The translations under genes and the position numbers were made by a program. A stretch of 64,000 nucleotides of DNA from the NCBI GenBank assembly GCA_023384575.1, contig JAHDVP010000015.1:1177-65176 (forward strand). The letters are read 5' to 3'. Every line of letters starts with the position of its first letter. Positions within the stretch are counted from its first letter, which is position 1. Under the pieces are notes generated by a model. It saw only the letters and a program-made list of their open reading frames with translations, was not told where the DNA came from and did not search any database. Source of the stretch: Acidobacteriota bacterium. GTDB lineage: Bacteria > Acidobacteriota > Vicinamibacteria > Vicinamibacterales > JAFNAJ01. This document shows, piece after piece, positions 1-64,000 of the stretch.

Positions 1-1850
1 GCGCCCACGACGTGCTCCTGCAGCTCGAGTGGCTGGCCGGGCAGCCTGGCGGGGCGAGCCGGCCGCCCGCCGATCGACCTTCGCGCTTGCGTTCGCTGGT
101 GCCCTGGCTCGTTGCGGCCAGCTTTGGCGCAGCGCTCGCAGCCGTGCTCGCGGCGGGCTGGCCGCGCGGTGACACGGGGCCTCCAAAGGCGACGCAATTC
201 ACGATCGACGTGCCAGGGGAGAACGTCGACGACCGGATCGCCATCTCCCCGGACGGTCAACGGCTGGCCATCGTCGCGACGACCGGGGGACGACCCGCGC
301 TCTGGATTCGCCACCTGGACGCCGTGACGCCGCGACGCCTTGCCGGCACGGAAGGGGCGGACCACCCCTTCTGGTCGCCCGATGGACAGGCCGTCGCGTT
401 TTTCGCCGACGGACGGCTCAAGCGGGTCGACGTGGCGACCGGCACCGTGCTCACGCTGTGCGACGCGGGCCCGGGCGGCGGGGGCAGCTGGAGCCCCTCG
501 GGCGTCATCCTCTTCGCGCCCACGTACGAGTCGGCGCTGATGCGCGTGTCGGCCACGGGGGGCACACCGGTGCCGCAGACGACGCTCGATCGCACCGCCG
601 GAGAGGTGCTGCACGCCTGGCCGCACTTCCTGCCCGATGGGCGTCACTACCTGTACCTGACGTGGGGCGCGGGTGACACGCACGGCATTCACGTCGGCTC
701 GCTCGAGGGCACCGAGGCCAGACGCCTCGTGCCGGTGTCGACCGCCGCCGATCTCACCGCAGCCCAGTACGCGCCACCCGGGCACCTCGTCTACCTGCGG
801 GGCGACGCGCTCGTCGCGCATGCCTTCGACCTGCGGCGCCTGCAGTTCGACGGCGAGCCCGTGCGGATCGCGGAGGGCGTAGGCGTCTTCGGACCGGGCG
901 GCCTGCGGCTGGCCGCGTCCGGGTCGGGCACGCTCGTCCACGGTGGCGCGGTGAAGCCCACGCGGCGGCTCGAGTGGGCCGACCGGCAGGGCCGGCCCGG
1001 AGGGCCCCTGGTGATGCCGACCGCTTACCGGGAGTTGTTCCTGTCGCGCGACGGCTCGCGGCTGGCGGTCGTGCGGATCGGCGACCGCAGCGACGAGCTG
1101 CGGACCGTGTGGGTGATGGACGTGGCGCGGGGCACGGCCAGGCGGGTGACGCCCGAACCGCACGCCGAGTCGCCCGTGCTCTCGCCCGACAACCGCAAGG
1201 TCGCGTACTCCGCACCGGCCGACTCCCCCCCGAACGTCTACGTGCGAAACGCCGATGGCGACGACCTGCGGCGGCTCACGACCGCGCCGCTCCAGCAGTT
1301 CCCGACCGACTGGTCGCCGGACGGACGGTTCATCCTCATCGAGAGCCTCGACGAACGCGTGCGTGGGGACATCGAGGCGGTCGACGTCGAGCAGCCTGGA
1401 CGCGTGCGCCGCGTCGTGACCACGGCCGACGACGCCAGCGGTGGACGCTTCTCTCCCGACGGGCACTGGATCGCCTACGTCTCGAACGAGACGGGCCCCC
1501 ACGAAGTCCACATCGCCAGGTTTCCCGACGGGCGGGATCGGCTGCAGGTGTCGACGGGTGGCGTGCGGCCGGCGACCCGGCCGCACTGGCGCGCCGATGG
1601 ACGGGAGATCTACTTCCTGAGCGCCGACGGCGCGCTCACGGCCACGAGCGTCACCCTCGACCCGACGCCGGTCATCGGCGCCTCGACGGTGCTGTTCACG
1701 ACGACCGCCGTGTCGTTTGCGACGTCGGGCATGGCCGACCGGTTCGTGCTCGAGCTCCCGATCGCCGGCGAGGCTCCCCCGCCGCTCACGGTGGTGCTGA
1801 ACTGGTCGGCGCTGCTTCCGGACCGCGAAGAGGGACGCCGGCCTTTCTGA
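1..1850 (+). CDS. C-terminal part of a Ser/Thr protein kinase-type protein with TolB-like beta-propeller (5'-truncated)
   Basis: The reading frame is open to the left window edge, so the start lies outside. The first residues (about AHDVLLQLEWLAGQ) resemble the linker that follows the kinase domain in acidobacterial kinase-propeller proteins. A hydrophobic segment at about residues 30-50 is a single membrane pass. The rest is a run of PD40/TolB-like repeats with the core SPDG or PDG: AISPDGQRLAI, FWSPDGQAVAF, DWSPDGRFILI, RFSPDGHWIAYVS. The C-terminus ends in VVLNWSALL, a signature I associate with these proteins. Inferred role: transmembrane sensor kinase with an external propeller. The kinase domain itself is not visible. 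Without it the fragment could also be a free-standing TolB-like protein, but the linker and membrane pass favour the kinase. Confidence 0.8.
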   Translation, partial: AHDVLLQLEWLAGQPGGASRPPADRPSRLRSLVPWLVAASFGAALAAVLAAGWPRGDTGPPKATQFTIDVPGENVDDRIAISPDGQRLAIVATTGGRPALWIRHLDAVTPRRLAGTEGADHPFWSPDGQAVAFFADGRLKRVDVATGTVLTLCDAGPGGGGSWSPSGVILFAPTYESALMRVSATGGTPVPQTTLDRTAGEVLHAWPHFLPDGRHYLYLTWGAGDTHGIHVGSLEGTEARRLVPVSTAADLTAAQYAPPGHLVYLRGDALVAHAFDLRRLQFDGEPVRIAEGVGVFGPGGLRLAASGSGTLVHGGAVKPTRRLEWADRQGRPGGPLVMPTAYRELFLSRDGSRLAVVRIGDRSDELRTVWVMDVARGTARRVTPEPHAESPVLSPDNRKVAYSAPADSPPNVYVRNADGDDLRRLTTAPLQQFPTDWSPDGRFILIESLDERVRGDIEAVDVEQPGRVRRVVTTADDASGGRFSPDGHWIAYVSNETGPHEVHIARFPDGRDRLQVSTGGVRPATRPHWRADGREIYFLSADGALTATSVTLDPTPVIGASTVLFTTTAVSFATSGMADRFVLELPIAGEAPPPLTVVLNWSALLPDREEGRRPF

Positions 1851-1855
1851 ACGGT

Positions 1856-1880
1856 CGCGCAGGCCGCAAGAGCCTGCGCG
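1856..1880. terminator. hairpin between convergent genes
   Basis: A perfect 9-bp inverted repeat (CGCGCAGGC / GCCTGCGCG, 7-nt loop) lies just after the kinase stop and before the convergent hibernation-factor stop. No T-run follows on either strand, so termination is inferred from position and stem strength only. Confidence 0.45.
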
Positions 1881-1922
1881 TTCGAAGACCGGTCGCCGCC
1901 TGATTCGCTCGTCGCGCCAGCG

Positions 1923-2300
1923 CTAGCTCTCGGTGAAGCCTCCCCGCGAGAACCCGGTGCGTTCCACGGCGCGGCGCTCGGCAGCCTGCGTCCGCCGCGC
2001 CCGGCGCCGGCCAATCTCCCTGGTCACGGCACGCGCCGCCCGGTCGGCGGCGAAGTCGATGGCCTGATACAGGTCGGCATGCTGTTCGTCGATGGTCATC
2101 ACGTGGTCGGGAGGGATCGCGACCACGACCTGGCAGCGCTTGTCGACGCCGCCTTTCGGTCCGTTCTCGTCACTCAGTCGAACCGTCACCTGCGGGAGGC
2201 GCCGCCCGAACCGTCCGAGCGCCACCTGGAACCGGCGTTCGGCGTAGGTGCCGATCGCCTCGCTGAGGGTGAGATTCTGACCGCGAACGTCGATTCGCAT
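1923..2300 (-). CDS. hpf: ribosome hibernation promoting factor (HPF/RaiA family)
   Basis: 125 residues beginning MRIDVRGQNLTLSEAIGTY, matching the S30AE/RaiA fold: an N-terminal beta-strand with the NLTLSEAI motif, a central VRLSDENG loop and VVVAIPPDHVM, then a basic C-terminal tail rich in Arg. The family binds the small ribosomal subunit and inactivates ribosomes in stationary phase. The length fits a short HPF with a modest extension, not the long dimerising form. The start at 2300 is supported by AGGAGG seven bases upstream. The frame stays open further upstream; see the promoter entry at 2505 for a possible extended form. Transcription appears separate from the glycerophosphodiesterase gene that ends at 2618. 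Confidence 0.88.
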   Translation of the reverse strand: MRIDVRGQNLTLSEAIGTYAERRFQVALGRFGRRLPQVTVRLSDENGPKGGVDKRCQVVVAIPPDHVMTIDEQHADLYQAIDFAADRAARAVTREIGRRRARRTQAAERRAVERTGFSRGGFTES

Positions 2301-2504
2301 CGTGTCGCCTCCTGGTGAAGATGCGCGGAACCCGCGGCCAGCCGACGGGCGAGTCGAGCTCGACGCCGGCGACCGGTCGCCATGGGGATGGCAGGCGCTC
2401 AAGGGAGGACGGCGCTCCGGCAGGCAGATCCGGAGTCCGACGGCAGGGACCGCTGGGACCACACGCGCGGGGTTGACCACCGACGCGGGCACCATGGTGA
2501 TCCG

Positions 2505-2510
2505 ATTATA
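2505..2510 (-). promoter_or_regulatory. -10 element (TATAAT) for hpf
   Basis: On the minus strand a perfect TATAAT lies between the upstream gene's stop and hpf. No TTGACA-like -35 is evident. It gives either a leader of about 200 nt, or a leaderless mRNA starting at the in-frame ATG at 2495, nine bases downstream. Confidence 0.5.
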
Positions 2511-2617
2511 CCCCTCCCCCATCGCCCCGGCATGCGGGGTACCCGAGGTATCGGTCCGAGCCCGGGCGTCCGACAGGCGGCGCGCGCACCCCGCGCGCCT
2601 CGACCGCGAGGCCGCCC

Positions 2618-3547
2618 CTACTTCGGATCGATCCGCGCCCTGGGGAACTGGTCGGGGTTGTCCGTGAACACCTCGTCGACGCCGAGCGTGTAGAGGTAGT
2701 GCGACATCTCCGCGGCCACGGACGGAAACGTCCCGGTGTCGCTCGACCGGAACGTCCACAGGGTGACCGTCAGGCCGAGGTCGTGCGCCTGCTTCACGAG
2801 CTCGGGGCGGGCGAGGACGATGGCCTTGTGTGGCGCGACGCCGGTCACGAAGCCCTTCATCTCGCGCAAGCCGTCGGGCGTCAGCCAGCGTTCGATCATG
2901 GCCGGCGCGCTGATCAGGAAGGCGCGGGGCACCTCCGGGACGAGCCTCGCCAGGTTGCGCAGGCTCTGTTCCTCGAACGACTGCAGGACGACCGGCGTGG
3001 TCGTGTCGCCGACGAGGCCGTGCTTCCGCAGCGACGTGGCGACGAGGCCCTCCATGTCGACCCCCAGGCCGCGGTACACCTCCGGGTGCTTGAGCTCGGG
3101 ATAGAGCCCGGCCTTGCCTCGAACGAGCGCGACCATCTCGTCGAACGTCGGCACGCGCGCCCCGGCGAACTTCGGGTCGAACCAGGCGCCGGCGTCGAGC
3201 TGCTTCACCTCCTCGAGGGTGAAATCGAAGACGAACCAGTGCCGGCCCTTCATCCCGAAGGCGTCGTCCCGGTAGCGGTCGGGAAAACGCTCCTCGACGT
3301 CGGTCGTGCGCTCCAGGGTGATGTCGTGCAGGCAGACGAGCACGCCGTCCTTCGTGACGACGAGGTCGGGCTCGACGAAGTCGGCCCCCTGCTCGATGGC
3401 GAGGGTGTACGCGGCCAGCGTGTGCTCAGGGACGTAGGCCGACGCGCCACGGTGAGCGATGTTGATCTTCCGGACATCGGCCTGCGCCGTGACGAGGGCC
3501 GTGAAGGTGAGGACGAGGAAAGGCCACGCGAGGGTCGGTGTGCGCAC
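2618..3547 (-). CDS. glpQ: secreted glycerophosphodiester phosphodiesterase
   Basis: 309 residues. Residues 1-23 form a signal peptide ending ALVTAQA, so the enzyme should be exported. The GDPD catalytic motifs are visible: HRGASAYVPEHTL, then VEPDLVVTKDG with the metal-binding E and D, then LHDITLERTT. The motifs KGRHWFVFDFTLEEV and YPELKHP are typical of the GlpQ subgroup. It hydrolyses glycerophosphodiesters to glycerol-3-phosphate and an alcohol, using a divalent cation. The start is GTG at 3547 with GGGAG about eight bases upstream. No transporter or glycerol kinase is adjacent, so it looks like a stand-alone phospholipid scavenging enzyme. Confidence 0.9.
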   Translation of the reverse strand: MRTPTLAWPFLVLTFTALVTAQADVRKINIAHRGASAYVPEHTLAAYTLAIEQGADFVEPDLVVTKDGVLVCLHDITLERTTDVEERFPDRYRDDAFGMKGRHWFVFDFTLEEVKQLDAGAWFDPKFAGARVPTFDEMVALVRGKAGLYPELKHPEVYRGLGVDMEGLVATSLRKHGLVGDTTTPVVLQSFEEQSLRNLARLVPEVPRAFLISAPAMIERWLTPDGLREMKGFVTGVAPHKAIVLARPELVKQAHDLGLTVTLWTFRSSDTGTFPSVAAEMSHYLYTLGVDEVFTDNPDQFPRARIDPK

Positions 3548-4002
3548 TGGTGAACTCCCAGCCTACAGAGATACCACGAAGCGCCGCGGCCAGCCTCTGC
3601 CCCGGGGGCCGAGGTCGCTCTGGACCGTGCGCCGAAGGTGTGCAGCACACCGCCCGACGCGGTCGAACTGCCCCGGGGTGAGTGGCCGCCAACCGGGTCG
3701 TATGATGTCGGTTCAACGACACATCCACCTCGGCTCGCCCCAGGCGGCTTCCAGGCACGCGTCAATGACTATCGTTTATTTTCTGCATTTATCGTGCGTC
3801 TGCCTCATACGACGACCTGGCCAAATTCAGCTGGCACCAAACGTGCTTTCCCTGTCGGTGAGACGACGGTGTGTGGGGTCACGTCCCAGGGACACCCGCG
3901 ATGCCGGGTGGATGGGTTGGGCGATGTGGCGACATCGCGCGTGGCCGGCGGGGACACGGGGTCCGCACCGCGTCGCGGCCGTTCCACGACAGGGGGAGTG
4001 CG
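3548..4002. other. 455-bp intergenic region between divergent genes
   Basis: No convincing protein-coding frame. It includes an AT-richer patch (about 3765-3800, TTTATTTTCTGCATTTATC) that stands out from the GC-rich background, a sigma-54-type promoter at 3832-3847, and a perfect hairpin GCGATGT-GGCG-ACATCGC at 3921-3938 that would lie in the leader of the rightward transcript. Confidence 0.6.
3832..3847 (+). promoter_or_regulatory. sigma-54-type (-24/-12) promoter
   Basis: TGGCACCAAACGTGCT matches the RpoN consensus TGGCACG-N4-TTGCW at nearly every position. The invariant GG and GC dinucleotides are separated by exactly 10 bp. It points right, toward the 76-aa ORF at 4003 and the UDP-glucose dehydrogenase at 4291. 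The AT-rich stretch 30-60 bp upstream could serve DNA bending or enhancer-protein access. Predicted start of transcription is about 3858, giving a leader of about 145 nt with the 3921-3938 hairpin. Confidence 0.6.
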
Positions 4003-4233
4003 GTGAGGCATCGGGTCATGACCGGCGGACACGCGGCGCCACCAGCGTCGTCGTCGCTCGAGTGGTCGCTGCTCGCGGCAGCGGTCGTGCGACAGGCGAT
4101 GCTCGATGCCTCATCGCCGACCCTGCCCCGCGATGAGCGCCAGCGGGCGCGGCGATTCCTGGAGGGCGATTCGATGTACCGGTTCTGGTCGGAGGTGGCC
4201 ACCCTCGGCCTCCGCGACCTCGGCACGCACTGA
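4003..4233 (+). CDS. small hypothetical protein (76 aa)
   Basis: The GTG start is chosen because AGGGGGAG precedes it by four bases. The product (VRHRVMTGGHAAPPASSSL...) has a hydrophobic helix near residues 23-38, then the pattern RARRFLEGDSMYRFWSEVA and LGLRDLGTH. That C-terminal pattern resembles small proteins in which an aromatic-rich FWSEV helix is followed by a short arginine-containing helix; I cannot name the family. It sits between a sigma-54-type promoter and ugd and may be co-transcribed with ugd. Third-position GC bias fits coding, but a non-coding explanation cannot be excluded. Confidence 0.5.
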   Translation: MRHRVMTGGHAAPPASSSLEWSLLAAAVVRQAMLDASSPTLPRDERQRARRFLEGDSMYRFWSEVATLGLRDLGTH

Positions 4234-4290
4234 ATCCCGACCGGGCCGCTGTGGTACCCTTGGGGGCTGACCTACGCCCCCGGGACCGAC

Positions 4291-5667
4291 ATGAGCGACT
4301 CCACCCACATCCTCTGCATTGGCGCCGGCTACGTCGGCGGCCCCACGATGGCCGTGATCGCGGCGCGCTGCCCGCACGTCAGGGTCACCGTCGTCGACAT
4401 CAACGCGGCGCGGATCGCGGCGTGGAACAGCGACGATCTGCCCATCTACGAGCCGGGGCTGCTCGAGGTCGTCAAGGCCGCACGGGGCCGCAATCTGTTC
4501 TTCTCCACGGACATTCCCGGCGGCATCCGCGATGCGGACGTCATCTTCGTGTCGGTGAACACGCCGACGAAGACCTTCGGCGAGGGTGCCGGCCGCGCGG
4601 CCGACCTGCAGTACTGGGAGAAGACGGCCCGCCAGATCCTCGCGCACGCGACGCGCGACAAGATCGTGGTCGAGAAGTCGACCCTCCCGGTGCGGACCGC
4701 CCAGGCGATGGAGCGCATCCTCAACAGCAACGGCAAGGGTCTGCGGTTCGACGTGCTGTCGAACCCCGAGTTCCTCGCCGAGGGCACGGCGATCAAGGAT
4801 CTCGAGACGCCTGATCGGGTCCTCATCGGCTCGCACGAGACGCCGGAGGGGCGCCGGGCGCGAAAGGTCGTGGCTGACATCTACGCGACGTGGGTGCCGC
4901 GGGAGCGGATCATCGAGTCGAACCTGTGGAGCGCCGAGCTGTCGAAGCTGACGGCCAACGCCTTCCTGGCGCAGCGGATCTCGTCGATCAACAGCATCTC
5001 GGCGCTCTGCGAGGTCACCGAGGCCGACATCGACGAAGTGGCGTACGCCATCGGCACCGACGAGCGCATCGGCCCGCGGTTCCTCAAGGCCAGCGTGGGC
5101 TTCGGCGGCTCGTGCTTCCGCAAGGACATCCTCAACCTGGTCTACATCTGCCGGAGTTACGGGCTCAACGCGGTCGCCGACTACTGGGAGTCGGTCGTGA
5201 CGATCAACGAGTGGCAGCAGGTCCGGTTCGTCCGCACGATGCTGGCCAACATGTTCAACACGGTGGCCGGCAAGCGCATCGCGCTCTTCGGCTTCGCGTT
5301 CAAGGCCGATACGGGCGACACGCGCGAGTCGGCGGCCATCGGCGTGACGCGGCAGCTCGTGGGCGAACGCGCCAACGTGGTCATCACCGACCCGAAGGCG
5401 CTCGACAACGCGCGCGAGGATCTGGCCGACCTCGACGGCCGGATCACCTACGAGATCGACCCGTACGAGGCGGCAGGCGGCGCTCACGCGATCGCGGTGA
5501 TGACGGAGTGGCGGCTGTATCGCGAGCTCGACTACCAGCGCATCTTCCAGTCGATGGAGCAGCCGGCCTTCCTCTTCGATGGCCGCAACATCCTCGACCA
5601 TCGGCGGCTGTTCGAGATCGGGTTCAACGTCTTCGCGATCGGCAAGTCGCCGCTCAAGCACTTCTGA
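4291..5667 (+). CDS. ugd: UDP-glucose 6-dehydrogenase (eukaryote-like subgroup)
   Basis: 458 residues. The N-terminal Rossmann motif GAGYVGGPT binds NAD; VEKSTLPV and NPEFLAEGTAI are the central conserved blocks; the catalytic cysteine is Cys275 in GFGGSCFRKD. It oxidises UDP-glucose to UDP-glucuronate for polysaccharide synthesis. The N-terminal VNTPTKT and AADLQYWE motifs resemble the animal/plant UGDH branch more than the short bacterial Ugd. The start ATG lies just after a GGGGGC/GCCCCC hairpin (4262-4281) that could mask ribosome access. It is probably transcribed with the small ORF upstream from the sigma-54-type promoter, though a weak local promoter cannot be excluded. Confidence 0.93.
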   Translation: MSDSTHILCIGAGYVGGPTMAVIAARCPHVRVTVVDINAARIAAWNSDDLPIYEPGLLEVVKAARGRNLFFSTDIPGGIRDADVIFVSVNTPTKTFGEGAGRAADLQYWEKTARQILAHATRDKIVVEKSTLPVRTAQAMERILNSNGKGLRFDVLSNPEFLAEGTAIKDLETPDRVLIGSHETPEGRRARKVVADIYATWVPRERIIESNLWSAELSKLTANAFLAQRISSINSISALCEVTEADIDEVAYAIGTDERIGPRFLKASVGFGGSCFRKDILNLVYICRSYGLNAVADYWESVVTINEWQQVRFVRTMLANMFNTVAGKRIALFGFAFKADTGDTRESAAIGVTRQLVGERANVVITDPKALDNAREDLADLDGRITYEIDPYEAAGGAHAIAVMTEWRLYRELDYQRIFQSMEQPAFLFDGRNILDHRRLFEIGFNVFAIGKSPLKHF

Positions 5668-5668
5668 G

Positions 5669-5696
5669 TCCGCCGGCCTCGAAAGGGGCCGGCGGA
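5669..5696 (+). terminator. hairpin after ugd
   Basis: TCCGCCGGCC and GGCCGGCGGA form a perfect 10-bp stem with an 8-nt loop directly after the ugd stop. There is no T-run; the next promoter follows at once. It is terminator-like by position, with efficiency unknown. Confidence 0.5.
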
Positions 5697-5701
5697 GCGG
5701 C

Positions 5702-5707
5702 TATGAT
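5702..5707 (+). promoter_or_regulatory. -10 element (TATGAT) of the DUF697-like gene
   Basis: TATGAT lies within the palindrome GCTATGATAGC (5700-5710), 20 bases before the ATG at 5728. A short CGGGA/TCCCG stem overlaps the start region. No Shine-Dalgarno sequence is evident. Confidence 0.4.
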
Positions 5708-5727
5708 AGCGGGACGGACCCATCCCG

Positions 5728-6807
5728 ATGGCGCAGTCGCTCAAGCTCTCGAACGTGTGGCGGATCATCCGCGAGGTCGACCTCGAGGCGATCAGGCGGG
5801 AGATCCACGCGCGGTTCTCGCTGCTCGTGGTCGACGAACACGAAGGCGACGCCGAGCGGATCCGGGCGCTGCTCAGTCCCGGAGGCGAACGCCTGCCGCA
5901 TCCGTGGATCGTGACGGGCCGCGCGAACGCGACCTTGCCCGATCTTCCCGTCCCCCCCGTGGCCGCCGTCCTGGTCGCGCGCGGGTCCAGACTGGGCGCG
6001 GGCAGTGAAGCCGCCCGGGCGAGCCTGAACCGGCTCGGTGTTCCGGTCATCACGGTCCTCGTGGTCGATGCCCCGCCGGGAGCGGTGCCCGCCGATCTCG
6101 GAGAGGTCGCGCGCCTCGCCATCCCGGCCATCGACTCGGCGTCGGGGCGTGCGCTCGCGGGGGCGTTGTACTCGACCACCGCCAGGGCCCAGCGGTACGC
6201 GCTCGGGCTCCAGTTCCCACCGCTGCGCGATCAGGTGCTCGAGGGTCTCATCGAGGAGACCGCGCGGGCCAACGCCGGCTACGCGTTCACCACGGGACTC
6301 GCCGAGGTCGTTCCGGTACTGACGGCGCCGATGAACCTCGGCGACATGGTCATCCTCACCAAGAACCAGCTCCTCATGGGCTACCGCATCGTCCTCATCG
6401 CGGGGCGCGACGGCGATCCGCGGTCGATGATCGGCGAGATCCTGGGCGTGCTCGGCGGAGGCCTGCTCTTTCGCCAGGCGGCACGGCAGCTCGTGGGCCT
6501 GATCCCGGTGTGGGGTGTGCTCCCGAAGGTGGCCATCGCGTACGGCGGCACCTGGGCCATCGGGCGCGCCCTGGCCGCCTGGGCCACCGAGGGTCGGGCG
6601 GTGACGGCGCAGGCGGTCCGCCTGCTGTCGACCGAAGGGCTGGCGCGCGGGCGGCGCGTGGCCGAGAGCATGGTGGCGCGCGCGCGCGGCACCGGCGAGC
6701 GCACGTCCTCCCGGTGGGCGCGCCTCAGCCGCCAGCTGGCCGGCCGGCGTCGATGGCGCCAGGCGCCGGCGACGACTCCGCCCGGGGTCGATCCCCCCGA
6801 AAGGTAG
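5728..6807 (+). CDS. DUF697-like membrane-associated protein
   Basis: 359 residues. The N-terminal 100 residues contain hydrophobic beta-strand patterns (FSLLVVDEHEGD, AAVLVARGS, VPVITVLVVDAP) resembling the remains of a nucleotide-binding or response fold without a clear P-loop. The C-terminal half holds a helical hydrophobic region with GEILGVLGGGLLFRQAARQL and LIPVWGVLPKVAIAYGGTWAIGRA. The latter matches the DUF697 pattern found at the end of YcjF-like and GTPase-linked membrane proteins. The extreme C-terminus is Arg-rich and disordered. Function unknown. It is convergent with the LytTR regulator downstream and apparently monocistronic from the -10 at 5702. Confidence 0.6.
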   Translation: MAQSLKLSNVWRIIREVDLEAIRREIHARFSLLVVDEHEGDAERIRALLSPGGERLPHPWIVTGRANATLPDLPVPPVAAVLVARGSRLGAGSEAARASLNRLGVPVITVLVVDAPPGAVPADLGEVARLAIPAIDSASGRALAGALYSTTARAQRYALGLQFPPLRDQVLEGLIEETARANAGYAFTTGLAEVVPVLTAPMNLGDMVILTKNQLLMGYRIVLIAGRDGDPRSMIGEILGVLGGGLLFRQAARQLVGLIPVWGVLPKVAIAYGGTWAIGRALAAWATEGRAVTAQAVRLLSTEGLARGRRVAESMVARARGTGERTSSRWARLSRQLAGRRRWRQAPATTPPGVDPPER

Positions 6808-6822
6808 CACCCCGGCGCGGGC

Positions 6823-7554
6823 TCACGCTCCCGCCAGACGCTCGAGGAGACCGGCGACCCGACGGCGGCTGACGGGCAGGCGCGTTCCGTCCGACAGGAC
6901 CGCTTCGGCTGGTCCGCCTTCCTGCGGCACGACCTCGGCGACGGCGTCGAGGTTGACGATGGCGTTGCGCGACACCCGGTAGAACCTGGCGGGATCGACG
7001 CGCGCCTCGAGGTCTGACAGGCTCGGTTCCATCCAGTAGTGCCCGGCCCGCACGTGCACGCGGGTCAAGCCGCCATCGAGAGCGAAATACAACACGTCCT
7101 GTTGCGGCACCACGTGGAACCGCTGGCCGCGGCGACCGAGGAACCGGGTCGGGTACTCGCGTGCGATGGCCGACAGGCGGGTCAGCGCCGCCGAGGTCGC
7201 ACCGGCGTCCGCGACGCGCACGCGCGCGATGGCCTGTTCGAGCCGGGCCCGGCTCACCGGTTTCAGCACGTAGTCGACGGCGTTCAGCTCGAAGGCGTCG
7301 ACAGCGTGCCGATCGAACGCGGTGCAGAAGACCAGCGGAGGCCGTGGCTCGGGCAGGGACGCGGCGACGTCGAGCCCGCTGCAGCCTGGCATCTGGATGT
7401 CGAGCAGCACCACGTCCGGTGCGGCGGCGGCGATTCGCTCGATCGCCTGCGGACCGTCCTCGGCCTCGCCGACCACCTCCACGCCGAGCTCGCCGAGAAG
7501 CTGCCGGAGCCTGAGTCTCGCCGGCTGCTCGTCGTCGACGATGAGCGCGCGCAT
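6823..7554 (-). CDS. LytTR-family response regulator
   Basis: 243 residues. The receiver domain at 1-120 has the acidic pair DD (8-9), phospho-acceptor Asp52 in LLDIQMPGCSG and the conserved Lys in VDYVLKPVS. The C-terminal LytTR DNA-binding domain runs from about 140 to 240 (VLYFALDGGLTRVHVRAGHY, FYRVSRNAIVNLDAV). It would be phosphorylated by the kinase encoded immediately upstream; only two bases separate the kinase stop from this start, so they are co-translated. The start is chosen at MRALIVDDEQP because that is the canonical beginning of the receiver. Targets are not evident. Confidence 0.93.
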   Translation of the reverse strand: MRALIVDDEQPARLRLRQLLGELGVEVVGEAEDGPQAIERIAAAAPDVVLLDIQMPGCSGLDVAASLPEPRPPLVFCTAFDRHAVDAFELNAVDYVLKPVSRARLEQAIARVRVADAGATSAALTRLSAIAREYPTRFLGRRGQRFHVVPQQDVLYFALDGGLTRVHVRAGHYWMEPSLSDLEARVDPARFYRVSRNAIVNLDAVAEVVPQEGGPAEAVLSDGTRLPVSRRRVAGLLERLAGA

Positions 7555-7556
7555 GA

Positions 7557-9551
7557 TCAGCCCTTCTCCGTGCCCTCGCGAACACTGCCAGGGGCAGCAA
7601 CCGCGTCGAGCGCGTCTCGGTCGGGAGGAATCGTCAGCGTGACGACCGTCATCTGCCGCGCGTCGTCTCGCGACCACGTCACGCCCGCGCGATCACCGAA
7701 GTGTCCGCGCAGCCGCTCGCGCACGTTGCGCAGGCCGTACCCGAGGCCCGGCGCCCTCGCGGCGCCACGGCCGCCCGCGGCGTCGAACCCGGGCCCGGTG
7801 TCGGCGACCTCCACGCGGAGATGGCCATCGATCGCGCACGCGCGCACCTCGATGCGGGCCGGGCCGGGTACGGCCGCCACGCCGTGCTTCACCGCATTCT
7901 CCACGATCGTGTGCACGATGAGCGTCGGCACCAGCCAGTCGTCGACGTCCCGGTCCACGACCACGTCGGTCGTGAGGCGCGGGCCGAACCGCGCCCGCTC
8001 GATATCGAGGCAGGCGCCGACGAACGCGATCTCGTCTGCGAACCGTGCCCACTCGGACTCGGAGCCGTGCAGGGTGTAGCGGAAGACGTCGGCGAGGCGT
8101 TCGACGGTACGGTCGGCGAGCACCGGGTCGGCCGGGATGAGCCCGGCGATCGCGTTGAGGGCGTTGAACAGGAAGTGCGGGTTCACCTGCGCCCTGAGCG
8201 CCTTGAGCTCCGACTGGCTGGCCGCGAGCGAGAGCTCGCGCGCGAGGCGATCCTGCTCCAGCCGGCGGGCCCGCAGCCGCGCGTTCGCGAGGAGGAAGCC
8301 GAAGACGTCGACGAGCGACCGCGCGAGGACGACGTCTTCGCTGAAGAAGGGCCGCTCGTCGATCCGCGGGCCGAACTCGACGCGCCCGGCGCGGCCGGCC
8401 TCGGCCTGCACGGGAAGGACGAGACTCGACGCCCGCTCCGACGGCCCGGCATCGAGCGACGCGTCGTCGAGCACGATCCGCACCCGTGCCAGAAAGATCG
8501 CGTCGAGCCCCCGTTGGGCTTCGCGGACGAGGTCGGTTTCGGTCGTCGCACGCTGCAGCGCCGAGACGAAGGTGGTGAGGGCCTCGACCGGCGACTGGTG
8601 GCGGCCCAGCCAGACGTGGTCGAGCCATCGGGCGATTTGCCGCGACAGCCACGGCAGCACCAGCGCGAGGGGCAGCAGGCCGAGCCCGGTGATCCAGGGC
8701 GCAACATCGGTCGGCAGCGTCTCGAGGCGCGGCAGCGCCCAGGCAGCCCAGGCCACGATCAACGCGAGCGTGCACAGGACGAACAGCCCGCGCTTCACCA
8801 GCACGTCGTAGAACTCGAACCGGCTCTCGTGCCAGGCGCCGACCGCGAGGAAGGCGAGCGGAAGCGATCGTGCGGCCAGCTCGACCCAGGGACGCAGCTG
8901 GACGATGCCCATCATGCCGAGCAGGATCAGCCCGAAGACGGCGACCAGCACGGCGAGCAGCATCGTGAACCCTCGCCTGACCGATCGTTCGCGGCGCGTC
9001 GCACGAGGTTCGCCCTGTCGTGACAACGCCAGCCACGAGACGACACCCGAAGAGATGAAGAGCCCCGCCATCCAGGGCCCTGGCCCGCCGGGTAGCCGCA
9101 GGCCGACCGGCCCGCCGCCGTAGAGACCGGACAACGTGAGGGCCGCGACCGCGCTCGCGACGGTCCACAGGCCGAACAGGGCCCACCGCCAAACGGGCCG
9201 CGGCCGCGCCCCGCTGGTCCCGAGCGTCTCCACCACGAACGTGTGGGCGATGAGCGGAGGATAGGCGAGCGACAGCGAGATGAGGAGGGCCGCCAGCTCG
9301 CGTCCCATCGGCCGTCCCGCGAGCCCGGTCAGGACCGCGAGCAGGTTCACGACGAACCAGACGGCGCTGACGCCGGTCAGGGCGAACCCGACGACCGACG
9401 AGGTGCCGAGCGCGGCGGGCGAGCGTGACGGACCTGGCGGCGGTGGCCGGCGCCCGGCCACGTCGAGCACGAACGCGGCCGCGAAGCCGTAGGCGCCGAT
9501 CGTGAAGACGACGATGGAGGTCGCGTCGAGCAGGGTCACCGGTGGATCCAC
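7557..9551 (-). CDS. LytS/YehU-type membrane sensor histidine kinase
   Basis: 664 residues. The N-terminal 300 residues hold about eight hydrophobic segments, a multi-pass sensor. A GAF-like stretch follows at about 315-430. The His_kinase (PF06580-type) motif QVNPHFLFNALNAI places the phospho-acceptor at His459. The HATPase domain ends the protein (TLIVHTIVENAVKHG, VADTGPGFD, GLGYGLRNVRERL). It pairs with the LytTR regulator immediately downstream. The start is GTG at 9551, with an alternative GTG four codons later preceded by GGTGGA; the first start overlaps a perfect 12-bp palindrome GGTGGATCCACC (9541-9552). The signal sensed is unknown. Confidence 0.9.
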   Translation of the reverse strand: MDPPVTLLDATSIVVFTIGAYGFAAAFVLDVAGRRPPPPGPSRSPAALGTSSVVGFALTGVSAVWFVVNLLAVLTGLAGRPMGRELAALLISLSLAYPPLIAHTFVVETLGTSGARPRPVWRWALFGLWTVASAVAALTLSGLYGGGPVGLRLPGGPGPWMAGLFISSGVVSWLALSRQGEPRATRRERSVRRGFTMLLAVLVAVFGLILLGMMGIVQLRPWVELAARSLPLAFLAVGAWHESRFEFYDVLVKRGLFVLCTLALIVAWAAWALPRLETLPTDVAPWITGLGLLPLALVLPWLSRQIARWLDHVWLGRHQSPVEALTTFVSALQRATTETDLVREAQRGLDAIFLARVRIVLDDASLDAGPSERASSLVLPVQAEAGRAGRVEFGPRIDERPFFSEDVVLARSLVDVFGFLLANARLRARRLEQDRLARELSLAASQSELKALRAQVNPHFLFNALNAIAGLIPADPVLADRTVERLADVFRYTLHGSESEWARFADEIAFVGACLDIERARFGPRLTTDVVVDRDVDDWLVPTLIVHTIVENAVKHGVAAVPGPARIEVRACAIDGHLRVEVADTGPGFDAAGGRGAARAPGLGYGLRNVRERLRGHFGDRAGVTWSRDDARQMTVVTLTIPPDRDALDAVAAPGSVREGTEKG

Positions 9552-9658
9552 CTGCCAGGCAGCTTACGTCAGCGACGAGGCGGTCGCGCGCGGGTACGGC
9601 CGACCGGTCGCGCACGGGGTGCAAACGGCGCGGGTGGCGCCCCGAGCGGCCTTCGCCC

Positions 9659-10408
9659 TCACCAGAACCACAGTCGCAGCGCGAAGGCGACGATGGCCAG
9701 TGAGACGACGCGCTTCAGCCATCCGTGGCCCTTGGCCACCGCGAGCCGCACGCCGATGATTCCGCCGAGGAAGTTCCCGGCGCCGAGCGCGAGGCCCATC
9801 GGCCAGTGGATCGCGCCGTGCGCCCAGAAGATCGCCAGAGACAGCGACGTCAGCAGCAGGACGGCGAGCACCTTGACCGCGTTGCCCCGCACGAGGTCGA
9901 GGCCGGCCATCGACGTGAGCGCGAGGATGACGAAGCCGACGCCGGCCTGGAGGAACCCGCCGTAGATCCCGGCGAGGAAGAAGCCGGCGACGACGAGCGG
10001 CAGTGCGCGGGGGTGCGCGTGATGGCCCGTACGCCCGCCGCCGCCGAGGACCGGCGCCAGCGTTGCGAGGATCATCACGGCCGCCAGGATGCGCCGGAAG
10101 GCATCGTCGCCGACGGTCAGCGCGGCCCAGGTCCCGAGGGCGGCGCCGGCGGTCGCGGGCAGGCCGGCCCATGTCGTCCAGCGCCAGTCGAGCACGGCGT
10201 GGCGATGGAATCCCCAGACGCCGCTGACGTTCTGCAGCAGCACGCCGACCCGGTTGGTGGCGTTGGCCACCGTGGGCGGCAAGCCGAGGAAGATGAGTAC
10301 CGGAATCGTGAGGAACGATCCCCCGCCAGCGATGACGTTGAGCGCTCCCGCGACGAGACCCGCGAGCATCAGCGCAGGGAACGACCACCACGAGACCGCG
10401 TCGGGCAC
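9659..10408 (-). CDS. TSUP-family (TauE/SafE) membrane permease
   Basis: 249 residues with about eight hydrophobic helices. The family hallmarks are present: GALNVIAGGGSFLTIPVL near the N-terminus, VANATNRVGVLLQN, and the second-half repeat GIYGGFLQAGVGFVILAL. The family exports sulfite, sulfoacetate or related organosulfur anions; no adjacent gene indicates the substrate. The start is assigned to GTG 10408 because TAATAT lies seven bases upstream, the spacing expected of a leaderless mRNA. The frame itself continues much further upstream through the neighbouring gene, which is not biologically plausible. Confidence 0.85.
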   Translation of the reverse strand: MPDAVSWWSFPALMLAGLVAGALNVIAGGGSFLTIPVLIFLGLPPTVANATNRVGVLLQNVSGVWGFHRHAVLDWRWTTWAGLPATAGAALGTWAALTVGDDAFRRILAAVMILATLAPVLGGGGRTGHHAHPRALPLVVAGFFLAGIYGGFLQAGVGFVILALTSMAGLDLVRGNAVKVLAVLLLTSLSLAIFWAHGAIHWPMGLALGAGNFLGGIIGVRLAVAKGHGWLKRVVSLAIVAFALRLWFW

Positions 10409-10502
10409 GTCGGCGATATTACCCTCGATCCGCGGTGCGCATCGATTCGTCAGCTCCCCAGGCGATCGCCCCGGAGCGGAACGTCGTACGCGCCCGGCGA
10501 GG

Positions 10503-11405
10503 TCAGAGGGCGTTCTGCGCGATGGCGAAGGCTTCTTCGATGGTCGCCACGTGGATGGCGACCGTGTCGTCCACGCGGCGTGCATAGCCGCCCGCAAGGG
10601 TGACGACCACCGCCGCCCCTGCCGCCCGCAATGCCGACAGCACGACCGCGTCGCGCCGGCGCAGGCCGTCGAACGACAGCGAGAGGCCGCCGAGCTGGTC
10701 GTCGCGGTAGGGGTCGGCACCCGCGAGGTAGAAGGCCAGACGGGGGCGCGACGCCACGACGGCCTCGAGCGCCGGCTCGAGCGCCCGGAGGTACGCCTCG
10801 TCGCCGATGCCGTCTGGCAGCTCCACGTCGAGGGTGCTGGGCGGCTTGATGGCAGGGTAGTTGTTCGCCTGGTGCACCGACAAGGTGAAGACGTCGTGCG
10901 CCTCGGCGAAGATGGCGGCCGTGCCGTTGCCCTGGTGCACGTCGGCATCGACGACGGCGACGACGCCGTCGAGTCCGTCGCGCCGCAGGACGCGGATGGC
11001 GACCGCCACGTCGTGAAACATGCAGAACCCCTCGCCGTGGTCGGGGTGGGCGTGGTGCAGCCCTCCGCCGACGTGCACCGCGAGGCCGTCGGCGAGCGCG
11101 TGGCGCGCGGCCGTCAGCGTCCCGCCAGCCATCAGGCGGAAGCCTTCGACCGCCTCGGGCGACCAGGGCAGCTCGAGCCGGGCCACCTCGCCGATGGTCA
11201 GGCGACCGTCTCGCAGCTTCGCGAGGTAGTGAGACGTGTGCACCAGGCCCAGCTCGTCCCACGTGGCCGCCGCCGGCTCGACGAGGGTCCGCTCGTCGAC
11301 GAGCCCGCGGTCGACGAGGCGCTGGCAGACGAGCGCGTACTTCGCCGTCGGGAACACGTGTGGACCGACGTCGATGTGATAGCGGGGCGAGCAGACGACC
11401 TTCAT
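10503..11405 (-). CDS. histone deacetylase-family amidohydrolase (AcuC/HDAC-like)
   Basis: 300 residues covering the whole HDAC fold. Visible active-site elements are [15 protein letters not shown] (the tandem His pair), [12 protein letters not shown] (Zn ligands Asp and His), [10 protein letters not shown] (third Zn ligand) and the late GGYARR with the transition-state Tyr region. It should remove acyl groups from lysine or from small amides. It is distinct from its downstream permease. The small basic peptides encoded at 33.9-34.2 kb are a conceivable but untested type of lysine substrate. The start is the ATG at 11405. Confidence 0.9.
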
Positions 11406-11432
11406 GGTCGCAGGGATGGCGCGCGGCCGCGT

Positions 11433-13865
<2,433 letters not shown>

Positions 13866-13942
13866 CGGGCGATCCTCCTGGAAGCTGACGGCCGGCCGCC
13901 CGGGCCGCGCGCGCGACCCGGGCGTCGATCGTGCGCCGGACG

Positions 13943-14398
13943 TCAGCTCGGCAAGTCGAGGAAGAGCGACGTCGACCCGCGCCGCTGCGACAGCCACCGC
14001 TCCCGCAACTGCGCGTTCTCGCGCGCCTCTTCGCAATCGCGGCAGCGCACGGCGAACGGCAGCGCACGGAGCCGCTGTTGGCTGATCTCCTCGCCGCACT
14101 CGAAGCAGTTGCCGTACGCACCCTCTTCGAGGCGAGCGAGCGCCTCGTCGATCTTCGTGAGCGTCTCGGCCTTCATCTGAATCAGGGCGAACTCGATGTC
14201 GTCCTGGATGTCGGCCTCGGACGTCTCGCCGACGTCGGCGACGCCATGCATATTACCGCTGGAGCCCTCCGCGCGCACGTCCCGGATCTTCGACTTGACC
14301 TCGCTCAGGATCTCGCGACGACGCTCGAGCAGGATGTCGCGCAGTTCGGCATATCGGTCGTTATGGCTCGTCGTCTTGACGGTGGCTGTCTTCTTCAT
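13943..14398 (-). CDS. DksA/TraR-family zinc-finger transcription factor
   Basis: 151 residues. A coiled-coil N-terminal half (RYAELRDILLERRREILSEV ... FALIQMKAETLTKIDEAL) is followed by GAYGNCFECGEEISQQRL and CRDCEEAR, a C-x2-C-x17-C-x2-C zinc finger. The family enters the secondary channel of RNA polymerase, often with ppGpp. I do not see the canonical DxxDxA tip of DksA, so effects on transcription may differ. The start is ATG 14398, with AAGGAG 11 bases upstream; a TTG nine bases earlier is an alternative. Lon follows on the same strand. Confidence 0.88.
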   Translation of the reverse strand: MKKTATVKTTSHNDRYAELRDILLERRREILSEVKSKIRDVRAEGSSGNMHGVADVGETSEADIQDDIEFALIQMKAETLTKIDEALARLEEGAYGNCFECGEEISQQRLRALPFAVRCRDCEEARENAQLRERWLSQRRGSTSLFLDLPS

Positions 14399-14829
14399 GA
14401 TGACCAACGCTCCTTTCGATTGTCGTGGTCAACCAGCTTGCCAGTTCCAGCATGCAAACCCGTGGCCATGAACGGCCCGCCGCGCGGCCCAAGCGGACGG
14501 CGAGTCGTGTGCGGAGAACCGGGAGGAGATTGGGCGGGAAAGGAATCCGGAGGAAGGCGGTGTTGGACGCTTCACCCGGACCCGGGCCCGGCCCTCGCGG
14601 CGCTCACATCAATAAAGTGCTTCATGAGAACAACTTACACTTTACTGCCCGGCTTCAGTGCCACAGACTGAACACCGTTCGCTACCCGTTAGACGCCGGA
14701 CGGGCTCGTTTGGTTCGAGTCCTCGATCTCGAACAGGTGTCCCCGGAGAGTGACAGCAAAATCTGCACGGTGTGGCGGAAACGCGCCCCCGATTTGACGC
14801 CCGACGACCCCTGTGCGACCCTCGGCCTC
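14399..14829. other. 431-bp intergenic region with inverted repeats
   Basis: No coding frame is supported. Two symmetric elements stand out in an AT-richer patch: TAAAGTG (14613-14619) and CACTTTA (14638-14644), separated by 18 bp, and directly downstream TTCAGT-gccacag-ACTGAA (14654-14672), a 6-bp stem with a 7-nt loop. These could be operator or leader structures for the Cys-rich gene at 14830 or for the divergent dksA-like gene. A tRNA was considered and rejected. Confidence 0.5.
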
Positions 14830-15495
14830 ATGGCTTGTCCGCTCTGTGGCTCGAGGAAGGCCCGCCGCGCGTGCCCGGCACTCCACCGAGACATCTGTGC
14901 CCCCTGCTGCGGGACCAAGCGCCTCGTCGAGATCGCCTGCCCCGCCGACTGCGGCTATCTCGCCGCCGCGCGAGCGCACCCGCCGGCCGTCGTCGCCCGG
15001 CAGCAGGAGCGGGACTTCCGCTTCGCCATGCCGATGGTCCACCAGCTGTCCGACACGGCCTACCGCCTGCTCCTCGTCCTCCAGCAGGCGGTCGAGCGGC
15101 ACCGGGCGACGGCCGTGCCGCCACTCGTCGACGCCGACGTCGCCGACGCGGCCGGATCGCTGGCCTCGACGCTCGAAACGGCCGCGCGAGGCATCCTTTA
15201 CGACCATCAGCCGGCCTCGCTGCCGGCGCAGCGTCTGCTCTCCGACCTCCGTGGCGTCATCGACGAGGTCGGCCGGGCCACCCGCGGGGCGGTCGAGCGC
15301 GACGCCGCGGCGGCCCTGCGCCGGATCGAGCGCGCCGCGCGCGACGCCGAGGCCGCGCTCGGCGAAGGACCACGCAGCTACCTCGCGTTCCTCGGACGGC
15401 TGCCCGCCCTCGCCGTAGCCGCCGGTGGACAGGTGCCAGCGCCCGACGCGGCGCCGACGTCCCCGGGCGCCGACCGGCGCATCGTCCTCCCGTGA
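14830..15495 (+). CDS. conserved hypothetical protein with N-terminal Cys-rich zinc-binding cluster
   Basis: 221 residues. The first 45 residues carry nine cysteines (MACPLCGSRKARRAC, RDICAPCCGTKRLVEI, ACPADCGYL), suggesting a compact double zinc site. The remainder is helical and Ala/Arg-rich, with a patch RFAMPMVHQLSDTAYRLLLVL that could bind a partner, and a disordered Pro-rich tail. I recognise the Cys pattern as one recurring in acidobacterial hypothetical proteins but cannot assign a function. The ATG at 14830 begins exactly at the cluster; there is no strong Shine-Dalgarno. L28 lies 96 bp downstream but has its own promoter. Confidence 0.65.
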   Translation: MACPLCGSRKARRACPALHRDICAPCCGTKRLVEIACPADCGYLAAARAHPPAVVARQQERDFRFAMPMVHQLSDTAYRLLLVLQQAVERHRATAVPPLVDADVADAAGSLASTLETAARGILYDHQPASLPAQRLLSDLRGVIDEVGRATRGAVERDAAAALRRIERAARDAEAALGEGPRSYLAFLGRLPALAVAAGGQVPAPDAAPTSPGADRRIVLP

Positions 15496-15503
15496 GCGTG
15501 TGG

Positions 15504-15541
15504 TATACTTCGGGGTTCGTGCGGGTGGAGAGCGCCTCTCC
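15504..15541 (+). promoter_or_regulatory. promoter -10 (TATACT) and leader hairpin of rpmB
   Basis: TATACT (15504-15509) follows the preceding stop closely and no good -35 is visible. The predicted leader (about 75 nt) contains GGAGAG-cgc-CTCTCC (15527-15541), a short perfect hairpin that might serve ribosomal-protein feedback. The regulatory role is inferred only from position. Confidence 0.5.
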
Positions 15542-15591
15542 GTGAGGCCCGCCTCCCGGTAGGACAACACGGAAGATCACAGGCGACAGCC

Positions 15592-15783
15592 ATGGCGAAT
15601 CGTTGCGAAATCTGCGGCAAGGGTCCGACGTTCGGCCGCAACATCTCCCACGCGCACAACGTGACGTCGCGCCGGTTCAACCCGAACCTGCAGACGGTCC
15701 GGGCCAGCGTCAACGGCGGGACGAAGCGACTGCGCGTGTGCACGCGGTGCATCCGCTCGAACAAGGTCGTCAAGGCGGCCTGA
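15592..15783 (+). CDS. rpmB: 50S ribosomal protein L28 (bL28)
   Basis: 63 residues, the normal size. MANRCEICGKGPTFGRNISHA is the classic N-terminus and SRRFNPNLQTVR the conserved core. It is the zinc-binding form, with CEIC and CTRC pairs. It belongs to the large ribosomal subunit. It starts at the ATG at 15592 and has its own promoter at 15504. RidA follows five bases after the stop. Confidence 0.97.
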   Translation: MANRCEICGKGPTFGRNISHAHNVTSRRFNPNLQTVRASVNGGTKRLRVCTRCIRSNKVVKAA

Positions 15784-15788
15784 CGCCG

Positions 15789-16172
15789 ATGCGCGACGTC
15801 GTCTCGACCGACGGGGCCCCGAAGGCCATCGGGCCGTACTCGCAGGCGGTCCGCGCCGGGTCGCTCGTCTTCCTGTCCGGCCAGATTCCACTCGATCCGT
15901 CCACGGGCGAACTCGTCGGCGGCGACATCGCGGCCCAGACTCATCGCGTCATGCGGAACCTCGACGAGGTCCTGCGGGCGGCCGGGCTGTCGTTCGACCA
16001 CGTCGTCCGCTGCACGATCTACCTGAAGGACCTGTCGGACTTCGGCGTCGTCAACGAGGTCTACGGGAGCTACTTCAGCACCCCGGCGCCAGCGCGCACC
16101 ACCATCGAGGTCTCGCGCCTGCCGCGTGATGCCCGCATCGAGATCGACGCCTTCGCCGTCGCGGACCGTTGA
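15789..16172 (+). CDS. ridA: RidA-family reactive imine/enamine deaminase
   Basis: 127 residues, the full family length. The family signature is APKAIGPYSQAV at the N-terminus, then LVFLSGQIPLDP, and the catalytic-pocket Arg in DHVVRCTIYLKD; PARTTIEVSRLPRDA closes the fold. RidA trimers hydrolyse 2-aminoacrylate released by PLP enzymes and so protect them. It probably shares the L28 transcript, since it starts five bases after the L28 stop. Confidence 0.94.
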   Translation: MRDVVSTDGAPKAIGPYSQAVRAGSLVFLSGQIPLDPSTGELVGGDIAAQTHRVMRNLDEVLRAAGLSFDHVVRCTIYLKDLSDFGVVNEVYGSYFSTPAPARTTIEVSRLPRDARIEIDAFAVADR

Positions 16173-16262
16173 CATCGGAAGCGGCAGTCCGGCTGCGGCT
16201 GCCGGCCAGGTTCGCGAACGTTTCCGCAGGTAGCCTGCCGCCTGCGTCCGTGTCGCCAGCGC

Positions 16263-18419
16263 TCAGCGCGCGATGCGCTCCACGTTGATCACCCCAGCGA
16301 CGCCCCGCAGCGACTTGATCACCTTCTCGAGGTGCTTCATGTCGTTGATCTCGACCGTCATGTCGATGCGCCCCTCGCCCTGGTCGGTCGTCGCCTCCAT
16401 CGTCCGGATGTTGGTGTTGATGCCGGCGACCTTCGCGGAGACTTCGGCCAGGATGCCCTTCCGGTCCTCGACCTGCACCGTCAGCCTCACCGTGTACGCG
16501 GGCTCGGCGCTGTCGCCCTTGTCCCACTCCACGTCGATCCGCCGCTCGGGATCGTACAGGAGGTTCAGGACGTTCGGGCAGTGCGCCGAGTGCACCGAGA
16601 CGCCCTTGCCCCGCGTGATGTAGCCGACGATCTTCTCGCCCCGGATCGGGTTGCAGCAGCGCGCCCTGAACACCAGCAGGTCGTCGGCCCCGCGCACCTT
16701 GATGCGCTCTTCGGCCCCGCCGAGGACGCGCTTGACGACCGACGTGATGCGGCCGTCGGGCGGCCGCTCGCGCAGTGCCTCGGCCGGGACGAGCCGCGTC
16801 AGCGCCTGCCGTGGCGAGAGCTTCCCGTAGCCGATCGCCGCAAACAGTTCGTCGGTCCGCTGGAACCCCTGTTCCCGCGCGGCCTTGACGAGGGCGTCGG
16901 GATCGAGGACGTCCTTGAGGCTCACGTCGAACCGGCGCGCCTCCTTCTCGAAGAGCCGGCGGCCGATCTCGATGCTGCGCTGCTTCTCCTCGGCCTGGAT
17001 GGAGTGACGAATCTTGTTCCGGGCCTTCGACGTGGCCACGAAGTTGAGCCAGTCGCGGCTCGGGGTGTGGCCCGCCGCCGTCACGATCTCGACGATGTCG
17101 CCGTTCTTCAGGCGCTGGCGGAGCGGGACCATGCGTCCGTTCACCCGGGCGCCGACACACCGGTGCCCGACGTCGGTGTGCACCGCGTAGGCGAAATCGA
17201 TGGGCGTGGCGCCGCGCGGCAGGGCCTTGACCTCGCCGCGGGGAGTGAACGTGTAGACCTCTTCCGGGTACAGGTCGATCTTGAGGTTCTGGATGAACTC
17301 CTGCGGGTCGCGTACCTCCTGCTGCCATTCGAGCAGTTGCCGCAGCCAGCGGAAGTACTGCTCGTCGCGCTGCGCCCCGACGCGGCCTTCCTTGTACTTC
17401 CAGTGGGCCGCGATGCCCTCCTCGGCGATCCGGTGCATGTCCTCGGTGCGAATCTGCACCTCGAAGGGGAAGCCCCGGTCGCTCACCACCGACGTGTGCA
17501 GCGACTGGTACCCGTTCGGACGGGGCATCGCGATGAAGTCCTTGATGCGGCCGGGCACCGGCGACCAGGTCTGGTGAATGATGCCGAGCGCGGCGTAACA
17601 GTCGCGGATGCTGTGGGTGATGATGCGGAGCGCGACGAGGTCGTAGACCTGCTCGAGGTCGATCCTCTGGCGCTTCAGCTTGAGGTGGATGCTGTAGAGG
17701 CGCTTGATCCGCCCGTCGATCTGCACGACGGGAACCTGGGCCTCGACGAGCTTGGCCGTGACGAAGCGCTTGAGCTCGTCGATCATGCCCTCGGTCGCCT
17801 TGCGGCGGCCGTCGACCCGGCTGCGGAGGGCCTCGTACGCCTTGGTCTCGAGCGCCCGGAAGGCGAGATCCTCCAGCTCGTTCTTGATCTTGCTCATGCC
17901 CAGCCGGTTGGCAATGGGCGCGTAGATGTCCCGCGTCTCCGAGGCGATCCGCACCCGACGCTCCTCCGGCAGGTGGTGGAGCGTCCGCATGTTGTGCAAT
18001 CGGTCGGCCAGCTTGACCATGATGACCCGGATGTCGTCGACCATGGCGAGCAGCATCTTCCGGAAGTTCTCGGCCTGCCGCTCCTCGCTCGAGGAGAACG
18101 AGATGGCGCTCAGCTTGGTGACACCCTCGACGACGTGGGCGACCTCCGGGCCGAACAGCTCCTGGATCCGGTCAATCGACGTCAGCGTGTCCTCGACGAC
18201 GTCGTGCAGCAGGCCGGCGGCGATGGCCACCACGTCGAGCCGCATGTCGGCCAGCAGATCGGCCACCTCGAGGGGATGGACGAGATAGGGCTCGCCCGAG
18301 TGCCGGACCTGACCCTTGTGTTCCATGGCCGAGAACACGTACGCTCGCCTGAGCAACTCGATGTCGGCGTCCGGGCTGTTGGCCCGGACCTTTTCGACGA
18401 GATCCTCGAACCGAATCAT
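16263..18419 (-). CDS. rel: bifunctional (p)ppGpp synthetase/hydrolase (RelA/SpoT, Rsh)
   Basis: 718 residues, typical for a long Rsh. The N-terminal HD hydrolase has LLHDVVEDT at about 70; VKLADRLHNMRTL continues it. The synthetase domain contains MPRPNGYQSLHTSVV. TGS follows (YTFTPRGEVKALPRGATPIDF) and an ACT domain ends the protein (VEVEDRKGILAEV-like, EINDMKHLEKVI). The intact HD residues suggest both activities. It is divergent from the lipoprotein gene at 18648. Together with the DksA-like factor and HPF it forms part of a stringent-response set in this window. Confidence 0.97.
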   Translation of the reverse strand: MIRFEDLVEKVRANSPDADIELLRRAYVFSAMEHKGQVRHSGEPYLVHPLEVADLLADMRLDVVAIAAGLLHDVVEDTLTSIDRIQELFGPEVAHVVEGVTKLSAISFSSSEERQAENFRKMLLAMVDDIRVIMVKLADRLHNMRTLHHLPEERRVRIASETRDIYAPIANRLGMSKIKNELEDLAFRALETKAYEALRSRVDGRRKATEGMIDELKRFVTAKLVEAQVPVVQIDGRIKRLYSIHLKLKRQRIDLEQVYDLVALRIITHSIRDCYAALGIIHQTWSPVPGRIKDFIAMPRPNGYQSLHTSVVSDRGFPFEVQIRTEDMHRIAEEGIAAHWKYKEGRVGAQRDEQYFRWLRQLLEWQQEVRDPQEFIQNLKIDLYPEEVYTFTPRGEVKALPRGATPIDFAYAVHTDVGHRCVGARVNGRMVPLRQRLKNGDIVEIVTAAGHTPSRDWLNFVATSKARNKIRHSIQAEEKQRSIEIGRRLFEKEARRFDVSLKDVLDPDALVKAAREQGFQRTDELFAAIGYGKLSPRQALTRLVPAEALRERPPDGRITSVVKRVLGGAEERIKVRGADDLLVFRARCCNPIRGEKIVGYITRGKGVSVHSAHCPNVLNLLYDPERRIDVEWDKGDSAEPAYTVRLTVQVEDRKGILAEVSAKVAGINTNIRTMEATTDQGEGRIDMTVEINDMKHLEKVIKSLRGVAGVINVERIAR

Positions 18420-18462
18420 GGGTCTGGTGTCTAATGGAAACGAGCGGGCGGCGTTCGCGTGC

Positions 18463-18492
18463 TTGACGGAGCTTTTTCCCGTTCACTATACT
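18463..18492 (+). promoter_or_regulatory. sigma-70-type promoter of the TPR lipoprotein
   Basis: TTGACG (18463-18468) and TATACT (18487-18492) are separated by 18 bp, one of the few places here with a recognisable -35. It reads right, giving a leader of about 150 nt that includes the small ORF at 18560. Confidence 0.7.
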
Positions 18493-18559
18493 GACGCGGT
18501 TTCGCCGCCGACCGCGCTTCCGACAGGCCTCTCTGCCCGGCGGGGCGGCCGACCGAATC

Positions 18560-18655
18560 ATGGCCGAGTGGGGCGACACCGTCGCCGCCATCTCCGCGGG
18601 CATCGAGCATCAGCGTATCGTACGCACCGCGCGTAAGGGGGAGCTTCATGCATAG
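18560..18655 (+). CDS. possible 31-aa leader peptide overlapping the lipoprotein start
   Basis: ATG to TAG encodes MAEWGDTVAAISAGIEHQ followed by a basic stretch (RIVRTARKGELHA). The frame has mostly G/C third positions. Its stop overlaps the lipoprotein ATG (18648) by eight bases, an arrangement that allows translational coupling. The ribosome site of the lipoprotein (GGGGGAG) lies inside it. No strong Shine-Dalgarno precedes it, so it could be chance. Its only support is position, codon bias and the overlap. Confidence 0.35.
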   Translation: MAEWGDTVAAISAGIEHQRIVRTARKGELHA

Positions 18656-19595
18656 GCTAGTCTCGCTGGTTCGCCTCGCCCTCGTGGTGGGTGTGGCCTG
18701 CTCCGTGGGCGGCTGCGGGCAGATCGAGAAACTCCGGGCGAAGTCGCACTTCAAAGAGGCCAACACGTTCTACCAGCAGCAGGATTACCGGCGGGCGGCC
18801 GAAGCCTACGAAGAGGCCATCAAGGCCGACCCCGAGCTGACCGCGGCGTACTTCTACCTGGGCAACAGCTACGACAACCAGTACCGCCCGTCGCGCCAGG
18901 GCGAGCCCGAGAACGACGCCCTGCTCGAGAAGGCCCTCGCCAACTACCGGCTCGCCGTCGAGAGGGAAACCGACCCGGCGATGAAGAAGCTGTCGCTCGA
19001 ATACCTGGTGGCCGCCTACGGCCCGGACAAGCTCAACGACCCCGAGCAGGCCGAGCCGCTCGTTCTCGAGATGATCGCCCTCGAGCCAGGCGAGGCCACC
19101 AACTACTTCGCCTTGGCGAAGATCTACGAGGACGCCGGCCGGTACGACGAGGCCGAGGAGATGCTGGTCAAGGCCAAGGACAACCGCCCGGCCGATCCGG
19201 CCGTGTACATGCAGCTCGCCGGCTTCTACAACCGCCAGGGCGACTTCGAGAAGACCATCGAGGCCCTCGAGATGCGGGCCGAGCGCGAGCCGAACAACCC
19301 CGAGGCGTTCTACACGATCGCCACCTACTACTGGGACAAGGCCTACCGCGACTTCCGGCTCGCCGAGCCCGACAAGGCGAAATACGCGGCCGCCGGCCTG
19401 GTCGCCGTCGACCGGGCCATCGAAATCAATCCCGACTACATGGAGGCCGTGACCTACCGCGGCCTGCTGCTGCGCGTCCAGGCCGCGCTCGAGAAGGACG
19501 CGGCCCGCCAGAAGGCACTCCTGAAGGAAGCCGAGGCGATGCAGGCCCGAGCCATCGAGCTCCGGAAGATCAAGGCCGCCGGCGTCGGCGACTGA
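18648..19595 (+). CDS. TPR-repeat lipoprotein
   Basis: 315 residues. The signal peptide ends in a lipobox VGGC with the acylated Cys near residue 24, so the protein is membrane-anchored and faces the periplasm. The mature part is a chain of TPR-like repeats: NTFYQQQDYRRAAEAYEEAI, NYFALAKIYEDAGRYDEAEEML, VYMQLAGFYNRQGDFEKTIE, FYTIATYYWDKAYRD, and a long C-terminal helix. TPR proteins of this sort act as scaffolds for envelope complexes; no specific role can be assigned. GGGGGAG precedes the ATG. It is a single-gene unit: its own promoter at 18463 and a strong terminator at 19631. Confidence 0.9.
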   Translation: MHRLVSLVRLALVVGVACSVGGCGQIEKLRAKSHFKEANTFYQQQDYRRAAEAYEEAIKADPELTAAYFYLGNSYDNQYRPSRQGEPENDALLEKALANYRLAVERETDPAMKKLSLEYLVAAYGPDKLNDPEQAEPLVLEMIALEPGEATNYFALAKIYEDAGRYDEAEEMLVKAKDNRPADPAVYMQLAGFYNRQGDFEKTIEALEMRAEREPNNPEAFYTIATYYWDKAYRDFRLAEPDKAKYAAAGLVAVDRAIEINPDYMEAVTYRGLLLRVQAALEKDAARQKALLKEAEAMQARAIELRKIKAAGVGD

Positions 19596-19630
19596 CGCCA
19601 GGCGCAGGCGCCAGGCGAGCATTCAAGAGA

Positions 19631-19675
19631 ACAACGGCCGCCCTCGCACGTGCGGGGGCGGCCGTTGTTTCTGTT
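19631..19675 (+). terminator. rho-independent terminator of the TPR lipoprotein
   Basis: ACAACGGCCGCC (19631-19642) pairs perfectly with GGCGGCCGTTGT (19657-19668); the loop has further pairing potential (CGCACGTGCG). It is followed by TTTCTGTTTC, a good U-tract. Confidence 0.85.
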
Positions 19676-20059
19676 TCGTCGACGCTTCGCGCGCGGACGG
19701 CCGCCTTCGACCTCGCCACACCCGGACCGGGTCGGTCAACCCGGGTCACCTCAGAGGTTCGATTCGGCTCCCGGTCCGACTGCCCCTGGCCCAGGCCCAC
19801 CGCGACCTGACCCCGGGAGCTCAGCGCCACAACGAAGTCTTGGGCCAGGCCCCTGGTGGGCGAACCCGCAACCAGGCCGCCGGGCTCAGTGGAGGGACGG
19901 GAGCCCGGGCCCGGAAACTCGCAAGGTTGGCTCGAGAGGACGGGCGCGCGAAGAACGGTTCGGTCGGTGGAAGGAAGGGAACCGGAGAGAGACGAGTCGG
20001 GCCGGCCGCCGCCCGAGGGCGTGGCCGGCCCGCCAGGTTATGCGATCTACGGGACGGGC
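19676..20059. other. 384-bp intergenic region between convergent transcription units
   Basis: No coding frame is credible. It contains several GC-rich imperfect hairpins. The clearest is GGGCCGGCC (19999-20007) with GGCCGGCCC (20023-20031), a perfect 9-bp stem lying just past the exbD stop on the minus strand; it probably helps end the tonB-exb transcript although no T-run follows. Confidence 0.5.
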
Positions 20060-20518
20060 TCAGTTGCCGGCGGCGCCGCGCATGCCTTCCGTCACGATGC
20101 CCACCTTCTCGACGCCGGCGCCCTTGGCGGCGTCGATCACGGCGACGATCTCACCGTAGCGCAGCGTGCCGGCGCCGACGATGAACATCGTCTTGTCCTT
20201 GCGCTGCTCGAAGATGTTCCGGAGCCGCGTCTCGAGTTCGGCGATCGTGACATCCTGCTTGTTGACCGCGATTCGGCGGTCGGCGGTGTACTCGACGACG
20301 ATCTGGCTGACGTCGGGAGTGGCCTCGTTCTGCTCGCGGGTCTCGAGCGGGAGGTTGATGTCGACGCCCTTCTGGGTCAACGGCAGGGCGGCCATGAAGA
20401 TGACGAGCAGCACGAGCAACACGTCGATCATCGGCGTGATGTTCATGTCGACCATCACTTCGTTCTTCTTGCCCTTGACGACCTTGTCGGCGCCGTGGTG
20501 TTGCTTGCGTCCCTCCAT
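20060..20518 (-). CDS. exbD: ExbD/TolR-family biopolymer transport protein (second copy)
   Basis: 152 residues. A short basic N-terminus is followed by DMNITPMIDVLLVLLVIFM, the single membrane helix with the essential Asp of ExbD/TolR, then a periplasmic domain (VDINLPLE ... VIDAAKGAGVEKVGIVTE). It works with ExbB to pass the proton-motive force to TonB. The start at 20518 has GGAGG eight bases upstream. It lies four bases downstream of the other exbD. Two ExbD paralogues in tandem are common where TonB systems are specialised; they may form hetero-dimers. Confidence 0.93.
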   Translation of the reverse strand: MEGRKQHHGADKVVKGKKNEVMVDMNITPMIDVLLVLLVIFMAALPLTQKGVDINLPLETREQNEATPDVSQIVVEYTADRRIAVNKQDVTIAELETRLRNIFEQRKDKTMFIVGAGTLRYGEIVAVIDAAKGAGVEKVGIVTEGMRGAAGN

Positions 20519-20522
20519 CTGA

Positions 20523-20957
20523 CTATCCTCCAGTCTGTCCCGGGAGGAGCTTGCGCTCGGTGATGAGGCCAATGTCCTCGATCTGCGCCTCGCGCAGGCG
20601 GTCCATGACGACCATCACCGTGCTGTACTGCGCGTCGGTGTCGGCCTTGATGAGGACGATGCGCTCCTTCTTGTCCTCGAGGGCCGCCTGGATGCGCGAC
20701 ATCAGGTCGGGCTCGGAGACCTGGACACCGTTGACATAGAGACGCTTGTCGGCGGTGATGGCCAGCACCGTCTGGTCCTGCGTTTCCGGTTTGTCGACGG
20801 TGTTGCCCGCCTCGGGCAACCGGACGTCGACGCCTTTCTGAAGCATCGGCGCGACGATCATCATGATGATCAGCAGCACGAGCATCACGTCGGCCATAGG
20901 GGTGACGTTGATGTCCGACTTGATGCCGCCTTTCGCGCCGCCGAGATCCATGGCCAT
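20523..20957 (-). CDS. exbD: ExbD/TolR-family biopolymer transport protein (first copy)
   Basis: 144 residues. The SDINVTPMADVMLVLLIIMMI helix keeps the Asp at the equivalent position but has a slightly different surround. The periplasmic part (KGVDVRLPEAGN, TADKRLYVNGVQV, TVMVVMDRLREAQIEDIGLITE) is a complete TolR-like fold. GAGGAG stands eight bases before the start. It sits 104 bp after exbB on the same transcript. Confidence 0.93.
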   Translation of the reverse strand: MAMDLGGAKGGIKSDINVTPMADVMLVLLIIMMIVAPMLQKGVDVRLPEAGNTVDKPETQDQTVLAITADKRLYVNGVQVSEPDLMSRIQAALEDKKERIVLIKADTDAQYSTVMVVMDRLREAQIEDIGLITERKLLPGQTGG

Positions 20958-21061
20958 GGCAGTTACTCCTCGGTGCGGTCACACACTGGGCAGCGGCCGG
21001 GCCCCAGGCCCGACCGCGACGCCGCCGACCAGCCAGCCCGGAGGGGCGGTCTGGAGCGGCG

Positions 21062-21736
21062 CTACGACGCCGTCTTCTTGATGAAGTAGTCGACCAGCTC
21101 CGACGACGAGTTGTCCATCTCGACGTTGAAGTAGTCCACGCGACCCGACAGGTAGTTGTAGAACCACACGGCCGGGATGGCGACGAACAGGCCGAGCGCG
21201 GTCTTGACGAGCGCCTCGGCGATACCCTGCGAGACGGCGCCGATGCCGCCCGACCCGGTCGCTGCGATGCCGGTGAAGGCGTTGATGACGCCGATCGTCG
21301 TGCCGAGCAGCCCGACGAACGGGGCGGTCGACCCGATGGTGGCGAGCGAGGCGACGCCCTTCTTGAGGTCGTTGGCCGTCAGGGCGCTGGCGCGCTGAAT
21401 GGCGCGGCGCACCGTATCGAGCAGGTCGTCACGATCCAGGTTCGAGCCAGTCTCCTGCTGGAACTGGTACTCCTGCAAGCCGGCGAGCACGACCTTGGCG
21501 AGGTGGCTGTAGCGGAAGTTCTTCGAGGACGACAACGAGATGGCGTCCTTGAGGCGGCCCTCCTTGAGGTGCTTGGCCACCTGCGGCGCGAACAGCCGCG
21601 ACTGCTTGCGGGCCTGACTGAACGTGTAGATCCGCTCGACCGCGACGCCCACCGACCAGAACGACATGAAGAACAACACGAAGGCGAGTGCCTTGGTGGT
21701 CGTCCCCATCTGATTCCACATGTCAATCCAATCCAT
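21062..21736 (-). CDS. exbB: ExbB/TolQ/MotA-family proton channel protein
   Basis: 224 residues with three membrane helices: residues about 12-35, then VASLATIGSTAPFVGLLGTTIGV and VKTALGLFVAIPAVWFYNYL. The SVGVAVERIYTFSQARKQS region and the last two helices carry the conserved residues of the channel. It forms the pentameric stator around the ExbD dimer. GGAGGA stands eight bases before the ATG. Its position after tonB favours ExbB over TolQ. Confidence 0.93.
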   Translation of the reverse strand: MDWIDMWNQMGTTTKALAFVLFFMSFWSVGVAVERIYTFSQARKQSRLFAPQVAKHLKEGRLKDAISLSSSKNFRYSHLAKVVLAGLQEYQFQQETGSNLDRDDLLDTVRRAIQRASALTANDLKKGVASLATIGSTAPFVGLLGTTIGVINAFTGIAATGSGGIGAVSQGIAEALVKTALGLFVAIPAVWFYNYLSGRVDYFNVEMDNSSSELVDYFIKKTAS

Positions 21737-21848
21737 AATGCCTTTCCTCCGGAGTCACTACCCTGTTACGAGCCCTGTGGACGACCGCACGGTCTCTTCC
21801 ACGCTACCCAACGGAACCATCCCAACCAACGACGCGACGCGCATGCCA

Positions 21849-21864
21849 CCGGCCCTCGGGCCGG
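21849..21864 (-). terminator. small hairpin between tonB and exbB
   Basis: CCGGCCC-TC-GGGCCGG lies eight bases past the tonB stop in the 136-bp gap to exbB. No T-run follows. It may reduce read-through or act as a processing or stabilising stem. Confidence 0.35.
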
Positions 21865-21872
21865 CCCCCGCT

Positions 21873-22598
<726 letters not shown>

Positions 22599-22655
22599 GG
22601 GCTTGTCCTCCTGACGGCCTCTCGGGCCGACGGTCGCTTACGGCAGAGAGTCGCG

Positions 22656-22685
22656 ATTGTAGTCAGTCGAACGAATGCATGTCAA
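22656..22685 (-). promoter_or_regulatory. sigma-70-type promoter of the tonB-exbB-exbD-exbD operon
   Basis: On the minus strand TTGACA (forward 22680-22685) and TACAAT (forward 22656-22661) are separated by 18 bp. It is one of the best promoters in the window. The region is notably AT-richer than its surroundings. A run of six A on the plus strand (about 22735-22740) with a weak stem upstream probably terminates the preceding pyrophosphatase gene. Confidence 0.75.
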
Positions 22686-22773
22686 CGAGCGTCAATCGCT
22701 CAATTAGACACCGGAAGTTCCAGGATGGCACCACCAAAAAATCGTAAAAGTTCGTCTACCGAGGGCTCCCGGC

Positions 22774-25266
22774 TCAGGCAGCCTCGTGCGAGCCGATTCG
22801 CATCCCGTAGAACGACCGCCACACGAACACCAGACTGGCCAGGAAGAACGCGATCGCAAGCCCGTGGCTCAGCGCGCCCCAGCCCCCGGCGACCAGGTAC
22901 ACCCCCAGCTCGACGGCCAGCAGACCGAACAGCGTCGTGAACTTGATGACGGGGTTCATCGCCACCGACGAGGTGTCCTTGAACGGGTCGCCCACCGTGT
23001 CGCCCACCACCGACGCATCGTGCAGCGGCGTGCCCTTCATCTTCAGCTCGGTCTCGACGATCTTCTTCGCGTTGTCCCAGGCCCCGCCGGCGTTCGCCAT
23101 GAAGATCGCCTGGAACAGGCCGAAGAGCGCGATGGAAATCAGGTAGCCGATGAAGAAGAACGGCTCGACGAAGGCGAACGCCAGCGTCGAGAAGAAGATC
23201 GCCAGGAAGATGTTGAACATCCCCTTCTGCGCGTACTGCGTGCAGATCTCCACGACTCGCCGGCTGTCCTCCACCGACGCCCGCTCGACCGCGTCGAGCC
23301 GGATGTTCGCCTTGATGAACTCCACCGCCCGGTAGGCGCCCGTCGTCACCGCCTGCATCGACGCGCCCGTGAACCAGTAGATCACCGACCCGCCGGCGAT
23401 GAGCCCCAGCAGGAACGGCGGGTGCAGGATCGAGAGGTTCTGGAGGCCGTCGGTCAGCCCCTGCGTCAGGGCCATGATGATGGCGAAGATCATCGTCGTC
23501 GCCCCCACGACGGCCGTGCCGATCAGCACCGGCTTGGCGGTGGCCTTGAAGGTGTTGCCCGCGCCGTCGTTCTCCTCGAGCAGGTCCTTCGCCTCGCCGA
23601 AGTTCGCCGGGAAACCAAACGTCTTCCGGATGTCCTCCTCGATGCCGGGCACCGTCTCGATCATCGACAGCTCGTAGACCGACTGGGCGTTGTCGGTCAC
23701 CGGGCCGTAGGAGTCGACGGCAATCGTCACCGGCCCCATGCCGAGGAAGCCGAACGCCACCAGGCCGAAGGCGAAGATGGCCGGGGCCTTCATGATGCCG
23801 CCGAGGCCCAGCGTGCTCACGAGGAACGCCAGCGTCATCAGGCCCATGATCACGAGGCCGAGCCAGTAGGCCGAGAAGTTCCCCGCCACGAGGCCCGAGA
23901 GGATGTTGAGCGACGCCCCGCCCTCACGCGAGGACGTCACCACCTCCTGCACGTGGCGCGACGTCGTCGAGGTGAAGATCTTCACCATCTCGGGAATGAC
24001 CGCGCCGGCGAGCGTGCCGCACGAGATCACGGTCGACAGCTGCCACCACAGGTCGGTGTTGCCGCCGATGTCCGGAATCATCAGGTAGGAGACGACGTAG
24101 GTCAGGCCGATCGACAGCAGCGACGTCACCCACACGAGCTGCGTGAGCGGCGCCTCGAAGTGCATCTTCGCCGCGTCGGCATACCGCGCCCGCGTCACCG
24201 CGCTGCTCGCCAGGTACGACGCCCCGGAGGCGAGCACCATCATGACGCGCATCATGAAGATCCACACGAGCAGCTGCACCTGCAGCAGCTCGCTCTCCAC
24301 CGCCAGGACGATGAAGACGATGAGGGCGACGCCGGTGACGCCGTAGGTCTCGAAGCCGTCGGCCGTCGGGCCCACCGAGTCGCCGGCGTTGTCACCGGTG
24401 CAGTCGGCGATGACGCCGGGGTTGCGCGCGTCGTCTTCCTTGATCTTGAAGACGACCTTCATCAGGTCCGACCCGATGTCGGCGATCTTCGTGAAGATGC
24501 CGCCCGCGATCCTCAGGGCCGCCGCGCCGAGCGACTCGCCGATGGCGAAGCCCAGGAAACACGCGCCGGCGACGTTCGACGGGATGAAGAGGAGGATGGC
24601 GAGCATGACCAGCAGCTCGACCGAGATGAGCATCATGCCGACGCTCATCCCTGCCCTCAGCGGAATCTCGTGCACCGGCAGGGCTTTCCCCGCGAGGCTC
24701 GCAAACGCGGTCCGCGAGTTGGCGAGCGTGTTGATCCGGATGCCGAACCAGGCCACACCGTAACTGCCCCCCATGCCGACCAGGCTGAAGAGCAGGATGA
24801 TCACGATCTTCGAGGCCTCGAGCCCGGTGAGGGCGAAGTACGCCACGATGACCGCGCCGATGAACACCTCCAGGATCAGCAGAAACTTGCCCTGCTGGAT
24901 GAGATAGGCCTTGCACGTCTCGTAGATCAGGTCCGAGATGTCGGCCATCGACCGGTGCACCGGCAGCTTCTTCACCGCGACGTACGTCGCCACGCCGAAC
25001 AGCAGCCCGAACACGCACACGACGAGGCCCGACAGCAGGATGTCGTGACCGTTGAACCCCAGGAAGTCGCCCTGACGCAGGTCGGGCAACTGGATGTTGA
25101 CCTCACCACCCGGCCGGTGCGCGCCATGCCCGGTCTCGGGCGCCGCGAGCGCGATCACCGGCCAGGCGAGGATCAGGGCCGCGAGCCAGCCCGCCACCCT
25201 CGGGGCCCGCGCGCCGACAGCCCACGAGCGGCGCCGCGCGACGCCACCGACGTTTGAAGACCTCAT
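22774..25266 (-). CDS. hppA: membrane-bound proton-translocating pyrophosphatase, divergent type
   Basis: About 830 residues, with a signal-like first helix and some 15 further helices. The substrate loops KEDDARNPGVIADCTGDNAGDS and AVDSYGPVTDNAQ identify a membrane pyrophosphatase, which couples PPi hydrolysis to ion pumping. It differs from the usual family: the canonical DVGADLVGKVE segment is DIGSDLMKVVFKIKE, one residue shorter, and an insertion follows DNAQ. The GNTFKATAK motif has Lys at the position that marks K+-independent enzymes. I take it to belong to the divergent H+-PPase clade known from Chlorobium and relatives. The start is set at ATG 25266; ATG 25275 is possible. Confidence 0.9.
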   Translation of the reverse strand: MRSSNVGGVARRRSWAVGARAPRVAGWLAALILAWPVIALAAPETGHGAHRPGGEVNIQLPDLRQGDFLGFNGHDILLSGLVVCVFGLLFGVATYVAVKKLPVHRSMADISDLIYETCKAYLIQQGKFLLILEVFIGAVIVAYFALTGLEASKIVIILLFSLVGMGGSYGVAWFGIRINTLANSRTAFASLAGKALPVHEIPLRAGMSVGMMLISVELLVMLAILLFIPSNVAGACFLGFAIGESLGAAALRIAGGIFTKIADIGSDLMKVVFKIKEDDARNPGVIADCTGDNAGDSVGPTADGFETYGVTGVALIVFIVLAVESELLQVQLLVWIFMMRVMMVLASGASYLASSAVTRARYADAAKMHFEAPLTQLVWVTSLLSIGLTYVVSYLMIPDIGGNTDLWWQLSTVISCGTLAGAVIPEMVKIFTSTTSRHVQEVVTSSREGGASLNILSGLVAGNFSAYWLGLVIMGLMTLAFLVSTLGLGGIMKAPAIFAFGLVAFGFLGMGPVTIAVDSYGPVTDNAQSVYELSMIETVPGIEEDIRKTFGFPANFGEAKDLLEENDGAGNTFKATAKPVLIGTAVVGATTMIFAIIMALTQGLTDGLQNLSILHPPFLLGLIAGGSVIYWFTGASMQAVTTGAYRAVEFIKANIRLDAVERASVEDSRRVVEICTQYAQKGMFNIFLAIFFSTLAFAFVEPFFFIGYLISIALFGLFQAIFMANAGGAWDNAKKIVETELKMKGTPLHDASVVGDTVGDPFKDTSSVAMNPVIKFTTLFGLLAVELGVYLVAGGWGALSHGLAIAFFLASLVFVWRSFYGMRIGSHEAA

Positions 25267-25362
25267 GGCTCTCATACCCCCGCGAGAAAAAAGCTCAGCC
25301 AAAAAAGCGTCGAATCGTACTCACGCCGGGAAAACCCTGTCAAGCACGAGCCGCCAGCCCGC

Positions 25363-25986
25363 TCACGACGCGCCGCCCCGCGACCGCGCCTCGGGCAACG
25401 CCGCCACGTCGACCCGACCGCGGAGCGCCATGCCCCCCGTGAGGAAGATGCGAATGCCCTCTTCCACGCTGATGGCCGGATAGCTGACCACCGACGCCGG
25501 GAAGACCCGCACGTCCCCCAGATACAGGTGGTTGGTCGGTACGTAGACGGCCACCAGCGACTCCGGTCCCGATCCGCGGTCGAGCGTGAACTCGCGGGTG
25601 AGGAAGCCGAGGACGAAGCCCCGCGCGGTGTCCTCGACGAGGACCACCCGCTTGAACCCGAACTCGTTGTCGGGGGAAAAAGCGACGATCAACTGCTTGA
25701 CGGGCGCGTAGACCGTGCGGAACACCGGCACCTTGAGCAGCCAGTACTCGGCCCGCTGCACGAGGCGCCGGCCGATGACGTTGCTGGCGATGGCCCCGAC
25801 GGCCAGCAGGATCGCCGCCGTCGTCACCAGCCCGAGGCCGGGCACCTCACGGCCGAGCCACTCGGCGAACGTCGGCCCGGTGAGCCCGTCGACGAAGCGG
25901 AACGTCCACACGAGCGTCACGACGCTCACGACGAGCGGCACGGTGACGAAGAACCCGGCGATGAAGCTTCGACGCAACCACTGCAT
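25363..25986 (-). CDS. DUF502-family membrane protein
   Basis: About 207 residues from ATG 25986 (a GTG at 26004 would add six). Two membrane helices (RRSFIAGFFVTVPLVVSVVT and LVTTAAILLAVGAIASNVI) precede a soluble domain with the DUF502 signatures VPVFRTVYAPVKQLI, GFLTRE and VYVPTNHLYLGDVRVF. Function unknown; relatives are found near envelope genes. It is the last gene of the tgt-yajC-secDF-uppP run. Confidence 0.85.
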   Translation of the reverse strand: MQWLRRSFIAGFFVTVPLVVSVVTLVWTFRFVDGLTGPTFAEWLGREVPGLGLVTTAAILLAVGAIASNVIGRRLVQRAEYWLLKVPVFRTVYAPVKQLIVAFSPDNEFGFKRVVLVEDTARGFVLGFLTREFTLDRGSGPESLVAVYVPTNHLYLGDVRVFPASVVSYPAISVEEGIRIFLTGGMALRGRVDVAALPEARSRGGAS

Positions 25987-26019
25987 GACGACCGCGCCCG
26001 ACACCCCGCGTAATGACGA

Positions 26020-26823
26020 CTACCGTGCCAGCATCCAGGCGACGACGACTCCGGCCAGCCCCAGCCGGTACCAGGCGAAGACGTCGAGCCGATGGCCGGC
26101 GAGGAACCGGAGGAAGTACTTCACCGTGAGGTACCCGACGACGGCCGAGCTGACGATGCCCACCGCGAAGACTCCGACCGCCCCCGGCGCCAGACCCACC
26201 CGGGCCAGTTCGAGCGCCTCCTTGCTGGCCGCCGCGAGAATCGCGGGCACGCCGAGGAGGAACGAGAAGCGGGCCGCCGCCTCGCGCCGGAGGCCGATGG
26301 CCATGCCGAAGGTGATCGTGGCCCCCGAGCGCGACACCCCGGGCACGAGCGCGGCCGCCTGCGCGAGGCCGAACCCGACGGCCTCCATCGGACGGAGGCT
26401 GTCCTCGTCGCGACGGCGCGGGCCGAGCCGTTCGACGACGAGCAACCCGAGCGCCCCGGCGGCGAGCGTCACGGCCGTGACGCCCGGCGTGCGAACGTTG
26501 GCCGCGAGCCAATCGGCCCACAACAGGCCCACGACCACGACGGGCAGGGTCCCAAAGGCCATGAGCCGCAGCTGCCGCGCCGGCAGCGTCGGCCCGAAGG
26601 CGTCGGGCACCGCCGTCACCATGGCCCAGAGGTCGGCGCGGAAGTAGACGAGCACGGCCACGAGCGTTCCGAGATGGCACGCCACGTCGAACGCGAGCCC
26701 GAAGACCTCGGTGTCCCAGCCGAAGAACGCCCGGGCCAGGATGAGGTGGGCCGAGCTCGAGATCGGCAGGAACTCCGTGAGCCCCTGCACGATGCCGAGC
26801 AGCGCCGCGAAGAGCAGCGCCAC
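26020..26823 (-). CDS. uppP: undecaprenyl-diphosphatase UppP/BacA
   Basis: 267 residues, full length. The N-terminal GIVQGLTEFLPISSSAHLIL and the central VPGVSRSGATITFGMAIGL are the two catalytic motifs of BacA. It removes a phosphate from undecaprenyl-PP on the outer face of the membrane, recycling the lipid carrier for peptidoglycan and polysaccharide. The start is GTG, six bases after the secF stop. Confidence 0.95.
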   Translation of the reverse strand: MALLFAALLGIVQGLTEFLPISSSAHLILARAFFGWDTEVFGLAFDVACHLGTLVAVLVYFRADLWAMVTAVPDAFGPTLPARQLRLMAFGTLPVVVVGLLWADWLAANVRTPGVTAVTLAAGALGLLVVERLGPRRRDEDSLRPMEAVGFGLAQAAALVPGVSRSGATITFGMAIGLRREAAARFSFLLGVPAILAAASKEALELARVGLAPGAVGVFAVGIVSSAVVGYLTVKYFLRFLAGHRLDVFAWYRLGLAGVVVAWMLAR

Positions 26824-26829
26824 GAGCCG

Positions 26830-27825
26830 CTACGACGCACGCGCGCGGCGCGAGGGACGCCGCCCGGTCTTCGCCGCCGGGGCGCCTGGCGCCGGCGGTT
26901 CCGCGGCGGCCTTCGCCCCGGGCCCCTGCCGCTTGCTCAGGACGACGGCCACCGCCGCCGCGATGAACACGGTCGAGTAGGTGCCCGCGATGATGCCCAC
27001 GAGCATCGTGAAGGCAAAGCCCTCGAGCACCTCGCCGCCGAACAGGAAGAGCGCGAGCACGGCCAGGCCCGTCGTGCCCGACGTGATGATCGTGCGGGCG
27101 AGCGTCTGGTTGACGCTGTGGTTGATGACCTTGTCGAGCGGCTCACGCCTCGTCAGCCGCAGGTTCTCGCGCACGCGGTCGAAGATGACGATCGTGTCGT
27201 TCACCGAGTAGCCGGTGATCGTGAGGATGGCCGCCACGACGTTCAGCGACAGCTCGTAGTTGAAGAGCGTGATGAAGGTGAGCGTCACGAGCACGTCGTG
27301 GAACGTGGCCGCGAGCGCGCCGACGGCGAACGAGAAGCGGAACCTGAGCGCGATGTAGACCGTGATGCCGAAGAGCGAGGCAATCGTCGCGAAGATGCCC
27401 TTGCGCTGCAGGTCCTTGCCGATGACCGGCCCCACGACCTCGGTGCTCAGCACCTCGAACTCACCGAGATTGGCGGCCCGGACGGCCGCCAGCACCTGAT
27501 TGGCGCCCTGCTCGAGATCGAAGTCCGCCTCCTCGACGACGAGCTGCGGCAGTCGTACGAGGATCTCGTTGTCGCCCGCCTCGCCGTACTGCTGGACGAC
27601 CTTCTCTCCAGGAATGGCCGCGACGGCGTCGCGAACCTGCTGCTCGCTCACGGGAGCAGCAAACCGCATCACCACGATGGTGCCGCCCGAGAAATCGATG
27701 CCAAGCGGCAGCCCGCCACGGGTGGCGACGAGCCCGACGCCGGTCAGGATGATGGCGACCGACAGCACCATCGCGTGCCAGCGCCAGCGGAGGAAGTCGA
27801 TCTTGGTGTCACGGAGGATCTGCAT
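26830..27825 (-). CDS. secF: protein translocase subunit SecF
   Basis: 331 residues, slightly longer than usual because of a Pro/Arg-rich C-terminal tail. The large first periplasmic loop follows the opening helix (GIDFSGGTIVVMRF); the six-helix RND-like domain contains TLFNYELSLNVVAAILTITG and YSVNDTIVIFDRVREN. With SecD it uses the proton gradient to complete protein export. The start has AGGGA six bases upstream. Confidence 0.96.
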   Translation of the reverse strand: MQILRDTKIDFLRWRWHAMVLSVAIILTGVGLVATRGGLPLGIDFSGGTIVVMRFAAPVSEQQVRDAVAAIPGEKVVQQYGEAGDNEILVRLPQLVVEEADFDLEQGANQVLAAVRAANLGEFEVLSTEVVGPVIGKDLQRKGIFATIASLFGITVYIALRFRFSFAVGALAATFHDVLVTLTFITLFNYELSLNVVAAILTITGYSVNDTIVIFDRVRENLRLTRREPLDKVINHSVNQTLARTIITSGTTGLAVLALFLFGGEVLEGFAFTMLVGIIAGTYSTVFIAAAVAVVLSKRQGPGAKAAAEPPAPGAPAAKTGRRPSRRARAS

Positions 27826-27852
27826 GAGCGTCCCTGGAAGCGCGTCCTCGCG

Positions 27853-29421
<1,569 letters not shown>

Positions 29422-29430
29422 GAGACGTCT

Positions 29431-29784
29431 CTAGACCTGGCCCGACTCGGGCACGACCGGCGCCTGGCCCTGGTAGCCGCCCACGGCCGCCTTGGCGACC
29501 TCGATCGTGACCTTGTCGGCGATCTGCAGCTTCACGGTACGCTCGCCGAGCTTGGTCACCGTGCCGTAGATGCCGCTCGTCGTCACCACCTTGTCGCCCA
29601 CCTTCAGCGCTTCCTGGAAGTCGGCGATCTTCCGCTGACGCCGCTTCATGGGCAGCAGGATCACGAAGTAGAAGATGCCGAGGATGAGCGCGAACGGGAT
29701 GAACTGCACCCAGAGGCTGCTCTCCTGTCCGGGCGGGGGGCTCATGGCCAGCACGAACGACGAATCGAGGGTCATCGGCGTCAT
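29431..29784 (-). CDS. yajC: preprotein translocase subunit YajC
   Basis: 117 residues. One membrane helix (LWVQFIPFALILGIFYFVIL) is followed by PMKRRQRKIADFQEALKVGDKVVTTSGIYGTV, the YajC core. It overlaps the tgt stop by ATGA, so it is translationally coupled; an ATG three codons later is an alternative start. This is the classical tgt-yajC-secD-secF order. Confidence 0.95.
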   Translation of the reverse strand: MTPMTLDSSFVLAMSPPPGQESSLWVQFIPFALILGIFYFVILLPMKRRQRKIADFQEALKVGDKVVTTSGIYGTVTKLGERTVKLQIADKVTIEVAKAAVGGYQGQAPVVPESGQV

Positions 29785-30941
29785 GGAATCAGCGACCGGC
29801 GGGAAAACGACTGGTGGAACGACTGTCTGAACGATTCGAACGATCCAAACTCGATAGCGTGTCTCATCTCCCCCATCAAGTCAAGGTAAAACCGAAGATT
29901 GTGGAGGGTATTGAGCGTGGCGGCGGTCATCTCCTGGACCATCAGCAGGTGGCGCAGATAGGCCCGTGAGTGACGCCGGCACGTGTAGCAGGGGCACCGC
30001 TCATCGATCGGCCGGTCGTCCTCGGCGAAGCGGGCGTTGCGCAGGTTCATCCGGCCGCGGCGCGTGAGCACCTGCCCGTTGCGCGCGTTGCGCGTGGGCA
30101 GCACGCAGTCGAACATGTCGACGCCGCGCGCGACGCACTCCACGAGGTCGTCGGGCATCCCGCTGCCCATGAGGTAGCGCGGGCGATCCGGAGGCAGCCA
30201 CGGCGTGGTCTGGCCCACGACGTCGTACATCACGTCGGTCGGTTCGCCCACGCTCAGTCCGCCGATGGCGTAGGCCTCGAAGCCGACCTCGACCGTCCGT
30301 CCGGCGCTCTCACGGCGAAGCTCCGGGTAGACGCCTCCCTGGACGATGCCGAACTGCGCCTGGCCCGGGGTCGTGGGGACGACGGGCGTCTCGCCGGCCC
30401 GCACCGCCTCGAAGCGCGCCCGGCCGCGACGTGCCCAGCGGGCCGTCCGCTCCATCGACGCACGGGCCGCGGCCTCCGTCGCCGGGTACGCGAGGCACTC
30501 GTCGAACACCATCGCGACATCCGCCCCCAGCCTGGCCTGGATGTCGACGGCCCGCTCGGGCGTCAGGTCGTGCTGGGACCCGTCGAGATGCGAGCGGAAG
30601 CTGGCGCCGTGCTCGTCGATGGTGCGCAGGTCGCCGAGACTGAAGACCTGGTAGCCCCCGCTGTCGGTGAGCAGCGGACGATCCCACCCGATGAACCGGT
30701 GCAGGCCGCCGCGACGTGCGATCAGTTCGTCGCCGGGCCGCAGGTACAGATGGTAGGTGTTGCCGAGCAGCATCGACGCGCCGAGCTCGTCGAGCTGCTG
30801 GTGGGTCACGGCCTTGACCGCGCCGCGCGTGCCGACCGGCATGAAGACGGGCGTGTCGACGTCGCCGTGCGGCGTGGTGAGCCGACCGCGCCGCGCGCCG
30901 CCGTCGCGGTCGGTCACGACGAACCCGAAGGCCGAGAGCAT
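29781..30941 (-). CDS. tgt: queuine tRNA-ribosyltransferase
   Basis: 386 residues. Substrate motif LLTDSGGYQVFSL, nucleophile region GVDMFDCVLPTRNARNG and the zinc site CPCYTCRRHSRAYLRHLL are all intact. It exchanges guanine-34 for preQ1 in tRNAs with a GUN anticodon. The start is ATG 30941; a -10 element TACTAT ends six bases before it, so the mRNA is predicted to be leaderless. It heads the yajC-secD-secF-uppP run. Confidence 0.96.
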   Translation of the reverse strand: MLSAFGFVVTDRDGGARRGRLTTPHGDVDTPVFMPVGTRGAVKAVTHQQLDELGASMLLGNTYHLYLRPGDELIARRGGLHRFIGWDRPLLTDSGGYQVFSLGDLRTIDEHGASFRSHLDGSQHDLTPERAVDIQARLGADVAMVFDECLAYPATEAAARASMERTARWARRGRARFEAVRAGETPVVPTTPGQAQFGIVQGGVYPELRRESAGRTVEVGFEAYAIGGLSVGEPTDVMYDVVGQTTPWLPPDRPRYLMGSGMPDDLVECVARGVDMFDCVLPTRNARNGQVLTRRGRMNLRNARFAEDDRPIDERCPCYTCRRHSRAYLRHLLMVQEMTAATLNTLHNLRFYLDLMGEMRHAIEFGSFESFRQSFHQSFSRRSLIP

Positions 30942-30960
30942 TGCGGTATAGTAGACCCAC
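30942..30960. promoter_or_regulatory. 19-bp bidirectional promoter between tgt and ddl
   Basis: The gap contains TATAGTA (30947-30953). Read right, TATAGT ends eight bases before the ddl GTG; read left, TACTAT ends six bases before the tgt ATG. No -35 element is visible on either side. One symmetric core thus seems to serve both genes, giving leaderless or nearly leaderless transcripts. Confidence 0.55.
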
Positions 30961-32112
30961 GTGAAACGACTGCGCATCGGCGTCGTCTACGGCGGCCGTT
31001 CGGGCGAGCACGAGGTCTCGCTGGCGTCGGCCGCCTCGGTGGTCGCCCATCTCGACCCCGCCCGCTACGAGGTCGTCCCCATCCGGATCGAGAAATCGGG
31101 ACGCTGGACCCTGGCCGATCGGCCGCCGGCGTCGAGCTCGGCGGCCGACGCGATCGAGCAGGCCCGTCACGACGCGGGGCGGAGCGCGCGGGTGACGCGC
31201 GAGGTGCACGTCGTGGCCCGCCCGGGCGACGAGACGCTGCTCGCCGTGCAGCGGCCGGCATCCGGCGACGAACACACCGTCGCGACGGCCATGGGGCTCG
31301 ACGTGTTCTTCCCGGTGCTCCACGGCCCGTACGGCGAGGACGGCACGGTGCAGGGCCTGTTCGAGCTGGCCAACGTCCCGTACGTCGGCGCGGGCGTCCT
31401 GGCCTCGGCGGCCGGCATGGACAAGGCCGTCGCGAAGGTGCTGTTCGCCGCGCGCGGCCTGCGCGTCGCCGATCACCTCGTCATCACCCACCGGGATCTC
31501 GCCGACGGACCCGACCAGGTCGTGCGCCGCGTCGAGGACCGCTTCGCCTACCCGGTGTTCGTCAAGCCCGCGAACCTCGGCTCGAGCGTCGGCATCTCGA
31601 AGGCGCGCAATCGCGCCGGGCTCGAGGCGTCGCTCGCGCTCGCCGCCGAGTTCGATCGGAAGCTGGTCGTCGAGATGGCGGTACCCCACGCCCGGGAGAT
31701 CGAGTGCGCGGTGCTCGGCAACGACTGGCCCGAGGCCTCGGTGCCGGGCGAGATCGTGCCCTCGCGGGAGTTCTACGACTACGAGGCGAAGTACCTCGAC
31801 GAGGGCTCGGCCCTCTTCGTGCCCGCCCGGCTCGACGAGGCGACCATCGCCGAAGTGCGTCGTGTCTCCATCGAGGCGTTCCGCGCCGTGGACGGCGCCG
31901 GCATGGCGCGCGTGGACTTCCTGCTCGACGCGGCGTCGAACACGCTCTACCTGAACGAGGTGAACACGATCCCGGGGTTCACCACCATCAGCATGTATCC
32001 GAAGCTGTGGGAAGCGAGCGGGGTCGGCTACCCGGCGCTGCTCGACCGCCTCGTCGCGCTGGCGCTCGAACGCCACGCCGAGAAGCAGCGGCTTCGCACG
32101 AGTTACGTCTGA
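30961..32112 (+). CDS. ddl: D-alanine--D-alanine ligase
   Basis: 383 residues, ATP-grasp. VVYGGRSGEHEVSLASA is the N-terminal hallmark, HGPYGEDGTVQGL the second, then VKPANLGSSVGISKA and the metal-binding FLYLNEVNTIPGFT-like end (TLYLNEVNTIPGFTTISMYP). It makes D-Ala-D-Ala for peptidoglycan. The YDYEAKYLD segment near 275 has the Lys-Tyr pair of true Ddl rather than the D-lactate ligases. The GTG start has no ribosome site, in keeping with a leaderless message. Confidence 0.96.
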   Translation: MKRLRIGVVYGGRSGEHEVSLASAASVVAHLDPARYEVVPIRIEKSGRWTLADRPPASSSAADAIEQARHDAGRSARVTREVHVVARPGDETLLAVQRPASGDEHTVATAMGLDVFFPVLHGPYGEDGTVQGLFELANVPYVGAGVLASAAGMDKAVAKVLFAARGLRVADHLVITHRDLADGPDQVVRRVEDRFAYPVFVKPANLGSSVGISKARNRAGLEASLALAAEFDRKLVVEMAVPHAREIECAVLGNDWPEASVPGEIVPSREFYDYEAKYLDEGSALFVPARLDEATIAEVRRVSIEAFRAVDGAGMARVDFLLDAASNTLYLNEVNTIPGFTTISMYPKLWEASGVGYPALLDRLVALALERHAEKQRLRTSYV

Positions 32113-32123
32113 CGGCCCCGTCC

Positions 32124-33650
32124 ATGCGGTGCGTCGCGGCGGCCCTCGCCCTCGTCCTGGTCACGACGGCCGGCGGCTCGGCCGACACGCTTCGCGGCGC
32201 CCAGCACCTGTCGGCGGCGTACGCCTTGATCCTCGATGCGGCGTTCGAGCCCGCGGCGCGCGAGCTCGAGCGCTGCGAAGCGGCACCGCGCGAGGCCTGC
32301 GAGGTGCTCGAGGCGGTCCGCCTGTTCTGGCGCATCCAGCTCGACCCGCACCGACGCACCGTCGACGGCGCCTTCCGGGCCGCTGTCGAGCGCGCGATCG
32401 CGTCGACCGAAGCCTGGGCGGCTCGAGCGCCAGACGACGCCGAGGCGTGGTTCTACGTCGGCGCGGCGTACGGCGCGCGCGCCCAGTGGCGCGTGCTGCG
32501 GCGCGAGCGGCTCGCGGCGGCGCGCGACGGCGGACGGATCAAGCGCGCGCTCGAGCGCGCCCTGCAACTCGATCCCACGCTCGAAGACGCGCATTTCGGG
32601 ATCGGGATGTATCAGTACTACGCCGCGGTGGCGCCGGCGGCCGCGCGCATGCTGCGCTGGATCCTCCTGCTGCCGGGCGGCAACCGCACGGAGGGTCTCG
32701 CCAGGATGCTGCGGGCGCGCGAGGCGGGCGTGCTGATGCGCAGCGAGGCCGACTACCAGCTCCACGTGATCTACCTCTGGTACGAGGAGGGCTTCGTCCG
32801 GGCGCTCGAACTGCTGCGCGAACTCGAGCGGCGCCACCCGCGCAACCCGCTGTTCCCGCAGCTCGTCGCGGAGGTGCTCGACGTCTACTTCCACGATCGC
32901 GGCGCGAGCCGCGACGCGTGGGCCGACCTGCTCGAGCGGGCCGGGCGCGGCGACGTGAACGAGGGCGAGCTCGCCTCGGGCCACGCGCGGCTCGGCCTGG
33001 CGCATCAGCTCGACGCGCTCCACGAGACCGATCGGGCGATCCCGCTGTGGCGGGCCGCCGCCGACGCCCCGCCGGGCGCCGGGCCGTACGGGTCGCGGGC
33101 CGAGGCGCTGGTCCGGCTCGGCGACGCGCACGCGCGGCTCGGCGATCCCGACCGCGCCGCCGCGCACTATCGCGAGGCGCTCGCCGCCGTACCGCCCGAC
33201 GACGTCCGCGAGGTCGGGCGCCGGGCCCGGGCCGGAATCGCGCGCCGCGTTCCGGCGGCGCGCGGCGAGGCGTACCGGGTGTCGCTCGAGGGGTGGCGGG
33301 CCTTCGAGCGGGGCGACCGCGCGCGTGCTCGATCGGCGCTCGCACGCGCGGTGGCGCTCGCGCCGGACGACAGGGTCATCCGCTACCGGTACGGACACGT
33401 GCTGCTGCAGGAGGATGCCTCGGCGGCGCGCGAGCAGCTCGATCGCGCGGTGACTGGCCCGGTCGACGAGCTCCCGACGTTCGTCGCGCGCGCGGCGGTC
33501 GACCTCGCGCGGCTGCACGAGACGCGCGGCGAGATCGCCGCGGCGATCGAATGGTACGAGCGCGCGACCTTCACCTTCGGCGCCGAACGCGAGACGAGGG
33601 TGGCCGCGGAGCGCGCGCTCGCGCGCCTGCGCCGCGCAGGACCTCGCTGA
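32124..33650 (+). CDS. secreted TPR-repeat protein
   Basis: 508 residues. A signal peptide (residues 1-20, ALALVLVTTAGGSADT) leads into about ten TPR-like repeats, some regular (AEALVRLGDAHARLGDPDRA, AHYREALAAVPPDD). A central non-TPR segment includes FGIGMYQYYAAVAPAAARML and DYQLHVIYLWYEEGFVRAL. Function unknown; probably a periplasmic scaffold. It starts 11 bases after the ddl stop, so it is likely on the ddl transcript. Confidence 0.8.
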   Translation: MRCVAAALALVLVTTAGGSADTLRGAQHLSAAYALILDAAFEPAARELERCEAAPREACEVLEAVRLFWRIQLDPHRRTVDGAFRAAVERAIASTEAWAARAPDDAEAWFYVGAAYGARAQWRVLRRERLAAARDGGRIKRALERALQLDPTLEDAHFGIGMYQYYAAVAPAAARMLRWILLLPGGNRTEGLARMLRAREAGVLMRSEADYQLHVIYLWYEEGFVRALELLRELERRHPRNPLFPQLVAEVLDVYFHDRGASRDAWADLLERAGRGDVNEGELASGHARLGLAHQLDALHETDRAIPLWRAAADAPPGAGPYGSRAEALVRLGDAHARLGDPDRAAAHYREALAAVPPDDVREVGRRARAGIARRVPAARGEAYRVSLEGWRAFERGDRARARSALARAVALAPDDRVIRYRYGHVLLQEDASAAREQLDRAVTGPVDELPTFVARAAVDLARLHETRGEIAAAIEWYERATFTFGAERETRVAAERALARLRRAGPR

Positions 33651-33723
33651 CGGCGCGCGGCGTGTCGTTCGCGACACGCGTCCTCATCCAGTTGACAAGC
33701 CGATCTGTACGTGTTCTCAGGTG

Positions 33724-33758
33724 TGGCGAAACTTCGCCAGAAGAGGTCAACTTTTTTT
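33724..33758 (+). terminator. terminator of the ddl/TPR transcript
   Basis: TGGCGAA-AC-TTCGCCA (33724-33739) is followed 12 bases later by a run of seven T (33752-33758). A second small stem GTCAA/TTGAC encloses the T-run. The spacing is longer than ideal, so efficiency is uncertain. Confidence 0.5.
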
Positions 33759-33779
33759 GACATTTGCCGATAATTGTGC

Positions 33780-33807
33780 TTGACACGACATTTTTCTCAT
33801 CCATAAT
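33780..33807 (+). promoter_or_regulatory. sigma-70-type promoter of the twin Lys-rich peptide genes
   Basis: TTGACA (33780-33785) and CATAAT (33802-33807) have 16 bp between them in a markedly AT-rich stretch. This is a strong, near-consensus promoter by the standards of the window. Confidence 0.75.
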
Positions 33808-33844
33808 CTACATCTTGTATGTAGGTGGTTAGCTCAGGCCACCT
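33808..33844 (+). other. tandem hairpins in the leader of the first Lys-rich peptide
   Basis: CTACAT-cttgt-ATGTAG (33808-33824) and AGGTGG-(10 nt)-CCACCT (33823-33844) share two bases at their junction, so they cannot both form completely. They lie at or just after the predicted transcription start and may stabilise the mRNA or switch between states. Confidence 0.45.
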
Positions 33845-33897
33845 GTTGTGACCACTGAGTCGGTCAGGGGCTGGGCGCCGCGTACCAAGGAGGCAGA

Positions 33898-33981
33898 ATG
33901 GCCAAGAAGACCGCGAAGGCCGGCGCGAAGAAGAAGACCGCGAAGGCCGCCAAGCCGGCGAAGACCGCCAAGAAGCGGTAG
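33898..33981 (+). CDS. 27-residue Lys/Ala-rich basic peptide, copy 1
   Basis: MAKKTAKAGAKKKTAKAAKP followed by AKTAKKR: 12 of 27 residues are Lys or Arg, with no acidic residue. The composition matches the tails of histone H1-like and HU-extension proteins of bacteria. AAGGAGG precedes the ATG by four bases, a near-perfect ribosome site. It has a strong promoter and a strong terminator of its own. Likely role (inference): a nucleic-acid-binding peptide, for nucleoid or ribosome. It is too small for most automatic gene calling. Confidence 0.75.
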   Translation: MAKKTAKAGAKKKTAKAAKPAKTAKKR

Positions 33982-33995
33982 TCGCCACCGTGGCC

Positions 33996-34033
33996 GGGGG
34001 TGTCACGGGATCGCGTGCGACACCCCCTGTTTT
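33996..34033 (+). terminator. rho-independent terminator after Lys-rich peptide 1
   Basis: GGGGGTGTC (33996-34004) and GACACCCCC (34019-34027) form a perfect 9-bp stem, followed by TGTTTT. It lies between the two peptide genes, so most transcripts of copy 1 probably end here. Confidence 0.85.
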
Positions 34034-34108
34034 CGATCCGTCGCTCCCGCGCACACGCGGGGCTTCATCACCGTTCGGAACGCTCACACGAAGGGGGGGA
34101 TACGAGTC

Positions 34109-34192
34109 ATGGCAAAGAAAGCCGCAAAGGCCGCCAAGAAGACGGCGAAGAAGGCCGTGAAGGCCGCCAAGAAGACCGCGAAGAAGAAGTAA
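34109..34192 (+). CDS. 27-residue Lys/Ala-rich basic peptide, copy 2
   Basis: MAKKAAKAAKKTAKKAVKAA then KKTAKKK: 14 Lys and 10 Ala among 27 residues. Same length and same opening as copy 1, so the two are clearly paralogues. AAGGGGGGGA lies about eight bases before the ATG. I see no separate promoter in the 75 bp after the first terminator, so expression may depend on read-through. A bidirectional terminator follows. Same proposed role as copy 1, a DNA- or RNA-binding helix or tail. Confidence 0.75.
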   Translation: MAKKAAKAAKKTAKKAVKAAKKTAKKK

Positions 34193-34196
34193 GCGG

Positions 34197-34245
34197 CGTG
34201 TTCCTGAACACGTGAAAAGAGGGGGCGATCGTCGCCCCCCTTTTT
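34197..34245. terminator. terminator (two stems) between Lys-rich peptide 2 and the convergent PPIase gene
   Basis: CGTGTTC-CT-GAACACG (34197-34212) is followed by AGGGGGCGA-TCG-TCGCCCCCCT (34220-34241) and a T-run; AAAAGA precedes the second stem, so it can function on both strands. Confidence 0.85.
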
Positions 34246-34265
34246 GTTGTACCGACGACCGCCGA

Positions 34266-36398
34266 TCAGGGCACCGCCGCGCCCGGCGACACCACGCCGT
34301 CCCAGATCGTCACGCGATCGATCCGATCCCCCTGCACGAGGCGATCGACCACGTCCTGGCCGGCCACCACCCGCCCGAACACCGTGTACCGCGCATCGAG
34401 GTGCGGCTGCGGCCCGTGCGTGATGAAGAACTGGCTGCCGCCGGTGTCGGCCCAGTCGAGGGCCATCCCGACCGTGCCGCGCAGGTACGGGAGCGGGTTC
34501 AGCTCGTCGCGAATCGTGTAGCCCGGCCCGCCCTCTCCGTCGCTGCGCGGGTCGCCGCCCTGCACGACGAAGTTCGGCACCACGCGATGGAACGTCAGGC
34601 CGTCGAAGTACCCGCGCCGCGCGAGCGTGACGAAGTTGTCGACCGTGAGCGGCGCATCGAGCACGGCCAGCTCGATCTGGATGTTGCCCTTGCTCGTCTC
34701 GAGGTAGGCCTGCGGCGAGTACGGCGGCGCGACGAGCCAGGGCCCCCGGTAGCCGGCCGGCTCCCGCGGCGTCGGCGCGGGGCGGATGTCCGACACGTCG
34801 GCCGCGGCGTCCACCTGGCGCAGCAGCTCCGCCGCGCGACGCCGCACCGCCCAGTCGGCGTCACCGAGTGCCTCGACGAGCAGCGCCCGCGCGCCATCCC
34901 CGCCGTACCGGACCCGGGCGGCGAGCGCCGCCGCTCGCGCGACGTACGACGCGTCGGCGCGCCCCGACCGGTAGGCCGCGTCGAGCGCATCCTCGAGGCC
35001 GGGCACGCGCCCCTCGCCGGCGAGCCGCGCCGCCGTGGCGCGCACGACCACGTCTTCGACCGCCAGGTGCTTGCGCAGCAACCCTTCGACGCCGGGCCCG
35101 CCGAGACGGACGAGCAGGCTCAGCACCGTCGGGATCACGCGCCGGTCGGCGTCCTCGAGCATCCGCACCAGCTGCGGGCCGGCGGTCCGCGGATCGGTGT
35201 CGACGATGAGCCGCGCCACCTCGCTCCGCACGCGCCAGTCGCGATCCGGGTCGAGCCCCGACAGCACGACGAGGAAGTCCTGACGGTCGGCGGCGGCAAG
35301 GGCGCGCAACGCGGCCGCGCGCATCACGGGCCAGGGATCGCCCACCAGGTCGTAGAGCCACTCCCGCAGCTCCGGACCCGACGCCCGCAGACGGCCGAGC
35401 GCCGACACGGCCTCGAGGCGCACGTTCGCGTCGAGGCCCTCGTGGCCGAGCAGGTTCACCAGCGGCGTCTCCGCCCGCGCATCGCCGACGATGCCGAGCG
35501 CGCGAATCGCTTCGACGAGGACGCGCGACGGCACGCGATCGGGCGCGAGCAGCTCGATGAGCGGCTCGACGGCCCGCGCCTCCTTGAGGAGGCCGAGTCC
35601 CTTGGCCGCAAACGCGATCGTGTCGGTGCCCCCGGCGCGCACGAGGGCGAGCAACGCCGTCGCGGCCCTGGGATCCTCGAAGCGGCCGAGCGCGTAGGCC
35701 ACCGGCCACCAGCGCACGCGCGGCTCGCCGCGTTCGTCGAGCACCGCCGCGGCGAACGGCTCCCACGCCTTCATCCTCACGAGGGCGTACAGGCCGAGGC
35801 GAAACGCTTCGACCTCGGCGTCGAGCGGATGCGCGAGCTCGTCGATCGCCACCTCGGCCACCCGCCCGCTCGCGACGGCCGCCGCCACCAGACGGCCGAT
35901 CTCCGGCGCGTGCGTCGCCGCGCCGAGCAGTCCCAACGCCTCGGCCGCCCGGCCCCGGACACGCGCGTCGTGATCGTCGAGCATCTCGGCGAGCGCCGGC
36001 GCCGCCTCCTGGTCGCCGAGGATTCCGAGCGCGAAGGCCGCCATCTGCCGCACATCCGTGTCGGCGTCGGCGCGCAGCAGCCGCTCGAGCGGGCCGACGC
36101 CGTCGGAGAGCCCCACGCGACCCACCGCGATCGCCGCGCGGCGCCGCACGCGCGCGTCGGCGTCGCCGAGCAGCCCCAGCAGGTCGGCCACCGGCGGAGG
36201 ACTGCCAGCCACGCGGCGGTCGACGGGCGCGACGGGCGCCGGCGCCGGGTCGCGCAGCACGCGCTGGTCCTCGAGGCGGAGAATCCAGGCGAGCTTGTCC
36301 TCGTAGGGCACTACGGGTGGCGGCGCCGGCGGGGCGCTCGCGCACGCGCCGGCAGCGAGAGTCAGCAGCAGAACACCAGGAAGTCGATTCGCCATCAT
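34266..36398 (-). CDS. HEAT-repeat lipoprotein with C-terminal cyclophilin-type peptidyl-prolyl isomerase
   Basis: 710 residues. Residues 1-20 are a lipoprotein signal peptide (LLTLAAGACAS, Cys near 19). From about 60 to 510 there are HEAT/PBS-like helical repeats (LLGDADARVRRRAAIAVG, LDDHDARVRGRAAEALGLLG, EGLDANVRLEAVSALGRL). The last 170 residues are a cyclophilin: NIQIELAVLDAPLTVDNFV, FDGLTFHRVVPNFVVQGGDP, GGSQFFITHGPQPHLDARY and YTVFGRVVAGQDVVDRL. It is likely an outer-membrane or periplasmic folding factor whose HEAT array binds client proteins. The ATG overlaps the stop of the MenC-like gene (ATGA), so they are co-translated. Confidence 0.9.
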   Translation of the reverse strand: MMANRLPGVLLLTLAAGACASAPPAPPPVVPYEDKLAWILRLEDQRVLRDPAPAPVAPVDRRVAGSPPPVADLLGLLGDADARVRRRAAIAVGRVGLSDGVGPLERLLRADADTDVRQMAAFALGILGDQEAAPALAEMLDDHDARVRGRAAEALGLLGAATHAPEIGRLVAAAVASGRVAEVAIDELAHPLDAEVEAFRLGLYALVRMKAWEPFAAAVLDERGEPRVRWWPVAYALGRFEDPRAATALLALVRAGGTDTIAFAAKGLGLLKEARAVEPLIELLAPDRVPSRVLVEAIRALGIVGDARAETPLVNLLGHEGLDANVRLEAVSALGRLRASGPELREWLYDLVGDPWPVMRAAALRALAAADRQDFLVVLSGLDPDRDWRVRSEVARLIVDTDPRTAGPQLVRMLEDADRRVIPTVLSLLVRLGGPGVEGLLRKHLAVEDVVVRATAARLAGEGRVPGLEDALDAAYRSGRADASYVARAAALAARVRYGGDGARALLVEALGDADWAVRRRAAELLRQVDAAADVSDIRPAPTPREPAGYRGPWLVAPPYSPQAYLETSKGNIQIELAVLDAPLTVDNFVTLARRGYFDGLTFHRVVPNFVVQGGDPRSDGEGGPGYTIRDELNPLPYLRGTVGMALDWADTGGSQFFITHGPQPHLDARYTVFGRVVAGQDVVDRLVQGDRIDRVTIWDGVVSPGAAVP

Positions 36399-37504
36399 GC
36401 GTGCAGGGTCAGAACTCGCTCGGTCGCGCGCGCGACGCGATCCTCGACGACGGTGACGCCGATCCCCGCGCCGCCGGGCACCGGGATCGTCCCGTCGGGT
36501 CCGAGCTCGATCGGGGGATCGATCAGGTCGGGCTGGTAGTACCGCCGGCTCGCCGCGACGTCGCCGGGCAGGCGGAAGTTCGGCAAGGTGGACAGGTGCA
36601 GGTTGTGCGCGCGGCCGATGCCGCTCTCGAGCATGCCGCCGTGCCAGACGGGCACGCCGCCAGCCGCGCACAGGTCGTGCACCCGGAGCGACTCGGCGTG
36701 CCCGCCCAGACGACCGGGCTTGATGTTGATCACGCGGCACGCCCCGGCCGCGAGCGCCTCGGCCGCCCGTCCGACCGACCCGATCGACTCGTCGAGGCAG
36801 ATCGGCGTCGCCAGATCGGCCTGCAGCCGCGCGTGCTCGTGGATGTCGTCGTAATCGAACGGCTGCTCGATCATCATCAGCCGCTGCCCGTCGAGGGCCC
36901 GCAGTCTCGGCGTATCGAGCGGCCCGTAGGCCGCGTTGGCGTCGACCATGAGCGGCAGATCGGCGAAGCGGCGCCGGACGGCGTCGACCACCTCGACGTC
37001 CCAGCCCGGCTTGATCTTGATCTTGACACGACGGTACCCGGCGGCCCGCTCCTCTTCGATCCGGTCGAGCAACTGGTCGACCGAGTCCTGGATGCCGATC
37101 GACACGCCCGACGGCACGGGGTCGCCGGTCCCGCCGAGCACCTGCCACAGCGGGCGCTGCTGCTGCCTGGCGTAGAGGTCCCACGCCGCCATCTCGACGG
37201 CCGCCTTGGCCATCTGGTGACCACGCACCCGGGCCAGCCGGCCGAACACGTCACGAGGATGAGCGAACTCGACGCCGAGCAGCCACGGCCCGACGTACCG
37301 CTCGACGACGTCCCACGACGACGCCGCCGTCTCGGAAGAGTAGAACGGGTGCTCGTCGGCCACGCCTTCGCCCCATCCCGTGGCGCCGTCCGACACGGCG
37401 CGGACCAGCAGGAACTGCCGGTCGACCACCCGGCCGAAGCTCGTCTCGAAGAAGCGGACGAGCGGCAGCCGTACCAGACGGAGTTCGAGGAGGTCGATGC
37501 GCAT
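36395..37504 (-). CDS. menC: o-succinylbenzoate synthase / N-succinylamino-acid racemase-type enolase-superfamily enzyme
   Basis: 369 residues. The enolase-superfamily residues are in place: KIKIKPGWD (catalytic Lys), LMVDANAAYG, MIEQPFDYDD and CLDES for the three metal ligands, and INIKPGRLGG (second Lys). The VWHGGMLESGIGRAHNLHLS end and LPGDVAASRRYY are the signature of the OSBS/NSAR subgroup. OSBS dehydrates SHCHC in menaquinone synthesis; related enzymes racemise N-acylamino acids. No other men gene is visible here, so the physiological reaction is uncertain. Its stop overlaps the start of the PPIase gene. Confidence 0.85.
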   Translation of the reverse strand: MRIDLLELRLVRLPLVRFFETSFGRVVDRQFLLVRAVSDGATGWGEGVADEHPFYSSETAASSWDVVERYVGPWLLGVEFAHPRDVFGRLARVRGHQMAKAAVEMAAWDLYARQQQRPLWQVLGGTGDPVPSGVSIGIQDSVDQLLDRIEEERAAGYRRVKIKIKPGWDVEVVDAVRRRFADLPLMVDANAAYGPLDTPRLRALDGQRLMMIEQPFDYDDIHEHARLQADLATPICLDESIGSVGRAAEALAAGACRVINIKPGRLGGHAESLRVHDLCAAGGVPVWHGGMLESGIGRAHNLHLSTLPNFRLPGDVAASRRYYQPDLIDPPIELGPDGTIPVPGGAGIGVTVVEDRVARATERVLTLHA

Positions 37505-37581
37505 CGGGGAGCCGCCTGACGCGAGGCGTCGTTCATGGTATCACGCGATACGCGCCCTTGCCGGCGCGCGAGAACGACCGC

Positions 37582-37587
37582 TATACT
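37582..37587 (+). promoter_or_regulatory. -10 element (TATACT) of the deoxynucleoside kinase
   Basis: TATACT ends ten bases before the TTG start codon at 37598. There is no ribosome site in between, so a very short leader is predicted. Confidence 0.5.
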
Positions 37588-37597
37588 GCGCCCCATC

Positions 37598-38236
37598 TTG
37601 GAGTTCCGGCACCTCGCCATCGATGGCCCGCCCGGCGTCGGCAAGTCGACGCTGGCCGATCGGCTGGGCACGCGGCTCGACGCGGCGGTCGTGCTCGACG
37701 AAACCGACAACCCGTTCCTCGCCGACGCGGTGGCCGGCCGCGCCGGCGCGGCCCTCCAGGCGCAGCTCTTCTCCCTGCTCGCGCGCCACCGGCAGCAGGA
37801 GGCGCTTCGCCAGAGCGACCTCTTCAGCCAGACCACCGTCTGCGACTACCTGTTCGACCGCGACAAGATCTACGCGTACCTCGTCCTCGACGACAACGAG
37901 CTGTTCATCTACCAGCGGCTCTACGACCTGCTCGTGCGCGACGTGGCGCCGCCCGACCTCGTCATCTACCTGCAGGCCCCCACCGAAGGGGTCTGGTCGC
38001 GCCTGCGGCAGCGGGCGCGCCACGACCCCGAAGTCGCCCTGCCGGAGGAGCGGTTCCTCCGCGAGCTGAACGACGCGCTGAACCACTTCTTCTTCCACTA
38101 CACGGCGACGCCCCTGCTCGTCGTGGAAACGTCGCACCTCGACCTCGCGTGGGACGATGCCGCCGTCGACGACCTGCTCCGGCAGATCGCCGGCCTGAGC
38201 GGCGGGACGCGCTACTTCGTGCCGCGCACCACCTGA
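37598..38236 (+). CDS. deoxynucleoside kinase (deoxyadenosine/deoxyguanosine kinase-like)
   Basis: 212 residues from a TTG start, chosen because the P-loop fold begins at once (LEFRHLAIDGPPGVGKST); the ten-base spacing to TATACT supports it. ALRQSDLFSQTTVCDYLFDR and DLVIYLQAP are typical of the dGK/dAK family; the LID is WSRLRQRARHDP. It phosphorylates deoxynucleosides for salvage. An N-terminal extension of 21 codons is open but unlikely. The neighbour accD starts 115 bp downstream. Confidence 0.88.
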   Translation: MEFRHLAIDGPPGVGKSTLADRLGTRLDAAVVLDETDNPFLADAVAGRAGAALQAQLFSLLARHRQQEALRQSDLFSQTTVCDYLFDRDKIYAYLVLDDNELFIYQRLYDLLVRDVAPPDLVIYLQAPTEGVWSRLRQRARHDPEVALPEERFLRELNDALNHFFFHYTATPLLVVETSHLDLAWDDAAVDDLLRQIAGLSGGTRYFVPRTT

Positions 38237-38351
38237 ACGAGCCGGCCGCTGGCGCTCGCCCGCGCCACGGCGTCACCCGAGCGACCATCGCGGCGGGCGA
38301 CGGCGGGCGTCCTTGACCCGTGCACGGCGCGACGACTACGCTTGCGGGACG

Positions 38352-39236
38352 ATGGCGTGGTTCAAGCGCGAGAGAAAGCCCATGGCCCAGTCGGCCGACA
38401 AGCCGGTGCGGGTCCCGGAAGGGCTGTGGGTGAAGTGCCCGGGCTGCCAGGAGATTATCTACAACAAGGACCTGGCGACGAACCTGCAGGTCTGCCCCCG
38501 CTGCGCGCACCACTTCCGCCTCGGCGCGACCGACCGGCTCAGGTCGCTCTTCGACGCCGCCTGGGAGGAGCACGACCGGGGGCTCGCGTCGACCGACCCG
38601 CTCGGCTTCGTCGACACGAAGCCGTACAAGGACCGGCTGGCGGCCGGTGAACGGGCGACGGGGCTCAAGGACGCCATCATCTGCGCCACGGGACGCGTGG
38701 ACGGCATCGAGACCATCGTGTGCGCAATGGAGTACGGCTTCATCGGCGGCAGCATGGGCGTCGTCGTGGGCGAGAAGATCGCCAGGGCCATCGAGCGCGC
38801 GATCGAACGACGGCTGCCGGTCGTGATCGTCTCGTGCTCGGGCGGGGCGCGCATGATGGAGGGCACGCTCTCGCTGATGCAGATGGCGAAGGTGTCGGCG
38901 GCGCTCGCGCGCCTCGACCGCGCGCGGCTGCCGTACGTCTCGGTCCTGACCGATCCCACGACCGGCGGCGTGACGGCGAGTTTCGCGATGCTCGGCGACC
39001 TCAACATCGCCGAACCGAAGGCGCTGGTCGGCTTCGCCGGACCGCGGGTCATCGAGCAGACGATCCGGCAGAAGCTGCCCGACGGGTTCCAGCGCAGCGA
39101 GTTCCTGCTCGAGCACGGCATGATCGACATGATCGTCGATCGTCGTCAGTTGAAGGCGACCCTGGCCGAGGCGCTGCGCTTCATGCTGCCGCCCGACGCG
39201 CCGCCGGGCGCGCCTCCCGCCTCGCCGCGGAGTTGA
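38352..39236 (+). CDS. accD: acetyl-CoA carboxylase carboxyltransferase subunit beta
   Basis: 294 residues. The N-terminal zinc ribbon is WVKCPGCQEIIYNKDL plus CPRCAHHFRL (two CxxC pairs). The carboxyltransferase domain includes FIGGSMGVVVGEKI, IVSCSGGARMMEGTLSLMQM, DPTTGGVTASFAMLGD and AEPKALVGFAGPRVIEQTI. Together with AccA it forms malonyl-CoA for fatty-acid synthesis. It lies directly before folC, the common accD-folC arrangement. A TACGCT -10-like sequence stands nine bases before the ATG. Confidence 0.96.
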   Translation: MAWFKRERKPMAQSADKPVRVPEGLWVKCPGCQEIIYNKDLATNLQVCPRCAHHFRLGATDRLRSLFDAAWEEHDRGLASTDPLGFVDTKPYKDRLAAGERATGLKDAIICATGRVDGIETIVCAMEYGFIGGSMGVVVGEKIARAIERAIERRLPVVIVSCSGGARMMEGTLSLMQMAKVSAALARLDRARLPYVSVLTDPTTGGVTASFAMLGDLNIAEPKALVGFAGPRVIEQTIRQKLPDGFQRSEFLLEHGMIDMIVDRRQLKATLAEALRFMLPPDAPPGAPPASPRS

Positions 39237-39252
39237 CCCGGGGTCGTCGGGG

Positions 39253-40593
39253 ATGCCGACGCACGCGCCCTCCTCCGACCGACACGGCATGCCAGCGCTC
39301 GACGACATCCTGCGCCGCGACCAGTTCGGCATCAAGGCCGGGCTCGACAACATGCGCGCGCTGTGCGCCGCGCTCGATCACCCCGAACTGAGCCGACCGA
39401 GCGTCGTCATCGCGGGCACGAACGGCAAGGGATCGGTCGCGGCGATGGTGGCGCGCGCCCTGACGGCGGCGGGGCATCGCACGGGACGGTACACGTCGCC
39501 GCATCTCGTGCGACTCGAGGAGCGGTTCGCCGTCGATGGGACGCCGGCGGATTCGACAGCCGTCGAGCGGGCGGCGGCACGCGTGCTCGAGGCGGAGCGG
39601 ACCTGCCGGGCCGACCATCGCCTGCCTCACCCCGCCACGTTCTTCGAACTGACGACGGCGGTCGCCTTCGAGGTCTTCCGCGACGCCTCCGTCGACGTGA
39701 CGGTGCTCGAGGTCGGGCTCGGCGGCCGCCTCGATGCGACCAACGTCGCCGCGCCGGTCGCGGCCGCGGTCGTGTCGATCGACTTCGATCACATGGCGCA
39801 CCTCGGCCCCACCCTCGAGCGGATCGCCTTCGAGAAGGCCGGCATCATCAAGCCCGGGCTGCCGGTCGTCGTCGGCCCGATGGCCGACGGGCCGCGGGCG
39901 ACGATCGGGCGCGTCGCGGCCGATCGCCGGGCCACGACGCGCGACGCGTACGCGGGGATCACGTGCGAGGCGACGTTCGATCGCGGGAAGACGACGCTGC
40001 GCCTGGCGACGGCGGCGGCCGACTACGGCCAGGTGAGCCTGGCGCTTCGGGGACGCCACCAGGTCGACAACGCGGTGGTCGCCGTCGGCCTGCTCGAGAC
40101 GCTCGACGGGATCGGCGTGCGCGTCGGCCGCGAGGCGATCGTGACGGGCCTCGAGACGGCGAACTGGCCCGGCCGCCTGCACGAGGTGACGCTGGCCGAC
40201 CGGCGCTGGCTCCTGCTCGACGCGGCGCACAATCCGGCGGGCGCCCGGGCGCTTGCCGCCTATGTCGCCGAGGCGCACGGCGCGCTGCCGCTGGTGTTCG
40301 GGGCGATGCGCGACAAGGCGATCGCGCCGATGCTCGAGGCGCTCGCCCCCGTGACGCGGCACGCGGTGTTCACCGGCGTCCCGCTCGACCGGGCCCAGGA
40401 CCCGGTCGCGCTCGCGCGGGCGGCCGCGGCGGCGACTCCCGCGCTGCCGGTCTCGATCGAACCCGATCCGATCGCCGCCGTGCAGCGGGCACTCGTCGAC
40501 GCGCCGGGCGCCATGGTCGCCGGTTCGCTGTTCCTCGTCGGGCACGTGCTCGCCCGGCATCCCGACCGGAACGCGTCGTGGTGGGCGTGCTGA
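39253..40593 (+). CDS. folC: bifunctional folylpolyglutamate synthase / dihydrofolate synthase
   Basis: 446 residues, normal for FolC. The Mur-ligase-like motifs are IAGTNGKGSVAAMVA (P-loop), RYTSPHLVRLEERF, HPATFFELTTAVAF, LEVGLGGRLDATN and the late NWPGRLHEVTLADR and LLDAAHNPAGARAL. It adds L-glutamate to dihydropteroate and to folates. The start could be ATG 39253 or the Met 12 codons later (MPALDDILRRD). It is 16 bases after accD. Confidence 0.95.
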   Translation: MPTHAPSSDRHGMPALDDILRRDQFGIKAGLDNMRALCAALDHPELSRPSVVIAGTNGKGSVAAMVARALTAAGHRTGRYTSPHLVRLEERFAVDGTPADSTAVERAAARVLEAERTCRADHRLPHPATFFELTTAVAFEVFRDASVDVTVLEVGLGGRLDATNVAAPVAAAVVSIDFDHMAHLGPTLERIAFEKAGIIKPGLPVVVGPMADGPRATIGRVAADRRATTRDAYAGITCEATFDRGKTTLRLATAAADYGQVSLALRGRHQVDNAVVAVGLLETLDGIGVRVGREAIVTGLETANWPGRLHEVTLADRRWLLLDAAHNPAGARALAAYVAEAHGALPLVFGAMRDKAIAPMLEALAPVTRHAVFTGVPLDRAQDPVALARAAAAATPALPVSIEPDPIAAVQRALVDAPGAMVAGSLFLVGHVLARHPDRNASWWAC

Positions 40594-40728
40594 CGCGGGC
40601 CGGTCGTCCCGCGCCGCGGGCCATCGGTCGCGGCCCGTCGCGGTTGCCGGTGTGGAGCCGGCGTGATATTCTCGCCGTGATTTCCGGCCGATTCCTCGTG
40701 AGCCGGCGCCGGCCCGCCTGTTGATCGC

Positions 40729-42993
40729 ATGATGCGCTCCCTTCTGTCGTGCCTCGTCGTCGGCCTCGTGTGGGCCGTCGGCGCCCCGGCCCTGGCGCAG
40801 TCGCCGATCCCGGGCCTCAACACCTCGAAGCAGTTCACGATCGAGCGCCTCGGTGAGCACCACTGGAAGCTGACGGGCGAGGTCGAGCTCGAGAAGGACG
40901 ACATGCGGTTCTTCGCCGACGAGGCGGAGTACTTCGCCGACAGCGAGATCGTGCTCGCGCGCGGCAACGTCGTGTACGCGTCGAAGGACAACCGCATCGC
41001 CGCCGACCGGATGGAGTTCAACACGAGGACGCGCACGGGCGTCTTCTACGAGGCCTCCGGCACCGCGTCGCTCGGCGATCGCGTCGAGCGGAGCTTCTTC
41101 GGCACGCAGGAGCCCGACGCCTACTTCTACGGCGACACCATCGAGAAGATCGGCCCGGAGAAGTACCGCATCACCGGGGGCGGGTTCACGACGTGCGTGC
41201 AGCCGACGCCGCGGTGGGAGGTGTCGGCGAGCACGGTGGTCCTCACCCTCGAGAAGTACGCCGTCGTCAGGAACTCGATCCTGAAGGTGAAGGGCGTGCC
41301 GCTCTTCTACATGCCCATCTTCTACTACCCGGTGCAGAAGGACGACCGGGCCACCGGCTTCCTCATCCCGGCCTACGGCACGTCGACCATCCGGGGCCAG
41401 ACGCTGAGCAACGCCTTCTTCTGGGCCATCAACCGGAGCCACGACGCGACGCTGTTCCACGACTGGTTCTCACGAACGGGCCAGGGCATGGGCGGGGAGT
41501 ACCGCTACATCGCGGCGCCGGGCTCGGAAGGATGGGCGCGCGCGTATCACCTCGGCGAGAGGGCGACGACCTACGTCGACGAGGCGGGCAACGAGAACAC
41601 GTCGGCCGAGCGCACGAGTTACGAGGTTCGCGCCAACGTGGTGCAGCGCCTCCCGGCCAACCTCCGGGCCCGCGGTAACGTCGATTATTTCTCCGACGTG
41701 ACCGTCCAGCAGACGTACCACGGGAACCTGTACGACGCGTCGCGCCGCCAGCGCTCCTACGGAGGCAACGTCGCCGGAACGTGGGGCGCCAACGGCCTGA
41801 GCGCCACCTACTCGCTGAGCGAGGTCTTCTTCGGCGACACCAACTCGACGGTGTACGGCAACGCGCCGCGCATCGGCTACAGCCGGGCGGCGCGCCGCCT
41901 CGGCAACTCGCCGGCGTACTTCTCGGCGGGCGCCGACTTCGTGCGCCTCGTCCGCACGAGCAGGACGACCGACCGGGAGTTCGTCCAGGGCCTGTCGCGC
42001 TTCGACATGAGCCCGCAGGTCCGCGTGCCGCTCACGCGGTGGCCGTTCCTCACCGTCAACTCGTCCATCACGTGGCGCGGCACGTACTACTCCGAGAGCC
42101 TCGACGAGACCAACACCCGCGTGCCCGAGTCGCTCTTCCGCCGGTACTGGGACCTGCGGGCCGAGGTGGTGGGCCCGGTCTTCAACCGGATCTGGGACAC
42201 GCCGACCAACGGCTACGCGGAGAAGTTCAAGCACGTCATCGAGCCGTCCTTCTCGGTCCAGCGCGTGACGGCGATCGAAGAGTACGACCGCATCATCAAG
42301 CTCGAGAGCGTCGACTACACCGTCGGCGGCGCCACGCGGGTCAACTACGGGCTGACCAACCGCTTCCTCGCGAAGCAGCGCAGCACCGGCCAGGCCCGCG
42401 AGTTCCTGAACGTGTCGATGAGTCAGACCTATTACACGGACGAGCTCGCCAGCCGGTTCGACCCGGGGTACGGCACGAGCTTCCTGCGCACGGAGCCGAG
42501 CAGCTTCTCACCGGTGCTCTTCCTCGTGCGCGGCATGCCCACCGACCAGATCAACGGATCGCTGCGCCTCGAGTACGACCAGGAGATTGGCGACATCGTC
42601 AGCCTGCGCGCGAACGGCACCGTGGCCATCGGCGAACAGGCCTTCGTCACGGCCGGCTGGAGCCAGCGAAAGCTCGACGAGACCCGGAAGGACAACTACC
42701 TGAACGTCGGCACGACGTTTCGCTTCCTCGATGGCCGGATTGGCGGCAGCTACGGGTTCGACTACGACTTCCTGCGCGAGAAGCTGCTGCAGCAGCGCGT
42801 GACGGCGTCGTACAACGCCCAGTGCTGCGGCATCGTCTTCGAGTACCAGACCTACGATTTCCCGCGCTTCGACCCGCGATTCGTGGTGCCCCGCGATCGG
42901 CGCATCAACATCGGCTTCACGCTGGCCGGCGTCGGCACCTTCTCGAACCTCCTCGGAGCGTTCGGCGGCAACAACACGACGAACCGCCGGTAG
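40729..42993 (+). CDS. lptD: LPS-assembly outer-membrane protein LptD
   Basis: 754 residues. The signal peptide ends at PALAQS (about 24). The periplasmic OstA/LptA-like domain runs from about 45 to 150 (WKLTGEVELEKDDMRFFADE, ARGNVVYASKDNRI, GDTIEKIGPEKYRITGGGFT). The C-terminal barrel domain has LPVFNRI-like strands (GYAEKFKHVIEPSFSVQRV) and the LptD core ILKVKGVPLFYMPIFYYPVQKDDRATGF. With LptE it inserts LPS into the outer membrane. It implies a diderm with LPS-like lipid. The TGATATTCT sequence about 60 bp upstream is a candidate promoter. Confidence 0.93.
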   Translation: MMRSLLSCLVVGLVWAVGAPALAQSPIPGLNTSKQFTIERLGEHHWKLTGEVELEKDDMRFFADEAEYFADSEIVLARGNVVYASKDNRIAADRMEFNTRTRTGVFYEASGTASLGDRVERSFFGTQEPDAYFYGDTIEKIGPEKYRITGGGFTTCVQPTPRWEVSASTVVLTLEKYAVVRNSILKVKGVPLFYMPIFYYPVQKDDRATGFLIPAYGTSTIRGQTLSNAFFWAINRSHDATLFHDWFSRTGQGMGGEYRYIAAPGSEGWARAYHLGERATTYVDEAGNENTSAERTSYEVRANVVQRLPANLRARGNVDYFSDVTVQQTYHGNLYDASRRQRSYGGNVAGTWGANGLSATYSLSEVFFGDTNSTVYGNAPRIGYSRAARRLGNSPAYFSAGADFVRLVRTSRTTDREFVQGLSRFDMSPQVRVPLTRWPFLTVNSSITWRGTYYSESLDETNTRVPESLFRRYWDLRAEVVGPVFNRIWDTPTNGYAEKFKHVIEPSFSVQRVTAIEEYDRIIKLESVDYTVGGATRVNYGLTNRFLAKQRSTGQAREFLNVSMSQTYYTDELASRFDPGYGTSFLRTEPSSFSPVLFLVRGMPTDQINGSLRLEYDQEIGDIVSLRANGTVAIGEQAFVTAGWSQRKLDETRKDNYLNVGTTFRFLDGRIGGSYGFDYDFLREKLLQQRVTASYNAQCCGIVFEYQTYDFPRFDPRFVVPRDRRINIGFTLAGVGTFSNLLGAFGGNNTTNRR

Positions 42994-43003
42994 GACGACG
43001 CCC

Positions 43004-43981
43004 GTGCCGTCAGGCTGCGTGATCGTGACCGGCGCCGGCGGCTTCGCCGGCAGTCACCTCCTCGACGCGATGGGCAGCGCCGGGACGCACGCCGTGGCGT
43101 GGCACCGGCCCGGCGAGCCGCCGATCCACCGCTCCGGTCCACACGTGGCCTGGCAGGCCATCGACGTGCTCGACCGGGCGACCGTCCGGTCGGCCGTGCG
43201 CGCCGCGGCACCTGCCGTCGTCGTTCACCTGGCCGGGGCGGCCCACGTCGGACAATCGTGGACCGACATCGCCTCGACGCTCGCCATCAACGTGGTCGGC
43301 ACGCACGTGGTGCTCGACGCCGTGGCGCGGGAGGCCCCTGACGCCCGCGTGGTGGTGACAGGTTCGGCGGCGGTGTACCGGGGAGGACCGGACGCCCTCG
43401 ACGAGGCCGCGCCCCTCGAGCCCTCGAGCCCGTACGCCCTGAGCAAGCTCGCGCAGGAACGCCTGGCCCTGCGCGTGGCGCGGGACGAACGGCTCGCCGT
43501 CGTCGTGGCACGGCCGTTCAATCACATCGGGCCGCGGCAGGCGCCCTCGTTCTTCGCCTCGGGCTTCGCGCAGCAGATCGCCCGCATCGAGGCGGGACGC
43601 GCGGCGCCGGTGCTGCGCGTCGGCAACCTCGACGCGCGACGCGATCTCACCGACGTGCGCGACACCGTCGCGGCCTACCTCGCCCTCGCCCGCCAGGGAC
43701 GCGCGGGCGACGTGTACAACGTCTGCTCGGGCCGCGCCTACGCCATCCGCGAGGTGCTCGACCGGCTGCTCGCCCTGGCGCGCGTCACCGTCTCGGTGGA
43801 ACTCGACCCCGAGCGGCTGCGCCCGAGCGATACGCCCGTGCTCGTCGGCGACCCGGGCCGCCTCGCCCGCGATACCGGCTGGACGCCCGTCATTCCCATC
43901 GATCGCACGCTGGCCGACATCCTCGACGAGTGGCGGCAGGTCGCGGCCGGCGGGAGCGCGGCGGCCCCACCCGGCGCGTGA
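43004..43981 (+). CDS. NAD-dependent sugar epimerase/reductase (GDP-4-keto-6-deoxymannose reductase-like)
   Basis: 325 residues. An extended SDR: GAGGFAGSHLLDAM binds the cofactor, VVHLAGAAHVGQSW and the catalytic YALSK (with a Ser/Thr in TGSAAVY) are intact. RPFNHIGPRQAPSFFASGFAQQIARIEAG and RDLTDVRDTVAAY match the RMD branch, which makes GDP-D-rhamnose from the 4-keto sugar. Other SDR epimerases cannot be excluded. The GTG start is ten bases after the lptD stop, so it may share the transcript. Confidence 0.85.
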   Translation: MPSGCVIVTGAGGFAGSHLLDAMGSAGTHAVAWHRPGEPPIHRSGPHVAWQAIDVLDRATVRSAVRAAAPAVVVHLAGAAHVGQSWTDIASTLAINVVGTHVVLDAVAREAPDARVVVTGSAAVYRGGPDALDEAAPLEPSSPYALSKLAQERLALRVARDERLAVVVARPFNHIGPRQAPSFFASGFAQQIARIEAGRAAPVLRVGNLDARRDLTDVRDTVAAYLALARQGRAGDVYNVCSGRAYAIREVLDRLLALARVTVSVELDPERLRPSDTPVLVGDPGRLARDTGWTPVIPIDRTLADILDEWRQVAAGGSAAAPPGA

Positions 43982-44094
43982 CGCCGCCGCGCCCAACCCC
44001 GAGACGACAATCAGGCTGCCGGCGACAGGCTCGAGGCCGTCGGCCGTACAGCCAGATGGTCGAATCGTGGTCGACCGATCCCGCGAGCCGTGGC

Positions 44095-44934
44095 TTACCG
44101 GACGAGCGACATCAGCGCCTGGACGCGCTGCTCGGTCGGCGGATGCGTGCTGAAGAGCGAGAGAAGGCCGCGCACCGAGAACGGCTTGATGATGAACATG
44201 TGCGCCGTCGCCGGGTTGGCGTCCATCGGAATGCGCTTGGATGCCGACTCGAGCTTCTTGAGCGCGTTCACCAGCCCGTAGGGGCTTCCGGCGATTCGCG
44301 CCCCGCCGGCATCGGCCGCGAACTCCCGCGAGCGCGAGATGGCCGCCTGAATCAGTCCGGCGGCGAGCGGCGCGAGCAGCATCGTCGCCAGCGCACCGAT
44401 CGGCGAGCCACCGCCACGGTCGTCGCTGCGCTGGCCGCCGAAGAGGGCCGCGTAGTACGCCATCCGCGCCAGCACCATGATGGCGGCCCCGATCGTCGCG
44501 GCGACGGAGCTGATCAGGATGTCGCGGTGCTTGACGTGCGCGAGCTCGTGGGCCATCACCCCTTCGAGCTCCTGCTGGTCGAGCAGGCGCAACACGCCCT
44601 CGGTGGCGGCCACGGCGGCGTGATCGGGGCTGCGCCCCGTCGCGAAGGCGTTGGGCGATTGGTCGGGGATGATGTACACGCGCGGCATCGGCAGCTCGGC
44701 ACGCCGCGCCAGCCGCTCGACCATCGCGTACAGCGGGTGCGACGGCGCCACCTCCTGCGCGCGGTACATACGCAGGACGATCTTGTCCGAGAACCAGTAG
44801 CTGGCGAAGTTCATCACCGCCGCCAGCCCGAGAGCGATCAGCAATCCCCCCTGACCACCGAGCATGTCTCCGAGAAAGAGCAGGAGGCCGCTCAGCAGCC
44901 CGAGCAGGAGCGTTGTCTTGAACGTGCTTCCCAT
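44095..44934 (-). CDS. htpX: M48-family membrane metalloprotease HtpX
   Basis: 279 residues. Two N-terminal membrane helices ([39 protein letters not shown]) are followed by the zinc motif [14 protein letters not shown] (HELAH), two more helices and the third ligand in [14 protein letters not shown]. It degrades misfolded membrane proteins. The start is ATG 44934. Confidence 0.95.
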
Positions 44935-45014
44935 GGTCTCTCCATTCTACCAATCACGAGGCGATCGACTCCACGGCGTCGCGCCGGTCGGGCGCGGCGT
45001 GCGCTCCACGCGCT

Positions 45015-46157
45015 TCAATCGCCGGGTCCCGTCAGGCGAGCGAGGAGACCGGCCACGAGTGCCGCCCTCGGAGCGAGCCACGCGACCTCGACGTGCTCGT
45101 GCAGCGCGTGGGCGCCGTCGCCCACCGCCCCCAGGCCATCAAGCGTTGGGACGCCGAGCGCCGCCGTGAAGTTGCCGTCCGACCCTCCGCCCGTCGACCC
45201 TTCCTCGAGGGTGAAGCCCAGGTCGGCCGCCACCAGGACCGCGAGCGCGAAGAGCCGGGCGACGCCCTCGGTGCGCTCCATCGGCGGGCGGTTGATGCCG
45301 CCGCTCACGTCGAGTCGCACCAGGGGATTGGCCGGTGTCAGGCCCGTGACCGCCCGTTCGATCCGGGCGGCGTCGGCCATGGTCGTCACCCGGACGTCGA
45401 TCGCCGCCGACGCCCGATCGGCGACCACGTTGGATCGTGTGCCCCCTTCGATGCGGCCGACGTTCACCGAGATGCCGCGGTCGAGGTCTCGCAGCGTTTC
45501 GAGCGCGAGGATCTGGCGCGCCAGTTCGTGGATGGCGCTCGCCCCTTTCGTGGGGTCGACGCCGGCGTGCGCCGACACGCCGTGCACGTCGAGACGGAAC
45601 TCGCCCACTCCCTTGCGCGCGGTCTTGACGCCGCCACCGGCGAGCGCGGGCTCGAGCACGAGCACGGCGTGGCTCTTCGCGGCCTCGGCCTCGAGCAGCG
45701 CGCGCGACCGGTGGCTTCCCGTCTCCTCGTCGGTCGTGGCCAGCACGACCACGCGGCGTCCGAACACGTGGCCCGTGGCCGCAAGGCCTTCGAGCGCCAG
45801 CATCCCGAGGGCAAGGCCCGCCTTCATGTCGTACACGCCGGGACCGTGCAGCCGGCCGTCGCGCATCTCGATTGGCATGCGGGCGAGCTGTCCCACGGGC
45901 CAGACCGTATCGAGGTGCCCGAGCAGCAGCACCTGCCCGGCGCCGGCCCCGAACTCCGCCCGGACGATGTCGCCGGCGTCGTCGAGCGGCAGGCGCGTGA
46001 CGCGTCCGCCGAGCGCGGCGAGGCGGCGTGCCAACTCGGCGCCGCAGCGGTCGACGGCGACCTTGTCGGTGGTCGGCGATTCGATGTCGACCAGGGTCGT
46101 GAGCGTCTCGATGAGCGACGCCTCGTGGGCACGGCAGTAGTCGAGCAGGATCTGCAT
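45015..46157 (-). CDS. M20-family metallopeptidase (glutamate carboxypeptidase-like)
   Basis: 380 residues. The metal-binding set is visible: LGHLDTVWPVG (His, Asp), DMKAGLALGML, TTDEETGSHRSRALLE (Glu pair) and the dimerisation insert with GVSAHAGVDPTKG. The domain order matches CPG2-type carboxypeptidases; substrate unknown. The ATG at 46157 lies seven bases after a minus-strand TATTAT, and no ribosome site can fit, so the mRNA is predicted to be leaderless. Confidence 0.9.
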   Translation of the reverse strand: MQILLDYCRAHEASLIETLTTLVDIESPTTDKVAVDRCGAELARRLAALGGRVTRLPLDDAGDIVRAEFGAGAGQVLLLGHLDTVWPVGQLARMPIEMRDGRLHGPGVYDMKAGLALGMLALEGLAATGHVFGRRVVVLATTDEETGSHRSRALLEAEAAKSHAVLVLEPALAGGGVKTARKGVGEFRLDVHGVSAHAGVDPTKGASAIHELARQILALETLRDLDRGISVNVGRIEGGTRSNVVADRASAAIDVRVTTMADAARIERAVTGLTPANPLVRLDVSGGINRPPMERTEGVARLFALAVLVAADLGFTLEEGSTGGGSDGNFTAALGVPTLDGLGAVGDGAHALHEHVEVAWLAPRAALVAGLLARLTGPGD

Positions 46158-46175
46158 GCCCTCTATAATAGAGAG
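46158..46175. promoter_or_regulatory. 18-bp bidirectional promoter between the M20 gene and a hypothetical gene
   Basis: The gap is the palindrome CTCTATAATAGAG (46161-46173) with flanks. TATAAT (46164-46169) ends six bases before the rightward ATG; TATTAT on the minus strand (forward 46165-46170) ends seven bases before the leftward ATG. No -35 is visible. Predicted transcription starts coincide with or adjoin both start codons. Confidence 0.6.
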
Positions 46176-46760
46176 ATGCGGGTGCCCGTGCTCTCGTTCG
46201 TCGCCCCGGCGCTGGCAGGCTGCCTGCTCGCTTCCTCGGTCTGGGCCGCCCCGCAGCCGGTGCCTCAGCCGTTTCCACGACCGGATCGGCCGTCGTCGCC
46301 AGTAGCCCCGCCCCGGCCGGCCGACGCTCCGCCGGATGAGCCGGCGCCAGTGGTGCCGGCCGAACCCTCGCCCGCTGCGCCGCAGGCCGCCGGGACTCCG
46401 GACGAGGGCACCCTCGTCTTCCCCGTCTACCCGGGGGCGCAGTTCATCACCTCGTACGACGCCGGGAGCGGGCAACGGTACTACCTGTTCGGCAGCCTCG
46501 CTCCCTACGCACAGCTGGTGGCCTACTACCGCACCGTGCTCAAGACGCGAGGCGAGCAGGTCTACGACCCGCCGACGGCCGTGCACATGTTCGAGGTCGG
46601 GCGCTTCCGCGAGCAGACCATGGCGTTTCCGCCCGGGGTCACCATCAAGGACTACAGTGGAGTCGGTGGTGGCGGCTACCTCGTGCCCCAGCCGGGCGCG
46701 GCACCGCTCCGCTATCCGTCGATCATCCAGATCGTCCCTCCGCCGGCGCCGGGGCGCTGA
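46176..46760 (+). CDS. secreted Pro-rich hypothetical protein
   Basis: 194 residues. The signal peptide ends at SSVWAA (about 24-25). A low-complexity Pro/Ala region (25-85) is followed by a globular part with DEGTLVFPVYPGAQFITSYD, QRYYLFGSLAPYAQLVAYYR and QTMAFPPGVTIKDYSG. I do not know the family; the second half resembles small proteins carrying a YYR-V-K-R-G pattern. It is followed three bases later by the NicO-like gene, so the two are probably co-transcribed. Confidence 0.75.
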   Translation: MRVPVLSFVAPALAGCLLASSVWAAPQPVPQPFPRPDRPSSPVAPPRPADAPPDEPAPVVPAEPSPAAPQAAGTPDEGTLVFPVYPGAQFITSYDAGSGQRYYLFGSLAPYAQLVAYYRTVLKTRGEQVYDPPTAVHMFEVGRFREQTMAFPPGVTIKDYSGVGGGGYLVPQPGAAPLRYPSIIQIVPPPAPGR

Positions 46761-46763
46761 CGC

Positions 46764-47441
46764 GTGGTCGCCATCGCCTTCGCGGGCCTCACCGCCGGCA
46801 TGGTGCACGTGCTGGCGGGCCCCGATCATCTCGCGGCCGTGGCACCGCTCGCGGCCGACAGCCGCCGGCCGGGCTGGCGGGCCGGGTGTTCGTGGGGCCT
46901 CGGGCACACGGGCGGCGTGCTTGCGGTCGGTGTGCTCGCGCTGCTGCTCCGTGGCCTGCTTCCCGTCGACGCCCTCTCCTCGTGGAGCGAGCGACTCGTG
47001 GGCGTGGCCCTCATCGCCGTCGGGATCTGGGGACTGCGTCGGGCCGCCTCGATCGCCGTGCACAGCCACGCGCACGCGCACGATGGCCACACCCACGCGC
47101 ACCTGCACGCGCACCTGGCCGGGGGCCGGGCGCACGCCCACGAGGGCGCGCACGCCCACCACGTGCACGCCTCGTTCGGAGTCGGCGTGCTCCACGGCCT
47201 CGCGGGCAGCTCGCACGTGCTCGGCATCCTGCCGGCCCTGGCCCTGCCGACGACGGCGGCCTCGGTCGCCTACCTGCTGGCCTACGGCGTCGGCACGGTG
47301 GCAGCGATGACGTCGTTCTCGTCGGCCGTCGGCATCCTGGCCAGGCGGGCGCGAACGCAAGGGCCGAGCCTTCACCGGGGCCTGCTCTGCACGTGCTCGT
47401 CTGCGGCGATCCTCGTGGGCGGCTTCTGGCTGATGGCCTGA
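46764..47441 (+). CDS. NicO/HupE-like metal permease with His-rich loop
   Basis: 225 residues, GTG start three bases after the previous stop. Hydrophobic helices surround MVHVLAGPDHLAAVAPLAAD, the transition-metal permease motif of the NicO/UreH family. Between helices lies a loop with some 18 His (HSHAHAHDGHTHAHLHAHL, HAHEGAHAHHVHA), a metal-binding region. It may carry Ni, Co or a related metal across the membrane. It ends convergent with the RlmI gene. Confidence 0.8.
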   Translation: MVAIAFAGLTAGMVHVLAGPDHLAAVAPLAADSRRPGWRAGCSWGLGHTGGVLAVGVLALLLRGLLPVDALSSWSERLVGVALIAVGIWGLRRAASIAVHSHAHAHDGHTHAHLHAHLAGGRAHAHEGAHAHHVHASFGVGVLHGLAGSSHVLGILPALALPTTAASVAYLLAYGVGTVAAMTSFSSAVGILARRARTQGPSLHRGLLCTCSSAAILVGGFWLMA

Positions 47442-47459
47442 CGCCGGCCCGGCGCTCCT

Positions 47460-48620
47460 TCACCCGACGCGCCGCAGGATCAGGCACTTCAGGTAGTAGG
47501 TTTCGGGCACGCCGAGCAGCACCGGGTGGTCTCTCCCCTGCATCCGCTTCTCGACGACGGCGACGGGAACGCCGACGTCGAGGGCCGCGCCGAGCACGAC
47601 GCTGCCGAACGTGGCCTCGTCCACGTGGTAGGAACACGTGCACGTGACGAGCACACCGCCCGGCGAGAGCAGCTTGAGGGCGCGCAGGTTGATCTCCTTG
47701 TAGCCGGAGAGCGCCCTGGGCAGCGCCGCCTTCGTCTTGGCGAACGCGGGCGGGTCGAGCACGATCGTGTCGAAGCGTTCGCCAGCCCGGTCGAGCTCGC
47801 GAAGGTCGTCGAACACGTTGGCGGTGCGGACGTCGACGTTGGACAGCCGGTTCAACTGGACGTTCTGACGGACCCGCGCGCAGGCGTCCTCCGAGACGTC
47901 GACGGCGTCGACGTGGTCGGTGCGAGCGGCCATGTGCAGGGCGAACCCGCCGTTGTACGAGAAGCAGTCGAGCGCCCGCCCCCGCGCGTAGCTGGCGGCG
48001 GCCGCGTGGTTCTCGCGCTGGTCGAGGAAGAGCCCCGTCTTCTGCCCCTGCCACAGGTCGGCCTCGTAGCGCACGGTGCCTTCCGTCACCTCGACGCGCT
48101 GGGGTACGTGCCCTGCGAGCACCTCGACGGTGCGTTCGAGCCCCTCGAGGTCGCGCACCTTCGAATCGTGGCGCGCGAGGATGCCGGCCGGCGACAACGC
48201 GCCGACGAGGGCGTCGACGATGACGTCCTGGTGGCGGGCCGTGCCCTGTGACAGCGCCTGCACGACCAGATAGTCGCCATACCTGTCGACGACGAGCGAG
48301 GGCAGGAGGTCGGCCTCGGCGTGGACCAGGCGGCAGGCGGTCGAGTCGATCGCGAGCGACCGGCGGAAGGCCAGGGCCGCGTCGACACGCTGCCGCCAGG
48401 TCGAGGCCGTGAAGCGATCGTCGCCCCGGGTGAGGACGCGCAGCGTGATCTGAGAGCGGTCGCTGAACAGGGCATCACCGAGCCGGCGCCCCTTCTGATC
48501 GGACACCTCGACGATGTCGCCGGCAGCGGCGTCGGCCGCCAGCACGTCCGTGCGGTAGATCCACGGGTGTCCGTGCTGGACGCGCTCCGCGCCCCGCCTC
48601 GAGACGACAACCTTGCCCAT
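47460..48620 (-). CDS. rlmI: 23S rRNA (cytosine-1962-C5)-methyltransferase RlmI-like
   Basis: 386 residues. The N-terminal PUA-type domain is GAERVQHGHPWIYRTDVLAAD; an EEHD-like middle domain has LLPSLVVDRYGDYLVVQALS; the SAM-dependent C-terminal domain includes GLFLDQRENH, ALDCFSYNGGFALH and LDPPAFAKTK, plus CTCSYHV with the catalytic Cys. It methylates C1962 of 23S rRNA in E. coli. The ATG at 48620 lies seven bases after a minus-strand TACTAT and has no ribosome site. Confidence 0.93.
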   Translation of the reverse strand: MGKVVVSRRGAERVQHGHPWIYRTDVLAADAAAGDIVEVSDQKGRRLGDALFSDRSQITLRVLTRGDDRFTASTWRQRVDAALAFRRSLAIDSTACRLVHAEADLLPSLVVDRYGDYLVVQALSQGTARHQDVIVDALVGALSPAGILARHDSKVRDLEGLERTVEVLAGHVPQRVEVTEGTVRYEADLWQGQKTGLFLDQRENHAAAASYARGRALDCFSYNGGFALHMAARTDHVDAVDVSEDACARVRQNVQLNRLSNVDVRTANVFDDLRELDRAGERFDTIVLDPPAFAKTKAALPRALSGYKEINLRALKLLSPGGVLVTCTCSYHVDEATFGSVVLGAALDVGVPVAVVEKRMQGRDHPVLLGVPETYYLKCLILRRVG

Positions 48621-48643
48621 CAGCGCTATAGTACAATCCGCGG
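48621..48643. promoter_or_regulatory. 23-bp bidirectional promoter between rlmI and rpiB
   Basis: TATAGTA (48627-48633) is the only promoter-like element. TATAGT on the plus strand ends 11 bases before the rpiB ATG; TACTAT on the minus strand ends seven bases before the rlmI ATG. This repeats the layout of the tgt/ddl gap almost exactly, including the same seven-base core. Confidence 0.55.
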
Positions 48644-49099
48644 ATGCGGATCGCACTCGGAGCCGATCACGCCGGGTTCGCCCTGAAGCAGGAGGTGGCG
48701 CGCCTGCTCGACGAGCTCGGCCTCGCCTATCACGACTTCGGCACCACATCCGACGACTCGGTCGACTACCCCGACTTCGCCGGGCCGGTGGCGCGCGAGG
48801 TGGTCGCCGGCCGGTGCGAGCGCGGCATCCTCATCTGCGGCACCGGCATCGGGATGGCGATGGCGGCCAACAAGGTGCCCGGGACGCGCGCGGCGCCGGC
48901 CTGCAGCGTCGAGGCGGCACGGCTGGCGCGCGAGCACAACGACGCCAACGTGCTCGCCCTCGGGGCGCGTCTGACGCCGAAGGCCCTCGCGCTCGACATC
49001 GTGCGCGTGTTCCTCGACACGCCGTTTGCCGGCGACCGCCACGCGCGGCGCATCGACAAGATCGCCGCACTCGAACACGCGGGCGACCTCGGTCGCTGA
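48644..49099 (+). CDS. rpiB: ribose-5-phosphate isomerase B
   Basis: 151 residues. [18 protein letters not shown] is the RpiB signature; [19 protein letters not shown] carries the catalytic Cys and the oxyanion loop; [20 protein letters not shown] completes the phosphate site. It interconverts ribulose-5-P and ribose-5-P. The first of three genes rpiB-glyA-dinG on the plus strand. Confidence 0.95.
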
Positions 49100-49121
49100 C
49101 CGTCGCCCCGGGGACAGCATC

Positions 49122-50405
49122 ATGAGCCAGCCCTCGTCACCTCCGCTCGCCGGCGTCCTTCGCACGCTGGCCGACACCGATCCCGAAGTCGCGACGGCGA
49201 TCCGCGACGAGGTCCGCCGGCAGAACACGGGGCTCGAGCTGATCGCCTCGGAGAACTTCGTGTCCGAGGCGGTGCTCCGCGCCATGGGCTCGGTGATGAC
49301 GAACAAGTACGCCGAGGGGTACCCGGGCAGGCGGTACTACGGCGGCTGCGAGTTCGTCGACGTCGCCGAGTCGCTCGCCATCTCGCGGGCGAAGACGCTC
49401 TTCGGGGCCGAACACGCCAACGTGCAGCCCCACTCGGGCGCGCAGGCGAACATGGCCGTCTACGTGGCGCACCTGCAGCCGGGCGACACGATCCTCGGCA
49501 TGAACCTCGCCCACGGCGGCCACCTCACCCACGGGCACCCGCTGAACTTCTCGGGCAAGTTCTACGCGGTCGTGCCGTACGGCGTCCGCGCCGACGACGA
49601 ACGGCTCGACTACGACGAGCTCGCGGCGAAGGCACGCGAGCACCGGCCGAGGCTCGTCATCGTCGGCGCGAGCGCGTATCCGCGGGAGATCGACTTCGCC
49701 CGGATCGCGGCGGTCGCCACGGAGGTCGGGGCTCTGGTCATGACGGACATGGCCCACATCGCGGGCCTCGTGGCGGCCGGTGTGCACCCGAGCCCGGTAC
49801 CGCATTCCGACTACGTGACGACCACGACCCACAAGACGCTCCGCGGCCCCCGCGGCGGTCTCATCCTCTCGAGGGCCACCTTCGCGAAGGACATCGACCG
49901 CGCGGTGTTCCCTGGCGTGCAGGGCGGGCCGCTCATGCACGTGATCGCCGCAAAGGCGGTGTGCTTCAAGGAGGCGCTCGAGCCCGGCTTCGCCGCGTAC
50001 CAGCGGCAGGTCGTCGCCAACGCGAGGGCGCTCGCCGCCGCCCTCGCCGACGCCGGCTTCCGCCTCGTCAGCGGCGGTACCGACAACCACCTGATGCTCG
50101 TCGACGTCTTCTCGAAGGGCCTCACCGGCAAGCTCGCCGAGGCGGCGCTCGGCAGGGCGGGCATCACCGTGAACAAGAACGCCATCCCGTTCGACACGCA
50201 CCCGCCGATGGTGGCGAGCGGGATCCGCATCGGCACGCCGGCGGTCACGACGCGGGGCATGCGCGAGACCGAGATGGGCCGCATCGCCGAGTTGATCGCC
50301 CGGGCCCTCGCGGCGCCCGAGGACGAAGCCGCGCTCGCCATGGTCCGCGCGGAAGTCGAGACGCTGTGCCGGACGTTCCCCCTGTACCCGGAAACGGGGG
50401 CCTGA
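49122..50405 (+). CDS. glyA: serine hydroxymethyltransferase
   Basis: 427 residues, full length. [34 protein letters not shown] and the PLP site [14 protein letters not shown] (the lysine follows THK) are canonical. It converts serine and tetrahydrofolate to glycine and methylene-THF. The ATG at 49122 starts the family-conserved N-terminus; the same frame extends upstream inside rpiB without support. It lies 22 bases after rpiB. Confidence 0.97.
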
Positions 50406-52351
50406 TCGACGCCGTCCGGCAGGCGTTCGCCCCGGACGGGCACCTCGCCCGGACGCTCGACGGCTTCGAGCTTCGCCCGGGTCAGCAGGCGATGGCCGAA
50501 GCGGTGGCCTCGGTGTTCGACCGCGGAGGGCACCTGCTCGCCGAGGCGGGTACGGGCACGGGCAAGACGCTCGCGTACCTCATTCCGGCGATCCTCGCGC
50601 GCGAGCGAGTCGTCGTCTCGACCGGCACCAAGAACCTTCAGGAACAGATTCTCGAGAAGGACCTCCCCGTCCTGCGCCAGGCCCTCGGGACGCCGTTCAC
50701 CGCCACCTGCATGAAGGGGCGCGGCAACTATCTGTGTCTTCATCGCTTCGAGGCGTTCCGGGCGGCGCCGACGCTCGAAACGCCCGCCGACCGCGTCGCG
50801 CTGGCCCTGCTCGAGCACTGGGCGCCGACGACGACCGTGGGCGACCGCGCCGAGGTCGACGAACTGCCCGAGCAGGTGTCGTTCTGGAACGACGTCGCCG
50901 CGACGACGGACAACTGCCTCGGGGCCGAGTGCCCCCGGTTCGCCGACTGCTTCGTGACGCGCATGCGGCAGCGGGCGGCGGCCTCCGACGTGGTGATCGT
51001 CAACCATCACCTGCTCTGTGCGGACGCCGCGCTTCGCCACCACGACTTCGGCGAGGTCGTGCCCGAGACGCCGTGGCTGGTCGTCGACGAAGCCCACCAG
51101 CTCGAGGACGTCGTCACGCAGTACTTCGGCGTGGCCGTCAGCAGTCACCGCGTCGAGGACCTGGCGCGCGAAGGCCGCCGCGTCGCACGCGGCAGCCCGT
51201 CGCCCGACGCCATCGAGCGGGCCGCGGCGCACGTCGACACGTGCGCGCGGGGGTTCTTCGCCGACCTGCAATGGGGACGGGCAGCGGCGACGACGCGCGC
51301 GGCGAGGGAGGGCCTCTTCGACGAACGCGTGCGCCTGACGCCAGACTTGCTCGACCTGGCCGGCGAGTCGGGGCTCGAGCTGACGGGCGCGCTCGATGCC
51401 CTCGCCCGGACCGCGGCCAGCCTGCCCGACGCGTCGGAAGACGTGCGTTCGGTCGGTCGTCGCGCAGGCGAGCTCGGCCACGACCTGCGCATGCTGCTGC
51501 GCGCGGAGGACCCCGCGTTCGTCTACTTCCTGGAGGTCCGGGGCCGCACGGTGTTCCTCCGCGCCACGCCCATCGACGTGGCGGCCATCGTCCGGAGCGC
51601 GCTGGTCGACCGGTTCCGATCGGTCGTGTTCACCTCGGCGACCCTGGCGGTCGACGCGTCGTTCGCCTACGCGAAGGCCAGGCTGGGCGTGAACGAAGCC
51701 GAGAGCATCCGCCTGCCGTCGGAGTTCGACTACCGGTCGCAGGCCCTGCTCTACCTACCGCCACGCATGCCCGACCCCCGCTCGCCGTCGTTCGGCGAAC
51801 ACGCGGCGCGCGAGGTCGTCGAGATCCTCCAGCGCACGGAGGGCCGGGCCTTCGTCCTCTTCACGAGCTACGCCACGCTCCGCGACGTGCAGGCGAGGAT
51901 TGCCTCCCGCCTGCCCTACCCGCTGATGGTGCAAGGCACCGCGCCCCGCTCGCTGCTCGTCGACGCGTTCCGCGGGACGCCGAATGCCGTCCTGCTCGCC
52001 ACCTCGAGCTTCTGGCAGGGCGTCGACGTCGCGGGCGAGGCGCTGAGCTGCGTGGTCGTCGACAAGCTGCCATTTGCCTCGCCCGCCGACCCGATCGTCC
52101 AGGCTCGGATCGAGGCCATCGCCGCGCGGGGGGGTGACGCCTTCTCGGACTACCAGGTGCCGTTTGCTATCCTGACCCTGCTGCAGGGGCTCGGCCGCCT
52201 GCTGCGCACCCGGAGCGACCGTGGCGTGCTCGCGGTGCTCGACCCGAGGCTGCGGACCAAGGGGTACGGCCGGCGGTTCCTCGAGGCCCTGCCGCCGGCG
52301 CCGATCACGCACCGGCTCGACGACATCGAGCGGTTCTTCGCCGCCCCGTAG
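50366..52351 (+). CDS. dinG: DinG-family ATP-dependent DNA helicase
   Basis: About 660 residues. [12 protein letters not shown] is the Q-like motif and [16 protein letters not shown] the Walker A; four Cys ([23 protein letters not shown]) suit the 4Fe-4S cluster of XPD/DinG helicases; [10 protein letters not shown] is the DEAH box; the later motifs include FTSATL and [13 protein letters not shown] 5'-3' helicase for structured DNA. The start is uncertain: GTG 50366, inside glyA, is the furthest upstream that is sensible; a CTG at 50402, overlapping the glyA stop, follows a G-run. An ATG at 50491 would remove the Q motif and is unlikely. Confidence 0.9.
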
Positions 52352-52407
52352 GACGGCACGGCGGGACTCGCCGCGCCGGGGCACCACCCCGCGCGCCGAC
52401 GGGGACG

Positions 52408-53337
52408 TCACCGCCCGGCGACGTAACCTCGGCGATGCCGGACCTTCAGGGACGGATCCGCGAGGCGCACCCGGATCGAGTGGTAGGTGTCGTCGGCCGG
52501 ACGGGGCGCGGCGTACCCCAGGAGGTACTGCGAGTTCAGCTCCTCGGCGATGCGGGCGGTCGCATCGACGAGGTCCACGCTGTCGCGGACGATCTCGGTG
52601 TAGCCGCCCGAATCGTCGGTGATTTCGCGCAGGGCGTACGGATCGGGACGACCGCTCACGGGCCGCCGCCCGGGCTGGTCGATGGCGATGGCGTAGACGA
52701 ACGCGTCGCTGCGCCTCAACTCGGCGCGCAGCCGCGGCAGTCCGATGTCGCTGGCCGTGTCGGCGCCGTCGGAGATCACGACGAGGGCGGCGCGCTGGTG
52801 ACGCCGCGTGTCGAACCGAGGCAGGGCATCGGCGATCGCGTCGTACATGGCCGTGCCTCCGGAAGGCACGACCGCGTCGAGCACGTGCGCCAGACTGGCG
52901 GGCTGCAGTGTCCACGGGGCGATCTCGCGCGGGCGATGGTTGAAGGCGACGAGAAACGCCTCGTCCTCCGGGTCGAGCAGGTCGCTCACGAATCGGCGGA
53001 GCGCGAAGCGCGCGTCCTCGATGCGACGGCCCGTCATGCTCTCGCTCACGTCGAGCACGATGCCGAGGCTGACCGGCACGCGATCGGTCACAAACTGCGT
53101 GAGCGGCTGCGGGTCGCCGTTGTCGGAGACGCGAAAGTCGCTGGCCGTGAGACCGGTGACCAGCCGGCCGTCGGCATCGCGCACGGTCGCCGTCACCATG
53201 ACGACGTCGACGCGACCGCGCCACTGCGGCGTCCCGCCCGGAGCGACCGGCACGACCGGCGACTGGCGGGCGTCCGCCACGAGGACGGCGGCGACGATCG
53301 CGACGACACCGGCGGCGAATCGGGTGGAGGCGCGCAT
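52408..53337 (-). CDS. secreted VWFA-domain protein (acidobacterial VWFA-related type)
   Basis: 309 residues from ATG 53337 (an ATG at 53358 is possible). A signal peptide is followed by a region with VTGLTASDFRVSDNGDPQPL, then the VWA domain with the MIDAS motif DVSESMTGRRIED, SGGTAMYDAI and ISDGADTASD. The C-terminus has a GYAAPRPADDTYHSIRVRL pattern. This architecture is common and numerous in Acidobacteria; the role is unknown, perhaps extracellular adhesion or assembly. Confidence 0.88.
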   Translation of the reverse strand: MRASTRFAAGVVAIVAAVLVADARQSPVVPVAPGGTPQWRGRVDVVMVTATVRDADGRLVTGLTASDFRVSDNGDPQPLTQFVTDRVPVSLGIVLDVSESMTGRRIEDARFALRRFVSDLLDPEDEAFLVAFNHRPREIAPWTLQPASLAHVLDAVVPSGGTAMYDAIADALPRFDTRRHQRAALVVISDGADTASDIGLPRLRAELRRSDAFVYAIAIDQPGRRPVSGRPDPYALREITDDSGGYTEIVRDSVDLVDATARIAEELNSQYLLGYAAPRPADDTYHSIRVRLADPSLKVRHRRGYVAGR

Positions 53338-53378
53338 GACCCTGGCCTGATCCCGCATGCTACACTTTCGGCGACGGC

Positions 53379-54434
53379 ATGTCCCCAGCACTCGCCCAGG
53401 CCACTGGCGTGGCCCGCGCCCCAGCCCGCACGCCAAACGGCGCCGGCCCGGCTGCGGCCCGACCCTTCCTCAAGTGGGCCGGCGGGAAACGGCAGCTCCT
53501 GCCGGCGCTGCGCCCGTTCTACCCGGGCCAGTTCGGCGCCTACTTCGAGCCGTTCGTGGGCAGCGGCGCGGTGTTCTTCGATCTGCACCAGCTCGGGCGC
53601 CTCGATGGCCACCGCGCGACCCTCGCCGACACCAACCTCGATGTCGTCGCGTGCTACGAGGCCATCCAGCACGACGTCGCGCCGGTCGTCCGCCATCTGC
53701 GCGCGCTCGAGGCCCGGCACGCGCAGGATGGGGAGGCGTGCTATTACGACGTTCGCGACCGCCACTTCAACCCGCTGCGCCGGCGCCCTGGGGCGCTCCG
53801 CCGCCATCGCGCTCGACTCGCCGCGATGGTGATCTACCTGAACCGCACCGGGTTCAACGGGCTGTTCCGGTTGAACGCCGCGGGCGATTTCAACGTCCCG
53901 ACCGGGCGGTACGCGCATCCCCGGATCTGTGACGCTGACAACCTGCGCGCCGTCGGCCACGCGCTCAGACGCGGCCGCGTCGACATGCGCGCCGGGTCGT
54001 TCGAGTTCGTGCTCGACGAGGCCCGGCCCGGAGACTTCCTGTACTTCGATCCGCCGTACGCCCCGGTTTCACCGACGGCCCGCTTCACCCATTACACGTC
54101 CGGAGGCTTCGGCGACGACGACCAGCGGCGGCTCCAGGCCACCGTGGTCGAGCTGGCGTCTCGCGGCTGTCAGGTCCTCGTGTCGAACTCCGTGGCCCCG
54201 ATCGTCCACGACCTGTACGTGGCGAGCGGGACGGCTCGCGCGGCCGGCCTGGAGGTCCACCGCGTACCGGCGCGTCGCGCCATCAATTCGGCCGCCGGCC
54301 GACGGGGCGTCGTCGACGAGTTCGTCATCACGAACATCCGGCCCGACCGCCTCGCGACACCCGCTCCGACCGGTGGTTTGCACCGCGACGGGCGTGGCGA
54401 GTGGATGCCGGCACCCCTCGAGCTCCGGCGTTGA
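53379..54434 (+). CDS. dam: DNA adenine methyltransferase (Dam-like, N6-adenine)
   Basis: 351 residues. The SAM-binding FLKWAGGKRQLLPALR and EPFVGSGAVFFDLH, and the catalytic DPPYAPVSPTARFTHYT, are as in alpha-class N6-adenine MTases (Dam, DpnM). The target-recognition region and a short C-terminal tail follow. There is no adjacent restriction gene, so it looks like an orphan regulatory methylase or one paired elsewhere. GATC is the usual target of the class, but this is not established from sequence. TACACT stands 12 bases before the ATG. Confidence 0.88.
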   Translation: MSPALAQATGVARAPARTPNGAGPAAARPFLKWAGGKRQLLPALRPFYPGQFGAYFEPFVGSGAVFFDLHQLGRLDGHRATLADTNLDVVACYEAIQHDVAPVVRHLRALEARHAQDGEACYYDVRDRHFNPLRRRPGALRRHRARLAAMVIYLNRTGFNGLFRLNAAGDFNVPTGRYAHPRICDADNLRAVGHALRRGRVDMRAGSFEFVLDEARPGDFLYFDPPYAPVSPTARFTHYTSGGFGDDDQRRLQATVVELASRGCQVLVSNSVAPIVHDLYVASGTARAAGLEVHRVPARRAINSAAGRRGVVDEFVITNIRPDRLATPAPTGGLHRDGRGEWMPAPLELRR

Positions 54435-54501
54435 GCCCGCCGGAACGTCGCCCGCCACACCGGCACTGACGCCGGTCGGACCGCCGGTTTGCTGCCGAAA
54501 A

Positions 54502-54526
54502 GCGGTCCCCGCGACGCGGGGACCGC
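54502..54526. terminator. strong hairpin after dam
   Basis: GCGGTCCCCGC-gac-GCGGGGACCGC is a perfect 11-bp stem with a 3-nt loop. On the plus strand it lacks a T-run; a run of four A precedes it, so as a classical terminator it fits the minus strand better. It probably ends dam transcription weakly or insulates the next promoter. Confidence 0.5.
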
Positions 54527-54537
54527 CGGAGTGGGTG

Positions 54538-54543
54538 TAAACT
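54538..54543 (+). promoter_or_regulatory. -10 element (TAAACT) of the TPR gene
   Basis: GTGTAAACTGAGG, 49 bases before the start at 54592. It resembles the -10 sites near 15504 (TATACT) and 63953 (TAAACT). No -35 is evident. Confidence 0.4.
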
Positions 54544-54591
54544 GAGGCCAGCCGACCGGTCCCCAGGTCCATTCTTCCGGAGGGTGTATAC

Positions 54592-55563
54592 ATGCTTCGT
54601 GACATTCTCAGCCGCCGGATGGTGACGCTTGCCGCGCTCGTCACCGCCGTCGCGCTCAGTGTTCCTGCGTTCGCCCAGTCCACCGGGATGGTCAAGGGAA
54701 AGGTCGTCGACGGGGCGGGCAACCTGGTCGACGGCGCGAAGGTCGTCATCGAGTTCCTCGATGGCGTGACCCGCAAGTACGAGACCAAGACCAACCGTCG
54801 CGGCGAGTTCATCCAGATCGGCCTGAGCTCGGGCAACTACCGTGTCACCGCGTCGAAGGACGGCGTGGGCGCGCAGGCCTTCGACGTCAGGGTGAGGCTC
54901 GGGCAGACCGCCGAGGTCAACTTCCAACTCGTGCCGGGTGGCGCGGCCGAGATGATGTCACCCGAGGAGGCGAAGAAGCTCGAGGCCTTCAAGAAGATCT
55001 TCGAGGCCGGCGTCGCCGCCAGCAACGCCGGCGATCACGACGGCGCCATCGCGAGCTTCCAGGAGGCGCTGGTCGCCGATCCCGACTGTTACGCTTGCCA
55101 GTACAACATCGGCGGGTCGCACGCCGCGAAGAAGGACTTCCTGGCGGCCGAGGAAGCGTTCAAGAAGGCCATCGCCATGCGGCCCGACTCCCCCGAGCCG
55201 TACAACGCGCTCGCCAACGTCTACAACGCCGAGCGCAAGTTCGACGAGGCCGCGAAGATGACCGAGGAAGCGGCCAAGCGCGTCGGGGCGGGCGGTGCCG
55301 GCGCCGGCGACGCGGACTCGCTGTTCAACCAGGGCGTGATCTTCTGGAACGCCGGCAAGATTCCCGACGCGAAGAAGCAGTTCGAGCAGGCGGTCAAGCT
55401 GAACCCGAACATGGCCGACGCACACTACTGGCTCGGCATGGCGCTGCTCAACGAGGGCAACCTGCCCTCAGCGGCCGAGCACTTCGACGCCTACGTGAAC
55501 CTCGCGCCGGACGGGCAATACGCCGACCAGGCCAAGGGCGTGCTGTCGCAGATCAAGAAGTGA
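54592..55563 (+). CDS. secreted protein with carboxypeptidase-regulatory-like domain and TPR repeats
   Basis: 323 residues. The signal peptide ends at VPAFAQS (about 28). Residues 30-115 are a CarboxypepD_reg-like beta-sandwich (GMVKGKVVDGAGNLVDGAKV, YETKTNRRGEFIQIGLSSGN). The remainder is TPR: EAGVAASNAGDHDGAIASFQE, ACQYNIGGSHAAKKDFLAA, SLFNQGVIFWNAGKIPDAKK and MADAHYWLGMALLNEGNLPS. It is probably a periplasmic scaffold or TonB-receptor-associated protein; function is unknown. GGAGGGT lies seven bases before the ATG. Confidence 0.88.
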   Translation: MLRDILSRRMVTLAALVTAVALSVPAFAQSTGMVKGKVVDGAGNLVDGAKVVIEFLDGVTRKYETKTNRRGEFIQIGLSSGNYRVTASKDGVGAQAFDVRVRLGQTAEVNFQLVPGGAAEMMSPEEAKKLEAFKKIFEAGVAASNAGDHDGAIASFQEALVADPDCYACQYNIGGSHAAKKDFLAAEEAFKKAIAMRPDSPEPYNALANVYNAERKFDEAAKMTEEAAKRVGAGGAGAGDADSLFNQGVIFWNAGKIPDAKKQFEQAVKLNPNMADAHYWLGMALLNEGNLPSAAEHFDAYVNLAPDGQYADQAKGVLSQIKK

Positions 55564-56270
55564 CCGACGCGCCCCTCGCCGAGATCGTCGGCGAACACGT
55601 GCGGGCGGTCCGTTCGCGCATCGAACGGGCCGCCGCCCGGGCCAGCCGCGCCCCTTCCTCCGTCCGTCTCATCGCAGTCTCCAAGACCTTCGGGCCGGAC
55701 CACGTCAGGGCGGCGATGGCGGCTGGCCAGACGGAGTTCGGCGAGAACCGCGTCCAGGAAGCCCTACAGAAAATCGACGCTCTGGCCGACACCAGATGTG
55801 GGTGGCACCTGATCGGGCACCTGCAGTCGAACAAGGCCCGAAAAGCGGTCGGTCCGTTCGTGATGGTGCAGTCGGTCGACAGCCTCGATCTGCTCCTCCG
55901 GCTCGAACGGGTCGCCGGTGAGGCCGCCCACCAGATCGAGGTGCTGGTGCAGGCCGACCTGGCCGGCGAGGCGACGAAGTTCGGCGCGCCTCCGGGCGAG
56001 GTCGACCGCATGTTCGACGCCGCGGCGCGCCTCGAGGCGGTCCGGGTCGTCGGCCTGATGCTGCTGCCGCCGCTGTTTGACGACCCGGAGGCGACGCGGC
56101 CGTATTTCCGCCGCCTGCGCGCGCTGCGCGATGGGCTGGCCGCACGAGGCGTGCCGGCCGCGATGCTTCGCGAGCTGTCGATGGGCATGAGTCACGACTT
56201 CGAGGTCGCCATCGAGGAGGGCGCGACGATCGTCCGGGTCGGCAGCGCCATCTTCGGCGCCCGGAGTTGA
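55560..56270 (+). CDS. yggS: YggS-family pyridoxal-phosphate homeostasis protein
   Basis: 236 residues. SVRLIAVSKTFGPDHVRAA carries the PLP-binding Lys; GENRVQEALQKI, WHLIGHLQSNKA and the C-terminal RELSMGMSHDFEVAIEEG with VRVGSAIFG are conserved. It controls PLP and amino-acid balance. The start is GTG 55560, overlapping the TPR gene stop by GTGA. It belongs to the same run as divIVA and DUF167, as in many bacteria (ylmE region). Confidence 0.94.
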   Translation: MTDAPLAEIVGEHVRAVRSRIERAAARASRAPSSVRLIAVSKTFGPDHVRAAMAAGQTEFGENRVQEALQKIDALADTRCGWHLIGHLQSNKARKAVGPFVMVQSVDSLDLLLRLERVAGEAAHQIEVLVQADLAGEATKFGAPPGEVDRMFDAAARLEAVRVVGLMLLPPLFDDPEATRPYFRRLRALRDGLAARGVPAAMLRELSMGMSHDFEVAIEEGATIVRVGSAIFGARS

Positions 56271-56299
56271 GGGACAGGACGTCCCGGGGAGAACGTTCG

Positions 56300-56902
56300 A
56301 TGAAAGTCACGCCGCTCGATCTGCGCCAGACCCAGTTCGGGACCGCCATGCGCGGGTACGACAAGCAGGAGGTGCGCGGCTTCCTCAACGAGGCCGCCGA
56401 TGCGTACGAGCAGGTGCTCCGCGACCTCGACCGGCTCCGCCAGGAGTTGCTGCGCGCCGAGGAGGCCCTCGCCGAGCACCGCGAGCGGGAAGTGAGCCTG
56501 CGGAACACGCTCCTGACGGCCCAGCGGCTCGCCGACCAGATTCGCGAGAACGCCGAGCAGGAGTCGAAGATGCTGATCCGCGAGGCCGAAGGCCGCGCCG
56601 ACCTGATCCTGCAGAAGGCGCAGTCGCGGCTCGAGGAGGTCGACCGCGACATCCACGAACTCAAGCTCCGGCGCCGCGACGTCGAGGCCTCGCTCGAGGC
56701 GTCCATCGCCGGCCTGAACAACGCGCTGAGCTTCGTGCGGTCGAAGGACGCGGCCGAGAAGGACGACAAGCTGCTGCTGCACCGGCCGCGTCAGGCGGAC
56801 GTGCCCGCCGCACCCGCGCCGAGGGAGGTGCGCGCGGCGGCGTCCGGCCACGGACCGATTCAGCTGCCACCCTCGCCGCTCGGCCCCCCCGAGGCGCCCT
56901 GA
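56300..56902 (+). CDS. DivIVA-domain protein
   Basis: 200 residues. MKVTPLDLRQTQFGTAMRGY is the N-terminal DivIVA membrane-binding motif, and KQEVRGFLNEAADAYEQVLR the next helix; the rest is a long coiled coil (about 40-150) with a disordered Pro-rich tail. DivIVA proteins bind curved membrane and organise division or polar growth. GGGGAGA precedes the ATG by eight bases. It lies 29 bp after yggS. Confidence 0.92.
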   Translation: MKVTPLDLRQTQFGTAMRGYDKQEVRGFLNEAADAYEQVLRDLDRLRQELLRAEEALAEHREREVSLRNTLLTAQRLADQIRENAEQESKMLIREAEGRADLILQKAQSRLEEVDRDIHELKLRRRDVEASLEASIAGLNNALSFVRSKDAAEKDDKLLLHRPRQADVPAAPAPREVRAAASGHGPIQLPPSPLGPPEAP

Positions 56903-56931
56903 CCCGGCCGAACGCCGGGTGACGGCGGGCC

Positions 56932-57231
56932 GTGCCGCCCCTCCCCTCGTTCCTGCACCCGCACTCCGACGGCTGTCTCGTCGAGGTGCGTGTCGTCCCG
57001 CGGGCCGGCCGGACCGCGCTCGCCGGGGCGCGAGGTGGGGCGCTGCTCGTCCGCCTCGCCGCCGCACCCGTCGAGGGAGCCGCCAACGAGGCGTTGATCG
57101 AGCTGATCGCCGGGGCGCTCGGCGTGCCGAAGCGGCAGGTCGTCGTCGTCGCGGGTGCCCGCTCGCGGGCCAAGCGTGTCGTCGTCCACGGGCTCACGGC
57201 CGAGGCGGCCGCGCGGGCGCTCAGGGAATGA
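56932..57231 (+). CDS. DUF167 (YggU) family protein
   Basis: 99 residues. LVEVRVVPRAGRTALAGARG and VRLAAAPVEGAANEALIELIA are the family core; QVVVVAGARSRAKRVVVHGL ends it. Function unknown; often near yggS and yggT. The GTG start is 30 bases after divIVA. Its 3' end overlaps the convergent gene by 11 bases. Confidence 0.9.
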   Translation: MPPLPSFLHPHSDGCLVEVRVVPRAGRTALAGARGGALLVRLAAAPVEGAANEALIELIAGALGVPKRQVVVVAGARSRAKRVVVHGLTAEAAARALRE

Positions 57232-57574
57232 GATCGCCGTACCTGGGCGGCTCACCCTCGACCTTGACGACGAACTCCCAGGGGTAGGTGCGGGTGGGGA
57301 AGTACTCGAGGTCGACCCAGTAGCTGGCGTCGATGATCGTGACCTGGTTGACCTTCCTGACGCGGACCACGTTCGGGTCGAGCGGCACGTCCATGCTCGT
57401 CGCCAGCGCCAGCACCCGCTGGCGAATGTCCTGCTCGCTGCGCGCGGCGGAGAACTTCGCGGTCTCGGCGACCGCGTCCTTGAACTTGATGTGGGTCCAG
57501 AACACCGGCGTGATCTTGAACCCGGCGTAGAGCACGAGCCCGACGACGAGAAGCTTGATCAGGTTGCGGAACAT
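57221..57574 (-). CDS. small single-pass membrane protein (DUF4845-like)
   Basis: 117 residues. A membrane helix (LIKLLVVGLVLYAGFKITPVF) is followed by an extracytoplasmic domain (FKDAVAETAKFSAARSEQDI, DPNVVRVRKVNQVTIIDASY). The architecture resembles DUF4845 proteins that lie next to signal peptidase I, as here (lepB starts 28 bp upstream in transcription order). Function unknown. GGAGG lies about ten bases before the ATG. Confidence 0.75.
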   Translation of the reverse strand: MFRNLIKLLVVGLVLYAGFKITPVFWTHIKFKDAVAETAKFSAARSEQDIRQRVLALATSMDVPLDPNVVRVRKVNQVTIIDASYWVDLEYFPTRTYPWEFVVKVEGEPPRYGDLIP

Positions 57575-57601
57575 CGCTGCATCGCCTCCGGCGGGTCGAG
57601 G

Positions 57602-58309
57602 TCAACGAATCTGGTGCAGCAGGCGGCTCCAGCGCGTCTGGGTGAAGATGCCCGTGACGAGCGACAACGGTCCCTGGCTCGCCCCTGCCGACGAATCGAA
57701 CGACCAGTAGACGACGAGCGCGCGGCCCTTCACGTAGCTGGCGGGCAGGAAGCTCCAGTACCGGCTGTCCTGGGAGTTGTCGCGGTTGTCTCCCATCACG
57801 AAGTAGTGCCCGGCGGGCACCGTGACGGGCCCGAACGCCTCGCGCACGTCGTATGACGTGAACTCGTGCGCCGTTGGCGAGGACGGGGGTTGAAGGTAGT
57901 GCACGTAGGGCTCGTCGAGGGGCTGGCCGTCGATGTAGACCACCTTGCGTCTCACCTCGAGGGTCTCGCCGGGCAGGCCGATCACGCGCTTGATGAAGTC
58001 CCGCTCCGGGTCTTCAGGGTATTTGAACACGACGACGTCGCCCCGCGCGACCGACGTCATGGGCAGCACCGCCCGTTCCAGGGAGCCGAGCGAGGGTCCG
58101 AAGACGAACTTGTTCACCAGGAGGTGGTCGCCGACGAGCAGGTTGTTCTCCATCGACCCGGTCGGGATCTTGAAGGCCTGCACGACCCACGTCCGGATGA
58201 AGAGCGCGAGGATGACCGCGATGACGATCGACTCGAAGTACTCGCGCGTCGTCGACTTCCGCCACGCACGGCCCGTGTCCTTTGCCGCGCCCGCCTTCCT
58301 GCCCTTCAT
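57602..58309 (-). CDS. lepB: signal peptidase I
   Basis: 235 residues. The membrane anchor SIVIAVILALFIRTWVVQAF is followed by the catalytic Ser in PTGSMENNLLVGD and the catalytic Lys in DPERDFIKRVIGLPGE; FVMGDNRDNSQDSRYW is the third box. It cleaves signal peptides of exported proteins. The ATG at 58309 is five bases after the lepA stop. The frame is open upstream inside lepA but lacks any support. Confidence 0.95.
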   Translation of the reverse strand: MKGRKAGAAKDTGRAWRKSTTREYFESIVIAVILALFIRTWVVQAFKIPTGSMENNLLVGDHLLVNKFVFGPSLGSLERAVLPMTSVARGDVVVFKYPEDPERDFIKRVIGLPGETLEVRRKVVYIDGQPLDEPYVHYLQPPSSPTAHEFTSYDVREAFGPVTVPAGHYFVMGDNRDNSQDSRYWSFLPASYVKGRALVVYWSFDSSAGASQGPLSLVTGIFTQTRWSRLLHQIR

Positions 58310-58314
58310 CGCGC

Positions 58315-60117
<1,803 letters not shown>

Positions 60118-60127
60118 GAAGCTTCTG

Positions 60128-60133
60128 ATTATA
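60128..60133 (-). promoter_or_regulatory. -10 element (TATAAT) of lepA
   Basis: On the minus strand TATAAT ends ten bases before the lepA ATG. It is immediately next to the mobile-element relic (60143-60402). No -35 is seen in the element's edge. Confidence 0.55.
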
Positions 60134-60142
60134 CCTGCCGGC

Positions 60143-60402
60143 GGGTCAGGTCTTGAATCGTGGCACCGGGGTCAGGTCATGACTAACCCCAATCCGACAT
60201 TCGGCTTGCGACGACCGGCCAGCGGCGACCGGCCAACACGATGACGATCGCCGTCTTCCCCTTGACCGGTCACCTCACGGGCAGTGAAGCGAAGGCCAGT
60301 CGTTCGATCGTCGATGTCTCCAACCAGGCCACCAGCCACCAGCCTGTCGCCGCCAGCCAGATTGTCGGAGCAGGGCTGACGCCACGATTCAGGAGCTGAC
60401 CC
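60143..60402. mobile_element. MITE/REP-like element with 22-bp imperfect terminal inverted repeats
   Basis: Left end GGGTCAGGTCTTGAATCGTG (60143-60164 with GC) and right end GCCACGATTCAGGAGCTGAC (60381-60402 with CC) are inverted copies matching at 20 of 22 positions. The decamer GGGTCAGGTC is repeated inside the left end (60169-60178). The 260-bp interior has no coding frame and contains the repeated GACCGGCCA. No clear target duplication. The GTCAGGTC/GAATCGTGGC pattern resembles ends used by REP-associated tyrosine transposases (IS200-like). It fills most of the lepA-citrate-synthase gap. Confidence 0.6.
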
Positions 60403-60407
60403 CGCGA

Positions 60408-61547
60408 TCAGCGCTGATCGAGCGGCCGGAAGCGCTGGGGGTACGGCGGGCCGGTGTACTCGGCGCGAGGCCGGATCAGGCGGTTGTTGCCGAGTTGTTC
60501 GAGCACGTGCGCCGTCCAGCCCGAGACCCGGCTGACCGCGAACACCGGCGTGAAGAGGGCCATGGGGATGCCGAGCGCGTGGTAGGTCGACGCCGAGTAG
60601 AAGTCGACGTTCGCGTCGAGCCCCTTCTCACGCTTCACGACCTGCTCGATCCGCTCCGACAACGCGTACCACGCGAGGTCGCCCGAGCGGGTCGCCAGCG
60701 CCTTCGACATCCGGCGCAGATGGGTCGCCCGCGGATCCTCGGTGCGGTACACGCGATGGCCGAACCCCGGCACCTTCTCGCGGCGCGCCAGCTTCGCCAG
60801 GACGGCCTGCTCGGCCCGCTCGAGCGGGGCGTCATGCCCGATCTCGAGCAGCCAGCGCATCACCTCGGCGTTGGCACCTCCGTGCAGGGGCCCCTTCAGG
60901 GCTCCGACCGCGGCGACGACCGCCGAGTGCACGTCGGAGAGCGTCGCGGCGACCACCCGCGCGGCGAACGTCGAGGCGTTCAGCTCGTGGTCGGCGTGCA
61001 GGACGAGCGCCACGTCGAGCGCCCGCACCTCGACCGGATCGGGGCGGTCGCCCTTCAGCATGTACAGGAAGTTCGCGGCCAGCCCCAGCGCCGGGTCGGG
61101 CCGGATCGGGCCGCCGCCCCTGCTCAGCCGCCCGTAGGTCGCGACGAGGCTGGTCGTTTGCGCGGTCAGCCGAATGGCTTTCCGGACGCTCGCCTCGAGG
61201 CCACGATCCCCGACGTCGGGGTCGAAGTGGGCGAGGACGGACGCCAGCGTGCGGAGCGCGTCCATCGCGTCGCCCGGCGGCAATTGCCGCATCAGCCGCA
61301 GCACCGGCTCGTCGAGCGTGAGGGCCGTGGCGAAGGCCGACTGGAGGTCGCCGAGCTCGCGGCGCGTCGGCAGGCGGCGGTGCCACAGCAGGAACGAGAC
61401 CTCTTCAAACGTCGCCTGGCGCGCGAGGTCGTGGATGTCGTAGCCGCAATAGGCCAGCACACCCCGCGCGCCATCGATGAAGCAGATGGCGGACGGGGCC
61501 GCGACGACGTCCTCGAGGCCGGCCTTCGCGACGACGGGGTCAGGCAT
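60408..61547 (-). CDS. gltA: citrate synthase (2-methylcitrate synthase also possible)
   Basis: 379 residues. Catalytic His in HADHELNASTFAARV, GPLHGGANAEVM and FGHRVYRTEDPRA, and the Asp near NVDFYSASTYHALGIP, are conserved. It condenses acetyl-CoA (or propionyl-CoA) with oxaloacetate. The length and the SGWTAHVLEQL end fit the short bacterial type I that includes both citrate and methylcitrate synthases, so the substrate is not certain. It starts six bases after the GT2 stop on the same strand. Confidence 0.9.
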   Translation of the reverse strand: MPDPVVAKAGLEDVVAAPSAICFIDGARGVLAYCGYDIHDLARQATFEEVSFLLWHRRLPTRRELGDLQSAFATALTLDEPVLRLMRQLPPGDAMDALRTLASVLAHFDPDVGDRGLEASVRKAIRLTAQTTSLVATYGRLSRGGGPIRPDPALGLAANFLYMLKGDRPDPVEVRALDVALVLHADHELNASTFAARVVAATLSDVHSAVVAAVGALKGPLHGGANAEVMRWLLEIGHDAPLERAEQAVLAKLARREKVPGFGHRVYRTEDPRATHLRRMSKALATRSGDLAWYALSERIEQVVKREKGLDANVDFYSASTYHALGIPMALFTPVFAVSRVSGWTAHVLEQLGNNRLIRPRAEYTGPPYPQRFRPLDQR

Positions 61548-61553
61548 GAGCGG

Positions 61554-63047
61554 CTAGTTCGCGGTCTCCGTGTTCAGCGCGACGTCGTCGCCGCCGAACT
61601 GCTGGACGAGCGACAACAGGCCCGTGTAGAGGAAGCCGACCTGGAACAGGATGAGGAACGGCAGCGACCCGTAGATGCCGTTGGCGAGGGCGTAGAAGAC
61701 CGTGCCGGTGAAATAGAGCCCGAGCGCCAGCTCGACGAGCGGCTGGATGTTCATCGACTGCTTGTACTTCTTGTCGGTCCAGTCGTCGGACGTGCGCTCG
61801 ATGCCGTACTTCGGGGTCCGCGCGAACTCGCTCTCCCGCCGCATCAGGGCCTCGACGACCGCGCGCGCGTTGTTCACGGCGAGGCCGATCCCGATCGACA
61901 TCAGGAACGGCAGGTACCGGAGCCGCTCGGTCCACGTCGCCGGGAACAGCTGCTTCTGGCACACGATGTAGAAATTCGCCACCGAGAAGGTCGCGGCGAA
62001 GAAGAACGGCACGTCGATGAGCAGCATCTCGTACCAGCCCATCGAGTAGCGCACGTACATCGCGGGGAACATGAGGATCGAGAGCGCCACCATCAGCAGG
62101 TAGTTGAAGTTCGCCGTCAGGTGGAAGAACGCCTCGGCCTTCACGAGCCAGGGCAGGTCGGACGCCAGGATCTGCGGCAGGACCTTCCGGCAGGTCTGAA
62201 TCGACCCCTTGGCCCAGCGGTGCTGCTGCGACTTGAAGGCGTTCATCTCGACGGGCACCTCGGCGGGCACTTCGAGATCCTGCAGGAAGACGAATCGCCA
62301 GCCGCGCAGCTGCGCGCGGTAGCTCAGATCGAGGTCCTCGGTCAGGGTGTCGTGCTGCCAGCCGCCGGCGTCGCCGATGACCTCGCGGCGCCAGATCCCG
62401 GCCGTCCCGTTGAAGTTGAAGAAGCACCCCGCGCGGTTGCGCGAGCCGTGCTCGAGCACGAAGTGCCCGTCGAGCAGGATCGACTGGATCCGGGTGAGCA
62501 GCGAGTAGTCGCGATTGATGTGCCCCCAGCGCGCCTGCACCATCCCCACGCGGGGCTCGGCGAACTGCGGCAGCGCACGCTCGAGGAAGTCGGCCGGCGG
62601 CACGAAGTCGGCATCGAAGATCGCGATGAACTCCCCGCGCGCCGCCCTCAACCCGGCATCGAGCGCCCCGGCCTTGTAGCCGGTGCGGTCGGTCCGGTGC
62701 AGGTACTTGATGTCGAAGCCCTGCGCGGCATACCGGCGAACGGCGAGCTCGGCAATGGCCCGGGTCTCGTCGGTCGAGTCGTCCAGGACCTGGATCTCGA
62801 GCCGCTCGCGCGGGTACCGGATCCGGCAGACGGCCTCGACGAGGCGGTCGACGACGTACATCTCGTTGTAGATTGGCAGCTGGATCGTCACGACCGGCAG
62901 CGGGTCGAGCGGCGGCAGCGGTCGCGGCACGTTGTCTCGGTGCCGCATGTACAGGTAGACGAGGTAGTACCGGTGCCAGCCGTACACCGCCAGAATGGCG
63001 AGCACGAAGAAGTAGGATGCGAGAATGCCCGTTTCGAATGGTGTCAT
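61554..63047 (-). CDS. processive glycosyltransferase family 2, CslA-like (beta-mannan synthase-like)
   Basis: 497 residues. One N-terminal membrane helix, then the GT2 domain: VTIQLPIYNEMYVVDRLVEA, VLDDSTDETRAIAEL (first Asp), IFDADFVPP (DxD) and TLTEDLDLSYRAQLRGW (third Asp), QQHRW at the acceptor. Several C-terminal helices form the membrane channel. The FFNFNGTAGIWRREVI-like motif and spacing match the CslA branch, which makes beta-mannan or glucomannan. The product here is not proven. The ATG at 63047 is favoured over a TTG three codons upstream. Its neighbour is citrate synthase, without an obvious functional link. Confidence 0.9.
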   Translation of the reverse strand: MTPFETGILASYFFVLAILAVYGWHRYYLVYLYMRHRDNVPRPLPPLDPLPVVTIQLPIYNEMYVVDRLVEAVCRIRYPRERLEIQVLDDSTDETRAIAELAVRRYAAQGFDIKYLHRTDRTGYKAGALDAGLRAARGEFIAIFDADFVPPADFLERALPQFAEPRVGMVQARWGHINRDYSLLTRIQSILLDGHFVLEHGSRNRAGCFFNFNGTAGIWRREVIGDAGGWQHDTLTEDLDLSYRAQLRGWRFVFLQDLEVPAEVPVEMNAFKSQQHRWAKGSIQTCRKVLPQILASDLPWLVKAEAFFHLTANFNYLLMVALSILMFPAMYVRYSMGWYEMLLIDVPFFFAATFSVANFYIVCQKQLFPATWTERLRYLPFLMSIGIGLAVNNARAVVEALMRRESEFARTPKYGIERTSDDWTDKKYKQSMNIQPLVELALGLYFTGTVFYALANGIYGSLPFLILFQVGFLYTGLLSLVQQFGGDDVALNTETAN

Positions 63048-63154
63048 GGTGATCAACCGAGACGCGTGAGGGCGTTCGACGCGACCTGCGAGTCTACTGT
63101 GCCCTTCCCACGGAAGTCAACGTAAGCGGACCTCATCGTAACCTGTTCATTACA

Positions 63155-63916
63155 ATGGACGAAACCGATCTCAGACGCCTGCTCGCTGCCGTCGGCAGCG
63201 GCGAACTCACGCCCGAGGCCGCCTCGGCGCGCCTGCTCGACGTCCTGCGCGCGGCGCCGTTCGAGGACGTGGGTTTCGCCCGCATCGACCACCACCGCCC
63301 CATTCGACAGGGCTTCCCCGAAGTGGTGTTCGGCCAGGGGAAGACACCCGTCCAGATTGCCGTGATCGCTCAGCGCATCGCCGCCCGGGGTGACACCCTG
63401 ATCGTGACACGGACGACGTCCGACGCGCACGCCGCCGTCGAGGCGGTCCTGCCCGACGCCGTGTGGCACGAGGTGGCCCGCGTCATCACCCGCCCGGGGC
63501 GCGTTCCCCCGGCTCCCGGACACGGGCCGGTCCTCGTCGCGAGCGCCGGCACCTCCGACCTCCCGGTGGCCGAGGAGGCGGCCGTCACCGCCGAAACGAT
63601 GGGAAACGCCGTGGAGCGGGTCTACGACGTCGGTGTGGCAGGTTTGCACCGGTTGCTCAGCGAGCGCGCACGTCTGGCACGGGCCAGGGTGGTCGTCGTG
63701 GTCGCGGGCATGGAGGGCGCGCTGCCGAGCGTCATCGGGGGCCTCGTGGCCGTCCCGGTGATTGCCGTCCCCACGAGCGTCGGCTATGGCGCCAGTTTTC
63801 ACGGTCTCTCGGCCCTGCTCGGCATGCTCAACACCTGCGCGCCTGGCGTGGCCGTCGTCAACATCGACAACGGCTTCGGTGCGGCGACCATCGCCAGCCG
63901 CATCAACCACCTGTAG
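63155..63916 (+). CDS. larB: nickel-pincer cofactor biosynthesis protein LarB
   Basis: 253 residues. The N-terminal helical region (LLAAVGSGELTPEAASARLL, FARIDHHRPIRQGFPEVVFG) is the LarB part; from about 125 the PurE-like carboxylase domain has VLVASAGTSDLPVAEEAAVT, YDVGVAGLHRLL, VVVVVAGMEGALPSVIGG and VIAVPTSVGYGASFHG. LarB carboxylates and hydrolyses NaAD to the pincer cofactor precursor of lactate racemase. LarC and LarE are not in the window and may lie just outside. The ATG has no strong ribosome site. Confidence 0.93.
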   Translation: MDETDLRRLLAAVGSGELTPEAASARLLDVLRAAPFEDVGFARIDHHRPIRQGFPEVVFGQGKTPVQIAVIAQRIAARGDTLIVTRTTSDAHAAVEAVLPDAVWHEVARVITRPGRVPPAPGHGPVLVASAGTSDLPVAEEAAVTAETMGNAVERVYDVGVAGLHRLLSERARLARARVVVVVAGMEGALPSVIGGLVAVPVIAVPTSVGYGASFHGLSALLGMLNTCAPGVAVVNIDNGFGAATIASRINHL

Positions 63917-63952
63917 CAAGGAGCCGGCCATCAAGGGTGGCGCCGGGTGTGT

Positions 63953-63958
63953 TAAACT
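63953..63958 (+). promoter_or_regulatory. -10 element (TAAACT) of a gene beyond the window
   Basis: GTGTTAAACTTTGGGGTTC resembles the rpmB promoter (TGGTATACTTCGGGGTTC) base for base over much of its length. It reads right into the truncated end of the window. Confidence 0.4.
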
Positions 63959-64000
63959 TTGGGGTTCACTGGCGGTAGCCGTCACCCGCGGGGCCCCGCC

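What the first reader, a model, noticed from the sequence alone, without database searches (positions are those of the whole stretch)
33898..34192. Tandem genes for two 27-residue histone-tail-like peptides
Two paralogous peptides of exactly 27 residues, MAKK-type with about half Lys and no acidic residue, each have a strong ribosome site and each are followed by a perfect rho-independent terminator; a near-consensus promoter (TTGACA/CATAAT) precedes the first. Such investment suggests high, specific expression, yet they are smaller than most gene-calling cutoffs. They look like free H1/HU-type tails or ribosome-associated basic peptides.
Basis: partly seen in the sequence, partly recalled or inferred. 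Interest (0 to 1): 0.6.

Follow-up and report, generated by a model that had tools for sequence, protein, structure and literature searches.

The report
Conserved tiny lysine-rich peptide genes
Two real, unannotated genes in a soil bacterium (Acidobacteriota, order Vicinamibacterales) encode tiny, almost pure lysine-alanine peptides that are kept in the same place, behind the same strong promoter and leader, across most of the order; they probably coat nucleic acids like a free histone tail, but that role is untested.

Summary
Two 27-residue ORFs, MAKKTAKAGAKKKTAKAAKPAKTAKKR (33898-33981) and MAKKAAKAAKKTAKKAVKAAKKTAKKK (34109-34192), each have a Shine-Dalgarno site and a terminator. A TTGACA-16-CATAAT promoter precedes the first.

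They belong to a gene family conserved across Vicinamibacterales (Acidobacteriota): 72 distinct peptides of 14-52 aa, 48% Lys, never Asp/Glu, 71 of 72 starting MAKK/MAKR, nearly all ending KKR/KKK. They evolve as coding sequence (pN/pS 0.24 in frame, 1.46 and 0.93 out of frame). Promoter and 5' leader are conserved too: 117 of 162 genomes carry the leader, as a single copy except in one genus. The leader likely forms a hairpin/pseudoknot.

A convergent cyclophilin-HEAT gene lies downstream in 149 of 151 testable loci. Similar peptides occur in three further families of the class and sporadically across the phylum with other promoters.

Equal length is a coincidence: length varies freely, while charge and ends are kept. 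No Pfam, NCBIfam or Rfam family matched.

Best explanation: abundant free polycations that bind nucleic acid like an H1 tail. Translation, abundance and binding partner are untested. In one genus the same promoter and leader also precedes ftsZ.

The parts
33780..33807 (+). sigma-70 type promoter TTGACA-16-CATAAT
   Evidence: pattern TTGACA-N15-19-ATAATCTACATC found in 99 of 193 genomes of the class, exactly once each, all within the order, 0 in the reversed-pattern control
33808..33821 (+). conserved box CTACATCTTGTATG spanning discriminator and expected transcription start
   Evidence: near-invariant in 89 unique leaders; CTACATCTAGTATG also at the G128 peptide in another family of the class
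33823..33876 (+). 5' leader RNA: hairpin 33823-33828/33839-33844 and crossing helix 33832-33837/33871-33876 (putative H-type pseudoknot)
   Evidence: 89% of cells paired against at most 47% when slid, compensatory changes at two H1 pairs; RNAalifold picks part of the crossing helix on its own; model R1 finds the leader in 117 of 162 genomes of the order
33887..33893 (+). Shine-Dalgarno site AAGGAGG of gene 1
   Evidence: conserved in relatives
33898..33981 (+). gene 1: MAKKTAKAGAKKKTAKAAKPAKTAKKR
   Evidence: coding selection
33996..34034 (+). intrinsic terminator after gene 1 (GGGGGTGTC / GACACCCCC, then TGTTTTC)
   Evidence: stronger T-tracts at the same place in relatives
34093..34099 (+). 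Shine-Dalgarno-like G run of gene 2 (GAAGGGGGGGATA), conserved
34109..34192 (+). gene 2: MAKKAAKAAKKTAKKAVKAAKKTAKKK
   Evidence: coding selection
34219..34246 (+). intrinsic terminator after gene 2
   Evidence: z -4.7
34266..36257 (-). syntenic marker: HEAT-repeat + cyclophilin peptidyl-prolyl isomerase gene, convergent; start not determined
   Evidence: Pfam; convergent downstream in 149 of 151 testable loci

Best explanation
The locus is a dedicated expression cassette for tiny, disordered polycations. A strong vegetative promoter drives a transcript with a structured leader. One or two (rarely three) ORFs of 14-52 codons are translated into peptides that are about half lysine. Each ORF has its own terminator, so the product is a short abundant mRNA and, presumably, an abundant peptide. 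The peptides act as free histone-H1-like tails: they bind nucleic acid (most likely chromosomal DNA, possibly rRNA or polyphosphate) by charge, with little sequence demand. Shown computationally: genes, coding selection, promoter/leader conservation, synteny, charge conservation with free length. Inferred: high expression, disorder, nucleic-acid binding, nucleoid as the site of action.
For: Frame-specific purifying selection (pN/pS 0.24 in frame; 1.46 and 0.93 in the other frames). Only K, A, G, R, T, V, P and rare S/N/C plus Met; no D/E in 72 peptides; 62 end KKR, 8 KKK. Length and order of residues drift while charge and ends are kept, as expected of a polycation rather than a folded protein. 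The two copies are often identical, so dosage seems to matter. Near-consensus promoter and strong SD. L088 has a 52-aa second gene with a weak Hc2-like match. KPAA-repeat peptides from the AlgP H1-like tail bind DNA in vitro (PMC9239181).
Against: No Pfam or NCBIfam family matches the short peptides. No protein or binding data. The locus is missing from five genera of family f8, some with near-complete genomes, so it is not indispensable. The genome also has four HU/IHF-family matches and an H1-like ORF. A polycation could equally serve ribosomes or polyphosphate.
Confidence: 0.5

Rival explanations
1. Ribosome-associated basic peptides: they bind rRNA as accessory ribosomal proteins, and the structured leader is an autoregulatory site for the peptide, as in ribosomal-protein operons.
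For: Vegetative promoter, structured leader just upstream of the SD, MAKK start reminiscent of ribosomal proteins (own knowledge). In one genus the same promoter/leader precedes ftsZ, a growth gene.
Against: No ribosomal-protein family match. Free length variation and loss in several genera argue against a defined ribosomal site. No link to ribosomal genes; the neighbour is a cyclophilin.
Confidence: 0.2
2. Polyphosphate or other polyanion counter-ion, as with the AlgP tail at polyphosphate granules.
For: H1-like K/A composition shared with AlgP, which localises to polyphosphate granules (PMC9239181).
Against: No granule-binding domain and no polyphosphate gene recognised among the immediate neighbours; composition alone does not separate DNA from polyphosphate.
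Confidence: 0.12
3. The RNA is the product: a structured regulatory RNA whose tiny ORFs are secondary, or gene 1 is a lysine-codon leader peptide controlling termination.
For: Conserved leader, terminator after gene 1, a further conserved GTGCCAGGCGGCAGC element upstream of gene 2 in relatives. In some families gene 1 is gone while the 5' leader remains.
Against: pN/pS is 0.24 in frame only; similar peptides occur where leaders differ. No co-directional gene follows the second terminator: the next gene is convergent in 149 of 151 loci. No Rfam family reaches its cut-off.
Confidence: 0.13
4. Secreted cationic antimicrobial or toxin peptide.
For: Strong positive charge, small size.
Against: No hydrophobic face, no signal sequence, no export, immunity or antitoxin partner seen; kept vertically across an order.
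Confidence: 0.03

Closest known systems
Bacterial histone H1-like proteins Hc1/Hc2 (PF07382, NF038052)
   Same: Lys/Ala-rich, no acidic residues; one 52-aa relative (L088) hits Hc2 weakly
   Different: 14-29 aa as a rule, below every family cut-off, dedicated promoter/leader, tandem copies
AlgP/PhaF KPAA-repeat tails (Pseudomonas)
   Same: Same K/A-rich disordered composition; short KPAA peptides bind DNA (PMC9239181)
   Different: Here the tail stands alone without the 124-aa N-terminal domain, is far shorter and almost proline-free
HU with lysine-rich C-terminal tail
   Same: K/A tail chemistry
   Different: No HU fold; the genome encodes HU/IHF homologues separately
Very small basic ribosomal proteins (e.g. 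Thx/bS22; own knowledge)
   Same: Size and charge
   Different: No sequence-family match, no fixed length, sporadic loss

Membership tests
Histone H1-like Hc1/Hc2 | HMM match above the curated cut-off | tested here: not met
   P1: no hit in Pfam or NCBIfam; P2: none in Pfam or NCBIfam; best relative (L088, 52 aa) 21.5 bits against 40
Histone H1-like Hc1/Hc2 | Lys/Ala-rich, acid-free chain | tested here: met
   K 48%, A 29%, D/E 0 over 72 peptides; disorder itself not tested
Histone H1-like Hc1/Hc2 | DNA binding and nucleoid condensation | not testable with these tools
   needs purified peptide and microscopy
AlgP/PhaF | N-terminal domain plus KPAA repeat tail | tested here: not met
   ORFs are 14-52 aa with no extra domain; AlgP layout from PMC9239181
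HU/IHF (PF00216) | HU fold | tested here: not met
   no Pfam hit
Transcription-attenuation leader peptide | co-directional regulated operon after the terminator | tested here: not met
   next gene is convergent in 149 of 151 loci; control of gene 2 by gene 1 is not excluded
Rfam-described leader or sRNA | match at gathering score | tested here: not met
   no family reaches its cut-off

The most novel reading that the evidence does not exclude
A phylum-level family of free-standing, domain-less chromatin (or ribosome) peptides of 14-30 residues, among the smallest conserved proteins of bacteria, produced in quantity from a dedicated cassette and controlled by its own undescribed pseudoknot leader RNA, which one lineage has also placed in front of ftsZ, linking polycation supply to cell division.
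Probability: 0.3. Interest if true: 0.8.

Novelty: new variant of a known kind. Interest (0 to 1): 0.6.

Why it matters
Gene callers and trypsin-based mass spectrometry are almost blind to such genes (cleavage at every lysine leaves fragments of a few residues), yet here one is conserved across an order, with similar ones across a phylum of abundant soil bacteria. If the peptides are abundant, they are a minimal natural test of what an H1-type tail does without any folded domain. The leader RNA adds an undescribed candidate regulatory element.

Tried and rejected
Profile search of genomes with the peptide alignment was blind (it missed G006, which has the genes), so degenerate DNA patterns were used instead. 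A PDB sequence search gave only designed repeat proteins. Rfam: PrrB_RsmZ at 22.7 bits against a cut-off of 44 over gene 2 was judged chance. MAFFT alignment of the region upstream of gene 2 was too gappy for a covariation test; only the short GCC-loop-GGC element is evident in relatives, and it is not evident in the window. The resemblance of CTACATCTTGT to an NrdR box was considered from memory and not tested. Structure prediction was not attempted, as such peptides are not expected to have a fold to predict. Literature searches found no description of the family in the open-access library; most subscription journals are not covered.

Full report
What is there. The window carries two ORFs of 27 codons (33898-33981, 34109-34192), each with a Shine-Dalgarno site and a terminator, behind the only promoter-like site in the region. 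They are the only lysine-rich short ATG ORFs among 257 in the 64-kb window.

Who has it. The window's genome is G000. Hits in named genomes place the family in Acidobacteriota, Vicinamibacterales (Vicinamibacteraceae, Luteitalea). In the same GTDB family all three other genomes have the cassette, with two or three peptides of 17-28 aa. In the order, 76 of 100 genomes match the promoter-gene 1 stretch. The exact promoter/box pattern occurs in 99 of 193 genomes of the class, once each, all in the order, with no match in the reversed-pattern control. The peptide pattern occurs in 113 of 193, of which one (G128) lies outside the order. A covariance model of the leader finds 117 of 162 genomes, one copy each except in genus g26.

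Are the ORFs coding? Yes, by sequence evidence. 72 distinct peptides and 113 distinct coding sequences were collected. With pairs chosen by nucleotide identity only, pN/pS is 0.24 in frame and 1.46 and 0.93 in the two other frames. Peptides begin MAKK (68) or MAKR (3), end KKR (62) or KKK (8), contain no Asp or Glu, and have a median length of 19.5 aa, range 14-52. Length is free; the equal 27 in the window is coincidence. In many genomes the two copies are identical, which points to dosage. Pairs are related by descent, so these are not independent counts.

Surroundings. A convergent HEAT-cyclophilin gene follows in 149 of 151 loci that hold enough sequence. In three other families of the class (G103, G116, G128) peptides MAAKKKAKKAAKKKK, MAAKKAAKKAAKKKK and MAKKKRAKKAAKKTAKKAAKKKK lie about 0.9 kb from the same cyclophilin gene, so the locus seems older than the order. 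The G128 copy keeps the box as CTACATCTAGTATG; the other two have only loosely similar sequences there. Elsewhere in the phylum, peptides such as MATKKAAKKVAKKAAKKK stand alone behind other promoters and leaders, each with a terminator; whether these are homologous or convergent cannot be told. The cassette was not found in genera g20, g31, g38, g45 and g61 of family f8, and it is absent beside their cyclophilin gene where that was examined.

The leader. Hairpin 33823-33828/33839-33844 is supported by compensatory changes at two pairs (17-36 and 18-35 of alignment A3), and a crossing helix, loop GCTCAG with CTGRGC just before the SD, is 95% paired but varies mostly by G-U. Together 89% of cells pair, at most 47% when slid. 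The number of pairs with double changes does not exceed the shuffles (99 of 500 reach it), while cells with double changes and covariation score do (0 of 500). RNAalifold alone returns only part of the crossing helix, and the window's own minimum-energy fold is different. The pseudoknot is therefore likely, not proven. In four g26 genomes a second copy of the leader was found; in the two examined (G034, G068) it stands directly upstream of ftsZ.

How it most likely works. See best explanation: a cassette for free H1-tail-like polycations. Composition, loss of sequence order, dosage and the in vitro DNA binding of comparable AlgP peptides (PMC9239181) favour a nucleic-acid partner; DNA is put before RNA only by analogy. 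Nothing here measures expression or binding.

Novelty. The short peptides match no curated protein family and the leader no Rfam family. They work, most likely, like H1-type tails but are not members of Hc1/Hc2, AlgP or HU by the tests made.

Noticed in passing
L108 about 955-2300 and L105 (G034, G068; genus g26): The same promoter and leader as at the peptide genes stands directly upstream of ftsZ; a second leader copy was also found in G052 and G060, not examined.
   Followed up: partly
relatives, upstream of gene 2 (e.g. L110, L117, L148): Conserved element GGTGAGCGTGCCAGGCGGCAGCCAC between leader and gene 2, no Rfam match; not evident in the window.
   Followed up: partly
L268-L271 (family f41 of the phylum): Tiny peptides MA[AT]KKK..KKK behind a different, highly conserved leader (GCCAAGTAGGCGCGACCGTGAGGTCCCGTACGGCATGAAAGG).
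   Followed up: no
L088 offset 290 from the promoter box: Second gene replaced by a 52-aa protein MAKTVAKKAAVKK... with a weak Hc2-like match.
   Followed up: partly
G000:C20 about 80279 (L035): Own genome also has a K/A-rich H1-like ORF of about 121 codons.
   Followed up: no
window 33808-33818: CTACATCTTGT over the expected transcription start resembles an NrdR box; untested.
   Followed up: no
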